From the NCBI RefSeq assembly GCF_000179235.2, contig NZ_CP039373.1, forward strand, positions 1,209,860 through 1,273,859: a DNA stretch of 64,000 nt, in the 5' to 3' direction. Numbering within the stretch: position 1 is the first letter of the stretch; each line of letters starts with the position of its first letter. Below the pieces are notes generated by a model. It searched no databases and was not told the DNA's origin. It saw only the letters and a program-made list of their open reading frames with translations. The position numbers and the translations under genes are program-made. Positions 1 through 64,000 of this stretch are shown in pieces. This DNA is from Synechococcus sp. CB0101 (GTDB lineage: Bacteria > Cyanobacteriota > Cyanobacteriia > PCC-6307 > Cyanobiaceae).

Positions 1-398
1 GGGAAACCGGCTGTGTGGGCTACCTGTTTGAGCACCGCAGCGTGGTGCGGCTGGTGCAGCCTGGCCTGGCGGAGGACACACTCCTGGAGCAGCTGCTGGA
101 GCTGGAAGAGCAGGGTGGCCCGGCCGTGATCAGCTACGAGCTCGACCCCGATGGCGCCGAAGTGCTGGGCGCTTTTGAGCAGCTGGAAGCCCTCCAGGAC
201 GGCCTGCGCAACCAAGGTTTGCCAGTGAGCAGCTGGGAGCACCGCTGGATCGCCAGCACCCCCTGCAAATTGGAAGATCCCCAGGCCTTGGCCGGCTGCC
301 TGAAGCTGCTGGATGCCCTCGAAGAACTCGATGACGTGCGCAGCGTGACGAGCAATCTCGAAGCCGATGAAGCTCTGATGGAGGCGGCCCTCAGCTGA
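1..398 (+). CDS. YebC/PmpR-family DNA-binding protein, 3' part only
   Basis: The gene begins before the window; about 131 C-terminal residues are visible, in frame from base 3. The family comprises YebC/PmpR/TACO1 proteins, which act as transcriptional regulators or help ribosomes through difficult stretches such as polyproline. The segment reads ETGCVGYLFE and later VTSNLE, matching the C-terminal YebC domain, which has a conserved glycine-rich SVxYLFE entry and a final VxxVxxN strand. It ends tail-to-tail with the minus-strand nagB gene, the two stop codons sharing the 8 bases TCAGCTGA. The family call is good; the exact role (regulator or translation factor) cannot be settled from the fragment. 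Confidence 0.85.
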   Translation, partial: ETGCVGYLFEHRSVVRLVQPGLAEDTLLEQLLELEEQGGPAVISYELDPDGAEVLGAFEQLEALQDGLRNQGLPVSSWEHRWIASTPCKLEDPQALAGCLKLLDALEELDDVRSVTSNLEADEALMEAALS

Positions 399-1179
399 GC
401 TCCAGCTGCGCTGCGGCAGCCCGGTCCACCACCACCTCCAGGCATGGATGCCGCTGCAGCCAGCTGGCCGGCACCTCCGGGCAGGGGGGCTCCAGCAGCG
501 TCCGCCGCAGGATCTCGGCCTTGGCGGCGCCGGTCACCACCAGCAGCAGCCGGCGGGCCGCAAGGATCTCCGCCGTGCCCAGGGTGATCGCCCGGGCAGG
601 CACAGCAGCTGGATCGCCCCCAAAGGCCCCAGCGTTCTGCTGGCGCGTGGCGAGGCTGAGACTGAGACAGCGGCAGGGCTCAGCCTCCGAGCACGGCGGT
701 TCGTTGAAGCCCACATGGCCGTTGCTACCGAGCCCCAGCAGTTGCAAATCAATGCCGCCGGCCGCCGCCACGGCGGCGCTGTAGCGATGAGCCTCGGCAT
801 CTGGATCGAGCGCCAGACCATCAGGAATCGCCAGGCATCCAGGCTCGAGCTGCAACGGCCCGGCTAGCTGCCGCTGCATGAATGCCGCGAACGACTGGGG
901 GTGATCCGGCCCCAGTCCCACGTATTCATCGAGGTTGAAACTGCACCAACGGCGCAACAGCGCCTGCCGTTGCGGCATCGCCAGGCCCAACAACCGTTGC
1001 CGCAGAACGGCATACACCGGTTCCATCGTGCGGCCCGTGGCCAGACCCAGCACAACCGCCTGCTCTAGGGCTTGATGCAGACGCTCCGCCACACAAACCG
1101 CCACCGCTTCCGGATCAGCCTCCACCCACAACTGACGCTGCCAGGAGGGGGAGGCGAGGAATGTGGGGGATGCGATCAA
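391..1179 (-). CDS. nagB: Glucosamine-6-phosphate deaminase / 6-phosphogluconolactonase family
   Basis: A 262-aa protein of the NagB/RpiA/SugarP isomerase fold. It would convert glucosamine-6-phosphate to fructose-6-phosphate and ammonia in the cytosol, feeding recycled amino sugars into central metabolism. Visible motifs are GLATGRT near residue 46, FNLDEYVGL (catalytic Asp/Glu region), GLGSNGHVGFNEP (general base His) and ARAITLG near the C terminus, all typical of NagB rather than Pgl. Length fits the family. Its ATG overlaps the stop of the upstream SpoIID-like gene by four bases (ATGA), so the two are probably co-transcribed, which hints at peptidoglycan turnover. No signal peptide. Confidence 0.86.
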   Translation of the reverse strand: MIASPTFLASPSWQRQLWVEADPEAVAVCVAERLHQALEQAVVLGLATGRTMEPVYAVLRQRLLGLAMPQRQALLRRWCSFNLDEYVGLGPDHPQSFAAFMQRQLAGPLQLEPGCLAIPDGLALDPDAEAHRYSAAVAAAGGIDLQLLGLGSNGHVGFNEPPCSEAEPCRCLSLSLATRQQNAGAFGGDPAAVPARAITLGTAEILAARRLLLVVTGAAKAEILRRTLLEPPCPEVPASWLQRHPCLEVVVDRAAAAQLELS

Positions 1180-2597
1180 GGCGAAACGGCCAGAGAGCGC
1201 GGGCTGTCGTTCGTCCAGCCTCGCCCAGCAGCGGTGGTGCGCGCCAGCTCGCTGTAGGGCTGCAGGGCCGTGCCTCGGTAGTAGTGCTTGAGGATCGAAC
1301 TGAACGACTCACCGCGCTGGGCCATCGCCAGCGCCCCCCACTGGCTCATCCCCACGCCATGGCCGAAGCCACGGCCCACAGCCACCAGCTGCACCACCTC
1401 CGGGGTCTTGGTGGAGGGCACCGGCAGGGAGAAGGCCGGCAGAGGCGGTGGCGGCAAAACGGGCACAACAGCCGTAGCGGCATCCGACTGCGAGCCAGTC
1501 AGGAGCGGCACCGCGCCAGCGGCAGGAACGGGCGCCGTTGCGTCAGCGGTGGGCACCAACTCAAAACGCACCCAAGTGCTTTTCAGACCCAAGCGGGAGC
1601 GCAACTGAGCACCAGTCAGCGACAGCTGGCCGCTAGGCCCCACCACCCGGGCTTGCCGCACACGGCCGGTGGGCGTGGTGGACACCACATCGATACCCAG
1701 GGCTCCACCGAGCTCCGGAAACGCTCGCTGCAAGCGGGAGCGATCGAGGGGCAAACGCCAATCGCGCACTGGTGAAGCCTGATCAAAATCCGGCACGCTC
1801 ACCAGGTACGGCAACTGCCGCGGCCACAGATCGCCGCTGCTCTCGGTGCTGCCGCCGCTGCTGCTGTGAAAGACCGCGTCGATCAGGGCGTTGTTGTAAG
1901 TGAGCACCAAGCCCTGGGTGGCCTGCACCGCCGCGTGGGTCGAGGGGGTCTCCGCTTCCACGCCCTTGTACACCTGGCTGGCGGTAGTGGCCTGCACATC
2001 GAAGACCGCCGAGCGCTTTCTGGCCTTGAGGGCATAGGTGCGGGCAGCCACAGCCTGGGCCTGAAGCGCTTCCTGGGGCCAACTGGCTGGCATTTCGCTG
2101 CCCACCACGCTGGGCAGATAGGTCTCCAAAGGCACGTGGTTCACCGCCTGGAGCTGCCCGCCCTGCGGAATGAGCTGCAGGCGGCCGCGGTAGCGACGCT
2201 GGCCAACCCATACACCTGGGTCAGGCTCTTCGGCACCAGCCAGCGCCTCCAGCCACACCTGCCGCAGCTGCCATTGCTCGCTGTCGGATCCATCTGCATG
2301 CACCAGCCGCAGCCAAGTGCCATCGACGGAGGCCTGGAGCACCACCTGGCCGCTGAACTCCTCCAGGACCCGTCCCTGGGCATCGCGCAACCGCAAACCT
2401 GCGGCCGAGAGCGCAGGTCGAAGCCGTGCCTCCTGCCCTTGCACCACCAACACCCGCAGCACGGGTTCGCCGGCCTGGCTGGCGGCAGCTGATCGGCTCG
2501 CCTGGGGCTGAGCCGAACGGGCCATCACCCCCTGGGGCGCCAACAGCGGAGCCAGCACGAGGAGCGCTCCCAGCGGCAGGCGTCTCAAGCGAGCCAT
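1176..2597 (-). CDS. SpoIID/LytB-domain exported protein
   Basis: A 473-aa protein whose central region carries the SpoIID core: a Pro-rich [13 protein letters not shown] strand followed by [10 protein letters not shown], the conserved signature around the catalytic Glu. SpoIID proteins are lytic transglycosylases acting on denuded glycan strands; cyanobacterial homologues are widespread and not linked to sporulation. The N terminus ([10 protein letters not shown], hydrophobic run, APQGVMA) looks like a signal peptide. I chose ATG at 2597; a TTG at 2615 would add six residues before the signal. A low-complexity Pro/Ala insert of roughly 60 residues lies before a C-terminal [15 protein letters not shown] motif, diagnostic of the family. 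Coupled to nagB by an ATGA overlap. Confidence 0.85.
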
Positions 2598-2714
2598 CGC
2601 GGGCCAAACAGGCAAGGCAGGCCATTGTTACGAGTGGATGGGCATCTCGCCAGTGCCAGCCGTCGACGCCGTGGCACCATCGGATCAGTCACACCGGGGA
2701 GCCTCCGGCCGGCC

Positions 2715-3665
2715 GTGCAGGTCACCTTCCTCGGCACCAGTTCCGGCGTCCCCACCCGCGGCCGCAACGTATCGGCCGTGGCCCTGCGCCTGCCGCAACG
2801 GGCCGAGCTCTGGCTGTTCGACTGCGGGGAAGGCACGCAGCACCAGTTCCTGCGCAGCGAGCTGCGGGTGAGCCAGCTCCGGCGGATCTTCGTGACCCAC
2901 ATGCATGGGGATCACGTGTTCGGCCTGCCGGGGCTGCTAGCCAGCCTGGGGCTGGCGGGCACCTGCAATGGGATCGACCTCTACGGCCCCGATCCTCTGC
3001 GGGACTACCTCGAGGGTGTTCTGCGCACCTCCTCCACCCGCATCGGTTACCCGCTGCGGAGCCATCGCGTCAAAGACGCCGCCAGCAGCGGTGCCCTGCT
3101 GCTCGATGACGATGACATCACCGTGCGTTGCACGAAGCTGATCCACCGGGTTCCGGCCTACGCCTATCGGGTGGACCAGAAACCACGCGCCGGCCGCTTT
3201 GACGTGGAGCAGGCCCGTGCGCTTGGGATCGCGCCTGGACCGGTCTACGCCGAGCTCAAGGCCGGCCGCGAGGTCGTGCTCGATGACGGCCGGATCATCA
3301 ACGGCGCCAGCCTCTGCGGCCCGGAACGCCCCGGCTGCAGCGTTGTCTACTGCACCGACACCGTGTTCAGCGAAGCGGCGGTGGAGCTGGCCCAGGGGGC
3401 CGACCTGCTGATCCACGAGAGCACCTTCGCCCACGCCGAAGCGGAGATGGCCTTCGCCCGCCAGCACTCCACCAGCACCATGGCCGCGCAAACCGCCTTG
3501 GCTGCAGGGGTGAAGCAGCTGATGCTCACTCACCTGAGCCCGCGCTACGTGCCGGGTAATCCCGTCACCCCCGACGACCTGCTCAACGAAGCCCGGGCGA
3601 TCTTCCCCAACACCGAGCTGGCCAAAGACTTCCTCAGCGTTGAAATCGCCCCGGAAGACAGCTGA
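2715..3665 (+). CDS. rnz: Ribonuclease Z (tRNA 3'-end endonuclease)
   Basis: A 316-aa metallo-beta-lactamase-fold nuclease that removes 3' trailers from pre-tRNAs, needed here because the window's tRNA gene lacks an encoded CCA. The protein opens with [14 protein letters not shown], the usual RNase Z N terminus, so GTG at 2715 is preferred although the frame is open to 2625. Zinc ligands are seen in [13 protein letters not shown] (HxHxDH), CTDT, and a late HLSPRY. The length matches the bacterial short form. It is transcribed away from the SpoIID-like gene, and psbV follows about 110 bases later, probably with its own promoter. Confidence 0.93.
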
Positions 3666-3772
3666 GGCTGCAACAGTTCGTGAGTGCCTGGCGCTGCGCC
3701 AACCAGCAGGCCCATCGGCCGTGATACAAGGGCTCTGGCGCGGTCTCTACCGCCACCTTGCCGGCTTTTTCG

Positions 3773-4282
3773 ATGGCCTCTTCCTTCTCTTCTGCCCTCC
3801 GGACCCTGGCCCGGATGCTGGTTCTGCCCCTGGCGCTGCTGGTGGGTCTGGCCGGCCCCGCGCAGGCTGCCCAGTGGACCGCTGACCAGCTCACCGTTCC
3901 CGTCAACGCCGACGGTGCTTCGGTGACCTTCAGCGAACAGGAAGTCAAAGCGGGCCGCAAGATCTTCAACAGCAGCTGCGGTGAGTGCCACGCCGGTGGC
4001 ATCACCAAGACCAACCAAAACGTGGGCCTCGATCCCGAGACCCTGGCCCTTGCCACACCCGCCCGCGACAACGTGGACGCCCTGGTGGACTACATGAAAG
4101 ACCCCACCAGCTACGACGGCGAGTACAGCATTGCCGACGTGCACCCCAGCATCCGCAGTAGCGATGTTTTCGTGAAGATGCGCGATCTCAGCGACGAAGA
4201 CCTGCGCCTGATGGCCGGCTTCATCCTGGTCGCCCCCAAAGTGCAGGGCGCCCAGTGGGGCGGCGGCAAGATCTATTTCTGA
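3773..4282 (+). CDS. psbV: Photosystem II cytochrome c-550
   Basis: A 169-aa precursor of the extrinsic lumenal subunit PsbV, which stabilises the Mn4CaO5 cluster of photosystem II. Residues 1-32 form a Sec signal peptide ending GPAQA; the mature protein starts AQWTADQL. The single haem site is CGECH (about residues 69-73), and a later VHPSI segment supplies the probable distal haem ligand. The C terminus is the family's GGKIYF. ATG at 3773 is chosen over an upstream TTG because it gives a standard signal peptide. A strong Rho-independent terminator follows directly, so psbV is likely monocistronic. Export and haem attachment would use the CcdA/CcsB genes near 59-61 kb. Confidence 0.96.
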   Translation: MASSFSSALRTLARMLVLPLALLVGLAGPAQAAQWTADQLTVPVNADGASVTFSEQEVKAGRKIFNSSCGECHAGGITKTNQNVGLDPETLALATPARDNVDALVDYMKDPTSYDGEYSIADVHPSIRSSDVFVKMRDLSDEDLRLMAGFILVAPKVQGAQWGGGKIYF

Positions 4283-4306
4283 TCTAGTTGCTCGTTGACT
4301 CTCTTC

Positions 4307-4338
4307 AGACCCCTCCAGCCGGAGGGGTCTTTTTTTTG
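4307..4338 (+). terminator. Rho-independent terminator of psbV
   Basis: A perfect 10-bp stem AGACCCCTCC / GGAGGGGTCT with an AGCC loop (4307-4330), followed by a run of eight T residues. It lies 24 bases after the psbV stop and just before the end of the oppositely oriented gene at 4343. Confidence 0.93.
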
Positions 4339-4342
4339 ATCC

Positions 4343-4780
4343 TCACGGATCGAGCGGCGGCGGGCTGACGTTCTCAGGCTCGAAGGAGGTGGGTTGCTTG
4401 CTGTACCACCACTCCTGCAGGGGCCCGCTGAGCCGCAGCGAAAACAACGTGAGCACGGTGACGGTGGGCCTGGAACCCGGCTGCAGCAGCTCCACCGCAT
4501 AGGAGGGGCAGCGGCGGGCGGCCAGATCGGCCACGAAGCGGCGCCCCACCCGCCGCCAACTGGGCTCCTTGCTACGCCAGGCGATGCGGCAGCAGGGCCA
4601 GGGGAGCTCCTCGCGATCAAACAGACGACAGCAGGGCCCGAGCACCCGAAAGCTGTACTGCCCGCCGGGGCTGGTGTGCTCCGTGCCGTGGGCATAGAGC
4701 GCCTGCACCTGAGGTGGCGTGGATGCCGAGGTGGAAGCAGCGGTCACGGCGAGCAAAGCGCTTAAAGACAAAAAAACCAC
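4343..4780 (-). CDS. Cys-rich exported protein of unknown function
   Basis: A conserved-looking reading frame of up to 145 aa that I cannot assign to a named family. The N terminus is hydrophobic with an Ala/Ser-rich stretch (LSALLAVTAAS), consistent with a signal peptide, so the product is probably periplasmic or lumenal. The mature part contains two PCCR motifs about 16 residues apart plus a further Cys (RRCPSY), a pattern suggesting disulfides or metal binding. The start is uncertain: GTG at 4780 lies inside the petF terminator and no ATG is available upstream before a stop; a TTG at 4771 would still leave a signal peptide. It lies downstream of petF on the same strand. Confidence 0.55.
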   Translation of the reverse strand: MVFLSLSALLAVTAASTSASTPPQVQALYAHGTEHTSPGGQYSFRVLGPCCRLFDREELPWPCCRIAWRSKEPSWRRVGRRFVADLAARRCPSYAVELLQPGSRPTVTVLTLFSLRLSGPLQEWWYSKQPTSFEPENVSPPPLDP

Positions 4781-4793
4781 CCCGAAGGGTGGT
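4770..4793 (-). terminator. Rho-independent terminator downstream of petF
   Basis: Read on the minus strand, a 7-bp stem ACCACCC / GGGTGGT closes a TTCG tetraloop (an exceptionally stable cUUCGg-type loop) and is followed by seven T residues. It begins about 50 bases after the petF stop. The hairpin overlaps the start region of the next minus-strand gene, so that gene would need either read-through or its own very close promoter. Confidence 0.88.
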
Positions 4794-4842
4794 GGCGTGA
4801 AGCGAAACAGACAGGGCGTGAAGGGTCACGCCCAGCTGGAGC

Positions 4843-5142
4843 TCAGTACAGCTCTTCTTCGGCGTGGGTCTTGATGGTGCAGTCGCTGGTGGGGTAGGCC
4901 ACGCAGGTGAGCACGAAACCAGCTTCGATCTGGTCGTCGTCGAGGAAGCTCTGGTCCGACTGGTCCACGGTGCCAGCGGTGATCTTGCCGGCGCAGGTGC
5001 TGCAGGCACCAGCACGGCAGGAGTAGGGGAGGTCGATGCCCTGCTCTTCAGCGGCGTCGAGGATGTACTGGTCGTCGGGAACCTCGATGGTCTTGTTGAG
5101 GCCCTCTGCCTCGCTGATGAGGGTGACCTTGTAGGAAGCCAT
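4843..5142 (-). CDS. petF: Plant-type [2Fe-2S] ferredoxin
   Basis: A 99-aa soluble electron carrier that takes electrons from photosystem I and gives them to FNR, ferredoxin-thioredoxin reductase, nitrogen assimilation enzymes and others. The cluster ligands are Cys42, Cys47, Cys50 and Cys80 in [10 protein letters not shown] and VLTC, the exact plant-type spacing. The acidic C terminus (HAEEELY) is typical of PetF1. The ATG start gives MASYKVTLI, standard for the family. The 181-base space to prmA holds no gene; it contains a GGGAA/TTCCC inverted repeat near 5169-5180 in the probable 5' leader. A strong UUCG-loop terminator follows. Confidence 0.95.
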
Positions 5143-5323
5143 GGAAGGGATTGGGGCTCACAGGCTCCTGGGAAAGTTCCCGGGCCCGTAGGACGGACCC
5201 TTCCTACATCCGCCAAGGTGTCGTTCTGGGGTTCTGAGGGCGTCTGGCCGCGAAGCCCAATCAGAACACAGGGCACAGATCAGCGTGCCTTATGCAACAT
5301 CAGCAGATCCGGGGCGCTGCTCT

Positions 5324-6247
5324 TCAGGCGCGCCGGATCGTCATCAAGCCCCACTGGCTCTGCTGAGCGGTGAGTTCCGCCTGCCAGCCCTGCTCCGCCA
5401 GAGCCTGCTCCAGCCGGGGCGCCTGGTCCACCAACAGGCCGCTAAGCAAGCCGAGACCATCGGCCGCAAGCACCGTGTGGAACTCCGGACACAGCGCCTC
5501 AATCACCGGGGCCAGGATGTTGCAGAGCAGGAGATCGGCCGGCTGGCCGCCCAGCAGCTCCGCCAGGCGCTCCACCGAGCCCAGCTCCACGGTGAGGCGA
5601 TCGGCAAAGCCACTCACCACCCCGTTGTCGCGGGTGGCTCGCACGGCGAGGGAGTCGGTATCGGCCGCAGCCACGCTGCTGGCGCCCTGAAGCAGGGCTG
5701 CAATGCCGAGGATGCCGCTGCCGCAACCCAGATCCGCCACACGGATCGGCCCCAGGTCGGGACGCTGCTCCGTACCGCGTTGCTGAGCCAACTGCTCGAT
5801 CGCCTCGAGGCAGAGGCGGGTGGTGGGATGGCTGCCGGTGCCGAAGGCGCTACCGGGATCCATGCGGATCACCAGGCGATCGGCGTGTTCCGGCGGCAAG
5901 TCGAGCCAAGCCGGCAGGATCAACAGCCGCTCCCCGACGGGATCGGCCTGCCAGTGCTGCTTCCAGCTAAGGCTCCAATCCTCGTCGTCCTGCTGCTCCC
6001 AGGCGATCGGCGGCAGGCTGAGGCCGAAGGTGTCGGCAAGGGGCGCCAGGGCCTGCTCCAGCTGCTGCCGTTCCGGCTCCGGCCAATCGGCTTCGGGAAG
6101 CCACGCCACCAGCTGCCGCTGATCCGGAGCCTCTGGGCGATGGCGCACCGCCACCCTCGGGATTCCGAGGGCGTTGAGCTTCCAGATCAGCGATTCTTCG
6201 AGCTCGGGAAGCGCGGGAAGCTCAAGCCGCCACCAGGAGAGCGTCAT
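5324..6247 (-). CDS. prmA: Ribosomal protein L11 methyltransferase
   Basis: A 307-aa SAM-dependent methyltransferase that trimethylates L11 on the large ribosomal subunit. An N-terminal substrate-recognition half is followed by the Rossmann half with MDPGSAFGTGSHPTT, the signature of PrmA, and ADLGCGSGILGIAAL (SAM motif I), then LLCNILAPVI (motif IV, NxL type). Length is normal for the family. It starts with ATG 18 bases after serA on the same strand, so the pair is likely an operon. The 3' end overlaps a GC-rich hairpin (about 5306-5341) without a T-run, of uncertain meaning. Confidence 0.93.
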   Translation of the reverse strand: MTLSWWRLELPALPELEESLIWKLNALGIPRVAVRHRPEAPDQRQLVAWLPEADWPEPERQQLEQALAPLADTFGLSLPPIAWEQQDDEDWSLSWKQHWQADPVGERLLILPAWLDLPPEHADRLVIRMDPGSAFGTGSHPTTRLCLEAIEQLAQQRGTEQRPDLGPIRVADLGCGSGILGIAALLQGASSVAAADTDSLAVRATRDNGVVSGFADRLTVELGSVERLAELLGGQPADLLLCNILAPVIEALCPEFHTVLAADGLGLLSGLLVDQAPRLEQALAEQGWQAELTAQQSQWGLMTIRRA

Positions 6248-6265
6248 CAGCGGGTGCCTCCGCCG

Positions 6266-7852
6266 TCAGAGGGTGACCGGATGGGCTTCCTGGATCCCCT
6301 CGATGCCGTGGATGGTGGCCAGCAGGCTGGCGGGCAAGGGATCGTCGAGGCTGAGCACCATCACGGCGTCGCCACGCACGATGCGGCGCCCCACCTGCAT
6401 CGAGGCGATATTCACGTTGTGCTCGCCCAGCACCGAGCCCAGGTTGCCGATGATGCCGGGCATGTCGCGGTGACGGGTGAACAGCATGTGGCGGCTGGGG
6501 GCCACGTTCACCGGGAACTCATCGATGGTGGTGATGCGCAGCTCGCCATCGGCGAACACCGCTCCGGTCACGGTGTGATTGCCATTGGCGCCCTTGGAGC
6601 TCAGCTGCAGCGAACCGCCGGCGAAGTCGCGGGCGGCATCGTCCTTCACCTCGAGCACGTGGATGCCGCGGTCTTTGGCCTCTAGGCCGGCGTTCACGTA
6701 GTTGATCGAATCGCCGAGGGCGGTGGACAGCAGGCCCTTCAGGGCCGCAATCACCAGGGGCTGGGCCGGATGGCTGGCGAATTCGCCCTGCAGCCGCACT
6801 TCCAGCTCGCTGATCTGACCGCCGGCGAGCTGGCTGAGCAGCTGACCCAGGGTTTCCGCCAGCTGCAGATGGGGCTTGAGCTGCTCCATCACCTCGGCGT
6901 TGAGGCCGGGAATGTTCACGGCGCTGCGGGCCGGCAGGCCCAGCAGCACGTCGCGAATCTGCTCGGCCACATCGATGGCCACGTTTTCCTGGGCCTCCTC
7001 GGTGGAAGCGCCGAGGTGCGGGGTGAGGATCAGCCGCTCGCTCACGCTGCGCAGCGCTGAATCAGCCTCCAAGGGCTCTTTGGCGTACACATCGAGGGCA
7101 GCGCCGGCGATCACACCCTTCTCCACCGCTTCGGCGATGGCCGACTCATCGATGATGCCGCCGCGGGCACAGTTCACGATGCGCGCCGTGGGCTTCATCG
7201 TGCGCAGCAGCTCCGCATTCACCAGGTTTTCGGTGTCGGGGGTGCGAGGAAGGTGCAGGCTCACGTAATCGGCCTCGGCGAACAGCTCCGCCAACGGCAG
7301 CAGCTTCACCTGCATCTGCTGGGCGCGCTCGGGCGACACGAACGGGTCATAGGCCAGCAACTCCATGCCCATGGCCTTGGCCACCCGAGCTACATGGGAG
7401 CCGATCTTTCCCAGACCCACCACACCGAGCTTCTTCTTGTAAAGCTCGTTGCCCACATATTTTTTGCGGTCCCAGCCGCCGGCCATGGTGCTCACGTGCG
7501 CATGGGGCACATGGCGCGACAGCGACAGCATCAGCGCCAGCGCATGCTCTGCGGCGGCGATGGTGTTGCCTTCGGGTGAATTCACCACGATCACGCCACG
7601 CTTGGTGGCGGCGGGTACATCCACGTTGTCCACGCCCACACCAGCGCGGCCAATGATCCGCAGCTTGCCGGCGGCTTCGATGATGTCGGCCGTCACGGTG
7701 GTGCCGGAGCGAATCATCAGCGCGTCGTAGTCGCCGATGATCTCCTTGAGCTGCTCGGGCGGTAAGCCCGTGCGCACATCCACCTGAGCCACCTGCGACA
7801 GGATGTCGATCCCTGTCTGATCAATGGGATCGGAAACCAGAACCTTCGTCAT
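6266..7852 (-). CDS. serA: D-3-phosphoglycerate dehydrogenase
   Basis: A 528-aa enzyme catalysing the first committed step of the phosphorylated serine pathway, oxidising 3-phosphoglycerate with NAD. Domain order: substrate-binding half with RSGTTV, Rossmann half with GVVGLGKIG (residues about 144-151) and NCARGGIIDE (catalytic Arg region), the ASB intervening domain, and a C-terminal ACT domain ending in SLDDPLP...EAHPVTL. This is the long 'type I' SerA architecture usual in cyanobacteria. ATG at 7852 gives MTKVLVSDP, the family N terminus; the frame stays open further upstream but without homology. Followed by prmA at 18 bases. The ACT domain is likely used for serine feedback. Confidence 0.96.
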   Translation of the reverse strand: MTKVLVSDPIDQTGIDILSQVAQVDVRTGLPPEQLKEIIGDYDALMIRSGTTVTADIIEAAGKLRIIGRAGVGVDNVDVPAATKRGVIVVNSPEGNTIAAAEHALALMLSLSRHVPHAHVSTMAGGWDRKKYVGNELYKKKLGVVGLGKIGSHVARVAKAMGMELLAYDPFVSPERAQQMQVKLLPLAELFAEADYVSLHLPRTPDTENLVNAELLRTMKPTARIVNCARGGIIDESAIAEAVEKGVIAGAALDVYAKEPLEADSALRSVSERLILTPHLGASTEEAQENVAIDVAEQIRDVLLGLPARSAVNIPGLNAEVMEQLKPHLQLAETLGQLLSQLAGGQISELEVRLQGEFASHPAQPLVIAALKGLLSTALGDSINYVNAGLEAKDRGIHVLEVKDDAARDFAGGSLQLSSKGANGNHTVTGAVFADGELRITTIDEFPVNVAPSRHMLFTRHRDMPGIIGNLGSVLGEHNVNIASMQVGRRIVRGDAVMVLSLDDPLPASLLATIHGIEGIQEAHPVTL

Positions 7853-7949
7853 GACCCGGCGGGGTGGGGGCGGCCGGAGGTGAAGTGTAGAGAGGGGGGT
7901 CTCACCCCCATCTCGCAGGAGAGAATCAACCCTTCTCAGGGCCGGGTTC

Positions 7950-8453
7950 GTGGGCAGCAGCGTGGTGGTGGTGGTAGCGGAGCGCAAACGGCTGCGGCAG
8001 CTCAACACGGAATTGAGCCAGCTCACCCCGCCCCCGCAGCGGCTGGTGGCCATCGGCCAAGGGGAAACCGACATCGCCGAGATCGCTGATCTCAATCCCG
8101 CCCTCGCGCGCCGGCTGCGTCAGCGGCGCATGGCCACGTGGTTGATCCCCTTTGGATTCTTCGCGGGCCTCACCTTCACCTTCATCACCGACCTCGACAC
8201 CTTCGCCTTCGCTGGCTCGATCGGCTCCCACCTAATCGGTGGCCTGCTGGGACTGGGATCGGGCTGGATGGGCAGCTTCGCCGCCGCCGCCAGCGTTAGC
8301 TCCGATGTGGACGACCGGGTGCGGGCCCTGCGCAACCGGCTTGAGGAGGGCAACTGGCTGCTGCTGGTGGAAATGCCGAGCGGTGTTGAGATCCCCTGGA
8401 CCCGTCTGCAGGAAGGGCGGCCCAAAGCGGTGGTGCGCCTCAACGACAACTGA
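7950..8453 (+). CDS. Conserved membrane protein of unknown function
   Basis: A 167-aa protein I do not recognise by name. It has an N-terminal charged helix (AERKRLRQLNTEL), a basic patch RRLRQRRM, then two hydrophobic segments around residues 62-80 and 90-112 separated by a short acidic turn, and a soluble C-terminal tail. The second segment is Gly-rich (LIGGLLGLGSGWMGSF), as in small glycine-zipper membrane proteins. GTG at 7950 is the first plausible start; GTG codons just downstream are alternatives. It ends 9 bases before the S4-domain gene on the same strand, so the two are probably co-transcribed, and it is divergent from serA (97-base gap). Confidence 0.7.
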   Translation: MGSSVVVVVAERKRLRQLNTELSQLTPPPQRLVAIGQGETDIAEIADLNPALARRLRQRRMATWLIPFGFFAGLTFTFITDLDTFAFAGSIGSHLIGGLLGLGSGWMGSFAAAASVSSDVDDRVRALRNRLEEGNWLLLVEMPSGVEIPWTRLQEGRPKAVVRLNDN

Positions 8454-8462
8454 GGACCCGCG

Positions 8463-9254
8463 ATGCTGCCGCGCGACACCTTGCTCAAGGGGAGCCGCCG
8501 CCCGCAGGAGCTGGCGGGCCTGATCGATCTGGCGGAGCAGGCGCTGCGCACCTGGGAGCCCTGCTGGAGCGACTTCGTGGATGCGGAACTCAAGGAAGAA
8601 GCGGAGGCCCGTCTCGGCGCCTTGAGCGAAGTGGACCTATGGGCCGATGGAGGCTGGCCCCAGGCGGAGCGCTGCCGGCTGCTGGTGCGCCGAGCGGATC
8701 AGGCCGATCTGGTGGATGCACCGGCCCCCCTGGCCGAAATCTGCGGACTGGTGGTGAGCGGCAACTTTCTGTTTGACCCCGCCGAGCCAGCCGATGTGCG
8801 CGAAGGGCTACGGCAAGCCGGGCTCCAAGACAGCGATCTGGGGGATGTGTGGATGCGAGGCGATCGGGGCGCCCAGGCCCTGATCCGCAAGGAAGCAGAA
8901 GTACTGGCCGACCAGCGTGAGGCGCAGGTGCGCAGCGTGCCGGTGCAGCTGCAGGTGGTGCCGTTGGAGCAGCTGCAGTGGCCGGCCAGCCGCGCACCCA
9001 AGCAGCTGAGCAGCGTGGAGGCCTCCCTGCGGCTCGATGCTGTGGCATCAGCCGGACTCGGTCTCTCCCGTAGCCGCATGGCCGACTTGATCCGCCAGGG
9101 ATCGGTGCGGGTGAACTGGCAGGTGATCACCAGCCCCAGCAAGGAGCTGCGCTGCGGTGATCGGGTGCGACTCGATGGACGCGGCGAGCTCGAAATCCTG
9201 GAGATTCAGCCCACCAAGCGGGATCGCTGGCGCCTGGTGATGCAGCGGCGCTGA
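8463..9254 (+). CDS. Photosystem II S4 domain protein
   Basis: A 263-aa protein matching the cyanobacterial/plant family called photosystem II S4 domain protein, related to YlmH. The C-terminal third is an S4 RNA-binding domain: SRSRMADLIRQGSVRVNW with a KELRCGDRVRLDGRGEL end. The N-terminal two-thirds resembles the YlmH-type domain with ISGNFLFDP-like and DLGDVWMRGDRGAQ motifs. YlmH homologues act in ribosome-associated quality control or cell division in Bacillus; in phototrophs the family name reflects its distribution and its role is unproven. Starts at ATG shortly after a membrane-protein gene; tRNA-Val follows 40 bases later. Confidence 0.85.
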   Translation: MLPRDTLLKGSRRPQELAGLIDLAEQALRTWEPCWSDFVDAELKEEAEARLGALSEVDLWADGGWPQAERCRLLVRRADQADLVDAPAPLAEICGLVVSGNFLFDPAEPADVREGLRQAGLQDSDLGDVWMRGDRGAQALIRKEAEVLADQREAQVRSVPVQLQVVPLEQLQWPASRAPKQLSSVEASLRLDAVASAGLGLSRSRMADLIRQGSVRVNWQVITSPSKELRCGDRVRLDGRGELEILEIQPTKRDRWRLVMQRR

Positions 9255-9276
9255 GGAACCCGGCTGCTAGGTTCCT
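9254..9276 (+). promoter_or_regulatory. Hairpin containing a possible tRNA-Val -10 box
   Basis: A 7-bp inverted repeat AGGAACC / GGTTCCT with a 9-base spacer begins on the last base of the S4-gene stop codon. It has no T-run, so it would be a weak terminator. TAGGTT (9268-9273) in its right half resembles a picocyanobacterial -10 element and lies 21 bases before the tRNA. I see no clear -35. The promoter reading is inference. Confidence 0.35.
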
Positions 9277-9294
9277 GGGGCCGCAAGGCTCTGA

Positions 9295-9366
9295 GGGCGA
9301 TTAGCTCAGAGGTAGAGCACTACCTTGACACGGTAGGAGTCACTGGTTCGATTCCAGTATCGCCCA
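9295..9366 (+). tRNA. tRNA-Val (GAC)
   Basis: A complete 72-nt cloverleaf can be folded. The acceptor stem GGGCGAT pairs with ATCGCCC, the D stem is GCTC/GAGC, the anticodon stem is CTACC/GGTAG with loop TTGACAC (anticodon GAC at 9327-9329), and the T arm is ACTGG TTCGATT CCAGT. Discriminator base A at 9366; the 3' CCA is not encoded and must be added after trimming. It reads the GTC and GTT valine codons. Confidence 0.97.
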
Positions 9367-9390
9367 CTTGTTTTCTTGCCCACGCAGGTG

Positions 9391-10764
9391 ATGTCGCTGC
9401 AGGTGGTGCTGGGGCTCGGGCGTTCAGGCGTGGGCGCGGCCCGGTTGCTTCATCAGCGAGGCGCATCGGTGCTGGTACTGGAAAGCGGCGACGGCCCGGC
9501 CCTCCAGGAACGCGCTGATGCCTTACGCCGCGAAGGCATTGCCGTTCATTTAGGCGTCCCCCTGGAGCCGGCCAGCTTCACGGCGCTCGAGGTTCAGCCA
9601 GCGCGGGTGATTGTGAGCCCAGGCATCCGCTGGGATCACCCCACTCTCAAAGCCCTGCGTCAGCAGGGCATTCGTACCGATGGCGAAATCACCACCGCCT
9701 GGGAAGCCAGTGCCGGAGTCCCCTGGATTGGCATCACCGGCACCAACGGCAAAACCACCGTCACCCATCTGATCGCCCACCTGCTGGAGCAAGCCGGGCT
9801 TGACGCCCCGATGTGCGGCAACGTGGGCTTCTCTGCAGCAGAGCTGGCCCTGGCGCGCAGCGGGGCCAATGCTCCTACGTGGCTGGTGGTGGAGCTGAGC
9901 AGCTACCAGATCGAATCGGCACCGGCCCTGGCCCCGCGCATCGGCGTGTGGACCACCCTCACCCCCGATCACCTGGAGCGCCACGGCACCCTCGACAACT
10001 ACCGGGCCATCAAACGCAGCCTGCTGGAGCACTCAACGGTGCGCGTGCTCAACGCCGATGATCCCGACCTGCGCAGCCGCGCCGCCAGCTGGGATCAGGC
10101 CCGTTGGGTGACGGCCGAGAGCCGGGAGCAAGCCCGTGCCGCCGGCATCGAACCCCATCTTTGGATCGAGGCGAATCAGGTCTGCCAGGCGAGTGGACCA
10201 CTGCTGCCAGCCGATGCCCTGGCGATGCCCGGTGCCCACAATCGCCAGAACATGCTGATGGCGGTGGCGGTTGGTCTGGAGGTGGGCCTGAGCGCCGAAC
10301 AGATGGCTGCAGCCTTGCGCTGCTTTCCCGGCGTGCCCCATCGCCTCGAGCTGATCCGAGAGCGCGATGGCGTGCGCTGGTTCAACGACAGCAAGGCCAC
10401 CAACTACGACGCCGCTGAGGTGGCGCTGCGCGCACTGCAAGGGCCCTTGGTGGTGCTGGCCGGCGGTGAAGCCAAACAAGGCGAAGCGGCTGGATGGCTT
10501 GCCGGGCTGGAGCGAGAGGCCCGGGCTGTGGTGCTGTTCGGCGCCGCGCGGGACACCTTTCAACAGCTGCTGGAGGCCAGCCATTACAGCGGGGCGGTGC
10601 ATCGGGTGGCTGGACTGAGCGAGGCGGTTCCCCTCGCCCAGCGACTGGCGGCTGAGCAGAACTGCCGAGCGGTGCTGCTCTCACCGGCTTGCGCCAGCTT
10701 TGATCAGTACCGGGATTTCGAAGCCCGCGGCGACCATTTCCGCCAACTGGTGCAGAGCCTCTGA
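9391..10764 (+). CDS. murD: UDP-N-acetylmuramoylalanine--D-glutamate ligase
   Basis: A 457-aa cytosolic Mur ligase that adds D-Glu to UDP-MurNAc-L-Ala in peptidoglycan synthesis, using ATP. It has the N-terminal Rossmann domain (VLGLGRSGVGAARLL), the central ATPase with GITGTNGKTTVTHL (P-loop) and VVELSSYQIE, then HNRQNMLMAVAV and WFNDSKATNYDA, all MurD-specific. ATG at 9391 is preferred to the TTG at 9378 region because it puts the Rossmann strand at residue 3-10 as in relatives. It begins 24 bases after tRNA-Val and may share its transcript. Together with the SpoIID-like protein, the FHA-PBP and FtsW it forms the window's cell-wall theme. Confidence 0.95.
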   Translation: MSLQVVLGLGRSGVGAARLLHQRGASVLVLESGDGPALQERADALRREGIAVHLGVPLEPASFTALEVQPARVIVSPGIRWDHPTLKALRQQGIRTDGEITTAWEASAGVPWIGITGTNGKTTVTHLIAHLLEQAGLDAPMCGNVGFSAAELALARSGANAPTWLVVELSSYQIESAPALAPRIGVWTTLTPDHLERHGTLDNYRAIKRSLLEHSTVRVLNADDPDLRSRAASWDQARWVTAESREQARAAGIEPHLWIEANQVCQASGPLLPADALAMPGAHNRQNMLMAVAVGLEVGLSAEQMAAALRCFPGVPHRLELIRERDGVRWFNDSKATNYDAAEVALRALQGPLVVLAGGEAKQGEAAGWLAGLEREARAVVLFGAARDTFQQLLEASHYSGAVHRVAGLSEAVPLAQRLAAEQNCRAVLLSPACASFDQYRDFEARGDHFRQLVQSL

Positions 10765-10822
10765 CCCAGATCGGTCTCCGTGATGGAGCACCGCTAGCCT
10801 CGCCGCAACGCACCCAGCAGCA

Positions 10823-11281
10823 ATGGCCTTCTGGCTGATGAAAAGCGAGCCCGATGTGTACGGGATTGAGCATCTAAAGCAGGAAGGCACAACGCTCTGG
10901 GATGGCATTCGCAACTATCAGGCGCGCAATTTCATGCGTGCGATGCAGATCGGCGACCGCGCTTTCTTCTATCACTCCAATGCCAAACCGCCCGGCATTG
11001 TTGGGCTGATGGAGGTGATTGAGACCGGATTGGTCGACCCCAGTCAGTTTGATCCCACCAACAAATACTTCGATCCCAAATCCAGCCCAGAGAAGCCCCG
11101 TTGGGATTGCGTGCGGCTGCGCTACGTGGGCAGCTTCGGCGAGCTGCTGAGCCTCGATGCCCTGCGTGAGCAGTTCAGCGTGGAGGAACTGCCGGTGGTG
11201 CGCAATGGCAATCGCCTCTCGATCCTGCCGGTGCCGGAGGCCAGCGCCGAACGCTTGTTTGAGCTGCTGGGGCCTCTGTGA
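10823..11281 (+). CDS. EVE-domain protein
   Basis: A 152-aa single-domain protein of the EVE (PUA-like) family. Key features are FWLMKSEPDVYGIEHL at the N terminus, LWDGIRNYQARNFMR, and FFYHSN (the 'YHS' strand), which line the pocket that recognises modified bases. EVE proteins are thought to bind modified nucleotides in RNA or DNA; the bacterial cytosolic role is not firmly established. ATG at 10823 is well placed. The stop overlaps the GTG start of the next gene by four bases (GTGA), so the two are probably an operon. Confidence 0.9.
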   Translation: MAFWLMKSEPDVYGIEHLKQEGTTLWDGIRNYQARNFMRAMQIGDRAFFYHSNAKPPGIVGLMEVIETGLVDPSQFDPTNKYFDPKSSPEKPRWDCVRLRYVGSFGELLSLDALREQFSVEELPVVRNGNRLSILPVPEASAERLFELLGPL

Positions 11282-12072
11282 AGCCGATCCGGCTGAACAG
11301 CTGGGTCGCCTTCCAGCAGAGCTGGAGAGGCATCGCTCACCAGCCCTTGCTACTGGCTTTCAGCCTGGTGGCTCTGGGCACACACCTGTCCGGCTGGGCC
11401 CTGTTTGCGGGCGGCGAGAGGGTCGATAGCGGCGTGTTGGCCGCGCTCCTGCGCCTCGGCGGCATTGCCCTTTATGGCGGCAGCCTGATCTGGATGATCG
11501 AGGGCTTCACCCTCGCAGGCCTGGCGATCGCGCGGGAGCAGACCATCCACTGGCAGGAGCTCAGCCCCAGCGAGTGCCGCCACAGCGGACGACTGAGCCT
11601 CTACCTGGCCTACCTGGCCGGCGCCCTGCTGGCGGTGGCGCTGATCACCGGCCTGATCTGGTCGCTGGTGCTGTTGCTGCTGCCCGGCCTGAGTGCGGCG
11701 CCGGCGCTGCTGGGCCTGATCGCCGCCTTGGCCGTGGTGATCAGCCAATTATTTGGGCCGTGCCTGGTGCTCGACACCCGCCTGAGGGGCACCGCGCTGT
11801 TTCGCCAGGGCGTGTGGCTGCTAGAGCATCACGGCCCGGGACTGTTACTCCTGTGCAGCGGCCTGGTGGGGCTGCTGTTGATTCCACTGCTGATCGGGCT
11901 AGTGGCGGAAGCGCTGGTCTCAGGGTTGGGGCTTCTGGCCACGCTGGTGGCGTTGGTGGGGGTGCTGCCCCTGCTCACCACAACGGTGACGGGGGCCTAC
12001 GTGCAGCTGCGGCCGGAACTTCAAAACAACCCCGGCGAGGTTACGGCCAGCCTCAAGCAATCGGATCGCTGA
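11278..12072 (+). CDS. Polytopic membrane protein of unknown function
   Basis: A 264-aa hydrophobic protein with about five to six predicted membrane spans: around residues 24-40, 55-78, 108-135, 140-160, 182-205 and 210-235. A charged loop EQTIHWQELSPSECRHSGR lies between spans two and three. No catalytic motif is visible; the pattern recalls YciC/YihY-like membrane proteins but I cannot assign it. Start is GTG inside the EVE gene's stop (GTGA), indicating translational coupling. Its last 20 bases overlap the 3' end of the convergent DUF2811 gene. Confidence 0.72.
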   Translation: MKPIRLNSWVAFQQSWRGIAHQPLLLAFSLVALGTHLSGWALFAGGERVDSGVLAALLRLGGIALYGGSLIWMIEGFTLAGLAIAREQTIHWQELSPSECRHSGRLSLYLAYLAGALLAVALITGLIWSLVLLLLPGLSAAPALLGLIAALAVVISQLFGPCLVLDTRLRGTALFRQGVWLLEHHGPGLLLLCSGLVGLLLIPLLIGLVAEALVSGLGLLATLVALVGVLPLLTTTVTGAYVQLRPELQNNPGEVTASLKQSDR

Positions 12073-12280
12073 AGCGGCGCTGCTGGGGGAAGAGGTTGGC
12101 GAGATAGCAGCGGGTGATCTCGCGGGTCTGAACGCCGTTCTGCACCAGGAAACCGGCCAGGGCCGCTTGGAACAGGCGGTACTGATCCCAGTTGGGATGG
12201 GCCTCAATGAAGCCCTGCATCGACTGCAGCAGGGGCTCAGGCACCTCAGCGCGCATGCTCACCGTGGCGGCACTGTCCAT
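12053..12280 (-). CDS. DUF2811-family small protein
   Basis: A 75-aa protein beginning MDSAATVSMRAEVPE and containing MQGFIEAHPNWDQYRLFQAALAGFL, the hallmark of the cyanobacterial DUF2811 family of unknown function. It looks like a compact helical protein, possibly ribbon-helix-helix-like at the N terminus (beta strand then two helices), but no function should be inferred. ATG at 12280 was chosen; the frame is open to 12406 but the extra residues are Arg/Trp/Cys-rich noise. Its 3' end overlaps the convergent membrane-protein gene by 20 bases. Confidence 0.78.
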   Translation of the reverse strand: MDSAATVSMRAEVPEPLLQSMQGFIEAHPNWDQYRLFQAALAGFLVQNGVQTREITRCYLANLFPQQRRFSDPIA

Positions 12281-12654
12281 CCAGATCTCCCCGTAACGCC
12301 CACCAGTTCTCCACAGCGCCGGGCGCCGGTCAACAGGCTCCCAACCGGACGATTCCCAACCGCTCTCAGGGCAAGATCGGCGCTCGCAGCAGGCCTCTGG
12401 GGCCATGCGTGCAGGGGCAGCTCAGCCCGCTGCCTGGCCCAGCGGGCGCTGTCAACGGGAAAGCGCAGAACCGCACCGTTCTCCCCAGCCGCCAGTGCAG
12501 CCGGGTCACGCGCCGCAAGCGCCTGTGGAAAAACCGTGCAAAACCTTGGGGAGTGTGGGTGGAACGCTGGGAGAACGCCGCTGATCAGCAGTGCTGATCA
12601 GCGGCTGAATCTCGTGGCCAATCTCATCGCGACAGCTCAGGCAAGCTGATCCCC
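12281..12654. other. 374-base intergenic region with DnaA-box-like words and a double palindrome
   Basis: No credible gene was found in either strand. The region separates divergent genes (DUF2811 on minus, the dehydrogenase on plus). It contains TTCTCCACA (12307-12315) and TGTGGAAAA (12524-12532, the reverse complement of TTTTCCACA), both close to cyanobacterial DnaA boxes, plus the palindrome described separately at 12578-12604. Both promoters of the flanking genes must lie here; I could not place them confidently. Confidence 0.6.
12578..12604. repeat. Perfect 13-bp inverted repeat made of two palindromic decamers
   Basis: CCGCTGATCAGCA and its exact reverse complement flank a single G. 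Each arm contains the self-complementary decamer GCTGATCAGC (12580-12589 and 12593-12602), so two palindromes sit 13 bases apart. It ends 50 bases before the ATG of the dehydrogenase gene and has no T-run, which fits an operator better than a terminator. Function is inference. Confidence 0.75.
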
Positions 12655-13533
12655 ATGACCATTGCCCTGCTCGGAACAGGCCTGCTCGGCAGTGCCATCG
12701 CCACGCGGCTGCTCGGCTGCGGCCACACGCTCACGGTGTGGAACCGCAAACCCGAACGCTGCCAGCCCCTAGTGGACCTCGGGGCCCAACAGGCCAACAG
12801 TCCGGCGCTGGCCGCTGCCCAGGCCGACTGGCTGATCACCGTGCTCAGCGACGGACCCACCACCCAGAGCGTGTTGATCGATCAGGTGGGAGATGCGCTG
12901 CGAGGCCGCCGTGTGCTGCAGATCGGCACCATCGGGCCGGCTGAAAGCCAGCAACTAGCTGATGCGGTGCATGCACTCGGCGGCTCCTATCTGGAGGCAC
13001 CAGTGCTGGGAAGCCGACCTGAAGCCCTGGAGGGCAACCTGCAGCTCATGGCCGGTGGCCCGGATGAGCTCATGGAGGAAGCTCTGCCGCTGCTCCGCCA
13101 GCTCAGCCAGAAGCCCGTGCATCTCGGCCCGGTGGGCGCGGCGATGACCACCAAGCTGGCCCTCAACCAGCTGATCGCCAGCCTCACCCACGCCTTCAGC
13201 CTTTCGCTGCACCTGGTGCAGCAAGGCGGCGTGGCGGTGGAGCCCTTCATGGACCTGCTGCGCAGCAGTGCCCTCTACGCCCCCACCTTCGACAAAAAGC
13301 TGCAGCGCGAACTCAGCGGCGACTACAGCAACCCCAATTTCCCCACGGCCCACCTGCGCAAAGACCTCGATCTGTTCATGGCCGCCGCGCAGCAAGCCGG
13401 GCTCAACAGCGAAGGGCTAAGCGGGCTTGCGGCTCTGCTGCAGCGATCCAGCGCCGCCGGCCTCGACGAGCTCGACTACTGCGCACTGCACCAGCTCACG
13501 GCTGGCCAAACAGCTGCTGCAACGCCTGACTGA
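12655..13533 (+). CDS. NAD(P)-dependent beta-hydroxyacid dehydrogenase (HIBADH family)
   Basis: A 292-aa member of the 3-hydroxyisobutyrate / tartronate semialdehyde / glyoxylate reductase family. The N-terminal Rossmann motif is ALLGTGLLGSAIA, followed by TVWNRKPER; a substrate motif APVLGSRPEALEG corresponds to the family's DAPVSGG; the catalytic Lys is in AAMTTKLALNQ. An Arg/Lys after NR (NRKPER) suggests possible NADP preference. The substrate is not determinable; succinic semialdehyde or glyoxylate reduction are options known in related proteins. Start ATG at 12655. The last 38 bases overlap the convergent DUF1818 gene. The palindrome at 12578-12604 may regulate it. Confidence 0.87.
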   Translation: MTIALLGTGLLGSAIATRLLGCGHTLTVWNRKPERCQPLVDLGAQQANSPALAAAQADWLITVLSDGPTTQSVLIDQVGDALRGRRVLQIGTIGPAESQQLADAVHALGGSYLEAPVLGSRPEALEGNLQLMAGGPDELMEEALPLLRQLSQKPVHLGPVGAAMTTKLALNQLIASLTHAFSLSLHLVQQGGVAVEPFMDLLRSSALYAPTFDKKLQRELSGDYSNPNFPTAHLRKDLDLFMAAAQQAGLNSEGLSGLAALLQRSSAAGLDELDYCALHQLTAGQTAAATPD

Positions 13534-13867
13534 ACGGCCGGGCCGCAGCGACCGACCAACTCCCCTCCACTGCCCGCTGCCCTGCCTCGGGCGTGAGCAC
13601 CACCCGCAGCAACCAACTGCTGCGATCGCCCTCAATGGCCAACCACCACGGATCGCGCTCGAGTTCCAGCTCGATCGATTCCTCCTCCATCAGCTGATCC
13701 ACCAGCCCCTGATGCTGGGCCACAAGATCCGACACCGCATCCCGCAGGGCCGATGCCTCGAGCTCGGTGAGTTCTGCGGCCCAGCCTTCACCAGCCATCA
13801 ACACAGAAAAGGGCTGACGGCTGCCATCCCAGGCCAACCGCCAACCCTCTCCTTCGCGCTGGATCAC
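13496..13867 (-). CDS. DUF1818-family protein
   Basis: A 123-aa protein matching the cyanobacterial/plastid DUF1818 family (structurally Whirly-like in some members). It begins IQREGEGWRLAWDGSR, with FSVLMAGEGWAAELTELEA and LLRVVLTPEAGQRAVEGSW, both conserved family blocks. Function is not known to me. GTG start at 13867, 11 bases after rpoZ, so it is the third gene of the 14418-13496 minus-strand operon. Its 3' 38 bases overlap the convergent dehydrogenase gene, leaving no room for a terminator outside coding sequence. Confidence 0.82.
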   Translation of the reverse strand: MIQREGEGWRLAWDGSRQPFSVLMAGEGWAAELTELEASALRDAVSDLVAQHQGLVDQLMEEESIELELERDPWWLAIEGDRSSWLLRVVLTPEAGQRAVEGSWSVAAARPFSQALQQLFGQP

Positions 13868-13878
13868 CGCTGCGAGCC

Positions 13879-14109
13879 TCAGCCAGGCAGCAGGTCGGGC
13901 TGGTCCTGTTCGTCGCTGAGCTCGATGATGGCGCGCTGCACAGGCTTCACCATCGAATCTTCCAGCAGGCCGTCGAAGTCATCGAAGCGGCGCTGCTTGG
14001 CGCGGAAAGCGATGCGAACGGTGGTGAGGTAGCGGTTGCTGGAGAAGCGAACCAGGCTCTCGGCGCGCTGCGCGAGCTCTTTGGGGCTGACGTTGACGCC
14101 GAGATACAT
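13879..14109 (-). CDS. rpoZ: DNA-directed RNA polymerase subunit omega
   Basis: A 76-aa subunit that helps assemble RNA polymerase by clamping the beta' subunit; in cyanobacteria it also favours the primary sigma factor. The sequence has the family core [18 protein letters not shown] and [13 protein letters not shown], and the short form typical of cyanobacteria. The ATG start is clear. It follows the upstream 101-aa gene by only three bases and precedes the DUF1818 gene by 11 bases, forming a three-gene operon. Confidence 0.92.
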
Positions 14110-14112
14110 GAA

Positions 14113-14418
14113 CTAATCACCAATCGATTCATCGTAGGTCAGCAAGCTGCTGGGCAAGGGCACCCGCACCGGAAACACCAGCGGCTCGCTGCCTGGGGCC
14201 AGCAGCCGAATCTCCCGAACCAGGGCCAGGGCTTCCAGGGGCGGCCGCAGCAGATCGATCACGCGGCACACCACCGCCCGATGGGCGCCGTCCCGGCATT
14301 CGATGCGCAACCCATTCCAGCCGCGCGTGACCCGGCAGGCCCAGAGCGGGTCGAGACGGCGCAACAACTCCGGATCCTCCCGGTAAAACGACAACACGGC
14401 CTGCAACACCCGCTCCAT
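14113..14418 (-). CDS. Conserved protein of unknown function upstream of rpoZ
   Basis: A 101-aa soluble protein I do not recognise. It is rich in Leu/Arg, begins MERVLQAVLSFYREDPELLRRLDPLWACRV, abridged here, and contains GWNGLRIECRDG and VVCRVIDLLRPPLEAL, with no membrane segment. ATG at 14418 is preferred; GTG at 14427 is possible. The stop is three bases from the rpoZ start, so co-translation is likely and the gene is real on operon grounds. It diverges from the Hsp70-like gene with about 37 bases between the starts, so their promoters overlap. Confidence 0.65.
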   Translation of the reverse strand: MERVLQAVLSFYREDPELLRRLDPLWACRVTRGWNGLRIECRDGAHRAVVCRVIDLLRPPLEALALVREIRLLAPGSEPLVFPVRVPLPSSLLTYDESIGD

Positions 14419-14455
14419 CGCCAGCACCGCCTCTCAGAGACCCACTGGTCTCACC

Positions 14456-16087
14456 ATGCAGGCGATGGTTGCGCCACGCTCAGGGGCGTTGTCTTCCCTT
14501 CAGCTTTCAACCGTGGCCGGCACCCTCGCCATCGACCTGGGCAGCACCACCACCGTGGTGGCCTTCCAAGGCAGTGGAGAGGCGCCTCCCGAGCTGCTGG
14601 AGCTCACACCGATCAGCACCCGCGATCCGGCCGTTGTGCCCAGCTTGATCTGGCTCAAGGAGGCGTCATCCAGCCAGGCGTTGATCGGCCGCCAGGTGAT
14701 CGAAGCCGGCCTGCTCGAGCAGGGGGGCACCGAGCTGCATCGCGACTTCAAACGCCGCATCGGCGGCGGCAACCCAGAGCCTCGCAGCGGCTGGCTCAGC
14801 CCGGAGCAGAGCGGCCAACTGCTGCTCGAGCAGATCTGGCAGCGGCTACCGCAGACCGTGCAGCCCGAACGCCTCGTGCTCACGGCACCGATCGACAGCT
14901 ACCGGGGTTATCGCCAATGGCTGCTTGAAGCCACCAGCCAGCTGGCGGTGCCGGAAATCGCCCTGGTGGATGAACCCACAGCGGCGGCAATCGGTGCGGG
15001 GCTGCCGCCAGGCAGTCGGGTGTTGGTGGTGGATATGGGCGGCGGCACCACCGATCTCTCGCTGGTGGCGCTGGAGGGAGGCGAGGGCAAAGCGGCCCCG
15101 ATCGCCCAGCTGCTGCGCTTCGGCGGCCGCGACCTCACCGCCAGCCGCCAGAGCCTGCGCACCGCTCGCGTGCTCGGCAAAGCCGGCCTGGCCCTGGGGG
15201 GGCGTGATCTCGATCGTTGGATTGCCGCCGACCAGGTCAAGCGGCGCCCCGAGCTGGCCTCACTGGATCCCTCCAGCCCCTCGCTGCTAGAGGGGTGCGA
15301 GCGTTTGAAGTGCCAGCTCACTGATGCCGAGGAGGCCCTGACCCTCTGGAGCCCTGGCCCGGGCGCGGCACCGATCGAACTGCGCCTGAGCCGCCGCGAG
15401 CTCGATCTGCTGCTGCGGCAGCGGCAGCTACTCACCCTGCTCGATGAGCTGCTGGAGCAGGTGCTGGCTGCGGCGCGGGGCTGCGGGGTGCAAGCTGACG
15501 ACATTGATGCCGTGCTGCCGGTGGGAGGCAGCAGCAGCCTGCCGCTGATCCGCAGCTGGCTGCAGGAGCGGCTGCCCCAGGTGCCGCTGCGGGGGGAGCG
15601 CCCGGTGGAGGCCGTCGCCCTCGGAGCGCTACGGCTCACGCCGGGGGTCGTCGTAAGAGACGTGCTGGACCGCGGGGTGTCGCTGCGCTGCTGGGACCAG
15701 CGCAGCAGCGAGCACCGCTGGCACCCGCTCTTTCTGCCGGGGCAGCCCTGGCCGAGCGAACAACCGCTAACGCTGCGTCTGGCCTGCAGCCGCAGCGGCC
15801 AGACCAATCTGGAACTGGTGCTCGGGGAACCCCTGGCCGAAGAACGCAGCGAAGTGGTGTTCGTGAACGGGCTGCCCGTGCTGCGGCGCCAGAGCGCCGG
15901 TGCGGCGGCAGTGCAGGACTGGAGCCAACAGCCCGCGGCGATTCCGCTCACACCAGCCGGAGAGCCCGGCAGCGACCGGCTGGAGCTGCGGTTTGCCATC
16001 AACGCCCGCGGGGAATTGGTGGTGGATGGTCGGGATCTAGCCACCGATCAGCCCCTGCCGCAGCGCTGCTTGGGCCGCGTGCGCTGA
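14456..16087 (+). CDS. Hsp70-family ATPase lacking the C-terminal lid
   Basis: A 543-aa protein with the Hsp70/actin-fold ATPase. Motifs are IDLGSTTTVV (phosphate 1, residues 26-35), VDEPTAAAIGAG (connect 1), VVDMGGGTTDLSL (phosphate 2, 191-203) and VLPVGGSSSLPLI (adenosine motif). The remaining about 140 residues resemble only the beta-sandwich part; the helical lid and EEVD-type tail of DnaK are missing, so it is a divergent Hsp70 rather than the main chaperone. Function is unknown. It is divergent from the rpoZ operon and is followed by a membrane-anchored protein gene 82 bases later, possibly a partner. Confidence 0.85.
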   Translation: MQAMVAPRSGALSSLQLSTVAGTLAIDLGSTTTVVAFQGSGEAPPELLELTPISTRDPAVVPSLIWLKEASSSQALIGRQVIEAGLLEQGGTELHRDFKRRIGGGNPEPRSGWLSPEQSGQLLLEQIWQRLPQTVQPERLVLTAPIDSYRGYRQWLLEATSQLAVPEIALVDEPTAAAIGAGLPPGSRVLVVDMGGGTTDLSLVALEGGEGKAAPIAQLLRFGGRDLTASRQSLRTARVLGKAGLALGGRDLDRWIAADQVKRRPELASLDPSSPSLLEGCERLKCQLTDAEEALTLWSPGPGAAPIELRLSRRELDLLLRQRQLLTLLDELLEQVLAAARGCGVQADDIDAVLPVGGSSSLPLIRSWLQERLPQVPLRGERPVEAVALGALRLTPGVVVRDVLDRGVSLRCWDQRSSEHRWHPLFLPGQPWPSEQPLTLRLACSRSGQTNLELVLGEPLAEERSEVVFVNGLPVLRRQSAGAAAVQDWSQQPAAIPLTPAGEPGSDRLELRFAINARGELVVDGRDLATDQPLPQRCLGRVR

Positions 16088-16169
16088 GGTGACGGCTGCA
16101 GGGCTGCACCCGAATGGGTGATCCAGGGGGCATCGATCCATAGAACGGATGGATTGATCGGGCACCCCC

Positions 16170-17003
16170 TTGGCCATCCGCCGCCACCGGCTCCCGCGCT
16201 TCTGGCTGGTGCTCACCCTGGGATTGGTGGCGGCCGGCGTGGGCACGGCCTACTGGTGGGAAAAGCAACTGCCGGGGCGCCTGGAGCGGGCTGCGGAGCA
16301 AGGCCGGCTCGACGATTGCTTGCGCTATGGCGAGCAGCTGGCGGCCCTGCGCTGGCTGGGAGGCAAGGCGCCCCTGGAGCAGGGCCGCTGCCGCCGCCTG
16401 AAGGCCGAGGAGCTATGGCGCCAAGGGGCCTGGGCTGAGGCCTTGAAGCTGCAGCTGCAACTGGTGAATTCCGGCACCAGCACCCCCGCTGATCAGCAGC
16501 AGCTGCTCCGGTGGCAGCAACAGCTTGAAAGCAGGGCTTTGAACCTCTACCGCGAAGGCCGCCTGGAGGAAGCCCTCAAGCTGCTCAACACCCTCAACGC
16601 CGCCCACAACGCCAGTGGCACCGCCCTCGGCGATCAGCTCAGCGAAGAGTGGAACCGGCAGAAATTCCTCAAGCAGCGGGCGGAGCAGCTGATTCCGCAG
16701 CAGCGCTGGTGGGAAGCCCTCGATGCCCTCAACCGGATCGAACATCCCTGGTGGAAGCAACAATCACTGGCCCTACGCGGCCAAGTGGAGAAAGGAATCG
16801 AAGGCCTGCGCAACGGCCACGAGGAGGAGCACGACGCCCACGGCGGCCAGCTCGACTCCAACGTGCCTGCCGAACGGCTCAACGACCTGATCACCCAAAA
16901 GCTGGCTCAGGGCATGGATGACTGGCAGGCCTTCAGCGCAGCCTGCCGCGAGCTCGGCGGCCGGGTGGTGGAAGCCGGCCCCGAAACCGCCTGTCGCCGC
17001 TGA
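16170..17003 (+). CDS. Membrane-anchored TPR-like protein
   Basis: A 277-aa protein with an N-terminal basic stretch and one membrane span (FWLVLTLGLVAAGVGTAYWW, residues about 11-30), then a helical, Leu/Ala/Gln-rich region with repeated helix pairs such as AEELWRQGAWAEALKLQLQL and ALNLYREGRLEEALKLLNTL, typical of degenerate TPR repeats. The C terminus ends with a conserved-looking CRELGGRVVEAGPETACRR block. TTG at 16170 is the only start that places the span properly (an upstream ATG runs into a stop). Neighbouring the Hsp70-like gene suggests, but does not prove, a shared role. No named family recognised. Confidence 0.68.
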   Translation: MAIRRHRLPRFWLVLTLGLVAAGVGTAYWWEKQLPGRLERAAEQGRLDDCLRYGEQLAALRWLGGKAPLEQGRCRRLKAEELWRQGAWAEALKLQLQLVNSGTSTPADQQQLLRWQQQLESRALNLYREGRLEEALKLLNTLNAAHNASGTALGDQLSEEWNRQKFLKQRAEQLIPQQRWWEALDALNRIEHPWWKQQSLALRGQVEKGIEGLRNGHEEEHDAHGGQLDSNVPAERLNDLITQKLAQGMDDWQAFSAACRELGGRVVEAGPETACRR

Positions 17004-17043
17004 TCACGCGTGACAGGATGGATCCCCCCATCCCCACCACCCG

Positions 17044-17265
17044 ATGCAGGCAGGAGATCAGGTCAAGGTCAGCCAGAGCGTGGTGGTCTTCCACCATCCC
17101 GAGCATCGCGGCCAGGCCTTCGATCTCAAGGGCCAACAAGGAGAGGTGTTCCAGGTGCTCACCGATTACAAGGGCCGCACCATCAGCCCCACCATGCCGG
17201 TGATCGTGGCCTTCGGGCGCTTCCGCGCTCATTTCCGCAGCGATGAGCTGGAGCCAGTGGCCTGA
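17044..17265 (+). CDS. ftrV: Ferredoxin-thioredoxin reductase variable chain
   Basis: A 73-aa SH3-like subunit that forms a thin heterodimer with the Fe-S catalytic chain FtrC, passing reducing power from ferredoxin to thioredoxins and so controlling light-dependent enzyme activation. Sequence blocks VVVFHHPEHRGQAFDLKGQQGE and FRAHFRSDELEPV are shortened here; HHPEHRG and FDLKGQ are the family's core. No cysteine, as expected for the variable chain. ATG start. The partner ftrC is not in this window. It ends nine bases before the convergent pyrR. Confidence 0.9.
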   Translation: MQAGDQVKVSQSVVVFHHPEHRGQAFDLKGQQGEVFQVLTDYKGRTISPTMPVIVAFGRFRAHFRSDELEPVA

Positions 17266-17273
17266 GGCCCTGC

Positions 17274-17816
17274 TTAGCCAGCCTCTTTGATCAGAAACAC
17301 CCCTTCCTCCTGATCGATCGATTGGAGGCAGAGCGCAATCAACTCCTGCCTGCTGGTGGGAACCACCCGGCCGCAGAAATCCGGTTGGATCGGCAGCTCC
17401 CGATGGCCGCGGTCCACCATCACCAACAACCGCACCCGCCGGGGCCGACCCCACGCCTGCAGAGCCTCAAGGGCGGCGCGCACGGTGCGCCCGGTGAAGA
17501 TCACATCGTCGACCAACACCAGATCGCGCCCCTCCAGATCGGCGGGCAACTGGGTTGGGGTAGCCAGACGGGTGCCGATGCGATCGAGATCATCCCGGTG
17601 AAACGTGGGATCGAGGCTGCCGCAGGCGATTGGATGCCCGCAAAGCGCCTCCAAACGTTGGGCCAGCACCTCGGCCAGGGCCACACCGCGGGTGGGAATC
17701 CCCAGCAGCACCAACTGATGGCTGTCAGCAGCGCTCTCCAGCACCTGAGAAGCAAGGCGATTGAGGGTCCGCCCCAGCTCGTCGGCCGAGAGGATCTCCA
17801 TGCGATCGGCTGACAT
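17274..17816 (-). CDS. pyrR: Bifunctional PyrR (pyr regulator / uracil phosphoribosyltransferase)
   Basis: A 180-aa phosphoribosyltransferase-fold protein. The PRPP-binding loop is DLVLVDDVIFTGRTVRAAL, and LGIPTRGVALAE gives the PPi loop, both matching PyrR rather than Upp. In firmicutes PyrR attenuates pyr mRNA on binding UMP; in cyanobacteria only the enzymatic activity is a safe inference. ATG at 17816 (MSADRMEIL) is chosen over an ATG 15 bases downstream; the frame is open far upstream without homology. Divergent from gpmI, with about 140 bases between the starts. Confidence 0.87.
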   Translation of the reverse strand: MSADRMEILSADELGRTLNRLASQVLESAADSHQLVLLGIPTRGVALAEVLAQRLEALCGHPIACGSLDPTFHRDDLDRIGTRLATPTQLPADLEGRDLVLVDDVIFTGRTVRAALEALQAWGRPRRVRLLVMVDRGHRELPIQPDFCGRVVPTSRQELIALCLQSIDQEEGVFLIKEAG

Positions 17817-17956
17817 GCGTGCGCTGCAGGGCGCCGATGGTACCGGGATCAGCAGGTGTGGCCAAAAGCTGACGCAGCCGGGATCACAGTGGGACCCGAT
17901 CAAGGCGCGGGGTAGGTTGGCATGAGAAGGCGTTGCGGCGAGGCAGGATCGAACGG

Positions 17957-19636
17957 GTGACAGCTTCTGCGTCGACCGAGCCAGGGCAGGAACAGGAACC
18001 ACCGGCGAACGGTTACGGATCCGGGCCCGGAGCCGAATCCAAACGCGGAGGGGTCTCCCCTGTGGTGTTGTGCATCCTCGATGGCTGGGGCTACCGCCAC
18101 GACGACGCCCATAACGCCATCCGTGCCGCAGAAACACCGGTGATGGATGCCCTCTGGCATGCCTATCCCCACACCCTGATCGAGGCCAGCGGCGCTGATG
18201 TGGGCCTGCCTGACGATCAGATGGGCAACTCCGAAGTGGGGCACCTCACCATCGGCGCCGGCCGTGTGATCCGCCAGGAGCTGGTGCGGATCAGCCAAGC
18301 CGTGCGCGACGGCAGCATCAACGACAACCCTGAACTCAATGCCCTGGCCGACCGGCTGGTGGCCAACGGCAACACGCTTCACTTGATCGGGCTCTGCTCC
18401 GATGGCGGCGTTCACAGCCACATCGACCATCTCGGCGGTTTGTTGCTGTGGGCTGCGGGCCGCGGGCTCCAAAAGGTGTGCGTGCACGTGATCACCGACG
18501 GCCGCGATACACCCACACAAAGTGCACCCGGCTACCTGCGCACGATCGAGGCACAGATCGAGAAGGCAGGCGTGGGCAGCATCAGCACGATCTGTGGTCG
18601 CTACTGGGCCATGGACCGCGACAACCGTTGGGATCGCACCGAAAAGGCCTACCGCCTGCTCTGCAACGACAGCCCGGCCGATGCTGCCTCCGCCCAGGAA
18701 GCCCTCGAGAGCGCCTACGCCAGCGGCACCACCGACGAATTCATCGAACCCACCCGACTCGGCCCTGGCTGCATCGCCCCGGGCGATGGTGTGGTGTGTT
18801 TCAACTTCCGCCCGGATCGGGTGCGACAGATCATCCGCGCCCTGGTGCTGCCGGAGTTCAACGACTTTGAGCGCGAGCAAATCAACGATCTCGAAGTCGT
18901 CACGTTCACCCAATACGAAGCGGGCTTGCCTGTGGCGGTGGCCTTCCCGCCGGAATCTCTCGATGGCCTATTGGGCCAAGTGGTTTCAGAGTCCGGCCTC
19001 CGCCAGTTCCGCACGGCCGAAACCGAGAAATATCCCCACGTCACCTATTTCATGAACGGTGGCATCGAGCAGCCCTACCCCGGTGAAGACCGCCATCTCG
19101 TGCCCTCTCCCCGGGTCGCCACCTACGACCAGGCCCCGGCCATGTCGGCTGAGCAACTCACCGACCACTGCATCGCCGCCATCAACAAGGGCATCTATGC
19201 CCTCGTGGTGATCAACTACGCCAACCCCGACATGGTGGGGCACACCGGCGAAATGAACGCCACGATCGATGCGATTCGCACGGTGGATCAGAGCGTGGGG
19301 CGCCTGCTGGAAGCCACCAACCGCATGGGCGGCACCTTGCTGGTGACCGCCGATCACGGCAATGCCGAACTGATGGAAGGGCCTGATGGCCGGCCCTGGA
19401 CCGCGCACACCACCAATCCCGTGCCCGTCATCCTGGTGGAAGGAGAGCAGCGCAAGCTGCCAGGCCACGGCAACGCGGTGGAACTGCGCAGCGGCGGCGG
19501 CCTGGCCGATATCGCTCCCACCCTGCTGGAGATCCTCGGCCTGCCGCAGCCCTCGCGCATGACGGGCAGCTCCCTGGTTGTGCCAGTCGGTAGCACCGCC
19601 GTGCCCAGCCGCATCCCTCAGACCCTGGGGGTCTGA
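17957..19636 (+). CDS. gpmI: 2,3-bisphosphoglycerate-independent phosphoglycerate mutase
   Basis: A 559-aa Mn-dependent, alkaline-phosphatase-superfamily enzyme interconverting 3- and 2-phosphoglycerate in glycolysis. Metal and catalytic motifs are [29 protein letters not shown] (phosphoserine), [21 protein letters not shown], and VTADHGNAE near the end. About 30 extra N-terminal residues, rich in Ser/Glu/Gly, precede the catalytic core; GTG at 17957 is the likeliest start. It is followed by secG after 22 bases on the same strand. A family length near 515-550 fits. Confidence 0.95.
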
Positions 19637-19658
19637 TCCGGCCCACTAGGCTTCCGCC

Positions 19659-19892
19659 ATGCTCCAAACCGTTTTCACCTGGATCTGGCTGGCCAGCGGC
19701 GTGCTGCTGATGATCAGCGTGTTGCTGCACAGCCCCAAGGGCGATGGTATGGGCGGGCTTGCCTCCAGCGGCAGCTCCATGTTCAGCAGCGCCCGTAGTG
19801 CTGAAGCCACCCTCAACCGCATCACCTGGACCCTGCTGGCCGTGTTCCTGGGTCTGGCCACCGCCCTGAGCGCCGGTTGGTTCAAGCTCTGA
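19659..19892 (+). CDS. secG: Preprotein translocase subunit SecG
   Basis: A 77-aa membrane protein with two spans (residues about 3-23 and 52-72) joined by a Gly/Ser loop containing HSPKGDGMGGLASSGSS, the typical SecG linker. It is the accessory subunit of the SecYEG channel used to export and insert proteins across plasma and thylakoid membranes. The start ATG lies 22 bases downstream of gpmI. A -10-like CTAGGCT lies just upstream (19646-19652), so it might also have its own promoter. Confidence 0.9.
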   Translation: MLQTVFTWIWLASGVLLMISVLLHSPKGDGMGGLASSGSSMFSSARSAEATLNRITWTLLAVFLGLATALSAGWFKL

Positions 19893-19926
19893 TCGCAGCC
19901 CGGCTTTTCCGATCTCCACCTTGACG

Positions 19927-20409
19927 ATGCCCCGCCGCACTTTCCTGGCGAGCCTCACAGCTCTGCTCAGTCCGCTGCTTGGCGGCAAAACCGCTGACGC
20001 GGCCTCTGCTGCGGCAGACCCGCAGTGGAACCTCAGCGACGCCGAATGGAAGAGCCGCCTCAGCCCCGCGGCCTACCAGGTGCTACGCCAAGAAGGCACC
20101 GAACGCCCCTTCAGCAGCCCGCTCAACAGCGAAAAACGCGCCGGCACCTTTCATTGCGCCGGCTGCGATCTTGCTCTGTTCAGCTCCAAAGCCAAATACG
20201 ACAGCGGCACCGGCTGGCCCAGCTTCTGGCAGCCCCTGCCCAAGGCGATCGGCACCAAGGTGGATTTCAAGCTGATCGTGCCGCGCACTGAATACCACTG
20301 CAGCCGCTGCGGAGGGCACCAAGGACACGTGTTCGGCGACGGCCCCAAACCCACTGGCAAGCGCTACTGCAACAACGGCGTGGCGTTGACCTTTAAACCC
20401 AACACCTGA
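19927..20409 (+). CDS. msrB: Peptide methionine-R-sulfoxide reductase, probably Tat-exported
   Basis: A 160-aa MsrB that reduces the R epimer of methionine sulfoxide. Zinc-binding CxxC pairs are CAGC and CSRC; catalytic motifs are SGTGWPSFW, HCSRCGGHQGHVF and RYCNNGVAL (catalytic Cys). The N terminus MPRRTFLASLTALLSPL is a good twin-arginine signal (RRTFLA then a hydrophobic run), so the enzyme likely works in the periplasm or thylakoid lumen. ATG at 19927 is chosen over TTG at 19921. Ends convergent with amt, 22 bases apart. Confidence 0.93.
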   Translation: MPRRTFLASLTALLSPLLGGKTADAASAAADPQWNLSDAEWKSRLSPAAYQVLRQEGTERPFSSPLNSEKRAGTFHCAGCDLALFSSKAKYDSGTGWPSFWQPLPKAIGTKVDFKLIVPRTEYHCSRCGGHQGHVFGDGPKPTGKRYCNNGVALTFKPNT

Positions 20410-20431
20410 GGATTCGTTGTTGGTGGGTGGA

Positions 20432-21784
20432 TCAGAACAGCTGCGGGGAGCCAACGCGCTCGGCGTAGGCCTCTTCGCCGTGTTCTGCCACATCAACACC
20501 CAGGTTTTCGGCATCTTCGCTGACCCGGAACTGAACGCCGAGAGCACGCAGAACTCCCGCAATCAAGAAGGTTCCGATCGCCGCCAGGCCGTAAGCCACC
20601 AGCACCGCCTGCAGCTGACCCAGCACCAGGGCGCCGCGGCCCTGTTCGGCTAAGACCTGACCCGCAGGGTGGGAGGAGATCAATTCAGCGTTGGCGAACA
20701 AACCCGTAAGCAGAGCCCCGGCGGTGCCGCCCACACCATGCACCGCGTAGGTATCGAGGGAATCATCGAAGCGCAGCTTCACCTTGAGCTGCACTGACCC
20801 GTAGCAGAGCACTGCGGTGATGGCGCCAATCGCCATGGCCGAGCCAATGGTCACAAAACCAGCGGCAGGGGTCACACCCACTAAACCGGCCACCGCACCC
20901 GTGGCCATGCCCACGGCGGTGGGCTTGCCGTCACGCCAGGTTTCCATCAACGACCAGGCCACCAGACCAGCCGCGGCAGCCACGTGGGTTGTGGTGAAGG
21001 GAATCTCCGCGCCACCAACAGCCAGCTGGCTGCCGCCGTTGAAGCCGAACCAACCAAACCAGAGCAACCCGGTACCCAGCAGGATCTGGGTCACGTCATG
21101 GGGAGGACGGACCGCTTTGGGCCACTGGCGACGCGCACCGATCAGGCCCGCCAAGACCAATGCGGTCACGCCTGAGCTGATGTGCACCACCGTGCCACCC
21201 GCAAAATCGAGGTCTTTGCCCAGGACACCACCACCCCAGACCATGTGGGCCAGCGGGGAATAGACCAGCAGCAGCCAGATCGGCGTGAACAGGCACCAGA
21301 AGCGGAAGCTGATTCGCTCGACCAGGGCGCCGGAAATGAGGGCCGGCGTGATGATCGCGAACATGCCCTGGAACAGAGCAAAGGTCAGGCCGGGAACCGC
21401 CAGACCATCCCAAACCTCAGGCAGACGCTCGAGCAAGGCAAAGGTGAAGGGGTTACCCACCACCGCCTGGGCCGCACCGCCATCGGCGAAGGCCAGGCTG
21501 AAGCCAAAGCTGGCCCAGACCAAGGTGGCGATGCCCATCATCACGAAGCTCATCACCATCGTGTTGAGCACGTTGCGCCCCTGAACAAAGCCGCCGTAGA
21601 AGAAGGCCAGGCCAGGGGTCATCAACAGAACCATCGCCGCTGAGATCAGCAGCAAGGTGTTGTCGGAGCTGGAGAGCGCTGCTTCAGCGGCTTGGGCGGG
21701 GAGGAAAGCACCCGCCAGCAACTGGACCGCCGGCACAGTCACAGCAGCAATCAGCAATCTGCGCTGTCGCGAAAGAAACGGCAC
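20432..21784 (-). CDS. amt: Ammonium transporter (Amt family)
   Basis: A 450-aa integral membrane channel for ammonium/methylammonium. An N-terminal signal-like segment ends PAQAAEA, followed by about 11 membrane spans. Family marks are TPGLAFFYGGFVQGRNVLN, a WFGWFGFNGGS block and AVHGVGG, with the conserved His pair of the pore. The cytosolic tail VSEDAENLGVDVAEHGE is the conserved Amt1-type tail, a candidate PII (GlnB/GlnK) contact. Start is GTG at 21784. Upstream 21785-21960 contains no clear NtcA site. Convergent with msrB. Confidence 0.95.
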   Translation of the reverse strand: MPFLSRQRRLLIAAVTVPAVQLLAGAFLPAQAAEAALSSSDNTLLLISAAMVLLMTPGLAFFYGGFVQGRNVLNTMVMSFVMMGIATLVWASFGFSLAFADGGAAQAVVGNPFTFALLERLPEVWDGLAVPGLTFALFQGMFAIITPALISGALVERISFRFWCLFTPIWLLLVYSPLAHMVWGGGVLGKDLDFAGGTVVHISSGVTALVLAGLIGARRQWPKAVRPPHDVTQILLGTGLLWFGWFGFNGGSQLAVGGAEIPFTTTHVAAAAGLVAWSLMETWRDGKPTAVGMATGAVAGLVGVTPAAGFVTIGSAMAIGAITAVLCYGSVQLKVKLRFDDSLDTYAVHGVGGTAGALLTGLFANAELISSHPAGQVLAEQGRGALVLGQLQAVLVAYGLAAIGTFLIAGVLRALGVQFRVSEDAENLGVDVAEHGEEAYAERVGSPQLF

Positions 21785-21978
21785 GCGAACTCATTCGGTG
21801 ATGACAGATACCGTTCCAGACAACCCAGACGACGGACTGTTCGCTCTGAACATTTTCTAGCGAACCGCGGCTAGACGTTCATCGTCCTTAGGCCTCCACC
21901 TCGTCCAGTCTTTGATGAAGGCGTCGACGATGCGCTGGAACTGGGTACCGACTCCAACAGCGCTCGAACCGAGGCATG

Positions 21979-22005
21979 AAAAAAGCCCCCGCCGGAGCGG
22001 GGGCT
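21979..22005 (-). terminator. Rho-independent terminator of groES-groEL
   Basis: On the minus strand, a 9-bp stem AGCCCCCGC / GCGGGGGCT with a 4-base loop is followed by five to six T residues. It starts 24 bases after the groEL stop. The space from here to the amt start (21785-21978) holds no gene. Confidence 0.92.
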
Positions 22006-22028
22006 AAAGATCGATCGACGAAAAGCGA

Positions 22029-23687
<1,659 letters not shown>

Positions 23688-23719
23688 TTAGGGGAAAAAC
23701 GAAGCGACTGAGACAGATC

Positions 23720-24031
23720 TCAGTTGACGACAGCCAGGATGTCCTTCTCGGAGAGCAGCACGTACTCGTCGCTGCCGAGCTTGATGTCGGTACCGGCGTA
23801 CTTGCTGTAAAGCACCTTGTCGCCAACGCTCACCTCAGGGGTCTGACGGGAGCCGTCGTCGTTGCGCTTGCCGGGGCCGACCTGCACCACTTCGCCCACC
23901 TGGGGCTTTTCCTTGGCGGTGTCAGGCAGAAGGATGCCGCCGGCGGTCTTTTCCTCGGACTCGGAGACCTTGATGAAAATGCGATCGCCGAGGGGCTTGA
24001 CGGTGGAAACGCTGAGAGAAACAGCAGCCAT
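23720..24031 (-). CDS. groES: Co-chaperonin GroES
   Basis: A 103-aa heptameric cap for GroEL. The core reads [12 protein letters not shown], then [17 protein letters not shown] (the mobile loop, binding GroEL), and [18 protein letters not shown] at 24031 ([10 protein letters not shown]) is selected because the frame's further upstream extension would cross the promoter. It is the first gene of the groES-groEL operon, with the CIRCE operator 90 bases upstream of the ATG. Divergent from atpD, 282 bases away. Confidence 0.95.
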
Positions 24032-24120
24032 GGATGGAATGCAATGAAAATGGCGAAACCATTGGCATGGCGCCAAAGACGCTGCCAGGGTCGCGGCGCC
24101 GAAGCGCCTCTGGAGACGAG

Positions 24121-24147
24121 TTAGCACTCGCCATCCGTGAGTGCCAA
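24121..24147. promoter_or_regulatory. CIRCE operator (HrcA-type) upstream of groES
   Basis: TTAGCACTC, nine bases, then GAGTGCCAA. This matches the CIRCE consensus TTAGCACTC-N9-GAGTGCTAA at 17 of 18 arm positions, the single difference being C for T in the right half. HrcA binds CIRCE and represses groE genes until heat or proteotoxic stress. The site lies 90 bases upstream of the groES start, and 167 bases from the divergent atpD start. No hrcA is in this window. Confidence 0.93.
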
Positions 24148-24313
24148 GCTATGGGGGCAGCAGGCCGCGGTTCAAGCACTCACCGGGGCGGTTGACCGAA
24201 CAGCGCCTGTCGCTCTACCGAACCAAGCGGTGGGGATGGCCCGCAGTGGTAAGGTTGCGCCGCTTCGGAGCGGGTCTGAGCCCGCTGCGCGTCCCCAGCG
24301 ACTTCTCCCATAA

Positions 24314-25774
<1,461 letters not shown>

Positions 25775-25790
25775 TCCGGAGACCTAAACC

Positions 25791-26195
25791 ATGTCTCTCA
25801 CCCTTCGCGTTCTGGCACCTGATCAGAGCGTCTTCGACGGCAACGCCGACGAAGTGATCCTGCCCAGTACCACTGGTCAGCTCGGCATTCTTCCGGGTCA
25901 CGTCTCCCTGCTCACCGCCCTTGATTTCGGTGTGCTGCGGGTGCGAGAGGGCAATGGCTGGAAGGCCATTGCCCTCCAAGGCGGCTTCGCTGAAGTGGAT
26001 GCCGATGAAGTCACCGTGTTGGTGAACGCTGCCGAGCTCGGCAGCACCATCAACGCTGAGGCCGCCAGCAAAGAGCTGGATGCCGCGACCGCTGCGGTGG
26101 CCAAGTTCGAAGGCCAGCCCACCAGCACAGACAAGATCAAGGCCCAACAGGAATTGGCCCGTGCCCGCGCCCGCGTGCAGGCCACCAAGGCTTGA
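25791..26195 (+). CDS. atpC: F1 ATP synthase epsilon subunit
   Basis: A 134-aa subunit (atpE in cyanobacterial naming) linking the gamma rotor to the c ring and inhibiting hydrolysis. It has the N-terminal beta-sandwich with VLAPDQSVFDGNADEVILPS and GQLGILPGHV, and a C-terminal two-helix part rich in Ala/Lys. Start ATG with GGAG ribosome site 12-15 bases before. Cotranscribed with atpD and followed 26 bases later by a strong terminator. Confidence 0.95.
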   Translation: MSLTLRVLAPDQSVFDGNADEVILPSTTGQLGILPGHVSLLTALDFGVLRVREGNGWKAIALQGGFAEVDADEVTVLVNAAELGSTINAEAASKELDAATAAVAKFEGQPTSTDKIKAQQELARARARVQATKA

Positions 26196-26221
26196 TCTCC
26201 TGTCCGATCCGATGATCGACG

Positions 26222-26245
26222 GCGCCCCCAACGGGGCGCTTTTTT
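26222..26245 (+). terminator. Rho-independent terminator of atpD-atpC
   Basis: A 7-bp stem GCGCCCC / GGGGCGC with a CAAC loop, followed by six T residues (26240-26245). It begins 26 bases after the epsilon stop and ends before the next gene's start at 26271. Confidence 0.9.
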
Positions 26246-26270
26246 GTTTGTTGCCTGCGGATTCACGCCA

Positions 26271-27389
26271 ATGGGTGTCGGCCACGACCTGGGAGAGCAG
26301 CTGCGCCAATGGCTGGCAGCCGACCCCAACGGCCTGCGCCAATCGCGGGCCCTCAGCAACCGCCTAATGGATGCCCTGGGGGCCAATGAAGGCCTGCGGG
26401 GCCCCGTACGCGATCTCGCCAGCCAGCCCCTACTGCTGCAGCTGCTCCATAGCCAGGGCGCCCAGCAGCAATCAGCGCTGGCCAGTCTCACCGCCCAGCT
26501 ACGGGTCACCTATGCGCCGGCGGTGCTGGAGGAACTGCTCGATCTGCTGCACGCCGCGATCGGCCAGGTTTCACCCGCCGACCACAATCCGCCGACTGAC
26601 GAAGCGGCTGCGCCTGCCCCTGAGCCGCCGCCTCAAGAGGCCGCGCCACGGGCCTCGCGTGAACGCATGCTCAACCTGAAGCTGGAGCTTGAACGGTTTG
26701 GGCCTGGCTTAGCCCTCGGGGCGGCCGGAGCCCTGGTGTTCGCCTGGGCCGCAGCTGAACTGGATCGCGCCCTGTTCGATGGCTGGGGCTGGAGCGGCGG
26801 GGTGGTGCTGGTGCTGGTGCTAGGCCTGCTGCAGGCCCTCAGCCTGGGCCCGCTGAAAAGGCTGAAACGGTACTGGCCGCTGGCCAGCCAGGAGGCCTCA
26901 CAGCCGCGGCAGGCCTGGCAATGGCTGAGCCAGGCCTGGATTCACGCCAATGGTCTGGAGGCCGGCCTCAACCTGATCCTGCTGTTGATCCTGTTGGGCG
27001 ATTCGCCGCTGCCCTTAGGCGATGTGGTTTTGCGCTACTGCCTCACGACCCTGGCCTGCCTGGCCCTGGCGGCGCTATGCGCGACGCGCTGGCGCATCAC
27101 CCGCCTGTGGAGCGGTGCCTCCGGTGCCATCAGCGCCTTGATCGCCCTGGCGGCGGGGCTGAGCCTGTTACACTGGCGGGTGTTTCGCTTCAGCAGCGGA
27201 GGGTTGGAGATCCCCGCCTGGGTGCTGCTGTTGGTCTACGGAGCACTGCAACTGGGCTGGCAGCTGCCCCGTCAGAACCCCGATGAGCGCAGCACGGCGC
27301 TGGAGCGGATCTTGAGCAGCTCCTGGGGCTGGGGCTTGCTGCTGGGGCTGGGCTGGGCGGTGGTCACCCGGATCCGCGAACTGCTGTAG
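26271..27389 (+). CDS. Large membrane protein of unknown function
   Basis: A 372-aa protein I do not recognise. An N-terminal soluble domain of about 120 residues (DLGEQLRQWLAADPNGL, many Leu/Gln helices) is followed by an Ala/Pro-rich linker, then about six hydrophobic segments from residue 145 to the end (for instance LALGAAGALVFAWAAAEL and VVLVLVLGLLQAL). ATG at 26271 is chosen over an upstream TTG. It follows the atpD-atpC terminator and points toward the FHA-PBP gene; their 3' ends overlap by 26 bases. It could be a conserved picocyanobacterial protein; no motif suggests enzymatic activity. Confidence 0.7.
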   Translation: MGVGHDLGEQLRQWLAADPNGLRQSRALSNRLMDALGANEGLRGPVRDLASQPLLLQLLHSQGAQQQSALASLTAQLRVTYAPAVLEELLDLLHAAIGQVSPADHNPPTDEAAAPAPEPPPQEAAPRASRERMLNLKLELERFGPGLALGAAGALVFAWAAAELDRALFDGWGWSGGVVLVLVLGLLQALSLGPLKRLKRYWPLASQEASQPRQAWQWLSQAWIHANGLEAGLNLILLLILLGDSPLPLGDVVLRYCLTTLACLALAALCATRWRITRLWSGASGAISALIALAAGLSLLHWRVFRFSSGGLEIPAWVLLLVYGALQLGWQLPRQNPDERSTALERILSSSWGWGLLLGLGWAVVTRIRELL

Positions 27390-29616
27390 CGGCCTGCTGC
27401 ATGTAGCGCCCCCACAACTCCGCCACCAAACCACCACTGGCCGCCTGGGCCGGGGTGTTGTCGTCGTTGCCCATCCAGATGGCGGTGAGCAACTGGCTCG
27501 ACGGTGAATAGCCCACAAACAGCACATCCACGCCGTTGTTGGTGGTGCCGGTCTTGCCACGGGCATCGGGCACAAGGCCAGCGGCCCGCCCGGTACCGCC
27601 CTGCACCACTCCCGCCAGGAGTTGATCCATGGCGGCGGCGAGCTCCGGCGAGAGCAGCTGGCGGCTCTGCTCCCCGATGGGCACGGTGACACCCCGCTCC
27701 GGACATTGCTCAAGGCTCTTGATCGAACCGCAGATGCCCAGGTCGTAGATGCGGCTCACGCCGTGCATCGGCACGGAACGCCCCCCATTGGCCACCACCG
27801 CATAGGCGCGGGCCAGCTCATAGAGGTAGGTTTCGCGGCCGCCGAGAATGGTGTTGTAGTCGGCATCCAGCGGGGTGGAGAGGCCCAGGCGGCGGGCCAG
27901 CTTCAGCACATTGCCCAGGCCGGCGCGCTCCGCCAGGCGCAGGGCCACCACGTTTTCAGAGCGCGCAAACCCTTCCGCCACGCTGGTGCGGCCACCGCCA
28001 CTGCGGCAGCCGGCCACATAGGCCAAGGGGGCACAGGAGATGGAATCCGCGGGATTCACCCCAGCCGCCAGGGCCGCAAGAACGGGAAAGAGTTTGAAGG
28101 TGGAGCCGGGCTGGCGGAGGGCCTGCACCCGATCAAAGCTGGAGCGGCTGTAATCGCCGCCACCCACGTAGGCCAGGATGTCGCCGGTTTCGGTGTTCAC
28201 CGTGATCAAGGCCCCCTGGCTGAGCCCAACGGCAGCCGCCGGCCCCTCCAGGAAGCGCTTGAGCTGATCCTGCGCGAGCTGCTGCAGCTTGGGATTAATC
28301 GTGCTCACCACCGCGTAATTGCCAGCGGCGTTTTCACTGCTGAGATCGAGGCCGAAGCGGGTGCCCTCCAGCTCACCCAGCACGTAATCGCTGAAAAAGG
28401 GGTAGCTGCTGAAGGTGGATTCGCGGCAGGCGGAGGGGTCGATGTTGAGCGGTCGCCGCTGGGCATCGATCAGGGCCTGATCCGTGAGCCAGCCCTGCTC
28501 GTGCATCAGCTTGAGCACCAGATTGCGCCGCTCCAGGCCCGCCCCGGGATCGTCGGTGTTGCAGGGGCTGTAGCCATTCGGGCTGGGCAACAGTCCCACC
28601 AGAAACGCCGCCTGGCCCACGTCGAGATCACTGGCCGACTTGCGGAAATAGAGCTGTGAGGCCTGCTCAAATCCCTCCGTGCCCAAGCCCAGATAGGCGC
28701 GATCGAGGTAGAGCTTGAGGATGCGGTTTTTGCTGAAACCCACCTCCAGCTGCAGCGCCACCCACAGCTCCCGCAGCTTGCGGGTAAGGCTCAGATCGCG
28801 GCCCACCTCCGGATAGACCATCCGGGCCACCTGCTGGGTGAGACCACTGCCACCCCCGGTGCCCAGCAGGGCAGAGCGCAGGGTGCCGAACAGGTCGATG
28901 CCGCTGTTCCACCCGAAGCGCGCTTCCTCAGAGGCCATCAAGGCCTGGCGCAGATGCAGGGGGTAGGCCTGCAGCGAGGGCAAGGCAGTGGAAGAGCCCT
29001 CCTTGGCATCGATCTGGCGGCCATCGGCCGAGAAGATCTTCACCGGCCCGGAGATGGAGCGGATCTTCGAGCCGCCGCCGATGCTGGCGGCCACGAGCAT
29101 GCCGCTCACCAGCAGGCTGGAACCGGCCAAGGCCGCCAACCCCACCAGCAGCACCGCCTGCTCCAGTGGGCTGCGGGGATGGCGATAACGCAGCTCGGGC
29201 GCTTCGCCCTTCAGTGGTGAACCCAGCCGCACAGCATCGCCATCGCGCAGCTGGATCCAACGGATGCGGCGGTCGCGGTGGAACAGGCCGTTGGCGGAAT
29301 TGAAATCCTCGAGAGCAAACTCGCGATCGCTCGGGCTCTGCTTCTCGAGGATGGCGTGCACCCGGCTCAGGCCAGGCTCCGCCAATGGGAGTTCGCAGGC
29401 GGGATCGCGCCCCAGGCGATAGCGCTGGTTCTCGAGCACCAGCTCGCTCAGCTTGCGGCCACCGGCCCAGAGCTCCACGCTGGCTTGATGGGCCCGCAAC
29501 AACGGCCACACCTGGGCGATGGCCGCCGGACGCTCACGCCAGGGGCCTTGGACGGCAGCCCGCGCCAACGCCACCCAGGCGCGACGCACCGGCGTGGGCG
29601 CCAAACGCTCCTTCAA
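27364..29616 (-). CDS. FHA-domain class A penicillin-binding protein
   Basis: A 750-aa fusion. Residues about 45-145 form a cytosolic FHA domain (RLGRDP at 68-72, SRVHAIL from 84, DFNSANG at 104-110), so it should bind phosphothreonine. One membrane span (about 153-178) leads to a GT51 glycosyltransferase (SEEARFGWNSGID at 229-241, GGSGLTQQ at 255-262) and a transpeptidase with Ser505-Thr-Phe-Lys508, SEN (553-555) and KTGT (688-691). It would polymerise and crosslink peptidoglycan. The usual GT51 His after the Glu motif is Asn here. The start is TTG (29616) and only tentative. It is divergent from the kinase/vWA/PP2C operon with a 77-base gap, suggesting shared control. Confidence 0.88.
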   Translation of the reverse strand: MKERLAPTPVRRAWVALARAAVQGPWRERPAAIAQVWPLLRAHQASVELWAGGRKLSELVLENQRYRLGRDPACELPLAEPGLSRVHAILEKQSPSDREFALEDFNSANGLFHRDRRIRWIQLRDGDAVRLGSPLKGEAPELRYRHPRSPLEQAVLLVGLAALAGSSLLVSGMLVAASIGGGSKIRSISGPVKIFSADGRQIDAKEGSSTALPSLQAYPLHLRQALMASEEARFGWNSGIDLFGTLRSALLGTGGGSGLTQQVARMVYPEVGRDLSLTRKLRELWVALQLEVGFSKNRILKLYLDRAYLGLGTEGFEQASQLYFRKSASDLDVGQAAFLVGLLPSPNGYSPCNTDDPGAGLERRNLVLKLMHEQGWLTDQALIDAQRRPLNIDPSACRESTFSSYPFFSDYVLGELEGTRFGLDLSSENAAGNYAVVSTINPKLQQLAQDQLKRFLEGPAAAVGLSQGALITVNTETGDILAYVGGGDYSRSSFDRVQALRQPGSTFKLFPVLAALAAGVNPADSISCAPLAYVAGCRSGGGRTSVAEGFARSENVVALRLAERAGLGNVLKLARRLGLSTPLDADYNTILGGRETYLYELARAYAVVANGGRSVPMHGVSRIYDLGICGSIKSLEQCPERGVTVPIGEQSRQLLSPELAAAMDQLLAGVVQGGTGRAAGLVPDARGKTGTTNNGVDVLFVGYSPSSQLLTAIWMGNDDNTPAQAASGGLVAELWGRYMQQAATAVRGSG

Positions 29617-29693
29617 CGAAGCCAGTTGCGATGGGGTGGCCAGGCGGGTGTTGCAGCCCGGCCATAGGCTACGGCCAGCCTTCGAGCCGATCG

Positions 29694-29969
29694 TTGCAGC
29701 GTCAACGGGACCCCTGGGAACCCTTCCGGCTGTGGCTGGCGTTCACGATCGGGCTGTACGCGATCCGGGCCTTCTTCGCCGCCACCTGGGTGGGGGCCAT
29801 CCCGGGCTGGGTGCTGTTGGTGCTGGTGCTGATCGCCTTGGCCCTGGCCAGCAAAGCGCTGCTGTTCCCCGGGCGCGTGGTGCCCTATCGCGCTGGCGAT
29901 GGCGGCTGGTGGAACGACCTTCGCGATGACTGGCAGCTGTGGTGGCGCCGCCGGCGGGGGGAGCCATGA
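29694..29969 (+). CDS. Small membrane protein, first gene of the kinase-phosphatase operon
   Basis: A 91-aa protein with a short N-terminal tail (LQRQRDPWEPFRLW), two close hydrophobic segments (about residues 14-32 and 36-58) and a basic, Trp-rich tail (WWNDLRDDWQLWWRRRR). I recognise no family. The start is uncertain: TTG at 29694 is consistent with the spacing from the divergent FHA-PBP gene, while an ATG at 29631 would add 21 residues of unlikely composition. The stop overlaps the next gene's ATG by four bases (ATGA), supporting its reality and its place in the operon. Confidence 0.6.
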   Translation: MQRQRDPWEPFRLWLAFTIGLYAIRAFFAATWVGAIPGWVLLVLVLIALALASKALLFPGRVVPYRAGDGGWWNDLRDDWQLWWRRRRGEP

Positions 29970-30670
29970 GCAGCGCATCCCCGCGCCTGGTGCTGGCGGC
30001 CGATCGCCGCAAGGTGGCCCCACTGGATCCTGCGGAGCCCCTCACCATCGGCCGCGCGGCCAGCAACCGCCTCTGCCTGGCCAACCAAGAGGGCGTATCC
30101 GATCACCATGCGGTGGTGCGCTTCTCGCGTAGCCAGGGCTGGCTGGTGTGCAACTGGCAGAGCAGCGACGGCACCTTCCTAGAAGGGCGCCAGGTGCATC
30201 AATGCCGGCGGCTCGAGAACGGCGATGAAATCCGGCTGGGGCGCAGCGGGCCGGTGCTGGTGTTTGAGGCGGAGCCGGCCACACCAGCTCCGAGCGCACC
30301 GAGCAGCCAGGCGCGGGCAGCGGCTCCAACACCACCACGCAGCATCAGCGTGGGTGAGCAACAGCTGGCCGTAGCCGAGATCCGCTCCGCAGCGGTGCAG
30401 AGCCTGCCGCTGCATCCGCACATCTTCAGCTGGTGGCTGCTGGTCTGCTTGGGCGGGCTGCTGCTGTTGCCCTTTCCGCTGTTGTTCTGGCCGCTCCAGA
30501 TCAGTGCCATAGCAGCGTGGATCCTGCTGGGGTCGCGCAAACAGCATCAGCTGGTGCTGGTGCTCCGCGATGGCCGCGCGGTGCGCCATGGCTTTGCCAA
30601 TCGCCGCACGGCGCTGGCCCACCGCAATGGCATCCGCCAGGCGATCGGGCAGGACCTGGCGCCCGCATGA
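29966..30670 (+). CDS. FHA-domain membrane protein
   Basis: A 234-aa protein with an N-terminal FHA domain (about residues 8-102): TIGRAASN, SDHHAVVRF (Ser45, His48) and SSDGTFLEG follow the phosphopeptide-binding GR / SxxH / NG pattern, with Asp in place of the last Asn. A Pro/Ala-rich linker leads to two hydrophobic segments (about 153-175 and 177-190) and a basic C-terminal tail (RDGRAVRHGFANRR). The FHA faces the cytosol and likely reads the Thr phosphorylation made by the downstream kinase. Starts with ATGA overlap and ends with ATGA overlap into the kinase gene. Confidence 0.85.
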   Translation: MSSASPRLVLAADRRKVAPLDPAEPLTIGRAASNRLCLANQEGVSDHHAVVRFSRSQGWLVCNWQSSDGTFLEGRQVHQCRRLENGDEIRLGRSGPVLVFEAEPATPAPSAPSSQARAAAPTPPRSISVGEQQLAVAEIRSAAVQSLPLHPHIFSWWLLVCLGGLLLLPFPLLFWPLQISAIAAWILLGSRKQHQLVLVLRDGRAVRHGFANRRTALAHRNGIRQAIGQDLAPA

Positions 30671-32001
30671 GCTGGTTATTGCCTGAGGGCACCAGCCTGC
30701 CCTTTGCCGGTTTGGAGCAGCCACTGCTGATTGAGCGGGGGCTCGGAGGAGGCAGCCAAGGCCAGGTGTTTGCCGTGCAGCTGGGGGGTGAACGGCTCGC
30801 GCTCAAGTGGTATTTCCCCGCCTGCATCGCCAGGGATCCACAGCTGCGGCAGCGGCTGCAGCAGAGCATCCGGCTGGGGGCACCCAACGGCGATTTCCTC
30901 TGGCCCCTGGCGCTGCTGGAGCCCAGCGCCGGCAGCCTGGCCGCCTTTCCCGCCGCGGCCGGGGGCTTCGGGTATCTGATGGGTCTGCGGCCCGAGGACT
31001 TTGTGGGGGCCCATCGCCACGCCGGGGGCGACCTCGAGATCAGCCTCCACACCGTGCTCAAGGCCTGCTTCCACCTGGCGGAAGCCTTCCACCAGCTGCA
31101 TCTCAAAGGCCTCTGTTACAAGGACGTGTCGCTGGGAAATCTGTTCCTGGAGCCGAGCAGCGGCCGAATCCTGATCTGCGACAACGACAACGTGGATGTG
31201 GATGGCCAGAGCAGCAGCAGCGTGCTCGGCACCCCCGGCTTCATGGCACCCGAGGTGCTGCTCGGGCAGGCCAAACCAAGCGCCCGCAGCGATCTGTTTT
31301 CGCTGGCGGTGCTGCTGTTTCGCCTGCTCACCCGCCACGACCCCTTCCGCGGCCAGCTGGAACTGGCGATCCGCTGCCTGGATGAACCCGCCCGACGGCG
31401 CCTCTACGGCGAGGAGGCCTTGTTCATCTTTGACCCCAACGACAGCAGCAACCGGCCAGACTCGATCGAGCACAGCGCCGCCCTGATCACCTGGCCGATT
31501 TATCCGGCCAGCCTGCAACGCCTGTTTGTGCAGAGCTTCGGAGCGGGCCTGCGCCAGAGCGATCAACGCACCCTCACGGGCCAGTGGAAGCAGGCGATCA
31601 GCCAATGCCTCGATCAGCGCCAGCTCTGCAGCCATTGCGGCCAGGAAACCTTCCCTGCTCCTGAAACCACGGGTGCCTGCTGGAGCTGCGGCACTCCCCT
31701 GTCAGCGCCGCTGCGGCTGCAGCTGCCCCATGGTGTGGTGAGCGCCACCGCCGGCAACGAACTGCAGCCCCATCACTTCGATCCCCTGGTGGGAGAAGCG
31801 ATCGACGCCCCGCTAGCGCGGCTGGTGGCCCACCCAAGCGACCCCAACCTGCTCGGCCTGCAGAACCTGAGCAGCAGCCGCTGGCAGGGCCGCACCACCG
31901 GCGGTCAAAGCCTTGAGCTCGACCCTGGCAAAACCTGTAATCTCGCGGCCCTGCAGCAGCTCGACAGCAGCGCCGGACCCATCCTGGTGCTGCGCCCTTA
32001 A
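30667..32001 (+). CDS. Atypical Ser/Thr protein kinase with zinc ribbon (TerY-P type)
   Basis: A 444-aa soluble protein. The kinase domain (about 20-300) has a G-loop (GLGGGSQGQV, 25-34), the ATP Lys (LALKWYF, Lys47), a catalytic loop CYKDVSLGN with Asp153 and Asn158, a DND (172-174) in place of DFG, and GTPGFMAPE (188-196). The metal-binding Asp is kept, so activity is plausible although HRD and DFG are altered as in TerY-P family kinases. Residues 321-341 form a zinc ribbon (CSHC...CWSC). A C-terminal segment of about 90 residues (RLVAHPSDPNLLGLQNLSS) looks FHA-like but lacks clear motifs. ATGA overlaps upstream; a vWA gene follows three bases downstream. Confidence 0.85.
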   Translation: MSWLLPEGTSLPFAGLEQPLLIERGLGGGSQGQVFAVQLGGERLALKWYFPACIARDPQLRQRLQQSIRLGAPNGDFLWPLALLEPSAGSLAAFPAAAGGFGYLMGLRPEDFVGAHRHAGGDLEISLHTVLKACFHLAEAFHQLHLKGLCYKDVSLGNLFLEPSSGRILICDNDNVDVDGQSSSSVLGTPGFMAPEVLLGQAKPSARSDLFSLAVLLFRLLTRHDPFRGQLELAIRCLDEPARRRLYGEEALFIFDPNDSSNRPDSIEHSAALITWPIYPASLQRLFVQSFGAGLRQSDQRTLTGQWKQAISQCLDQRQLCSHCGQETFPAPETTGACWSCGTPLSAPLRLQLPHGVVSATAGNELQPHHFDPLVGEAIDAPLARLVAHPSDPNLLGLQNLSSSRWQGRTTGGQSLELDPGKTCNLAALQQLDSSAGPILVLRP

Positions 32002-32004
32002 GCC

Positions 32005-32736
32005 ATGCCCTTCCCCAACGTTCGGCTCAGCAACCGGCCGCTGCACTTCATCTACCTCTGCGATTGCTCCGGCTCCATGGCGGCCCAGGGGAAGATGCAG
32101 GCCCTCAACCAGGCCATCCGCCAATCACTGCCCGGCATGGCGGAGGTGGCGCGCGAGAACCCTGAAGCACGGGTGCTCGTGCGCGCCGTGCGCTTTGCCG
32201 ATCAGGCAGCGTGGCACCTGGCGGAACCCACGCCCGTGCAGCAACTGCAATGGCGTGACCTGGAGGCCGGCGGCATCACGGCCATGGGCGAGGCCCTTCA
32301 TCTGGTGGCGGAGGCACTGCAGTCGCCGCCGATGGAGGAGCGGGCCCTCCCGCCGGTGCTGGTGCTGATCTCCGATGGCCAGCCCACCGATGATTTCGAA
32401 GCCGGCCTTGACAACCTGATGCGCAGGCCCTGGGCCCAGAAAGCGGTGCGCCTGGCCATCGCCATGGGGCACGACGCCGACCTGGAGGTGCTGCAGCAAT
32501 TCATCGGCCCCGAACCCACAGGGCGGGGCAAATCACCACGGCGGCCGCTGCAAGCCAGCAATGCCACCACCCTGGCCCAATACATCCAGTGGGCCTCCAC
32601 CGCCGTGGTGGGCGCGGCCTCGATGCCAGCCAGCCGCGTGGACGCCGCACCACAGGATGCCGGCAACATCCCCCTGCCGGATCTGCCCCCCACCCTGCTC
32701 GACCCCAGCGACGACGTGGGGCCCCTGGTGTGGTGA
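32005..32736 (+). CDS. TerY-like von Willebrand factor A protein
   Basis: A 243-aa cytosolic vWA protein. The complete MIDAS is present: DCSGSM (Asp20, Ser22, Ser24), Thr92 in GGITAMGEAL and Asp124 in LISDGQPTDD, so it should bind a divalent metal and a ligand such as an acidic side chain. These proteins are known as TerY in tellurite-resistance islands and form the vWA part of the kinase-vWA-phosphatase triad. The C-terminal tail is Pro/Asp-rich (PLPDLPPTLLDPSDDVG). ATG start three bases after the kinase stop; its stop overlaps the phosphatase GTG (GTGA). Confidence 0.87.
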   Translation: MPFPNVRLSNRPLHFIYLCDCSGSMAAQGKMQALNQAIRQSLPGMAEVARENPEARVLVRAVRFADQAAWHLAEPTPVQQLQWRDLEAGGITAMGEALHLVAEALQSPPMEERALPPVLVLISDGQPTDDFEAGLDNLMRRPWAQKAVRLAIAMGHDADLEVLQQFIGPEPTGRGKSPRRPLQASNATTLAQYIQWASTAVVGAASMPASRVDAAPQDAGNIPLPDLPPTLLDPSDDVGPLVW

Positions 32737-33941
32737 GCCCGCGCTGGCAGCAGCTGCGGGCCTGCAGCGTGATCGGTGCGGCCCACCGGCGCCAAGACAA
32801 GCCCTGCCAGGACACCAGCCTGAGTGCAACGCTGCCGGCCGCCGGCGGCAACCTGCAGCTGCTGGTGGTGGCCGATGGCCACGGGAGCGCGCGCTATCGC
32901 CTCAGCCACCGGGGCAGCGCCCTGGCCTGCCAGGTGACGCAGGAAGCGGTGCAAACCTGGCTGGCCTGCACCCCCCTTTCACAGCCGGAGCGCTGGCGAG
33001 ACCTGCTGACGCAGGAACTGCCGGCCAGCATCCAGCAACGCTGGCTCGAGGCCATCGCAGCCGACTGGCAGACCCAACCGGAGGCCAGCCAGGAGGCCTT
33101 CTCTCCGCTCACTTATGGCACCACCCTCGGGCTGGTGCTGCTGGCGCCGCAGTGGTGGGGCTGCGCCGGCGTGGGCGATTGGGATCTGGCCGGCGTGGAT
33201 GTGGAGGGCCAGGCGGTGCTGCTCAGCGAAGAACGCGAGCACAGCGGCAGCGAAGCCACCGGCAGCCTGTGCCAACCGCCCGAACAACAGGGCTGGCCTA
33301 TGCGCGCCCAGCTGCAGCGTCTGGAGCAGCCCACTGAGCTACGGGCCCTGCTGCTCAGCACCGATGGGGTGCGCAAATCCTGCGCCACCGACGCCGACTA
33401 TCTGCAGCTCTGCGCCGAACTGGTGAACCTGCGCGATCCCCAGGAACTGGAACAGGGGCTCAACCACATCACCGAGTGCGGCAGCGGGGATGACGTGTCG
33501 ATCGCCATGGCGCTGCAGGCTGATGGGCCCGCGAAGCGGCGGGCATGGCTCAAGCCACGCGCCGGCTTGGGAGTGCTGCTGCTGGCCGCTGGCCTGGGGC
33601 TGGGCGCCTGGCTGATGGTGCACCGAGAGACGCCACTGCAGGCGCAGGCCCGCGAGCTCTGCGACAACCCAGAGCAGATTCCCGCCAACCTCAACCAGCG
33701 CCGTGGCCAATTCCAGGCACTGCTGCACAACCCCCAGCTGTCTACGCAACTGCAGCAGCAGGCCAGCACCGATCCCCTGGGCGCGTTGATCGCCAGCAGC
33801 CAAGAGGGAACGATCGCCGGCTGCGCCGCCCTCAACGCAGAACTGAGCCGGCAGTGGCAGCGGGCCCGCACGCCAACCGCACCGGCAAACGGCAAGATGC
33901 CCCCAGCTGCAGCGCCCGGCGCGGCGCCTGGGAAACCGTGA
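32733..33941 (+). CDS. PP2C-type protein phosphatase with membrane anchor
   Basis: A 402-aa protein. The PP2C domain (about 1-265) has VVADGHGSARY (Asp48, first metal site), TYGTTLGLVLL, STDGVRKS (Asp211) and GSGDDVSIA (Asp253/254), the four metal-binding positions of the PPM family. A membrane span (about 276-296) follows, then a short external, Ala/Pro-rich tail of about 100 residues. It would remove phosphates from Ser/Thr substrates of the upstream kinase. The start is GTG at 32733 within the vWA stop; the longest frame continues upstream but without homology. Ends with a GTGA overlap. Confidence 0.88.
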   Translation: MSPRWQQLRACSVIGAAHRRQDKPCQDTSLSATLPAAGGNLQLLVVADGHGSARYRLSHRGSALACQVTQEAVQTWLACTPLSQPERWRDLLTQELPASIQQRWLEAIAADWQTQPEASQEAFSPLTYGTTLGLVLLAPQWWGCAGVGDWDLAGVDVEGQAVLLSEEREHSGSEATGSLCQPPEQQGWPMRAQLQRLEQPTELRALLLSTDGVRKSCATDADYLQLCAELVNLRDPQELEQGLNHITECGSGDDVSIAMALQADGPAKRRAWLKPRAGLGVLLLAAGLGLGAWLMVHRETPLQAQARELCDNPEQIPANLNQRRGQFQALLHNPQLSTQLQQQASTDPLGALIASSQEGTIAGCAALNAELSRQWQRARTPTAPANGKMPPAAAPGAAPGKP

Positions 33942-34918
33942 ACGATTACGCGCTCGGAACCACGCTGCGCCGCCAGATCCTCAGCGATCTGGAGCGGGGC
34001 CTGCCCCTGGATGGACGCCGGCTGCAGGCCCTGGTGGGGGATTTCTGCGGCCAGAGCCAACTAGCCCTGCTGCCGGCCCTTAAGTATTTGGTGCTCTCGC
34101 CCGGCTTCAGCAACGCCGCCGGCCAGCAACCACCCCTGCCCGCTGATACCCGTCTGCAACTGCGGCTCCAGCAGGAACTAAACGAGGTCTTCGCCGCGGC
34201 GATCAGCGCCCGCATGGATGCAGTGCTACGCGGGCTATTGGGCCTGCCCAACACCACTCCGGCGCCGACCAGCGCCTCGCCCGAACCCGAGTTCCGATCC
34301 ACGCCCGAAGCGATCGATGTCGATGAGGAGGAGGAAGAAGAGCTAGCGCCGGCCCCCACCAGCAGCGGGAGCCGCGGACTGGTGGCCGTGTTGAGCTTCA
34401 TGGCCGGCGTGCTGGTGGTGGGTGTCGGCGGTGGCTTGGCCTGGCTGTTGCTCCAGACCAGCCTGCCCAGCGGTGGGCCACTCAGCACAGAGCGGCCGCG
34501 CCTGCCCGGCGAACTGGTGAGCCCCACTCCGGACGCCACCCCCACGGAGGCCCCGCCAGCCCCTGATCTGAGCGCCAACACGAGCGATGCCGCCACCGCC
34601 CAGGCGATCGCCAGCGTGGAGCAGCTCTACAACGACCTCTCGCTGGGGAACATCCAGGCCGCCCGCCAGCGCTTCAGTGGTGAAGCCGCCGATCAATTTG
34701 ACCCGGCCTTCTTCCGCCAGTTTCAGCGGGTGAGCGTGGACAACCTGCGGGAGCTCAGACGCGACGGCAGCTTGATCACCCTGGAAGGACTGGTGACCTT
34801 CGTGTACCCCGACGGCACCAGCCAGAGCGAATCGCGCCAGTTCACGGTGGAAACCGCCACCGAGCCAGCCCTGATCACCGGCAGCAGCTTCGGCCAGGTG
34901 ACCCGCGGCCGGCAGTAA
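33938..34918 (+). CDS. Bitopic membrane protein, last gene of the kinase-phosphatase operon
   Basis: A 326-aa protein of no named family that I recognise. Residues 1-125 are cytosolic (TTLRRQILSDLERGLPLDGRRL, a helical module), followed by an acidic stretch (DVDEEEEEELAP), one membrane span (about 144-167), a Pro/Thr-rich linker, and a C-terminal domain of about 100 residues (VEQLYNDLSLGNIQAARQRF...VRELTRG) with an NTF2/ARC6-like helix-then-sheet feel. Starts GTG within the phosphatase stop (GTGA). The acidic linker and outside domain make it a candidate effector or sensor for the upstream signalling proteins. Confidence 0.68.
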   Translation: MNDYALGTTLRRQILSDLERGLPLDGRRLQALVGDFCGQSQLALLPALKYLVLSPGFSNAAGQQPPLPADTRLQLRLQQELNEVFAAAISARMDAVLRGLLGLPNTTPAPTSASPEPEFRSTPEAIDVDEEEEEELAPAPTSSGSRGLVAVLSFMAGVLVVGVGGGLAWLLLQTSLPSGGPLSTERPRLPGELVSPTPDATPTEAPPAPDLSANTSDAATAQAIASVEQLYNDLSLGNIQAARQRFSGEAADQFDPAFFRQFQRVSVDNLRELRRDGSLITLEGLVTFVYPDGTSQSESRQFTVETATEPALITGSSFGQVTRGRQ

Positions 34919-34950
34919 CGCCAAGGCCCCGTGCCCAATCGCCAAGCAAC

Positions 34951-34972
34951 AAAAAAGCCCCCTTGCGGGGGC
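34951..34972 (-). terminator. Rho-independent terminator of the PSRP-3 gene
   Basis: On the minus strand, a 6-bp stem GCCCCC / GGGGGC with a GCAA tetraloop (GNRA type) is followed by six T residues. It starts 28 bases after the stop of the gene at 35000. The same inverted repeat follows the plus-strand operon by 32 bases, but has no T-run in that direction. Confidence 0.85.
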
Positions 34973-34999
34973 AAGTGAACAGCAACGATGCCGCGATGA

Positions 35000-35464
35000 T
35001 CAGGCGGTACCGCAGAAGGTGACATCGGGGAACTTGAGCTTGGCTTCCTCGAGGCTCTTGCCCTTGCCTTCTTCCTGCCAGTAGTTGATCACCTCGGTGG
35101 CCTTGTTGAGGATTTCAACGCGCTCGTTATCGGTGATCCAGCTCTTGCCCTCGAGCTCGGTCTTGAGGGTTTCCCAGGCGTCCTCACGGGGCCAGAAGAA
35201 GTAAGAGGTGAGGGGGCTGGGGCCGCCACCCACGATCTGGTCAACAGCCAGGGCCACGTTGTCGGGCAGCCACAGGATCTTCACCAGGAAACGACCCTCA
35301 TCCGCCTTCGGGGTGCGGCCGGAGGGAACGCCGTTCTCATCAATGGTGGCGGAGGCCAGAACAGCACTGGCACCACTCAGCACGGGACGGCCTTCGGTGG
35401 TGTCCTTCGCGGGAACCTCAGCGGCGGCTGTCGCCACGGCGCTTTCAGCGCTCTCTGTGCTCAT
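35000..35464 (-). CDS. 30S ribosomal protein PSRP-3 (Ycf65-like)
   Basis: A 154-aa protein whose C-terminal 100 residues are the plastid/cyanobacterial PSRP-3 domain: [34 protein letters not shown] and [14 protein letters not shown]. It is a non-essential small-subunit ribosomal protein found only in cyanobacteria and plastids. An N-terminal Ala/Ser/Glu-rich extension of about 50 residues is longer than in most relatives and may be disordered. ATG at 35464 is preferred to TTG at 35479. Divergent from the HAD phosphatase gene. Confidence 0.88.
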
Positions 35465-35525
35465 GGTGTCAGCGCTCAAGGCTTAATCACAAACAACTAA
35501 CCTACCAGCCGCTGTTGCCAGACCT

Positions 35526-36299
35526 CTGAGTCCACGCGCCGTTCTGCTGTTCGACATCGACGGTGTGATCCGGGATGTGGGCGGCAGTTACCGGCGAGCG
35601 ATTGTGGAAACGGTGCAGCACTACAGCGGTGTGCGGCCCGAGCCTTCCGCCATCGATGCGCTGAAGGCCGAAGGCTGTTGGAACAACGACTGGGAAGCCT
35701 CCCTCGAGCTACTGCGCCGGGGTGGTCTGGCGCAGCTACCGGCGTTTGAGGCGCTGGTGGAGGTGTTCAACGGCTTCTATTTCGGCGGCGACCCCGAGGG
35801 GGATCCGGGCGCCTGGCAGGGCTTCATCGGCAGTGAGCCCCTGCTGGTGGAGCGCAACTTCTTTGACGACCTAAGCGCAGCCGGCGTGGCCTGGGGCTTT
35901 GTGAGCGGCGCCGAACCGCCCTCCGCCCGGTTCGTGCTGGAGCAGCGCCTGGGCTTAAGCCGCCCGCCGCTGATCGCCATGGGCGATGCGCCCGATAAAC
36001 CGGATCCCACCGGCTTCCTGCACCTGGCAAGCAACCTGGTCGGCAGCCTGGGTGCCTCGGCGGCGCCCGTGGCGTATCTGGGCGACACCGTGGCCGACGT
36101 CCTCACCGTGCAGCGCGCCCGCCAGGTGCAACCCGAGCAGCGCTTCTTGAGCCTGGCGGTGGCACCGCCCCACCTGCACAGCCCCGAAGCCGGCGAGCGC
36201 CGCGGCCGCTACGAGGCCCAGCTGCGGGAGGCTGGCGCCGATGCCGTGATTCCCAACACCACAGCAGTGCTGGCGGCCCTGGAGCAAGCGCTCAGCTAG
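35526..36299 (+). CDS. HAD-superfamily phosphatase (TIGR01548-like) with non-canonical start
   Basis: About 257 aa from the proposed start. The Asp-x-Asp nucleophile motif FDIDGVIRD, followed by GGSYRRAIVETV, fits a cyanobacterial HAD-IA hydrolase family (TIGR01548); GDTVADV and KPDPTGF supply the remaining HAD motifs. The nucleophile motif lies upstream of the first ATG/GTG/TTG (GTG 35565). From the in-frame stop at 35484 only CTG codons occur before FDIDG, and 35526 CTG is the best candidate. Its last four bases (CTAG) are shared with the convergent pepP stop. The substrate is unknown (histidinol phosphate or a small sugar phosphate are possibilities). Confidence 0.75.
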   Translation: MSPRAVLLFDIDGVIRDVGGSYRRAIVETVQHYSGVRPEPSAIDALKAEGCWNNDWEASLELLRRGGLAQLPAFEALVEVFNGFYFGGDPEGDPGAWQGFIGSEPLLVERNFFDDLSAAGVAWGFVSGAEPPSARFVLEQRLGLSRPPLIAMGDAPDKPDPTGFLHLASNLVGSLGASAAPVAYLGDTVADVLTVQRARQVQPEQRFLSLAVAPPHLHSPEAGERRGRYEAQLREAGADAVIPNTTAVLAALEQALS

Positions 36300-37618
36300 C
36301 GCTCCATCGCTGCCGGTGCCTTCAGCGCCGAAGCCGTGAGGTTCTCGTGGCCGTGATCGGTCACGGCCACGTCGTCTTCGATGCGGATACCGATGCCCTT
36401 CCAGCGCTCCTCGATCGCGGGTTGCCCCTCCGGCACCGGCAGGCGATCACTCACATAGAGGCCAGGCTCCACGGTGAGCACCATCCCCGGCTCAAGTGCC
36501 ACGTGGTGCTCGCCGAGGCGGTAGGCGCCCACGTCGTGCACGTCGAGACCGAGCCAGTGACCGGTGCGGTGCATATAGAGGTGGCGGAAGGCTCCCCGCT
36601 CAATGATTCCGTCGATCTCACCGGCCAGAAGGCCCAGATCGACAAGGCCCTCAACCAGCACCCGCACAGCCGTGTCGTGCACAGCTTCAGCGGTTTGCCC
36701 AGGTGCAACAGCGACCACAGCCGCCTCCTGGGCCGCGAGCACCAGCTCATAGAGGGCGCGCTGTTCACCACTGAACCGGCCGTTGATCGGGAAGGTGCGG
36801 GTGATGTCTCCGTTGTAGTAGTCGTTCAGGGAGCAACCGGCATCGATCAGGAGCAGATCGCCGTCACGCAGCTCGGCGTTGTTGGCGGTGTAGTGCAGCA
36901 CGCAGGCGTTATCGCCGCCGGCGACGATCGAGTTGTAGGCCGCGCCGCGGGCGCCCTGCTCCAGGAAGTGCTGCTCGATCACCGCCTGCACCTGGCGCTC
37001 GTTCAGCCCCGGCCGCACCACCTGGCGGGCCAGCTCATGGGCCTCCGCCGAGATCCGAGCCGCCTCGCGCATGCGAGCTAGCTCCTCGGGGCTCTTGCGC
37101 AGCCGCAGCCCATGCAGCAGCGGGCAGGGGGCCACGAGCCCGAGGGCGGCAGCACCGCTGCGGGGGGCACGATCCAGCTGCCCGGCCCAGGCCTGCAGCA
37201 CCAGCGGCTCCACCGCCGCATGCTTGCCCACGCGGAACGCAATGCCCTCGGCTCCGCTCAAATACTCCGGTAGGCGCTGGGCCAGCTCGCTGCGGGGATG
37301 AGCCAGGTCGGCACCGAACTGCTGCACCGCTCCCTCACAGCCCCAGCGGAAGCCGTTCCACACCTCGGCGCTGGGTTCTTTGGGGTTCACGAACAGCACA
37401 TAGCGCTCCCCCTCCGGCCTGTGCGGCAGGAACAACGCCACCGCATCGGGCTCATCGAAGCCAGTGAGATACCAAAAATCGCTGTTCTGGCGGAACGGCC
37501 ACTCGCAATCCGCGTGATGCGTCACCAACGGGGCCGCAGGGATCACTGCAGCGGCTCCGCCCAGGGCCTGGAAGAAACGGGCGCGGCGCTCGGCGTACAC
37601 GGCTGGGCTGATCAGCAT
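36296..37618 (-). CDS. pepP: Xaa-Pro aminopeptidase (M24B)
   Basis: A 440-aa dimetal peptidase removing an N-terminal residue before proline, in the cytosol. An N-terminal domain with PFRQNSDFWYLTGFDEPDA precedes the pita-bread catalytic domain: LLIDAGCSLNDYYNGDITRTFP (two Asp ligands), HRTGHWLGLDVHD (His), VLTVEPGLY (Glu) and GIRIEDDV (Glu). This full-length form with Asp-Asp-His-Glu-Glu ligands is AMPP. ATG at 37618 gives MLISPAVYAERR; the upstream extension is unlikely. The start is only 27 bases from the divergent GTPase gene's start at 37645. Confidence 0.93.
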   Translation of the reverse strand: MLISPAVYAERRARFFQALGGAAAVIPAAPLVTHHADCEWPFRQNSDFWYLTGFDEPDAVALFLPHRPEGERYVLFVNPKEPSAEVWNGFRWGCEGAVQQFGADLAHPRSELAQRLPEYLSGAEGIAFRVGKHAAVEPLVLQAWAGQLDRAPRSGAAALGLVAPCPLLHGLRLRKSPEELARMREAARISAEAHELARQVVRPGLNERQVQAVIEQHFLEQGARGAAYNSIVAGGDNACVLHYTANNAELRDGDLLLIDAGCSLNDYYNGDITRTFPINGRFSGEQRALYELVLAAQEAAVVAVAPGQTAEAVHDTAVRVLVEGLVDLGLLAGEIDGIIERGAFRHLYMHRTGHWLGLDVHDVGAYRLGEHHVALEPGMVLTVEPGLYVSDRLPVPEGQPAIEERWKGIGIRIEDDVAVTDHGHENLTASALKAPAAMER

Positions 37619-37644
37619 GGAAGCGAGCGGGGCTGAGCGCGACG

Positions 37645-39003
37645 ATGGCACAACCGCTTCAATGCATGGCGTTACCACCGCCGCCCTTGCGTTCTCCCTC
37701 CACCGCCGAGCGCTGCGAGCTGCTCCTGGGCGAGTGGCGCAGCGGGCTGCGGCTGAGCGACCGGGAGCGCAGCGCCCTGGGACCGGAACTGCAGGCGCTG
37801 GATCAACAACTGCTGGCTTTGAAACAGCGGCGCCTGCGGGTCGCCGTGTTCGGCCGGGTGGGGGTGGGTAAATCCAGCCTGCTCAATGCGCTGCTGGAGG
37901 AGGAGGCCTTCGCCACCGATGTGGCCCATGGCTGCACCCGCAGCCAACAGCGGCGCCCCTGGAGCGTGCGCATCCCCGGGCTCACCGGCGTGGACTTGGT
38001 GGATACCCCCGGCATCGATGAGATTGCCGCCAAAGCGCGGCAGCGGCTGGCGGCACGGGTGGCCGTGGGGGCCGACCTGGTGCTGCTGGTGCTCGACAGC
38101 GACCTCACCACCCCGGAAGCCCAAGCCCTGGAACAGCTGCTCAGCGCCGGCAAACCGGTGCTGCTGGTGCTCAACCGCATCGATTGCTGGCCGGAGAGCG
38201 AGCGCGAGGCCTTGATCAGCAGCATCCGCCGCCGCTTGCCTCCGGGCCACCGTGATCTGGAGTTGTTGGCGGTGGCCTCGGCGCCGCGGCAAGCGGTGGT
38301 GTTGGCCGATGGCCGTGTGCGCAGCGAACCGATGCCGCCCCAGGTGGCACCCCTGCGATGGGCTCTGCTCGAGCTGCTCAGCCAGCACGGTGCGCTGCTG
38401 CTGGGCCTCAACGGCCTGAGGGCGGCGGATCGCTTCGCCCAGCGCTTGCACCACTGGCGGCTGCGCCGCGGCAAGGAAAGCGCCCAGGCGCTGATCGGCC
38501 GCTACGCCGCCCTCAAAGCCACCGGTGTGGCGGCCAATCCACTGCTGCTGCTGGATCTCGCCGGCGGCATCGCCCTCGACACCGCCCTGGTGGTGCAACT
38601 CTGTGAGCTCTACGGGCTGGAGCTGGGGGGCGGCGGCGCCCGCGCCCTGCTCACGCGGCTGTCAGCCCAGAACGCGCTGCTGGGCGGCACACAGCTCGGC
38701 ATCCAGCTCCTGCTGGGGGGCCTGCGGCAGGTGCTGCTGCTGGCAGCTCCCCTCAGCGGTGGCCTCAGCCTGGCGCCAGCGGCTCCGGTGGCCTTAGCCC
38801 AAGCGGCACTGGCGGTGCACACCACCCGGCTCACCGGCCGCCTGGCCGCCGCCGAACTGCTGCGCAGCGCCGAACGGGGACGGCTGCGCCCCGCCTCGCT
38901 GCTGCGGCGACTGGCCCACCAAGACCCCCAGGCCCGGGCCTGGCTGCAGCAATGGCAGCAGCAAAGCAGCCGGCCGGCAGCCCTGAAGCCGCTGCTGCCA
39001 TGA
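37645..39003 (+). CDS. Era-like GTPase with DUF697-type C terminus
   Basis: A 452-aa protein with a TRAFAC GTPase domain (residues about 55-210): GRVGVGKSSLLNAL (G1), DTPGIDEIA (G3) and LNRIDCW (G4, NRxD variant). The remaining about 220 residues are hydrophobic and Ala/Leu/Gly-rich, consistent with the membrane-associated DUF697 domain found in cyanobacterial and plastid GTPases of unknown role. ATG at 37645 is chosen, another ATG is at 37666. It diverges from pepP with about 26 bases between start codons. The stop overlaps nadD's ATG (ATGA). Confidence 0.87.
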   Translation: MAQPLQCMALPPPPLRSPSTAERCELLLGEWRSGLRLSDRERSALGPELQALDQQLLALKQRRLRVAVFGRVGVGKSSLLNALLEEEAFATDVAHGCTRSQQRRPWSVRIPGLTGVDLVDTPGIDEIAAKARQRLAARVAVGADLVLLVLDSDLTTPEAQALEQLLSAGKPVLLVLNRIDCWPESEREALISSIRRRLPPGHRDLELLAVASAPRQAVVLADGRVRSEPMPPQVAPLRWALLELLSQHGALLLGLNGLRAADRFAQRLHHWRLRRGKESAQALIGRYAALKATGVAANPLLLLDLAGGIALDTALVVQLCELYGLELGGGGARALLTRLSAQNALLGGTQLGIQLLLGGLRQVLLLAAPLSGGLSLAPAAPVALAQAALAVHTTRLTGRLAAAELLRSAERGRLRPASLLRRLAHQDPQARAWLQQWQQQSSRPAALKPLLP

Positions 39004-39596
39004 GTGCAAAGCCCGCCCTGGCCCTGCTCGGCACCAGCGCCGATCCCCCCACCGAAGGCCACCGGGCGTTGCTGGAGGGTTTAGCGGAGCACTACGGCCA
39101 GGTTGCAACCTGGGCCAGCGACAACCCGTTCAAGCAACACGGTGCACCGCTGGAGCTACGGGCGCAGCTGCTCGGCGCCTTGGTGGAGGCCATCGGAGAT
39201 CCCCGCATCCAGCACGTTCAAGAGCTCAGCAACCCGCGGGCGTTGATCACCCTCGAGCGGGCATCCGAGCGCTGGCCGGAGCAGGAGCTGGTGTTTGTGG
39301 TGGGGGGTGATCTGGCGGGGCAGGTACCGAGCTGGTGGAAGGCCGCTGAGCTGCTGCAGCACTGCAGGCTGGCGGTGGTGCCGCGGCAGGGGTTTGCCCT
39401 GGATCCAGCGGCGCTGGAGGCGATCCGCAGCCTGGGCGGCCAGCCGGAGCTGCTGAACCTGCCGGTTCCCGCCACGGCCAGCTCAGTGATCCGCCGCCAT
39501 CCCAGCCCGGAGCAGGTGCCGGCTGCGCTTTGGGCGGAACTGGTTCGTCACAATCTCTATGGCCTGGGGCAGCAGCCCTCCCGCACGCCCCGCTAA
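39000..39596 (+). CDS. nadD: Nicotinate-nucleotide adenylyltransferase (cyanobacterial type)
   Basis: A 198-aa nucleotidyltransferase making deamido-NAD from nicotinate mononucleotide and ATP. The family's GSFDPIHxGH is GTSADPPTEGH here, a change shared with cyanobacterial NadD-type sequences I know. The ATP-binding ISSxxIR appears as TASSVIRR near the C terminus, and FVVGGDLAGQ fits the central LxGxD region. ATG at 39000 overlaps the GTPase stop by four bases, and nadE follows three bases after the stop. Coupling supports NAD synthesis function. Confidence 0.87.
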   Translation: MSAKPALALLGTSADPPTEGHRALLEGLAEHYGQVATWASDNPFKQHGAPLELRAQLLGALVEAIGDPRIQHVQELSNPRALITLERASERWPEQELVFVVGGDLAGQVPSWWKAAELLQHCRLAVVPRQGFALDPAALEAIRSLGGQPELLNLPVPATASSVIRRHPSPEQVPAALWAELVRHNLYGLGQQPSRTPR

Positions 39597-39599
39597 CCG

Positions 39600-41297
39600 A
39601 TGCGCCTTGCCCTTGCCCAGATCAATCCGCTGGTGGGCGATCTGGCCGGCAATGGCGCCCAGCTGCTGAAAGCCTGCCAAGCCGCAGCCGCCCAGGGCGC
39701 CGATCTGGTGGTGGCGCCGGAGCTGGCCCTCTGGGGCTATCCGCCCCGCGACCTGCTGCTGCGACCGGCCCTGCACCAACAGCAGCAGCACACGCTCGAT
39801 CACCTCGCTGCCGATCTTCCTGAAGGGCTGGCGCTGCTCCTGGGGGTGAGCGAACCCGCCGGCGACGGCCAGCAGCCCGATCTGTTCAACAGCGCTGCGC
39901 TGGTGGTGCGCGGTGGCTGGCGGATCGTGGCGCGCAAACGGCTACTGCCCAGCTACGACGTATTCGACGAGCGGCGCTATTTCCGCCCCGCCGATGAGCC
40001 CTGCCTGCTGGAGCTCGAGCGCGGCGGCCGTCACTGGCGCCTTGGCCTCTCCATCTGCGAAGACCTCTGGGTGGAGGAGGAGCTGCACCCGCAGCGGCTG
40101 CTGGGCGCCGACCCCGTGGCGGAGTTGCAGGCACTGGGGCCCGATCTGCTGATCAACCTCTCGGCCTCACCCTTTGGTGACGGCAAAGCGCAGCTGCGGC
40201 GCGAGCTGGCGGCGGCGGCGGCGCGGCGCCTGCACTGCCCGGTGGTGTACGTGAACCAGGTGGGCGGTAACGACGAACTGGTGTTCGACGGCGGCAGCTT
40301 CGTGACAACCGCCCATGGCGAAGTGGCCTGTCAGCTGGCCTTCGCCAAGACCGACCTGGGCGTGTGGGACAGCACCTGCGGTTCCCCGAGCGCCGGCCGA
40401 GCAGCAGGTGCCGTCCTGCCGAAACCCGACGAGCTGCTGCTGCGCACCCTGGTGCTGGGAGTGCGCGATTACGCGCGCAAATGCGGCTTCCGGAAAGCAC
40501 TGCTGGGGCTCAGCGGTGGCATCGATTCAGCCCTGGTGGCGGTGATCGCCGCCGCCGCCTTGGGCCCCGACAACGTGCAGGCCCTGCTGATGCCTTCCCC
40601 CTGGAGCTCGGCGGGATCCATCAACGACTCCCTGGCGCTCGCCGATCGGCTCGGGATGGCGACCCACACCGTGGCGATTGAAGCCCTGATGACGAGCTTC
40701 GACGCCGCACTGACGCCCCCCCTGGGCGGCGCACCCGCCGGCCTCACCGCTGAAAACCTGCAGTCGCGCATTCGCGGAACGCTGCTGATGGCCGTTGCCA
40801 ACCAACAGGGCCAGTTGCTGCTCACCACGGGGAATAAATCAGAGCTGGCCGTTGGCTACTGCACCCTCTACGGCGACATGAACGGCGGCCTGGCCGTGAT
40901 CGGCGACCTCTACAAAACCGGCGTGTTCCGCCTCTGCGCCTGGCTGGATTCAGAGGCAGCAGCGACCTGCCGCCAGGAGATGGGCCTCCCCACCCATGGA
41001 GAGCTGGTGGGTCGGGCAATCCGCGACAAACCACCGAGTGCTGAATTGCGGCCCGATCAACAAGACAGCGATTCGCTACCCGATTACGCCGTGCTCGACC
41101 CGCTGCTCCAGGCCCTTCTGGAGCAGCATCAAAGCCCGGAAGAGCTCGTGGCTACCGGCGTGGATCGGGCCCTGGCCGATCGCGTGATGCAGCTGCTGCG
41201 CCGCGCCGAATTCAAACGTCGCCAAGCACCGCCGGTGCTCAAGCTCGGCCAACGCTCCTTCGGCAGCGGCTGGCGGATGCCGATCGCGGCGGCCTGA
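39600..41297 (+). CDS. nadE: Glutamine-dependent NAD+ synthetase
   Basis: A 565-aa two-domain enzyme performing the last step of NAD synthesis. The N-terminal nitrilase-like glutaminase (about 1-260) carries APELALWGYPP (Glu), RKRLLPSYDVFDE (Lys) and GLSICEDLW (Cys). The synthetase domain has the PP-loop LGLSGGIDSALV and later LTTGNKSELAVGYC. It starts ATG three bases after nadD, so adenylation and amidation are likely produced together. The ald gene follows after about 60 bases. Confidence 0.96.
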   Translation: MRLALAQINPLVGDLAGNGAQLLKACQAAAAQGADLVVAPELALWGYPPRDLLLRPALHQQQQHTLDHLAADLPEGLALLLGVSEPAGDGQQPDLFNSAALVVRGGWRIVARKRLLPSYDVFDERRYFRPADEPCLLELERGGRHWRLGLSICEDLWVEEELHPQRLLGADPVAELQALGPDLLINLSASPFGDGKAQLRRELAAAAARRLHCPVVYVNQVGGNDELVFDGGSFVTTAHGEVACQLAFAKTDLGVWDSTCGSPSAGRAAGAVLPKPDELLLRTLVLGVRDYARKCGFRKALLGLSGGIDSALVAVIAAAALGPDNVQALLMPSPWSSAGSINDSLALADRLGMATHTVAIEALMTSFDAALTPPLGGAPAGLTAENLQSRIRGTLLMAVANQQGQLLLTTGNKSELAVGYCTLYGDMNGGLAVIGDLYKTGVFRLCAWLDSEAAATCRQEMGLPTHGELVGRAIRDKPPSAELRPDQQDSDSLPDYAVLDPLLQALLEQHQSPEELVATGVDRALADRVMQLLRRAEFKRRQAPPVLKLGQRSFGSGWRMPIAAA

Positions 41298-41358
41298 TCG
41301 TGGCCAAGCCGGATCAGCAGCGCCAAGCTGAGGACTGACCAGCTCCCGCACCCGCCCC

Positions 41359-42492
41359 ATGGCCGGCACCATCGCCCCGATCGCCAGCATCGGCGTGCCG
41401 CGGGAGATCAAGCCCGATGAACGGCGGGTGGCGCTCACCCCCGATGCCGTGCGGGAGCTGGTGAGCCATGGCTTGCAGGTGCGCATTGAGCAGGGCGCCG
41501 GCGAAGGCGCCGGCATTAGCGATGCGGCGTTTGAAGCCGCCGGGGCGGCCGTGGTGGATCAGGCGGAAGCCTGGGCCGCCCATCTGGTGGTGAAGGTGAA
41601 GGAGCCGCAGCCCGAGGAGTTCAGCTTTCTGCGGCCGGATCTAGTGCTGTTCACCTACCTGCACCTGGCGGCCTATCCAGCTGTGGGAAGAGCCCTGCTG
41701 CAGGCCGGCACCACCGCCATCGCCTACGAAACGGTGCAACTAGCCGATGGCAGCCTGCCGCTGCTGGCGCCGATGAGTGAGATCGCCGGCCGCCTGGCGG
41801 CCCAGGTGGGGGCTCACCTGCTGGAGCAACCCCACGGCGGGCGCGGGGTGCTGATGGGGGGCTGCACCGGCGTGCGCCCAGCGCGGGTGGTGGTGCTCGG
41901 CGCCGGCAGCGTGGGCTGGAATGCCGCGCGCCTCGCCGCCGCCATGGATGCGGAGGTATTCCTCCTGGATCTCTCCCCGGAACGGCTGCGGCGACTGGAG
42001 AGCCAACGGCAGGGCCGCCTGGTGAGCCTGGTGAGTAGCCGCGGGCTACTGGAGCGGCTGGTGCCCTCGGCCGATCTGTTGATCGGAGCGGTGTTGCTGC
42101 CCGGCGATCGGGCTCCCACGCTGGTGGAGGAAGGCCTGGTGGCGCAGATGCAACCGGGCTCGGTGATCGTGGATGTGGCGATCGATCAGGGGGGCTGCAT
42201 CGCCACCAGCCGCGAAACCACCCACACCGATCCCGTCGTGACCATCCACGGCGTGCAGCACTACGCCGTGGGAAACATGCCCGGAGCCGTGCCGTTCACC
42301 TCCACCGAAGCACTGGTGAGCGTCACCCTTCCCTACATCGCCGCGGTGGCCGGGCGGGGGCTGGTGGAGGCCGTCACCGACCGGCCGGAGCTGGTGTCGG
42401 GGCTCAACACCGTGGCCGGGTCGGTGTGTCATCCAGGCGTCGCCAAAGCCCTTGGCCTGCCCACACGCCATCCGATGGCCTGCCTGAGCTGA
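41359..42492 (+). CDS. ald: Alanine dehydrogenase
   Basis: A 377-aa NAD-dependent enzyme reversibly deaminating L-alanine to pyruvate and ammonia. N-terminal substrate half: PREIKPDERRVALTPD, VKEPQPEEF with catalytic Lys (VVKVKEPQP), and HLAAYPAV (His). NAD half: VVVLGAGSVGWNAARLA, followed by VDVAIDQGGC and NMPGAVPFTST, all Ald-specific. The start ATG is clear. Same strand as the NAD genes, 61 bases after nadE; whether they share a transcript is open. Ald may supply ammonia or use it when nitrogen is in excess. Confidence 0.95.
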   Translation: MAGTIAPIASIGVPREIKPDERRVALTPDAVRELVSHGLQVRIEQGAGEGAGISDAAFEAAGAAVVDQAEAWAAHLVVKVKEPQPEEFSFLRPDLVLFTYLHLAAYPAVGRALLQAGTTAIAYETVQLADGSLPLLAPMSEIAGRLAAQVGAHLLEQPHGGRGVLMGGCTGVRPARVVVLGAGSVGWNAARLAAAMDAEVFLLDLSPERLRRLESQRQGRLVSLVSSRGLLERLVPSADLLIGAVLLPGDRAPTLVEEGLVAQMQPGSVIVDVAIDQGGCIATSRETTHTDPVVTIHGVQHYAVGNMPGAVPFTSTEALVSVTLPYIAAVAGRGLVEAVTDRPELVSGLNTVAGSVCHPGVAKALGLPTRHPMACLS

Positions 42493-42576
42493 CACACGGA
42501 GTGGAAAAGATTGTGAGCAGGCGGGGATCCCCGCGGCCCGCCGTCCATACGTTGAAGGCACGGCCCATCCCACGCC

Positions 42577-42879
42577 ATGGCCTACTGCCGCGCCCTTGTT
42601 CCCTTCCACAGCTCCCACTCACCCGGTGAGCTCCTTCGCCCCCTGCTTGAGCAGCTGGGTTTGGAGGTGGAGCAACCCGACCACCGCACCTTGATGGCGT
42701 TTGAGCGGCCCTGCTCCGGCCGCCGCGTGAACGACTACGTGCGCGTGTGGGCCGACTGGAGCGACATCGCCAGCACCGGGGAGCTCTGGCTGGAAACCCT
42801 GAGCGGGGAATGCATGGCCCGATCGAGCACCCGCTGCGCCTCGGTGCTCGATCGCATCTGCACCAGCCTCAATCGCTGA
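42577..42879 (+). CDS. Conserved small cyanobacterial protein
   Basis: A 100-aa soluble protein without a function I can name. It starts MAYCRALVPFHSSHSPGELL and has a strand-helix pattern with FERPCSGRRVNDYVRVWADWSDI and LETLSGECMARSSTRC; four Cys residues occur. The start ATG has no strong ribosome site but codon use looks normal for the neighbourhood. Its last 11 bases overlap the end of the convergent YchJ gene. Found between ald and a minus-strand operon. Confidence 0.65.
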   Translation: MAYCRALVPFHSSHSPGELLRPLLEQLGLEVEQPDHRTLMAFERPCSGRRVNDYVRVWADWSDIASTGELWLETLSGECMARSSTRCASVLDRICTSLNR

Positions 42880-43312
42880 GCTCCAGCGCCTCGAGATACA
42901 GCCAGGCCCCATCGGGCCGGCCAGCCTCGCGGCCAAAGCGGGAGCACTCCCGCAACACTCCGGCCTCACCACCGGCGCTGTAGTGCGCAGCGAAGGTCAC
43001 GGTGCCGTGCAGATCATCCGGCCCACCGGCTTCGATGGCCAGGATCTCGAGGCGGCGCCAGCGCAGCTGGCGGCAGCTGGCCTCCAGGGCGCGGCGGCGC
43101 TCCCGCGTCGGTTGCGCAGAGGGCTGGGTGCGCAGCAGATGATCGATCTCAGCCAGCGCAAAGGCGCTGTAACGCGACCGCATCAGTTGTTCAGCCGTGG
43201 CGGCGGCCTGCTCCTGGCGGTGCAGCGGACGGCAGCAGCAGCCATAGCTGGCGCCGCCACAGGGGCACGGCTGATCAGGTGCCAGGCCTGTTTTGGCGCC
43301 GAAACCAGCCAT
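42869..43312 (-). CDS. YchJ/UPF0225-family SEC-C protein
   Basis: A 147-aa protein. The N terminus has CPCGGASYGCCCRPLH, the SEC-C zinc-binding motif, followed by EQLMRSRYSAFALAEIDHLLRTQ and later VTFAAHYSAGG, the YchJ-type domain (NTF2-like). Function unknown; possibly an RNA or ribosome-associated zinc protein. It is last in a chain of overlapping minus-strand genes: its ATG shares one base with the DUF3326 stop (TGATG). Its stop overlaps the convergent 100-aa gene by 11 bases. Confidence 0.87.
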   Translation of the reverse strand: MAGFGAKTGLAPDQPCPCGGASYGCCCRPLHRQEQAAATAEQLMRSRYSAFALAEIDHLLRTQPSAQPTRERRRALEASCRQLRWRRLEILAIEAGGPDDLHGTVTFAAHYSAGGEAGVLRECSRFGREAGRPDGAWLYLEALELSD

Positions 43313-44361
43313 CAGTGCTGATCCTGCAAAGCAGGCAGCGGCCGGCGCAGGGCCGCCGGGGCAATCCCCTCGCGCAGGGCCAGCACCAGGCCGGCGGCCT
43401 CGCTGTAGCTGGCAGCCGGGATCACCTCCAAGCCCAAGCTCTCCGCTGTCACCTCCAGCAGGCAGGGGTTCTCCACGGCAATCACCGGAATCCCGCGTTC
43501 TGCGCAGGCCAACACGGCCGCCCCCCCCAGGGCACCGGCTGGTGCGATCACCGCGCCCACCGCGTCAATCCCCAGCGCAGAAGACCCCGTTCCCGCCGGC
43601 ACCAGATTTGGAGCCCGGCCCAAGCCCACCAGCACGCAGGGCAGGAACGTGAAGCCCAGCTCCTCACCCGCTGCTCGGGGATCGAGATCGGGATCCAAAG
43701 GCAGCGGACTCAGGGCCGGAGCATGGGCGCAGGGCAAGCCCAGCTCACGGCTGAGCAGATGGCTGATCACCGCTTCCGCGCCGGCGAGGGCATCCACACC
43801 ACTGCCCTGGCGATACGCGGCGAGGGCTTCGCTCTCAGGATCATCGGGAAAGCGGGCCACCACCGCAATCGCCGTGGCACCAGCGGCCTTGAGCTCACGC
43901 CCGGCCCGCAGCAGCGCCTCCGGTTGGCCGAGCTGCCCCCAGCTCACCCCACTGGCGCCCAGGCTGAGGCTCACCTCCAGCGGGCGATCGGTGGTCAGCA
44001 CCGGCCCCACATCCAAGCCGAGGGTGGCGCGGCAGCCATCGGCCACCTGCAGGTGGCGGTGACGCAGCTCCGGCTCGATGCCTGCATCCAGGAGCAGCCC
44101 CACCCGTTGCTGCCGCACCGGCTGCAACAGGAGCTCACCCGCCGCAAAGCGATCGAGGCTGGAGCCTTCCACGTAGTGAAACCGCGAATCACTCCAATAG
44201 AGCGCCGCGCCATTCATCACATTCGGATGGGTGATCAGACAGCCACTGGCCGCCGCCAACAAGCGAGCCGCCGGCAGGGCATCACCGGCGTAGCCGCCCA
44301 CGGCGCAACCGATGCCGGTGGGAATCACCAGCAGGGTGGGGAGCGGTGGCGCCGTGCTCAT
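43312..44361 (-). CDS. DUF3326-domain protein
   Basis: A 349-aa protein matching the cyanobacterial/plant DUF3326 family of unknown function. N-terminal LVIPTGIGCAVGGYAGDALPAARLLA, THPNVMNGAALYW, and a C-terminal LGIDAVGAVIAPAGALGGAAVLAC are the conserved blocks; a Gly-rich beta-alpha pattern suggests a nucleotide or sugar-binding fold, but no motif proves it. Starts ATG with a one-base overlap with the upstream 69-aa gene and ends overlapping YchJ. Adjacent to a ferredoxin and a 2OG-Fe(II) oxygenase, which may hint at a redox or oxidative tailoring role. Confidence 0.83.
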   Translation of the reverse strand: MSTAPPLPTLLVIPTGIGCAVGGYAGDALPAARLLAAASGCLITHPNVMNGAALYWSDSRFHYVEGSSLDRFAAGELLLQPVRQQRVGLLLDAGIEPELRHRHLQVADGCRATLGLDVGPVLTTDRPLEVSLSLGASGVSWGQLGQPEALLRAGRELKAAGATAIAVVARFPDDPESEALAAYRQGSGVDALAGAEAVISHLLSRELGLPCAHAPALSPLPLDPDLDPRAAGEELGFTFLPCVLVGLGRAPNLVPAGTGSSALGIDAVGAVIAPAGALGGAAVLACAERGIPVIAVENPCLLEVTAESLGLEVIPAASYSEAAGLVLALREGIAPAALRRPLPALQDQH

Positions 44362-44570
44362 CAGGCTTCGTCCTGCTGGCGATCGCCAGCGCTGAGCACC
44401 ACCGCCTCGATCTGCAGCAGCGCTGGATGATCAGCGCGCTGCTGCACAGCGGTGATCGCCCAGCGCAGAGGGGTGCCGTGAGCAGCCAACGCTGCTTCGA
44501 TCTGGCTGCGCAGCGAGCCGCTCTGGCGTTCCAGCTGCAACAGCACTGGCCGCAGCTGGCTCCTGCTCAC
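44361..44570 (-). CDS. 69-residue protein between ferredoxin and DUF3326 genes
   Basis: A short gene easily missed: GTG at 44570 overlaps the ferredoxin stop by four bases (GTGA) and its stop shares one base with the DUF3326 ATG (TGATG). It encodes SRSQLRPVLLQLERQSGSLR, then AALAAHGTPLRWAITAV and IEAVVLSAGDRQQDEA, a helix-rich protein with no Cys and no membrane span. I recognise no family. Coupling at both ends is strong evidence that it is translated. Confidence 0.75.
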   Translation of the reverse strand: MSRSQLRPVLLQLERQSGSLRSQIEAALAAHGTPLRWAITAVQQRADHPALLQIEAVVLSAGDRQQDEA

Positions 44571-44890
44571 TTCTGGTACTGACCGAACTGGGCTTCGTAG
44601 AGCGCGTCTTCCTGGCCGGCGGTGAGCTTGAGGTCGCTGCGGGGGAACGCCACGCACAGCAGGGCATAACCCTGCTCCTGCAGCTCGGCCTTCACGCCCA
44701 TCGCATCGGGTTGGTGCACGCTGCCCTCATGGATGCGGGCGGCACAGGTGGTGCACACGCCAGAGCAGCAGGAGCTGGGCAGCTCAACCCCGGCCGCCTC
44801 GGCTGCAGCCAACACGGTCTGCTCAGCGCTGCAGCTGAAGCTGTGGCTGGTGCCGTTGATCTCGCAAACAACGGTGTAGGTGTCGCTCAT
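44567..44890 (-). CDS. Second [2Fe-2S] ferredoxin
   Basis: A 107-aa ferredoxin distinct from petF. Cluster Cys are 41, 46, 49 and 79 (SCCSGVCTTCAAR and ALLC), with an extra Cys42. It is less acidic than petF and ends FGQYQK, so it likely serves a special partner; its operon neighbour, a 2OG-Fe(II) oxygenase, is unusual because those enzymes normally need only Fe(II), 2-oxoglutarate and oxygen. ATG at 44890 (MSDTYTVVCE) is chosen for family length; ATG at 44926, which overlaps the oxygenase stop (ATGA), would add 12 residues. Overlaps the 69-aa gene by GTGA. Confidence 0.87.
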   Translation of the reverse strand: MSDTYTVVCEINGTSHSFSCSAEQTVLAAAEAAGVELPSSCCSGVCTTCAARIHEGSVHQPDAMGVKAELQEQGYALLCVAFPRSDLKLTAGQEDALYEAQFGQYQK

Positions 44891-44922
44891 GGGGCGCAGC
44901 GGCAGCTGGGGCACGTGGCCGT

Positions 44923-45666
44923 TCATTGTCCCGGATCGCCGGCCCGCTGCTGCAGCTCAGTCCATTGAGCCGGATGGGGAGCCAGGTATTCCGGCGGGGC
45001 CGCATCAGCTGAAGCGGCCAAGGGAGCAGTGAGCGCCAGATCAAAAGCCAGCGAGAGGCGCACATCCTCCTCGTCGTCGTTAGCCGTCACGGCGTGATCG
45101 GTGTGGGCGGGGAACAGCACCAGCAGACCAGCCTGCGGCGCCACATCCACCCAGGGAGCATTCCAACGCTGGCCACCCGCTGTATCCGCATCAATAGGAC
45201 CGCCATGGCCGACGGCCAAACCCGGCACCAACTCATTGCTCTGCTGTCTGGGGAACAAGCGCAGGCAGCCGCTGCGGCCACTGCCATCCCCGTTGAGATA
45301 CAGCACCGCACTGAGGTGCGCATTGGGATGGTGATGGCGGCCCACCACCTGGCCCGGCTCACTCACCACCGGCCAAGCCCGCTGCACATGCAGCGCCACA
45401 CTCCCCTCGCGAAAACCGAGGTCCTGCAGATACCCCCAGGCCTGGCGCTCCACCTCTGCCGTGATCGCAGCAAAGGCCTCCAGCCGGTGCACCTGCCAGA
45501 TGCCGTTGAGGTCACCCGTCCAGGCGCAACCAGCCGTGGGATTGCCCTCGGCATCGCCGCGCAAGGCCAACACCTCCTGCATCAACAACGCCAGATCCCA
45601 AGGGTCCAGCCGCAACTGCACCCGCCCCAATGCCAACGGAAACAGCGCTTCCAACTGCATCCCCAT
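44923..45666 (-). CDS. 2OG-Fe(II) oxygenase family protein (TIGR02466-like)
   Basis: About 247 aa. Iron and 2-oxoglutarate motifs appear as GRHHHPNAHLSAVLYL (His pair and Asp-like position), LFPAHTDHAV and VRLSLAFDL (Arg binding 2OG), typical of the putative TIGR02466 hydroxylase group found in marine picocyanobacteria and phages. The substrate is not known. Several starts lie within nine bases (ATG 45666, ATG 45660, TTG 45669). The end is ATGA with the optional ferredoxin ATG. Upstream is the complex terminator at 45757-45820 and the convergent-facing F-type operon end. Confidence 0.8.
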   Translation of the reverse strand: MGMQLEALFPLALGRVQLRLDPWDLALLMQEVLALRGDAEGNPTAGCAWTGDLNGIWQVHRLEAFAAITAEVERQAWGYLQDLGFREGSVALHVQRAWPVVSEPGQVVGRHHHPNAHLSAVLYLNGDGSGRSGCLRLFPRQQSNELVPGLAVGHGGPIDADTAGGQRWNAPWVDVAPQAGLLVLFPAHTDHAVTANDDEEDVRLSLAFDLALTAPLAASADAAPPEYLAPHPAQWTELQQRAGDPGQ

Positions 45667-45756
45667 CAACCACTCACCCGTGCTGCCATCCGTTCATCCT
45701 GCGCCCCGAGCGAGGCTGGGGCAGCAGGGACCTGACGCCCCGATGGCGGCCAAAGG

Positions 45757-45820
45757 AAAACCCTCGCCCCGCAGAGGCCGTATCCGCGAAGCGGTAACGG
45801 CCGAACGGGGCGAGGGTTTT
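45757..45820. terminator. Long nested hairpin after the atp operon
   Basis: Outer arms AAAACCCTCGCCCC (45757-45770) and GGGGCGAGGGTTTT (45807-45820) are perfect 14-base complements. Inside are GGCCG (45776-45780) with CGGCC (45798-45802) and an inner CCGC-GAA-GCGG hairpin (45784-45794). It ends 16 bases before the minus-strand gamma stop, so on that strand it is a terminator ending in TTTT; the symmetric design also ends in TTTT on the plus strand. Confidence 0.85.
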
Positions 45821-45836
45821 CGGTTGACTAAGGGCC

Positions 45837-46790
45837 TCAGGCCATGGCAGCCGCGCCACCCACCACTTCCAGGATCTCCTGGGTAATGGCGGCCTGGCGG
45901 GCCTTGTTGTAGTCGAGGGTCAACGTCTTGGCGAGGGCCTTGGCGTTATCGCTCGCGTTGTTCATGGCCGTCATCCGGCTGGCGAGCTCGGAAGCAGCCG
46001 CTTCCTGGAGGGAACGCAGCAGCTGGTTCTGCAGATAGAGCGGCAGCAGTGCATTCAGCAACTGCTCCGGGGTCTGCTCGAACACGAGATCGGAGGGCAG
46101 AGAAGGCTGATCGTTCGCCACCTTGCCTGTTTCCACACCCAGCTGACCATCACGGGTGGTGAGACGGAAGATCTCATCATCCGGGCTGGCAATGCCCTGG
46201 GGATCCAGGGGCAGCAGAGTTTGTGACACCGGCTTGGAGCTCACCAGGTTGATGAACTTGGTGAAGATGATCTCCACGCGATCGGTGCTGCCTGAGAGGA
46301 ACTCAGCGAGCACTTCTTCAGCAATCTGGCCAGCTTCAGCAGCGTTGGGCACCTGCTCCAGCCCCATGAAGGTGGCGCGGATGGTGTACTGGCTAGCGCG
46401 GTTCTGGAAGTAGGTGGCGACCTTGCGGCCGATCAACACCAGATCCACGGTGTAACCCTGAGCGGTGAGCTCAGCGTGCCGTTGTTCCGTGCGCTTGATG
46501 ATGTTGGCGTTGTAGCCACCGCATAGACCGCGATCACCGGTGACAGCCAACAGGGTGATCGTGCTCACCTCACGGCTCTCCAGCAGGGGAGCATCCACCG
46601 ATTCGAACTGCATGCGGGTCTGGAGGTTCTCCAGGATCCGCGCCAGCCGATCGGCAAACGGCCGGCTGCGCAGCACCTGCTCCTGAGCCCGACGCACTTT
46701 GGCGGCGGCCACCAGGCGCATGGCCTCGGTGATCTTGCGGGTGTTCTTAACGGAACTGATCCTGTCGCGGATCTCCTTAAGGTTCGCCAT
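45837..46790 (-). CDS. atpG: F1 ATP synthase gamma subunit
   Basis: A 317-aa central rotor subunit (atpC in cyanobacterial naming). It starts [32 protein letters not shown], shortened here, the usual coiled N terminus, and ends with [17 protein letters not shown], the C-terminal helix. An insertion of roughly 30 residues ([16 protein letters not shown]) in the middle corresponds to the regulatory segment of photosynthetic gamma subunits; it lacks the Cys pair used for thioredoxin control in plants, as is normal in cyanobacteria. Last gene of the minus-strand operon; 30 bases after atpA. Confidence 0.96.
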
Positions 46791-46820
46791 GGAAGGGGTT
46801 CTCCGGGTTAACCGTCAGGA

Positions 46821-48938
<2,118 letters not shown>

Positions 48939-48939
<1 letters not shown>

Positions 48940-49457
48940 CAGGCGTTCCCCAGAGTTTTGATGGACTGGCTGACCAGCTGGGCCTGGGCCTCAGGGCTGA
49001 GCTTGCCGGGGAGCGTGGCCAGAGCTTTCTCGATGGCCAGGCGAGCAGCTTCGCGACGCAGCTGGGTGCTGACGCGAGCGGCTTCGGCATCCATATCCGC
49101 AGCAGCGCCCTGCTTGAGGCGGGCCATCTCATCGATGGTGCGCTTCTCGCTCTCGAACCGAATGGCCTCGGCACGGGCTTTGCCGTCGGCACGGATCTGT
49201 TCGGCCTTCTGCTGGGCTTCGGCCAGATCCTTCTGAGCCTGAGCGAGCTGGGTGGTGGCACTGGCCAGGCGCTCTTCAGCGTCTTTCAGGTCGGCCAGGA
49301 TGATCGCCCGACGCCGCTCCAGGATGCCGCCCAGGAAATTGGGCAGAAACTTGTAGAGGGCGAAGATGACGATCGCCAGGTTGATGATGTTGGTCTCGAA
49401 CACATTGAGGTTCAGACCAAAGCCACCGTGATTGGCGAAGAGGCTAGGGAAAGTCAT
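48939..49457 (-). CDS. atpF: F0 ATP synthase subunit b
   Basis: A 172-aa peripheral-stalk subunit with a single N-terminal membrane span (about residues 21-42, [21 protein letters not shown]) then a long, charged coiled coil (about 45-160). Together with b' it forms the heterodimeric stalk unique to phototrophs. The start overlaps the b' stop by four bases (ATGA) and the stop shares one base with delta. Confidence 0.94.
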
Positions 49458-49915
49458 TTGGCGGCCAGCAGACGGTCGACGATCAGGTCACCGAGCTTCT
49501 CGGCGTCACCCTTGAGCTGGCCAAGGGCCGACTCCCGCTGGGCGTCGATCTCACGACGGGCCTGCTCACGGGAGGCATTCGCTTCAGCCGTGGCGGTGGC
49601 CAGGGCTTCGCGGTAGAGCTTGTCGGAATCCTGCTCCGCTTCCTGAATGAGCTGTTGGGTGGCCTTGCGGGCCTCCTTCAGCTGCTCACGCAGATCCGCC
49701 TCCAGGCGCTCCACCTGAGCCAGCTTTTGCTTGGCCTCGGCACGGCTGGTGGTGATGTACCCCTCGCGCTCTTCCACAACCCGGCCAACGGGGCGGAAGA
49801 ACAGGGCATTGAGAATGAAGGTGAGGAGAACCACCTGCACCGCCATCAGCGGCAGGGTGGCATCGAGGTCGAACAGACCTCCCTCCGTTGCACCGAGCAG
49901 GAGCCAGCTGGTCAT
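49454..49915 (-). CDS. atpF2: F0 ATP synthase subunit b'
   Basis: A 153-aa second stalk subunit (atpG in cyanobacterial naming) with span [17 protein letters not shown] near residues 28-45 and a coiled-coil tail rich in Glu/Lys/Ala. The presence of both b and b' genes is diagnostic of cyanobacterial/plastid-type enzymes. Overlaps atpF by ATGA; 105 bases separate it from the c-subunit gene upstream. Confidence 0.94.
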
Positions 49916-50020
49916 GAGGCGGGGGTGCGGGCGGTTGAAAGCGGTCGCGTACGGATGCAGTGAGGTGAATGGAGTGAAGAAACCCAGCCGAAGCCGGGTC
50001 TCTTCTCACCTCAGGCGCGA

Positions 50021-50410
<390 letters not shown>

Positions 50411-50439
50411 TCACGCCCTGGCGGGGAGAGGTTGAACCT

Positions 50440-51168
50440 CTAGTGATGCTCTTCGTGCACCGCTTCGCCGATGTAATTACCAGCGAGGGTGGCGAAGATC
50501 AAAGCCTGGATGGCGCTGGTGAACAGGCCAAGGAACATGGCCGGCAGGGGCACCAGCAGAGGCACCAGGAAGGCCAGCACAGCCACCACCAATTCGTCCG
50601 CCAGAATGTTTCCGAACAGACGGAACGAAAGGGAGAGGGGCTTGGTGAAATCTTCGATGATCTTGAACGGGAGCATGATCGGAGTCGGCTCCACGTAGTA
50701 CTCGAAGTACCGGAATCCTTTGCGGCTCAGGCCTGCATAGAAGTAGGCCAGAGACACCAGCAGGGCCAAAGCCACGGTGGTGTTGATGTCGGCGGTCGGG
50801 GCGCCGAGTTCACCTTCGGGCAGATGGATCAGCTTCCAGGGCACCAGGGCACCACCCCAGTTGCACACAAAGATGAACAGGAACAGGGTGCCGATGAACG
50901 GCAGCCAATCGCGGTAGGCCTTCTCGCCGATCTGCTCGCGGGCGAGATCACGGATGTAATCCCACAGAAACTCGAGCAGGTTCTGCATGCCGCGCGGATC
51001 GCGCTCCATCTTGCGGCTGCCCACCAGCACAAAGGCCAGCAGAGCGCCGATCACCACCCAGGAGCTGAGAAACACCTGGCCGTGGATCTTGAGATTGCCC
51101 AGCTGCCAATAGAGGTGCTGACCCACCTCCAGTTCGGCAAAGGGAAGAGCGAGTGGCAAGAAACCCAT
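50440..51168 (-). CDS. atpB: F0 ATP synthase subunit a
   Basis: A 242-aa channel subunit (atpI in cyanobacterial naming) with about five membrane helices. Conserved [20 protein letters not shown] contains the essential Arg (FRLFGN), and [17 protein letters not shown] is the final helix; the C terminus ends EEHH. Starts [21 protein letters not shown]. About 50 bases downstream of atp1. Confidence 0.96.
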
Positions 51169-51218
51169 CGGGTTGTGCGTTCGGTGTCGCGGGAGCGACG
51201 GTTCAGGGAGAGGCCAGC

Positions 51219-51722
51219 TCAGGAATCGAGCAGAACCTGAAGAATCAGGGCCGGTTTGTAGAGCAGGAAGCCGAGCAGGGCCGGCAACAGCTCCAACTGG
51301 GGTAGGCGGGCGGAGGCCAGCACCAACACCACGGGCACAAGCAGCTGCGTCTTGCCCACCTTCTTGGCGCCATTGCCGAGCTTGCCCACGCTGCGTGCCA
51401 GAAGGCGCAGATAAAGCAGGCCGGCCAGCGCACCCACCAGCAGAGAGCCGGCGATGTGAAGGTCGAATGCCAGGGCCGTGATCAGCACCGCAATGGCGGA
51501 GACGATCAAGGTGGCCAGAAGCAGACGCCGCTGGAGGCGCAGGTAGTCGTCGGAGGGGGCAGCGGCAGCCTGGGAGGCCGCCTCAACCGCCGTCGTCGGA
51601 TCCGCCGGCAGATCCTCGCCCTCACCGTGCAACACCTCAGATGAAGCGCTGTTGTTGTGAGGGAGCGGGGGGGTTGCCAGCAAGGGCTCCTGCGCTCTGA
51701 AAAGGCGCGCGGAATCTATCAC
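51219..51722 (-). CDS. atp1: ATP synthase protein I
   Basis: A 167-aa accessory protein usually encoded first in F-type operons, thought to aid c-ring assembly or Mg transport. The C-terminal part has four close hydrophobic stretches ([20 protein letters not shown] and [15 protein letters not shown] among them), with the conserved [19 protein letters not shown] loop. An N-terminal polar stretch of about 60 residues is longer than in most relatives. The GTG start overlaps the methyltransferase stop by four bases (GTGA), which supports the long form and ties the methyltransferase to the atp operon. Confidence 0.84.
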
Positions 51723-52939
51723 GCAGCGTTGCGGGCCAGGGGCTGAAGCAGCAACACGCGCTGATCCCGCAATTCCCTTGCCACAGAAGCGATCTGGCCC
51801 TCAGGCCAGCCCAGCGGCAAGCGGCCGATCGGTGTGGCCGCCGGAGCCTGCTCCAGGGCCTGCATCAGCGCCAAGCCATCGGCACTGAGATCGAGCGGCG
51901 CCATGTCGGAATCGAGCAATGCCGCACCGGGCCAACCCCACAGGCAGGGGTTGCGCTGGCCAGCGGCCGCCAGGAGCGCTGCGTCGTCGTCCCAGCTCCA
52001 GCGCTGCAGCGGCGGTTTAGCCAAGAAAAATTCGAAATGGCTGATGTCGGGATCGAGGTCTTCCACCAGCTGCCACTGCTGCAGTGGCGGTAGAGCCCTG
52101 GCCCGATCCAAAAGCTCCCCTTGCAGGAGCCGAGCCGGATCCCAAACCTGGGGATTGGAGAAGCCGGCGAACTCCAGATCGGCAGCAGCCACGAAGGCCA
52201 TCAAGCGCTCGAGGTTGTAGCTGGTCTCCTGGGGATGGAGATACATGTCGGCGAAGTTGGCATCGGCGGCGCAGTCGATCGCCCATCGCTGCTCGTGATG
52301 CCGGCGCAGGCGGTTGTGCTCCGGCAGCTCGGCCAGCAGCTGGCGCCCGAGCCGCAGCCCCTGCTCTCCAGTGCCCACACCCATCGCTGTGAGGGCCCGC
52401 TGGGTGCGGTGAATCTCCCAGCGCCCGCCATCCGCGTACAAAAACAAGTGCAGCAAGGCGCCGGGTTTCAGTAGGGCTGCCAGGGCTTTCAGCCCGGCTT
52501 CGGGCTGGCGCAGGTGATGCAGCACCCCCACCGAATTGATGTAGTCGAACGGTCCTTCACCCTCCAGCTCCAGGAGGCTGCGGTTTTCAATCCGCACCTG
52601 GGCCTGCTGATGCCCGCCGGAACGACGCACGCGCTCACGGGCCACCTCGAGAGTGCCCGGCGAAATATCCACCGCCAGGATCTCGGCGCCGGGGTTGAGA
52701 TGCGCCAGGTAATCCGTGCTCACCCCGGTGCCGCAGCCGGCATCCAGCACGCGCAGGGGAGCTCCATCCGCCGAACGGGGTGCCACCGCACCGGTGCAGG
52801 CGGCATAGGCCGCATCCACGCACCAGCGCCAGTTGTATCCAGGCGGTGGGCCGTCCTGGAGCGGATCACCTGGGTAGGGGAATGTGTCGTAAAAGGCGCT
52901 CACCACTGGGGTGGCGGCATCAGCCGGGGCCTGGGTCAT
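51719..52939 (-). CDS. Class I SAM-dependent methyltransferase
   Basis: About 406 aa. The Rossmann motif I is VLDAGCGTGVSTDYLA, with VDISPGTLEVAR (motif II) and DYINSVGVLHHL (motif IV). N-terminal SAFYDTFPYPGDPLQDGPP and C-terminal LGWPEGQIASV blocks recall a cyanobacterial methyltransferase family often near atp1. Substrate unknown. ATG at 52939 is preferred; ATG at 52978 would add 13 residues. It heads the atp operon through a GTGA overlap with atp1, and is divergent from apcE (about 150 bases between the starts). Confidence 0.85.
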   Translation of the reverse strand: MTQAPADAATPVVSAFYDTFPYPGDPLQDGPPPGYNWRWCVDAAYAACTGAVAPRSADGAPLRVLDAGCGTGVSTDYLAHLNPGAEILAVDISPGTLEVARERVRRSGGHQQAQVRIENRSLLELEGEGPFDYINSVGVLHHLRQPEAGLKALAALLKPGALLHLFLYADGGRWEIHRTQRALTAMGVGTGEQGLRLGRQLLAELPEHNRLRRHHEQRWAIDCAADANFADMYLHPQETSYNLERLMAFVAAADLEFAGFSNPQVWDPARLLQGELLDRARALPPLQQWQLVEDLDPDISHFEFFLAKPPLQRWSWDDDAALLAAAGQRNPCLWGWPGAALLDSDMAPLDLSADGLALMQALEQAPAATPIGRLPLGWPEGQIASVARELRDQRVLLLQPLARNAA

Positions 52940-53092
52940 GGCGCAGGAGGCAGCTCCGCAACCGAGCGAGCTTTTCATGGCTCAGGGGGTTGAAGCACCA
53001 GGGTTTGGGCCCGGCTGCAAACATTTGTTCATGGGGCCCCGGGAGGCCAGAGGGCCAGCCGTAACGTGCCTTGGCCTGGTTCGCTCTCCTCC

Positions 53093-56000
53093 ATGACTGT
53101 GACCGCCAGCAGCGGCAGCAGCAGGGTTGCTCCTCAGCGCTACGACACCCTGCCGCTCTCCAGCGTCCGCGAGGCGGAACAGCAGGACCGCTTCCTCGAT
53201 GGCGGTGAGCTGAACACCCTGGTGACCTTCTTCCAGAGCGGTCAGCTGCGTGTGGAAGCCGCCCGTCGCCTCTCGGCCAACGCCGAGGCGATCGTGGCCC
53301 GTGCCGCCAGCCGGATCTTTGCCGGCGGCACCCCGCTCTCCTATCTCGATGCACCCCTGAGCCCAGCGGCTGATGCCGGTGCCAACCCCCTGGCCACCGA
53401 CCAAGCTGCGTTCCAGCGCTCCGTTCAGACCTTTGCCGGCGCCAGCGGCGCCAACAAGCGCGGCAATGCGCTCACCCGCCTGCTCGAAGGTGCCGGTGGC
53501 GACGCCGATGTGCGCGTGGTGCTGCCCACTGGCTTCAGCCCGATCTCGGTAGCCCGCTACGGCACCGAGCGGATGAAGAAGTCGATCCGCGACCTGGCCT
53601 GGTTCCTGCGCTACGTGGGCTACGCCGTGGTGGCGGGTGATCCCAGCATCCTGCGGGTGAACACCCGCGGCCTGCGCGATGTGCTCGAGAAGGGCTGCTC
53701 CCTGGCGGCCACCAACGTGGCCCTGCAGGAAATGCGCGCCGGCGCTGCCGAACTGCTCAAGGATCTGCCTGAAGCGCGCCAGCTCTTGATCGACAGCTTC
53801 AACGTGCTGATCGAGGAGCTGGCCGTTCCCACCCCCTCCCCACGCCAGCGCCTGGGCAGCCCTGAAAACCAGGGCCTGCAGCTGCCGGCGATCTATGCCC
53901 TGGCTGCCCAGGGCAAGGCTCAGCGCTTCAACATGAAGCCGGGCATGAGTGGCGCCCAAAAAGCCGAAGTGGTGCGCGCCGCCTACCGCCAGGTGTTTGA
54001 GCGCGACATCGCCAAGGCCTACAGCCAGATGCCCTGCCCGGTGGAAGCCACCCAGGTGCGCCAGGGCGACATCTCGATGCGGGAGTTCATCCGCTCCCTG
54101 GGCCACAGCAAGGAATACCAGCAGCAGTTCTACGGCCGGTTTGTAAACAGCCGTGTGGTGGAGCTGGCCTTCCGCCACTTCCTTGGCCGTGGCATCAGCT
54201 CCCGCGAAGAGTTCACGCGCTACTTCGACATCGTCTCCGCCCAGGGCCTCAAGGGCCTGGTGGATTCGCTGGTCAACAGCATGGAGTACGCCCAGGTGTT
54301 CGGGGAAGAAACCGTTCCCTACCTGCGCGATATCGGCGAAGAAGCTCAGGAGAGCGCTGGCTGGGGTTCCAACCGCAAGCTGTTCCGCTTCAGCGCTCCA
54401 TTTGAGGGTGCCCCTCAATACGTCACCCTCTACGCCAGCTATCGCCAGCCCTACGCCGATCAGCACCCCTATGGCGGTGGCAACGATCCTCTGGGCCTGA
54501 ACTACGGCGCGATCTTCCCCTCGGGAACCGCCAATGTGGGCACGCGTCCGGCACCGATCCGCTACGACAGCCGCCGGATCCTGGTGGGCAACGGCATGCG
54601 CCAGCCGGGCCAGATGAACAGCCCGCAGTTCCGCGCCTCCACTCCCCGCAAGCTCGGGCCGAAGGTGGTGCGCCTGCAGCAGATCGCCACCGGCGGCAAC
54701 TCCGTTCCCCGCCGCGGCGGCCAGCCCAGCATCCGCAACACCGAAGCCAGCACCCAGGCCGTGATCCGGGCTGTGTACGTGCAGGTGCTCGGCAACACCG
54801 GTTACGCCGGTGAACAGAACAAGGTGGAGGAGATCAAGCTCGAGAACGGCGATCTCAGCCTGCGCGAATTCGTGCGCCAGGTGGCCCGCAGCGATGCCTT
54901 CCGGCGTCGTTACTGGAGCGGCCTCTACATCTGTAAGGCGATCGAGGTGATGCACCGCCGCCTGCTGGGTCGGCCCACCTTCGGCCGTTGGGAGATCGAC
55001 GCCTACTTCGACGTGGCGGCTCGCAAGGGCTTCTACGGCGTGGTCGACGCCATGCTCAACAGCCCCGAGTACTCCGAGGCGTTTGGTGAAGACACCGTTC
55101 CCTACGAGCGCTTCATCACCCCCACCGACCTGAACACCCGCCGGGTGCCGGCCCTCAAGCGGGCCTTCAATGCAGCGGCGTACGCCGACACCACCCCGCG
55201 CATCCGCCCGGAGGTCACCCCTCCTGCCGATTTCCGCGGCACCGGCAGCCTCACCGAGCGCAACCTGCCCGGCCGCAGCGGTGTGATCCGCGGCGGTTGG
55301 AGCGCCACGCTCACCGGCGGTGAAACCCTGGCTCCCGCTCCCAGCGCCAGCAGCGGCCCTGGTTCGGTGCAAACCCGTCCTGCCCCGGCTCGCAGCTGGA
55401 GCGCCCCCCGCTGGCAACCCGGCGGTGGCGCAGCACCCACCTGGAGCTCCGGCACCACGAGCTTTGCTCCAGCTCCGGCAGCCCCAGCTCGCACGATTGG
55501 TGTGGGTGGCGGCTGGAGCTCCACCGTCTCCAGCGGAGCTGCGGGTGCGCTGGCTGAACAGCCTGGCGCCGCCATGGCCAAGGCGCTCAAGCCCAGTGCG
55601 CTCCAGGGCTTCAGCAAGCGCCGCAGCCTCGGCACAGCGGTGAAGCTCTCGATGCGTCCCACCAGCGCTGAGGTGAACGAAGCGATCGAGGCGGTCTACC
55701 GCCAACTGCTGGGTCGCCAGCCCCTGGCCGCCGAGGCCCTGGGCGATGCTGAATCCCAGCTGCGCAACGGGAAACTCAGCGTGGCTGAATTCGTGGCTCG
55801 CGTGGCCGGCAGCGATTTGTTTGTGAGCCGCCTCAACCGCATGGCTCCCTTTAAAGCCGCCGCTGCTGCACACCTGGCGCTGCTGGGCCGTGCCGCTCAA
55901 CCGGCAGAAACCAGCCGCTTCCTCGCCACCCGCTGCAACGACGGCCTGCGCAGCGCCATCGATGCCGTGCTCAATTCCAGCGAGTACGCCAGCAGCTTCG

Positions 56001-56119
56001 GTCGCGACACCGTGCCCTACCTCAAAGGGATGGCCACGAGCGATGGCATTCCACTGAGCACGGTGAACCGGACCGCCGCCCTCTACGGCGGCAACGCAGC
56101 CCTCAACCCCACCGCCTGA
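53093..56119 (+). CDS. apcE: Phycobilisome core-membrane linker
   Basis: A 1008-aa L-CM protein that nucleates the allophycocyanin core, acts as terminal energy emitter, and anchors the phycobilisome to the thylakoid. Residues about 20-240 form the phycobiliprotein-like domain with an internal loop insert (about 80-140) and the probable chromophore Cys202 in KGCSLAATN. Three linker repeats follow (about 285-415, 552-675, 855-985), each with an EFxRxxxxSxxY-like start and a FGxDTVPY end, implying a tricylindrical core. A Pro/Ala/Trp-rich spacer (about 730-840) precedes the last repeat. ATG at 53093. A terminator follows, then apcA 422 bases later. Confidence 0.97.
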   Translation: MTVTASSGSSRVAPQRYDTLPLSSVREAEQQDRFLDGGELNTLVTFFQSGQLRVEAARRLSANAEAIVARAASRIFAGGTPLSYLDAPLSPAADAGANPLATDQAAFQRSVQTFAGASGANKRGNALTRLLEGAGGDADVRVVLPTGFSPISVARYGTERMKKSIRDLAWFLRYVGYAVVAGDPSILRVNTRGLRDVLEKGCSLAATNVALQEMRAGAAELLKDLPEARQLLIDSFNVLIEELAVPTPSPRQRLGSPENQGLQLPAIYALAAQGKAQRFNMKPGMSGAQKAEVVRAAYRQVFERDIAKAYSQMPCPVEATQVRQGDISMREFIRSLGHSKEYQQQFYGRFVNSRVVELAFRHFLGRGISSREEFTRYFDIVSAQGLKGLVDSLVNSMEYAQVFGEETVPYLRDIGEEAQESAGWGSNRKLFRFSAPFEGAPQYVTLYASYRQPYADQHPYGGGNDPLGLNYGAIFPSGTANVGTRPAPIRYDSRRILVGNGMRQPGQMNSPQFRASTPRKLGPKVVRLQQIATGGNSVPRRGGQPSIRNTEASTQAVIRAVYVQVLGNTGYAGEQNKVEEIKLENGDLSLREFVRQVARSDAFRRRYWSGLYICKAIEVMHRRLLGRPTFGRWEIDAYFDVAARKGFYGVVDAMLNSPEYSEAFGEDTVPYERFITPTDLNTRRVPALKRAFNAAAYADTTPRIRPEVTPPADFRGTGSLTERNLPGRSGVIRGGWSATLTGGETLAPAPSASSGPGSVQTRPAPARSWSAPRWQPGGGAAPTWSSGTTSFAPAPAAPARTIGVGGGWSSTVSSGAAGALAEQPGAAMAKALKPSALQGFSKRRSLGTAVKLSMRPTSAEVNEAIEAVYRQLLGRQPLAAEALGDAESQLRNGKLSVAEFVARVAGSDLFVSRLNRMAPFKAAAAAHLALLGRAAQPAETSRFLATRCNDGLRSAIDAVLNSSEYASSFGRDTVPYLKGMATSDGIPLSTVNRTAALYGGNAALNPTA

Positions 56120-56147
56120 TTCGCCACCTCCGGCGATGACGCTTCAA

Positions 56148-56175
56148 CCCCCTGCCCAACGGCAGGGGGTTTTTC
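56148..56175 (+). terminator. Terminator between apcE and apcA
   Basis: A 10-bp perfect stem ACCCCCTGCC / GGCAGGGGGT with a CAAC loop followed by five T residues. It lies 28 bases after the apcE stop, so transcription of apcE probably ends or is attenuated here and apcABC must have its own start in the 366 bases that follow. Confidence 0.9.
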
Positions 56176-56541
56176 ATGGGAACGGATTTTTGTGACAAAA
56201 CCAAGCGCAATTCACGCCAACGAAATGCAACGAAACCGATCTTGAAGCGCGATTAATTGTGAACAATTCGCGCACGGATCGCCACCAACAAGTAGCCAGA
56301 GAACCCTGTCGCTGCAAGCGTTTTCACGGACAGGACTCGCCGTGAAGAACTGTTACCGGGGGCCGGGAGGCCGCAGGGCTCTGCCACAGAATGACTCGGC
56401 GGTCAGCACTGCTGCCGCGCCTTCAGTCGCCCGCCCCCGACGCAGCCTGCTGCGGGAGGAGCACACCTCTGAAGACCTCCCCCCTTACCCACCGGATATC
56501 GGTCACCGTTCAGGCGACCGCTTGTTTCGAGGCAGAACTGC
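56176..56541 (+). promoter_or_regulatory. 366-base apcA upstream region (promoter and long leader)
   Basis: No convincing gene; short frames here are Arg/Pro-rich shadows. The first 110 bases are AT-richer than the surroundings (AATTCACGCCAACGAAATGC and a palindrome at 56255-56268), as expected for a strong promoter of an abundant mRNA, and the last 100 bases hold a GAGG ribosome site 10 bases before the apcA ATG. Exact -10/-35 elements were not resolved. Confidence 0.6.
56255..56268. repeat. AATTGT-GA-ACAATT palindrome upstream of apcA
   Basis: Perfect 6-bp arms around GA, inside a longer imperfect symmetry (GCGCGA at 56247-56252 and TCGCGC at 56268-56273). It is about 270 bases upstream of apcA and about 85 bases after the apcE terminator. 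Looks like an operator; the binding protein is unknown. Confidence 0.6.
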
Positions 56542-57027
56542 ATGAGCATCGTCTCCAACTCGATCATCAACGCGGACGCCGAAGCCCGCTACCTCAGCCC
56601 TGGCGAACTCGACCAGATCAAGGCTTTCGTGAGCGGCGGTCAGCGTCGTCTTCGCGTCGCCCAGGTCCTGGCCGAGAGCCGCGAGCGCATCGTTAAGACC
56701 GCTGGCGGTGCTCTGTTCCAGAAGCGCCCCGACGTCATCTCCCCCGGCGGCAACGCCTACGGCGAGGAAATGACCGCGTCCTGCCTGCGCGACATGGACT
56801 ACTACCTGCGCCTGGTGACCTACGGCATCGTCGCTGGTGATGTGACCCCGATCGAAGAGATCGGCATCATCGGCGCCAAGGAGATGTATCGCTCCCTGGG
56901 CACCCCCCTCGAAGCCATGGCTGAAGCCGTGCGCGAGATGAAGAACGCCGCCATGAGCCTGCTCACCGGCGCTGATGCCGAAGAGGCTGGCTTCTACTTC
57001 GACTACGTCGTCGGCGCCCTCTCCTGA
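56542..57027 (+). CDS. apcA: Allophycocyanin alpha chain
   Basis: A 161-aa phycobiliprotein forming the core cylinders with ApcB. The start [23 protein letters not shown] is standard; the bilin attachment Cys is in [18 protein letters not shown] (the classic alpha-Cys81 motif, residue about 80). Preceded by a GAGG site. Spacing to apcB is 41 bases and the genes are surely co-transcribed. Codon use is strongly biased to C-ending codons, as expected for a highly expressed gene. Confidence 0.98.
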
Positions 57028-57068
57028 GGATCTTTCTTCTCTAACCACCGCCTCTTCCATCAGGTTCC

Positions 57069-57557
57069 ATGCAAGACGCCATCACCAACGTCATCAACCA
57101 GGCCGACGTCCAGGGCCTCTACCTGGACACCTCCTCCATGGGTCGCCTGGAGCAGTACTTCGCCAGCGGTGAGCTGCGCGTGCGTGCCGCTGCCACCATC
57201 AGCGCTAATGCTTCCGCGATCATCAAGGAAGCTGTGGCCAAGTCGCTGCTGTACTCGGACATCACCCGTCCCGGCGGCAACATGTACACCTGCCGTCGTT
57301 ACGCGGCCTGCATCCGCGACCTCGACTACTACCTGCGCTACGCCACCTACGCCATGCTGGCTGGTGACACCTCGATCCTCGACGAGCGCGTGCTGAACGG
57401 TCTCAAGGAGACCTACAACTCCCTGGGTGTGCCCATCGGCGCCACCGTGCAGTCGATCCAGGCCATGAAGGAAGTGACCGCCTCCCTGGTGGGCCCCGAT
57501 GCCGGCCGCGAAATGGGCGTGTACTTCGACTACATCAGCTCCGGCCTGGGTAACTGA
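57069..57557 (+). CDS. apcB: Allophycocyanin beta chain
   Basis: A 162-aa partner of ApcA. It begins [20 protein letters not shown] and the bilin Cys is in [19 protein letters not shown] (Cys81-type). An Asn in the [21 protein letters not shown] loop region marks the beta chain (Asn71-type methylation site upstream, in RPGGNMYTC). The C terminus [15 protein letters not shown] is typical. apcC follows after 33 bases. Confidence 0.98.
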
Positions 57558-57590
57558 TCCCTGCCTTCGGCACACCTCGAGGATCCACCC

Positions 57591-57791
57591 ATGCGCCTGT
57601 TCAAAGTCACCGCCTGCATCCCCTGCCCTGAAAAGGCCCGTTCCCAGCGCGAGCTGCAGAACACCTTTTTCACCAAGTGGGTGCCTTACGAAAGCTGGTT
57701 CGCTGAACAGCAGCGGATCATGAAGCAAGGCGGCAAGATCCTGAAGGTTGAACTGGTCTCCGGTCGCCGTCAGGTGAACGTGGGCAACTGA
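57591..57791 (+). CDS. apcC: Phycobilisome core linker, 7.8 kDa
   Basis: A 66-aa CpcD-like linker capping the allophycocyanin trimers at the ends of core cylinders. Sequence MRLFKVTACIPCP and WFAEQQRIMKQGGKILKVEL fit ApcC. A GAGGA ribosome site precedes it. The strong terminator at 57829-57853 ends the apcABC unit. Confidence 0.96.
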   Translation: MRLFKVTACIPCPEKARSQRELQNTFFTKWVPYESWFAEQQRIMKQGGKILKVELVSGRRQVNVGN

Positions 57792-57828
57792 TCTTCAGAG
57801 CCAATTCAGCGCTCTCGCGCTTCGAAAA

Positions 57829-57853
57829 AGCCCGGCCAAGCCGGGCTTTTTTT
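57829..57853 (+). terminator. Terminator of apcABC
   Basis: An 8-bp stem AGCCCGGC / GCCGGGCT with a CAA loop followed by seven T residues, 37 bases after the apcC stop. Confidence 0.93.
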
Positions 57854-57918
57854 ATGGCCATTTGATTGGCAAGGTCACCGCAGATACGGGATAGTCGGAA
57901 CCTCATTTCCACGCAGCA

Positions 57919-59118
57919 TTGGCCCGTTCCGCCAACTCATCCGGCCTCTTGCCTGTGCCCTTCAGCCATTGGCCAGCGGAAGCTCGCCTGCTGCTGGGGA
58001 TGGTGGCCCTCTGGAGCGTGTTGGGCCTGGTGGTGCTGGGCTCGGCCAGCTGGTGGGTGGCCGCTCGCGAAATGGGCGATCCCACCTACTACCTGAAACG
58101 CCAGGCGATCTGGATGGTCGCCAGCTGGGGCTTGCTCTACCTCGGCATCAAGATCAACCTGCGCCGCTGGCTGCGCATGGCCGGCCCGGCTTTGCTGGTG
58201 GGCATGGTGCTCGTAGCCCTCACCCTGGTGATCGGCAGCACCGTGAATGGCGCCAGCCGCTGGCTGGTGATCGGCCCCATCCAGATCCAGCCCACCGAGC
58301 TGATCAAACCCTTCCTGGTATTGCAGGGTGCGGCGCTGTTCTCCCACTGGAGCCGCATCGCCCCCGATCAAAAACTCACCTGGCTGGGGGTTTTTGCGGT
58401 GACCCTCGGCCTGATCCTCAAACAGCCCAACCTGAGCACGGCCTCGCTCTGCGGAATCCTGCTGTGGCTGATGGCCCTGGCTTCAGGACTACCGCTCTGG
58501 GCGATGCTCGGCAGCGCCGGCCTCGGCTTCAGCGTGGCCGTCGGCAGCATCTCGATCAACGAATACCAACGCATCCGGGTGACCTCCTTCCTCAACCCCT
58601 GGAAGGACGCCCAAGGCGATGGCTATCAGTTGGTGCAGAGCCTCTTGGCCATCGGCTCCGGCGGCCTCTGGGGCGAGGGCTTCGGCCTCTCCACCCAGAA
58701 GCTCCAATACCTGCCGATCCAAAGCACCGATTTCATCTTTGCCGTGTTTGCCGAAGAATTCGGCTACGTGGGTTCGGTGTTGCTGCTGCTGTTTTTGCTG
58801 CTGTTTGGGTTCGTGGGGCTGCGGGTGGCCCTGAGCTGCCGCAGCAACCAGCAACGCCTCGTGGCGATCGGTTGCACCGCCTTGCTGGTGGGCCAGTCGA
58901 TCCTCAACATCGCCGTGGCCAGCGGTGCCATGCCCACCACCGGCCTGCCCTTGCCGATGATCAGCTATGGCGGCAACTCCTTGCTCTCCAGCCTGCTCAC
59001 GGCGGGCCTGCTACTGCGCTGTGCCCTGGAGGGTGCTGGCCTTGAGCCGGGGCGCCCGCGCCGGCGGGAAGAACGCCAACGGGAAGGCTCAGCCCGCGGA
59101 AGCCTCTCGATAGGCTGA
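57919..59118 (+). CDS. ftsW: FtsW/RodA/SpoVE-family glycosyltransferase
   Basis: A 399-aa SEDS protein with about ten spans that polymerises glycan from lipid II at the division septum. Family motifs are NGASRWLVIGPIQIQPTEL, KQPNLSTA, INEYQRIRVTSFLNPW and GLPLPMISYGGNSLL; FNQS-type loops match FtsW more than RodA. TTG start at 57919 gives MARSANSSG; no ATG is available in frame upstream. A Glu/Arg-rich cytosolic tail ends the protein. Upstream is the apcABC terminator, so it has its own promoter. Confidence 0.9.
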   Translation: MARSANSSGLLPVPFSHWPAEARLLLGMVALWSVLGLVVLGSASWWVAAREMGDPTYYLKRQAIWMVASWGLLYLGIKINLRRWLRMAGPALLVGMVLVALTLVIGSTVNGASRWLVIGPIQIQPTELIKPFLVLQGAALFSHWSRIAPDQKLTWLGVFAVTLGLILKQPNLSTASLCGILLWLMALASGLPLWAMLGSAGLGFSVAVGSISINEYQRIRVTSFLNPWKDAQGDGYQLVQSLLAIGSGGLWGEGFGLSTQKLQYLPIQSTDFIFAVFAEEFGYVGSVLLLLFLLLFGFVGLRVALSCRSNQQRLVAIGCTALLVGQSILNIAVASGAMPTTGLPLPMISYGGNSLLSSLLTAGLLLRCALEGAGLEPGRPRRREERQREGSARGSLSIG

Positions 59119-59143
59119 CCCCACTGCCGACTCAAGAACCGCG

Positions 59144-59860
59144 ATGGTGGCTCCGGCCCTGGCCGACTGGGCCCGCAGCGGAGAGCAGCTGCTCAGCAGC
59201 TCCCTGGCCCATCCCAGTGCTGTCACCGTGCTGTTGGTGTTTGCCGGTGGCTTGATCACCAGCCTGGGCCCCTGCTCGCTCTCGCTGCTGCCGGTCACCC
59301 TGGCCTACCTGGCCGGCTTCGACGACCAGCAGGAGAAGCCCTGGCAGCGAAGCCTCAGCTTCTGCGGCGGCATCGTGGCGTCGCTGGTGCTGCTCGGCCT
59401 GGCCAGTGGCGCCCTGGGGCGCATCTATGGCCAAGTGCCTGGCCTGATCCCCACGCTGGTGGCCGTGCTGGCGGTGCTGATGGGCCTCAACCTGCTCGGC
59501 CTGTTGCCCCTGCAACTGCCGAACGGGCCGGATCCGGAGCAATGGCGCCAACGGGTGCCCAAAGCCCTCGCTCCCCTGGCGGCCGGCCTGGCCTTCGGAC
59601 TGGCGGCATCACCCTGCACCACGCCGGTGTTGGCGGTGTTGCTGGCCTGGATCGCCCAGGCCGGTGAACCCCTGGCCGGGGTGGTGTTGCTCACCGCCTT
59701 TGCCGGCGGGCAGGTGATGCCGCTGCTGCTGGCGGGCACAGCTGCCGCCTGGGTGCCCCGCTTGCTGGCCCTCCGGGCCCTGGGCCAATGGGTTCCCCCC
59801 ATCAGCGGCGTGGTGCTGCTGGCCACAGGCACACTCACCCTTCTGGCCCGCTGGGGCTGA
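59144..59860 (+). CDS. ccdA: Cytochrome c biogenesis protein CcdA
   Basis: A 238-aa thiol-disulfide membrane shuttle with six spans. The two redox Cys are in SLGPCSLSLLPVTL and SPCTTPVLAVLL, each near a membrane centre with the conserved PC signature. It moves reducing power from cytosolic thioredoxin to the lumen to keep apocytochrome c Cys reduced. It is followed by ccsB after about 18 bases and precedes haem attachment of proteins such as PsbV. Confidence 0.93.
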   Translation: MVAPALADWARSGEQLLSSSLAHPSAVTVLLVFAGGLITSLGPCSLSLLPVTLAYLAGFDDQQEKPWQRSLSFCGGIVASLVLLGLASGALGRIYGQVPGLIPTLVAVLAVLMGLNLLGLLPLQLPNGPDPEQWRQRVPKALAPLAAGLAFGLAASPCTTPVLAVLLAWIAQAGEPLAGVVLLTAFAGGQVMPLLLAGTAAAWVPRLLALRALGQWVPPISGVVLLATGTLTLLARWG

Positions 59861-59878
59861 GCCTTCACGCACGTGTTG

Positions 59879-61174
59879 ATGAAACGCCTGATCGCCTGGA
59901 TCTCCGACCTTCGCCTGGCCATCGGGCTGTTGATCCTGATCGCCATCGCCAGTGGACTGGGCACGCTGGTGCCGCAGCAGGAAAACGCTGAGCTCTATCA
60001 CCGCGTCTACGACGCCCAGCCCTGGCTGGGGTTGCTCAACGGCGATGCAATCCTGCGCCTGCAGCTCGATCACGTGTATTCGAGCAACTGGTTTCTGGGC
60101 CTGCTGGCCTGGCTGGGGCTCTCACTGATCCTCTGCAGCTGGCGGCGCCAATGGCCGGCCCTGCAAGCCGCCCTGCGCTGGATCGACTACAGCAGCCCGC
60201 GCCAGCTCAGCAAGCTCACCCTCGCAGAAACCCTGAGCAGCCCGCAGGCCGACACGCAACTGGGGCAGCTGCAGGCGTTGCTGCTGCAGCGCGGCTGGCA
60301 AGTGCAGCCCCATCCCCATCGCCTGGCGGCACGCCGGGGCGTGAGCGGCAGGGTGGGCCCCTTGTTGGTGCATGCCGGCCTGGTGGTGCTGATGGTGGGG
60401 GCCGCCTGGGGCGCCCTGGCCGGCCAACGGTTGGAGCGCTATCTGGCCCCCGGCAATGAACTGGAACTGCTGAACCGCCGCGGCGAAACCCAACTCACCG
60501 TGGCCCTTGAGGGCTTCGGCATCGAACGCGATCCGGCCGGCCGGCCGGAACAATTCCGCTCCCAACTGCGCTTGCAGCCGGGCGATCCCGCCGCCAGCGC
60601 GCCGCTCCCGGCCACCAACCGGGAGATCAGCGTGAACCACCCCCTGCGCTTCCAGGGGATGACGGTGTATCAAGCCGACTGGGCCCTGGCGGCGATCCAG
60701 GTGCAACTGGGCAAGAGCCCGATTCTGGAGCTGCCGCTGCAGAGCTTCCCGCAACTGGGCGATCAGGTTTGGGGCATCGTGCTGCCCACCCGGCCCGATG
60801 GCAGCAACCCGGTGCTGCTGGCCCTCTCCAGCGAACAGGGCCCGGTCACGGTGTATTCCGCCGATGCCGAAGTGCTGGGCACCCTGGTGCCGGGCGGCGG
60901 CCCCGCCGAGATCGCGGGGATCCCGCTGCGCATCGCCAGCGTGGTGCCGGCCAGCGGCCTGTTGCTCAAGCGCGATCCAGGCGTGCCACTGGTGTACGCC
61001 GGCTTCGCCATTGCGCTGGCGGGCGGGGCCTTGAGCCTGATCGCCACCCGCCAGCTGTGGGCCATCGCCGAACCCGAGCAGCAAAAGCTGCATGTGGCGG
61101 GTCTATGCAACCGCAACCTGGCGGCCTTCTCGCGGGAACTCCCAGCGCTGCTAACCGAACTTCAGCAGGCCTGA
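59879..61174 (+). CDS. ccsB: Cytochrome c biogenesis protein CcsB (Ccs1/ResB)
   Basis: A 431-aa System II subunit that, with CcsA, forms the cytochrome c synthase. Three N-terminal spans (including [20 protein letters not shown]), a large lumenal domain ([21 protein letters not shown] with the conserved NxPLRxxG), and a C-terminal span ([17 protein letters not shown]). ATG at 59879 is used; GTG at 59873 adds two residues. Operon with ccdA. Its last 13 bases overlap the convergent queF. Confidence 0.92.
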
Positions 61175-61563
61175 CGGGTGCCGTGGCTGGCACGGATCAC
61201 CGTGTGCACATTGCCGCGGGGGTTGAAGTCGGCCTCAAGCTGCATCCACACCGGTTCGCAGGCCGCCACGAAGTCATCGAGGATGCGGTTGGTGACCTCC
61301 TCGTGGGAGATCGAGCGGTCGCGGTAGCTGTTCACGTACAGCTTGATCGCCTTGAGCTCCATCACCCGAGGGCCGGGCTGATACAGCAGACGCAGGGTGG
61401 CGAAATCCGGATAGCCCGAGAAGGGGCACTTACAGGTGAATTCCGGCAGGGTGATCGACACCTCGTAGGCCCGACCGGGGCGCGGATTGTCGAAGCAGAT
61501 CAGCTCCGCTTCGGCGATGGCCCGCTCGCCATAGAGAGGGGTGCGGGTCTGGTCGGCGCTCAT
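61162..61563 (-). CDS. queF: NADPH-dependent 7-cyano-7-deazaguanine reductase
   Basis: A 133-aa T-fold enzyme that reduces preQ0 to preQ1 in queuosine synthesis. The catalytic Cys lies in [17 protein letters not shown] (the 55-type thioimide Cys), and the QueF motif is [24 protein letters not shown], abridged here, for NADPH binding. This is the short YkvM subfamily. ATG at 61563 gives [12 protein letters not shown]. Convergent with ccsB, divergent from glnB. Confidence 0.94.
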
Positions 61564-61619
61564 CGGCAGAGATGGTTCAAGGCCGGATGCTAAGCAGCCG
61601 CCCCCGGGCCATCGCAGTG

Positions 61620-61633
61620 GTAGCAACCGCCAC
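61620..61633. promoter_or_regulatory. Possible NtcA-binding site upstream of glnB
   Basis: GTA-N8-CAC, one base from the NtcA consensus GTA-N8-TAC, with the minimal GT-N10-AC. It is 118 bases before the glnB ATG, and TAATAA (61657-61662), a rough -10 element, lies 23 bases downstream, close to the usual spacing. glnB is an NtcA target in many cyanobacteria. Only suggestive: such a match occurs by chance about once per kilobase. Confidence 0.35.
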
Positions 61634-61709
61634 ACCCATGCTTCGAAAGCTGCGGCTAATAAGCGCTTCGCGGGGCCCAGTCCCCCGCCTGTCCTCCCAG
61701 AATTCCTGA

Positions 61710-62090
<381 letters not shown>

Positions 62091-62117
62091 TCGGCGCCTC
62101 AAGCCCACCAGGCCCCT

Positions 62118-62978
62118 TCACACCCCCAGGGTTTGCCCCACCAGCCGCCGGATTGCCTCCCCATCGGGGGAGGCGCCGGCGGCTTTTTGCTGCATTGATG
62201 CCTCAATCGGATCCGCCGCTGCAGGCCAGGCGCCGCTGCGCAACCAAAGCAGATATTCGTGATTGCCCGCGGGCCCGGTGATCGGTGAAGCCGTGAGCCC
62301 GCAGGCACTCCAGCCCTCCAGCGCCGCGGCTGCGATCACGCCTTCAATCGCATCCACGTGGGCCGCCGGATCACGCACCACCCCGCCCTTGCCCACGCGC
62401 TCTTTCCCCACTTCAAACTGCGGTTTCACCAGCAGCAGCGCTTCCCGCCGTTCCGGCCGCAGCAGCCGGCCGATGGCCGGCAACACCAAGGCCAAGCGGA
62501 TGAACGACACATCCGCCACCGCCAAATCCGGCCAAGGGTCAGCCTCGGCATAGAGGTCGGCCGGCTCGAGGTGGCGCAGGTTGGTGCGCTCCTTCAGCAC
62601 CAAACGCGGATCGGTGCGCAGGCTCCAGGCCGTCTGGCCATAGCCCACATCCACCCCATACACCCGGCTGGCACCGTGCTGCAGCAGGCAATCGGTGAAG
62701 CCCCCGGTGGAGATGCCGCCATCAAGGCAGACCCGCTCGCTGAGCTCGATCGGGAACACCTCCAGCGCCCCCAGCAACTTCTCTCCTCCACGCGACACGA
62801 ACCGCGGCGGCTGCTCCACCTGCAGGGGCAGATCCGGGAGCACATCCAATCCAGGCTTATCGAGCACCCGATCGCCGCTGCGCACCTTGCCCGCCCGGAT
62901 CAGCTGCTGCGCCTGCTGGCGGCTGGTGGCCAGACCCAGCTCCACCAACTGCAGATCCAGGCGTTGCTTGCGGCCCAT
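62118..62978 (-). CDS. tlyA: TlyA-family rRNA methyltransferase / hemolysin-like protein
   Basis: A 286-aa protein with an N-terminal S4 domain (KQRLDLQLVELGLATSRQQAQQLIRAG, abridged) and an FtsJ-like SAM methyltransferase domain: FVSRGGEKLLGAL, VCLDGGISTGGFTDCLL (a Ser-type motif I), YGVDVGYGQ and LLLVKPQFE. TlyA proteins 2'-O-methylate rRNA. ATG at 62978 is used (TTG at 62981 would add one residue). Convergent with glnB, with 27 bases between the stops. The name hemolysin is historical; toxin activity is not implied. Confidence 0.9.
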   Translation of the reverse strand: MGRKQRLDLQLVELGLATSRQQAQQLIRAGKVRSGDRVLDKPGLDVLPDLPLQVEQPPRFVSRGGEKLLGALEVFPIELSERVCLDGGISTGGFTDCLLQHGASRVYGVDVGYGQTAWSLRTDPRLVLKERTNLRHLEPADLYAEADPWPDLAVADVSFIRLALVLPAIGRLLRPERREALLLVKPQFEVGKERVGKGGVVRDPAAHVDAIEGVIAAAALEGWSACGLTASPITGPAGNHEYLLWLRSGAWPAAADPIEASMQQKAAGASPDGEAIRRLVGQTLGV

Positions 62979-63097
62979 CAACAGCAGCGTGCTGGTGTGC
63001 TGTCACAAAAGCACAGGGGAAACCGAACAAAAACGGGGGCTGCAGCGGCAAAACGGGGAACACTCCGGAGGATGTCCCTCAGCACAGGGGATCCCCC

Positions 63098-63292
63098 ATG
63101 CCGCGCCAGCAATCCAACGTGGTCGAACTGCTCCAACCGGGCAGCTTCGTGAAACTGCGCAACCAGCCCGACGACCTTCCCCCCTTCCAGCTGATCCAGT
63201 GCCGCGGCGGCCGCTGCTGGGTGCGCCAGCAGGCCTGGGGCCAGCTCGTGCAGTGGGAAGTGGAACACCGCAAGCTCACAGCTGTGGCCTGA
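63098..63292 (+). CDS. Small conserved protein, 64 aa
   Basis: A short gene (ATG at 63098) encoding a basic, Trp/Gln/Arg-rich protein: VVELLQPGSFVKLRNQPDDL, then RGGRCWVRQQAWGQLVQWEV. The strand-rich pattern resembles a small SH3-like or RNA-binding fold, as seen in conserved picocyanobacterial proteins of unknown function; I cannot name it. It lies between tlyA (divergent, 119 bases) and purB (74 bases downstream). Confidence 0.65.
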   Translation: MPRQQSNVVELLQPGSFVKLRNQPDDLPPFQLIQCRGGRCWVRQQAWGQLVQWEVEHRKLTAVA

Positions 63293-63366
63293 GGCTTCCC
63301 GCTGCGCCGATCAGGGGCCGATCCCAGCGCCCCATACATTGGTCTTGATGTGAGCCCGCGGCGGCC

Positions 63367-64000
63367 TTGATCGAGCGTTACACCCTGCCCGAGATGGGCG
63401 CCATCTGGAGCGAGGAAGCGAAGTTCCAGAGCTGGCTGGATGTGGAAATCGCGGCTACTGAAGCCAACTGCGAGCTGGGCCGCGTTCCTGCCGAAGCGGT
63501 GGCCACGATCAAAGAAAAGGCCGCCTTCAGCGTGGAGCGCATCCTCGAAATCGAGGCCGAAGTGCGTCACGACGTGATCGCCTTCCTCACCAACGTGAAC
63601 GAGCACGTGGGCGATGCGGGCCGCTACATCCACGTGGGCATGACCAGCTCCGATGTGCTGGACACGGGTGTCGCCCTGCAGATGAAGGCTTCGGTGAAGC
63701 TGCTGCGCACCGAGCTCGACAAGCTGGCCGAGGCGCTGCGGGTGTTAGCCCGAGAGCACAAGGGCACCGTGATGATCGGCCGCTCCCACGCCATCCACGG
63801 CGAACCGATCACCTTCGGTTTCAAGGTGGCCGGCTGGCTGGCGGAAGTGGTGCGCAACCAGGAGCGTCTCGAGCGCCTGGAAACGGCCGTGAGCGTGGGG
63901 CAGATCTCGGGGGCCATGGGCACCTATGCCAACACCGATCCCCGGGTGGAGGAGATCGCCTGCGCCAAGCTCGGCCTGGTGCCCGACACCGCCAGCACCC
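63367..64000 (+). CDS. purB: Adenylosuccinate lyase, 5' part only
   Basis: The first 211 residues of PurB, which runs off the window. It splits adenylosuccinate and SAICAR in purine synthesis. Start is TTG at 63367, giving an N terminus LIERYTLPEMGAIWSEEAKF (first Leu read as Met), typical of the short bacterial PurB. The HVGMTSSDVLDT motif and GRSHAIHGEPITFGFK (catalytic His) are seen. No stop to the end of the window. Confidence 0.92.
   Translation, partial: MIERYTLPEMGAIWSEEAKFQSWLDVEIAATEANCELGRVPAEAVATIKEKAAFSVERILEIEAEVRHDVIAFLTNVNEHVGDAGRYIHVGMTSSDVLDTGVALQMKASVKLLRTELDKLAEALRVLAREHKGTVMIGRSHAIHGEPITFGFKVAGWLAEVVRNQERLERLETAVSVGQISGAMGTYANTDPRVEEIACAKLGLVPDTAST

Follow-up and report, generated by a model that had tools for sequence, protein, structure and literature searches.

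A class A PBP with a cytosolic FHA domain, divergent from a TerY-P operon, as a candidate phosphothreonine-controlled peptidoglycan synthase of Synechococcus/Cyanobium-type cyanobacteria

Can a peptidoglycan synthase itself be the reader of a phosphothreonine signal? This question is raised by a locus of Synechococcus sp. CB0101 in which the gene for a class A PBP with an N-terminal FHA domain lies back to back with genes for a protein kinase and a phosphatase. To our knowledge, TerY-P triads, the group to which these signalling genes belong, are widespread, and little is known about what they target or which sites they phosphorylate. An earlier note on this DNA proposed that the linked kinase controls wall synthesis through the PBP. 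We examined the proposal in the window, that is, the whole 64,000-nucleotide stretch of DNA analysed, and in related genomes. The host genome is a single contig of 2.79 Mb, whose nearest named relatives are Vulcanococcus and Cyanobium/Synechococcus (PBP identity up to 94-95%). FHA-PBPs are of two kinds, called type A and type B in this report, and the PBP of the locus is of type A. The features are as follows, in window positions.

27364-29616, minus strand: type A FHA class A PBP, 750 amino acids, TTG start
29182-29481, minus strand: FHA domain of the PBP (residues 46-145), cytosolic, after two helices (residues 8-41)
29080-29169, minus strand: transmembrane helix of the PBP (residues 150-179)
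28501-28998, minus strand: GT51 glycosyltransferase domain of the PBP
27415-28212, minus strand: transpeptidase domain of the PBP, with SxxK at 505-508, SxN at 553-555 and KTGT at 688-691
29660-29676, no strand assigned: near-palindrome GGCCATAGGCTACGGCC, with a TAnnnT -10-like hexamer per strand; candidate divergent promoter, from alignment
29694-29969, plus strand: small membrane protein, about 91 amino acids, TTG start, first gene of the operon
29966-30670, plus strand: FHA-TM protein, with transmembrane segments C-terminal to its FHA domain (FHA, 2.9e-14)
30667-32001, plus strand: Ser/Thr kinase of TerY-P type with a C-terminal CxxC...CxxC zinc ribbon (Pkinase, 1e-15)
32005-32736, plus strand: TerY-like vWA protein with MIDAS motif DxSxS...T...D
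32671-32703, plus strand: TerY tail motif PLPDLPPTLLD, including Thr230, a candidate phosphothreonine ligand
32730-33941, plus strand: PP2C phosphatase with a C-terminal TM-like segment (PP2C_2, 5.8e-31; conserved metal ligands)
33938-34918, plus strand: DS protein, a membrane protein of unknown function present in part of the family
26244-27389, plus strand: rhomboid-like membrane protein, convergent with the PBP; a usual, not obligatory, neighbour

The PBP had previously been assigned the interval 27364-29969. This assignment holds for 27364-29616, and the remainder (29617-29969) consists of the intergenic region and the gene for the small membrane protein. The 77-base gap between PBP and operon stands, from 29616 to the TTG at 29694, with the small membrane protein as the first gene beyond it; the FHA gene begins only at 29966 and the kinase at 30667. 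In frame with the PBP, no ATG, GTG or TTG precedes the assigned TTG. Starting the small membrane protein at the in-frame ATG further upstream, at 29631, is unlikely to be right, since sequence conservation would then set in only around residue 26.

The PBP has the class A layout of N-terminal transmembrane segment, GT51 domain and transpeptidase domain, with Pfam matches to FHA (residues 66-132, 9.7e-13), Transglycosylase (207-372, 6.9e-41) and Transpeptidase (469-734, 1.1e-22). Modelled alone by AlphaFold, residues 1-148 take the FHA fold that the earlier note had anticipated (mean pLDDT 84.6), and the best PDB matches of this model found by Foldseek include the FHA domains of Rv1747, Slr1951, FhaA and GarA. 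The full-length model, which matches class A PBPs in the PDB, comprises helices at 8-41, an all-beta FHA domain at 46-145, a transmembrane helix at 150-179 and a confidently modelled transpeptidase, with a less well modelled GT part (mean pLDDT 81). Since the FHA domain is N-terminal to the single transmembrane helix, it is cytosolic, again as proposed. The RLGRD, LSRVH and NSANG elements are all present, and G69, R70, S84, R85, H87, N109 and G110 are invariant in 70 of 70 distinct orthologues; by its predicted fold and its GR, SxxH and NG residues, the domain is predicted to be of the pThr-binding type. The transpeptidase is likewise intact: SxxK and SxN are kept in 69/69 sequences and KTG in 66-67 of 67, the remaining sequences being gaps. 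Two loci (L134 and L161) have an in-frame stop inside the range of the PBP match, which is either an end effect or a sign of a pseudogene.

FHA-PBPs are not new in themselves. Matches occur in 104 of 292 genomes sampled across the cyanobacterial phylum, and two of the three class A PBPs of the host genome carry an FHA domain. The second of these is a type B protein, 42% identical to type A and encoded downstream of an lspA-like gene. A tree built from GT and transpeptidase columns unites all FHA-PBPs in one clade and places type A as a single clade inside it (support 100 for both), on a long stem of 0.99 changes per site. Type A is thus an old, fast-diverged paralogue. A general association of FHA-PBPs with TerY-P genes was considered and rejected: in 40 type B loci, inspected with about 5-6 kb of flanking DNA to either side, the operon is absent throughout. 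Because type B, by far the commoner kind, occurs without the operon, the FHA-PBP architecture alone implies no TerY-P link. It is type A, as a separate clade, that is found only with the divergent operon.

This association is strict. Of 150 genomes from the order, 32 have type A, and those 32 plus one more, G005, have the kinase; a naive Fisher test of their co-occurrence gives 7e-32 on genomes that are related to one another. PBP and kinase operon are divergent neighbours in all 32 carriers, and also, as far as contigs reach, in 57 of 57 named type A loci, many of which are the same genomes. The search of other genomes suggested in the earlier note found type A never away from the operon, whose genes are, in order, small-TM, FHA-TM, kinase-zinc ribbon, TerY and PP2C. 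In most genomes, the locus lies beside groEL-atpD-atpC, and because this order is shared, the counts are not phylogenetically independent. The flanks are missing, however, in L043, L053/L147, L065 and the L067 group, where the module is whole; this loss amounts to at least three changes on the tree. In addition, G018 and G143 carry the module, which is absent from the rest of the genomes sampled in their genera. A functional link between PBP and operon is, on this comparative evidence, well supported.

Three observations concern individual loci. With their changed flanks, L043 (in G018) and L053 (in G143) look like whole-unit transfers. The kinase match of L053 is in two pieces near the C-terminal part, owing to a frameshift or a sequencing error. 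Finally, the contig of L138 is recorded as a Bifidobacterium breve MAG, apparently a mislabelled bin, and carries the cyanobacterial locus.

The signalling genes agree with the published definition of the TerY-P triad, which consists of a vWA protein TerY, a PP2C phosphatase and a kinase with a C-terminal zinc ribbon (PMC11090510); all three are in one operon. The zinc ribbon was judged from four conserved cysteines in CxxC pairs, the Pfam ribbon match being weak (0.098). Active sites are conserved throughout: the Lys, catalytic Asp, Asn and metal Asp of the kinase in 67/67 sequences, the MIDAS of TerY in 65/65 and the metal ligands of PP2C in 64-65 of 65. The FHA-TM protein is laxer than the FHA domain of the PBP, keeping the Arg of GR in 59 of 70 sequences and the Ser in 60 of 70.

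The rhomboid-like protein and the DS protein share an N-terminal domain (hhalign E 4.6e-7). The former keeps GxSG and is probably a pseudoprotease, because the catalytic His of TM6 is apparently Gln throughout. It may belong to the PBP/operon system.

The earlier note expected joint expression from the shared 77-base region, and a conserved element in the space between the two transcription units strengthens that expectation. GGCCATAGGCTACGGCC offers a hexamer of the -10-like form to each strand, and in nearly all type A loci a TAG-n-n-TA version recurs, its spacing to the small-TM gene almost constant (exactly TAGCCTA in 33 of 70, TAGCGTA or TAGTGTA in most others). Scanned for sigma-70 promoters, the intergenic region gave no complete consensus match. 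The element may reasonably be read as a symmetric divergent promoter.

If the operon phosphorylates a threonine, where might it be? We sought conserved threonines outside folded domains across the operon proteins, and the single clear case is the C-terminus of TerY. After a linker of 18-35 residues, variable in length and sequence, comes the consensus PLPDLPPT230-x-x-D-P-x-D-D-V-G-P-L-V-W, in which PPT is kept in 65 of 65 sequences and Asp at +3 in 61, with Gly in the other four. The small-TM, FHA-TM and PP2C families (the DS family was left out) contain no further conserved tail or linker threonine. A pThr-x-x-Asp (pTxxD) sequence is a known type of FHA ligand (PMC3146460). The motif points to Thr230 as both putative kinase substrate and putative FHA ligand. 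A PPT tail as a general trait of TerY was rejected for the sample at hand: in the few FHA-less cyanobacterial triads available (L195, L196, L199 and L200), TerY tails lack TxxD and have LPPPPPEITI-like or other endings. Since proline-rich tails occur there too, some of the motif must have another role. The TerY of G005 (locus L068), whose triad has no FHA-PBP, keeps the PPTxxD tail. A possible alternative output of that triad is an ABC transporter that carries two FHA domains and is encoded about 5 kb from it, at L068 positions 3347-5704.

The synthase itself has also been remodelled. Both catalytic residues of the type A GT51 domain, Glu230 and Glu283, are invariant. Equally invariant are Asn237, Gly258 and Asp305, which are His, Thr and Asn elsewhere; the His and Thr of the lipid-II pocket are replaced in 70 of 70 type A sequences, and the flap is about six residues shorter. 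The comparison set comprised 40 type B sequences and 22 other class A PBPs, among which the changed positions are nearly fixed. Positions 237 and 258 correspond to His107 and Thr133 of S. aureus MGT, which belong to the lining of a deep pocket where lipid II is proposed to be recognised (PMC6053601). Judged from these replacements, an altered acceptor site or conditional activity is likely. That type A is a dead enzyme we leave unproven, because both catalytic Glu residues and all transpeptidase motifs are kept.

Because the type A PBP is always back to back with kinase, phosphatase and sensor-like genes, threonine phosphorylation probably acts as a switch on wall synthesis in the Synechococcus/Cyanobium-type carriers. 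We lean toward a dedicated phosphothreonine-controlled peptidoglycan synthase. Its trigger would be a threonine phosphorylated by the kinase, for which Thr230 of the TerY tail, within PLPDLPPTxxD, is the most likely site. The mark would be read by the cytosolic FHA domain of the membrane-anchored PBP, and possibly by the FHA-TM protein too. Docking of the triad would alter the position or activity of the PBP, thereby controlling wall synthesis, and PP2C would erase the mark. The PBP is a duplicated and diverged FHA-PBP, whose activity may depend on a docked triad partner, given its remodelled acceptor site. Architecture, conservation and co-occurrence are observed, and we infer phosphorylation, Thr230 as ligand and the direction of control, which may be activation or inhibition. 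Several findings count against the switch: four of 65 TerYs have Gly at +3, FHA-less triads have proline-rich TerY tails as well, the FHA-TM protein is an equally placed reader, and type B FHA-PBPs operate without the operon in most cyanobacteria. More tentative is a narrower form, in which the phosphorylated TerY tail would dock directly on the FHA domain of the synthase and the remodelled GT would work only when docked.

The strongest competing explanation, which we consider rather unlikely, accepts that the unit is real and that the PBP FHA domain reads pThr, and assigns its ligand to another phosphoprotein, such as the kinase, the FHA-TM or DS protein, or a component of the wall machine encoded elsewhere, for example a homologue of MurJ or FtsZ. 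In that case the role of the TerY tail would be in triad assembly, as the proline-rich tails of FHA-less triads would allow, and mycobacterial FhaA indeed reads phosphorylated MviN and CwlM (PMC11898655). However, TerY alone offers a conserved tail threonine among the families compared, and PPTxxD is confined, in a small sample, to triads with FHA partners.

We think it very improbable that the locus is an antiphage or general stress TerY-P module beside which the PBP is incidental. TerY-P triads are known from defence and tellurite-resistance contexts (PMC11090510), and PADLOC defence-system profiles gave a weak TerY match (0.0027) and general kinase-domain matches to PD-T4-6 and mad6. The same profiles matched none of the PP2C, PBP, FHA-TM and DS proteins, the PBP is kept in all modules but one, and the locus is stable beside atpD/atpC/groEL in most genomes. 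Frozen gene order, in which adjacency would carry no functional link, has the common groEL-atpD-atpC flanks in its favour and is hardly credible for a module that survives flank loss, appears in two genera otherwise without it and shows complete co-occurrence within 32 carriers.

The preferred reading, a phosphothreonine-controlled synthase, may be set beside several known systems. Searches of the open-access literature turned up no work on FHA-PBPs or on a connection between TerY-P and PBPs, nor any on phospho-control of wall synthesis in Synechococcus/Cyanobium-type cyanobacteria, to which the locus is a possible route. New here are the putative pTxxD motif of the TerY tail, the lipid-II pocket changes of type A and the symmetric -10-like element. 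Type B FHA-PBPs have the same FHA-TM-GT51-transpeptidase order and intact pThr residues, but in the 40 loci compared they are not near a kinase/TerY/PP2C operon, and they have the normal pocket His, Thr and Asn. TerY-P triads elsewhere share the three genes, the kinase-zinc ribbon fusion and an intact MIDAS; at this locus, however, a peptidoglycan synthase takes the place of nuclease or restriction genes as linked effector, TerY has a PPTxxD tail, and FHA-TM and small-TM genes are added.

The parallel with actinobacteria drawn in the earlier note is apt for the likeness of mechanism and not for the proteins. In mycobacteria, PknB and FhaA/MviN likewise join a kinase, a PP2C-type phosphatase and an FHA domain to peptidoglycan synthesis, but the FHA domain belongs to a separate protein such as FhaA, which reads its phosphorylated partners, whereas here it is inside the synthase and the TerY-P kinase lacks PASTA domains. 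The type VI secretion switch PpkA-PppA-Fha, in which Fha reads pThr14 of TssL, is also a kinase/PP2C/FHA switch on a membrane machine, with Agrobacterium TssL-Fha as precedent (PMC3953482); unlike it, the locus has no secretion genes, and its output is a PBP. Compared with these systems, the locus would give TerY-P signalling a cell-wall output and, if the reading is true, would make a PBP itself the phosphothreonine reader. Since the locus supplies a physical output, a reader domain within the enzyme that forms it and a named candidate phospho-site, a single peptide and a single FHA domain allow the signalling logic to be tested.
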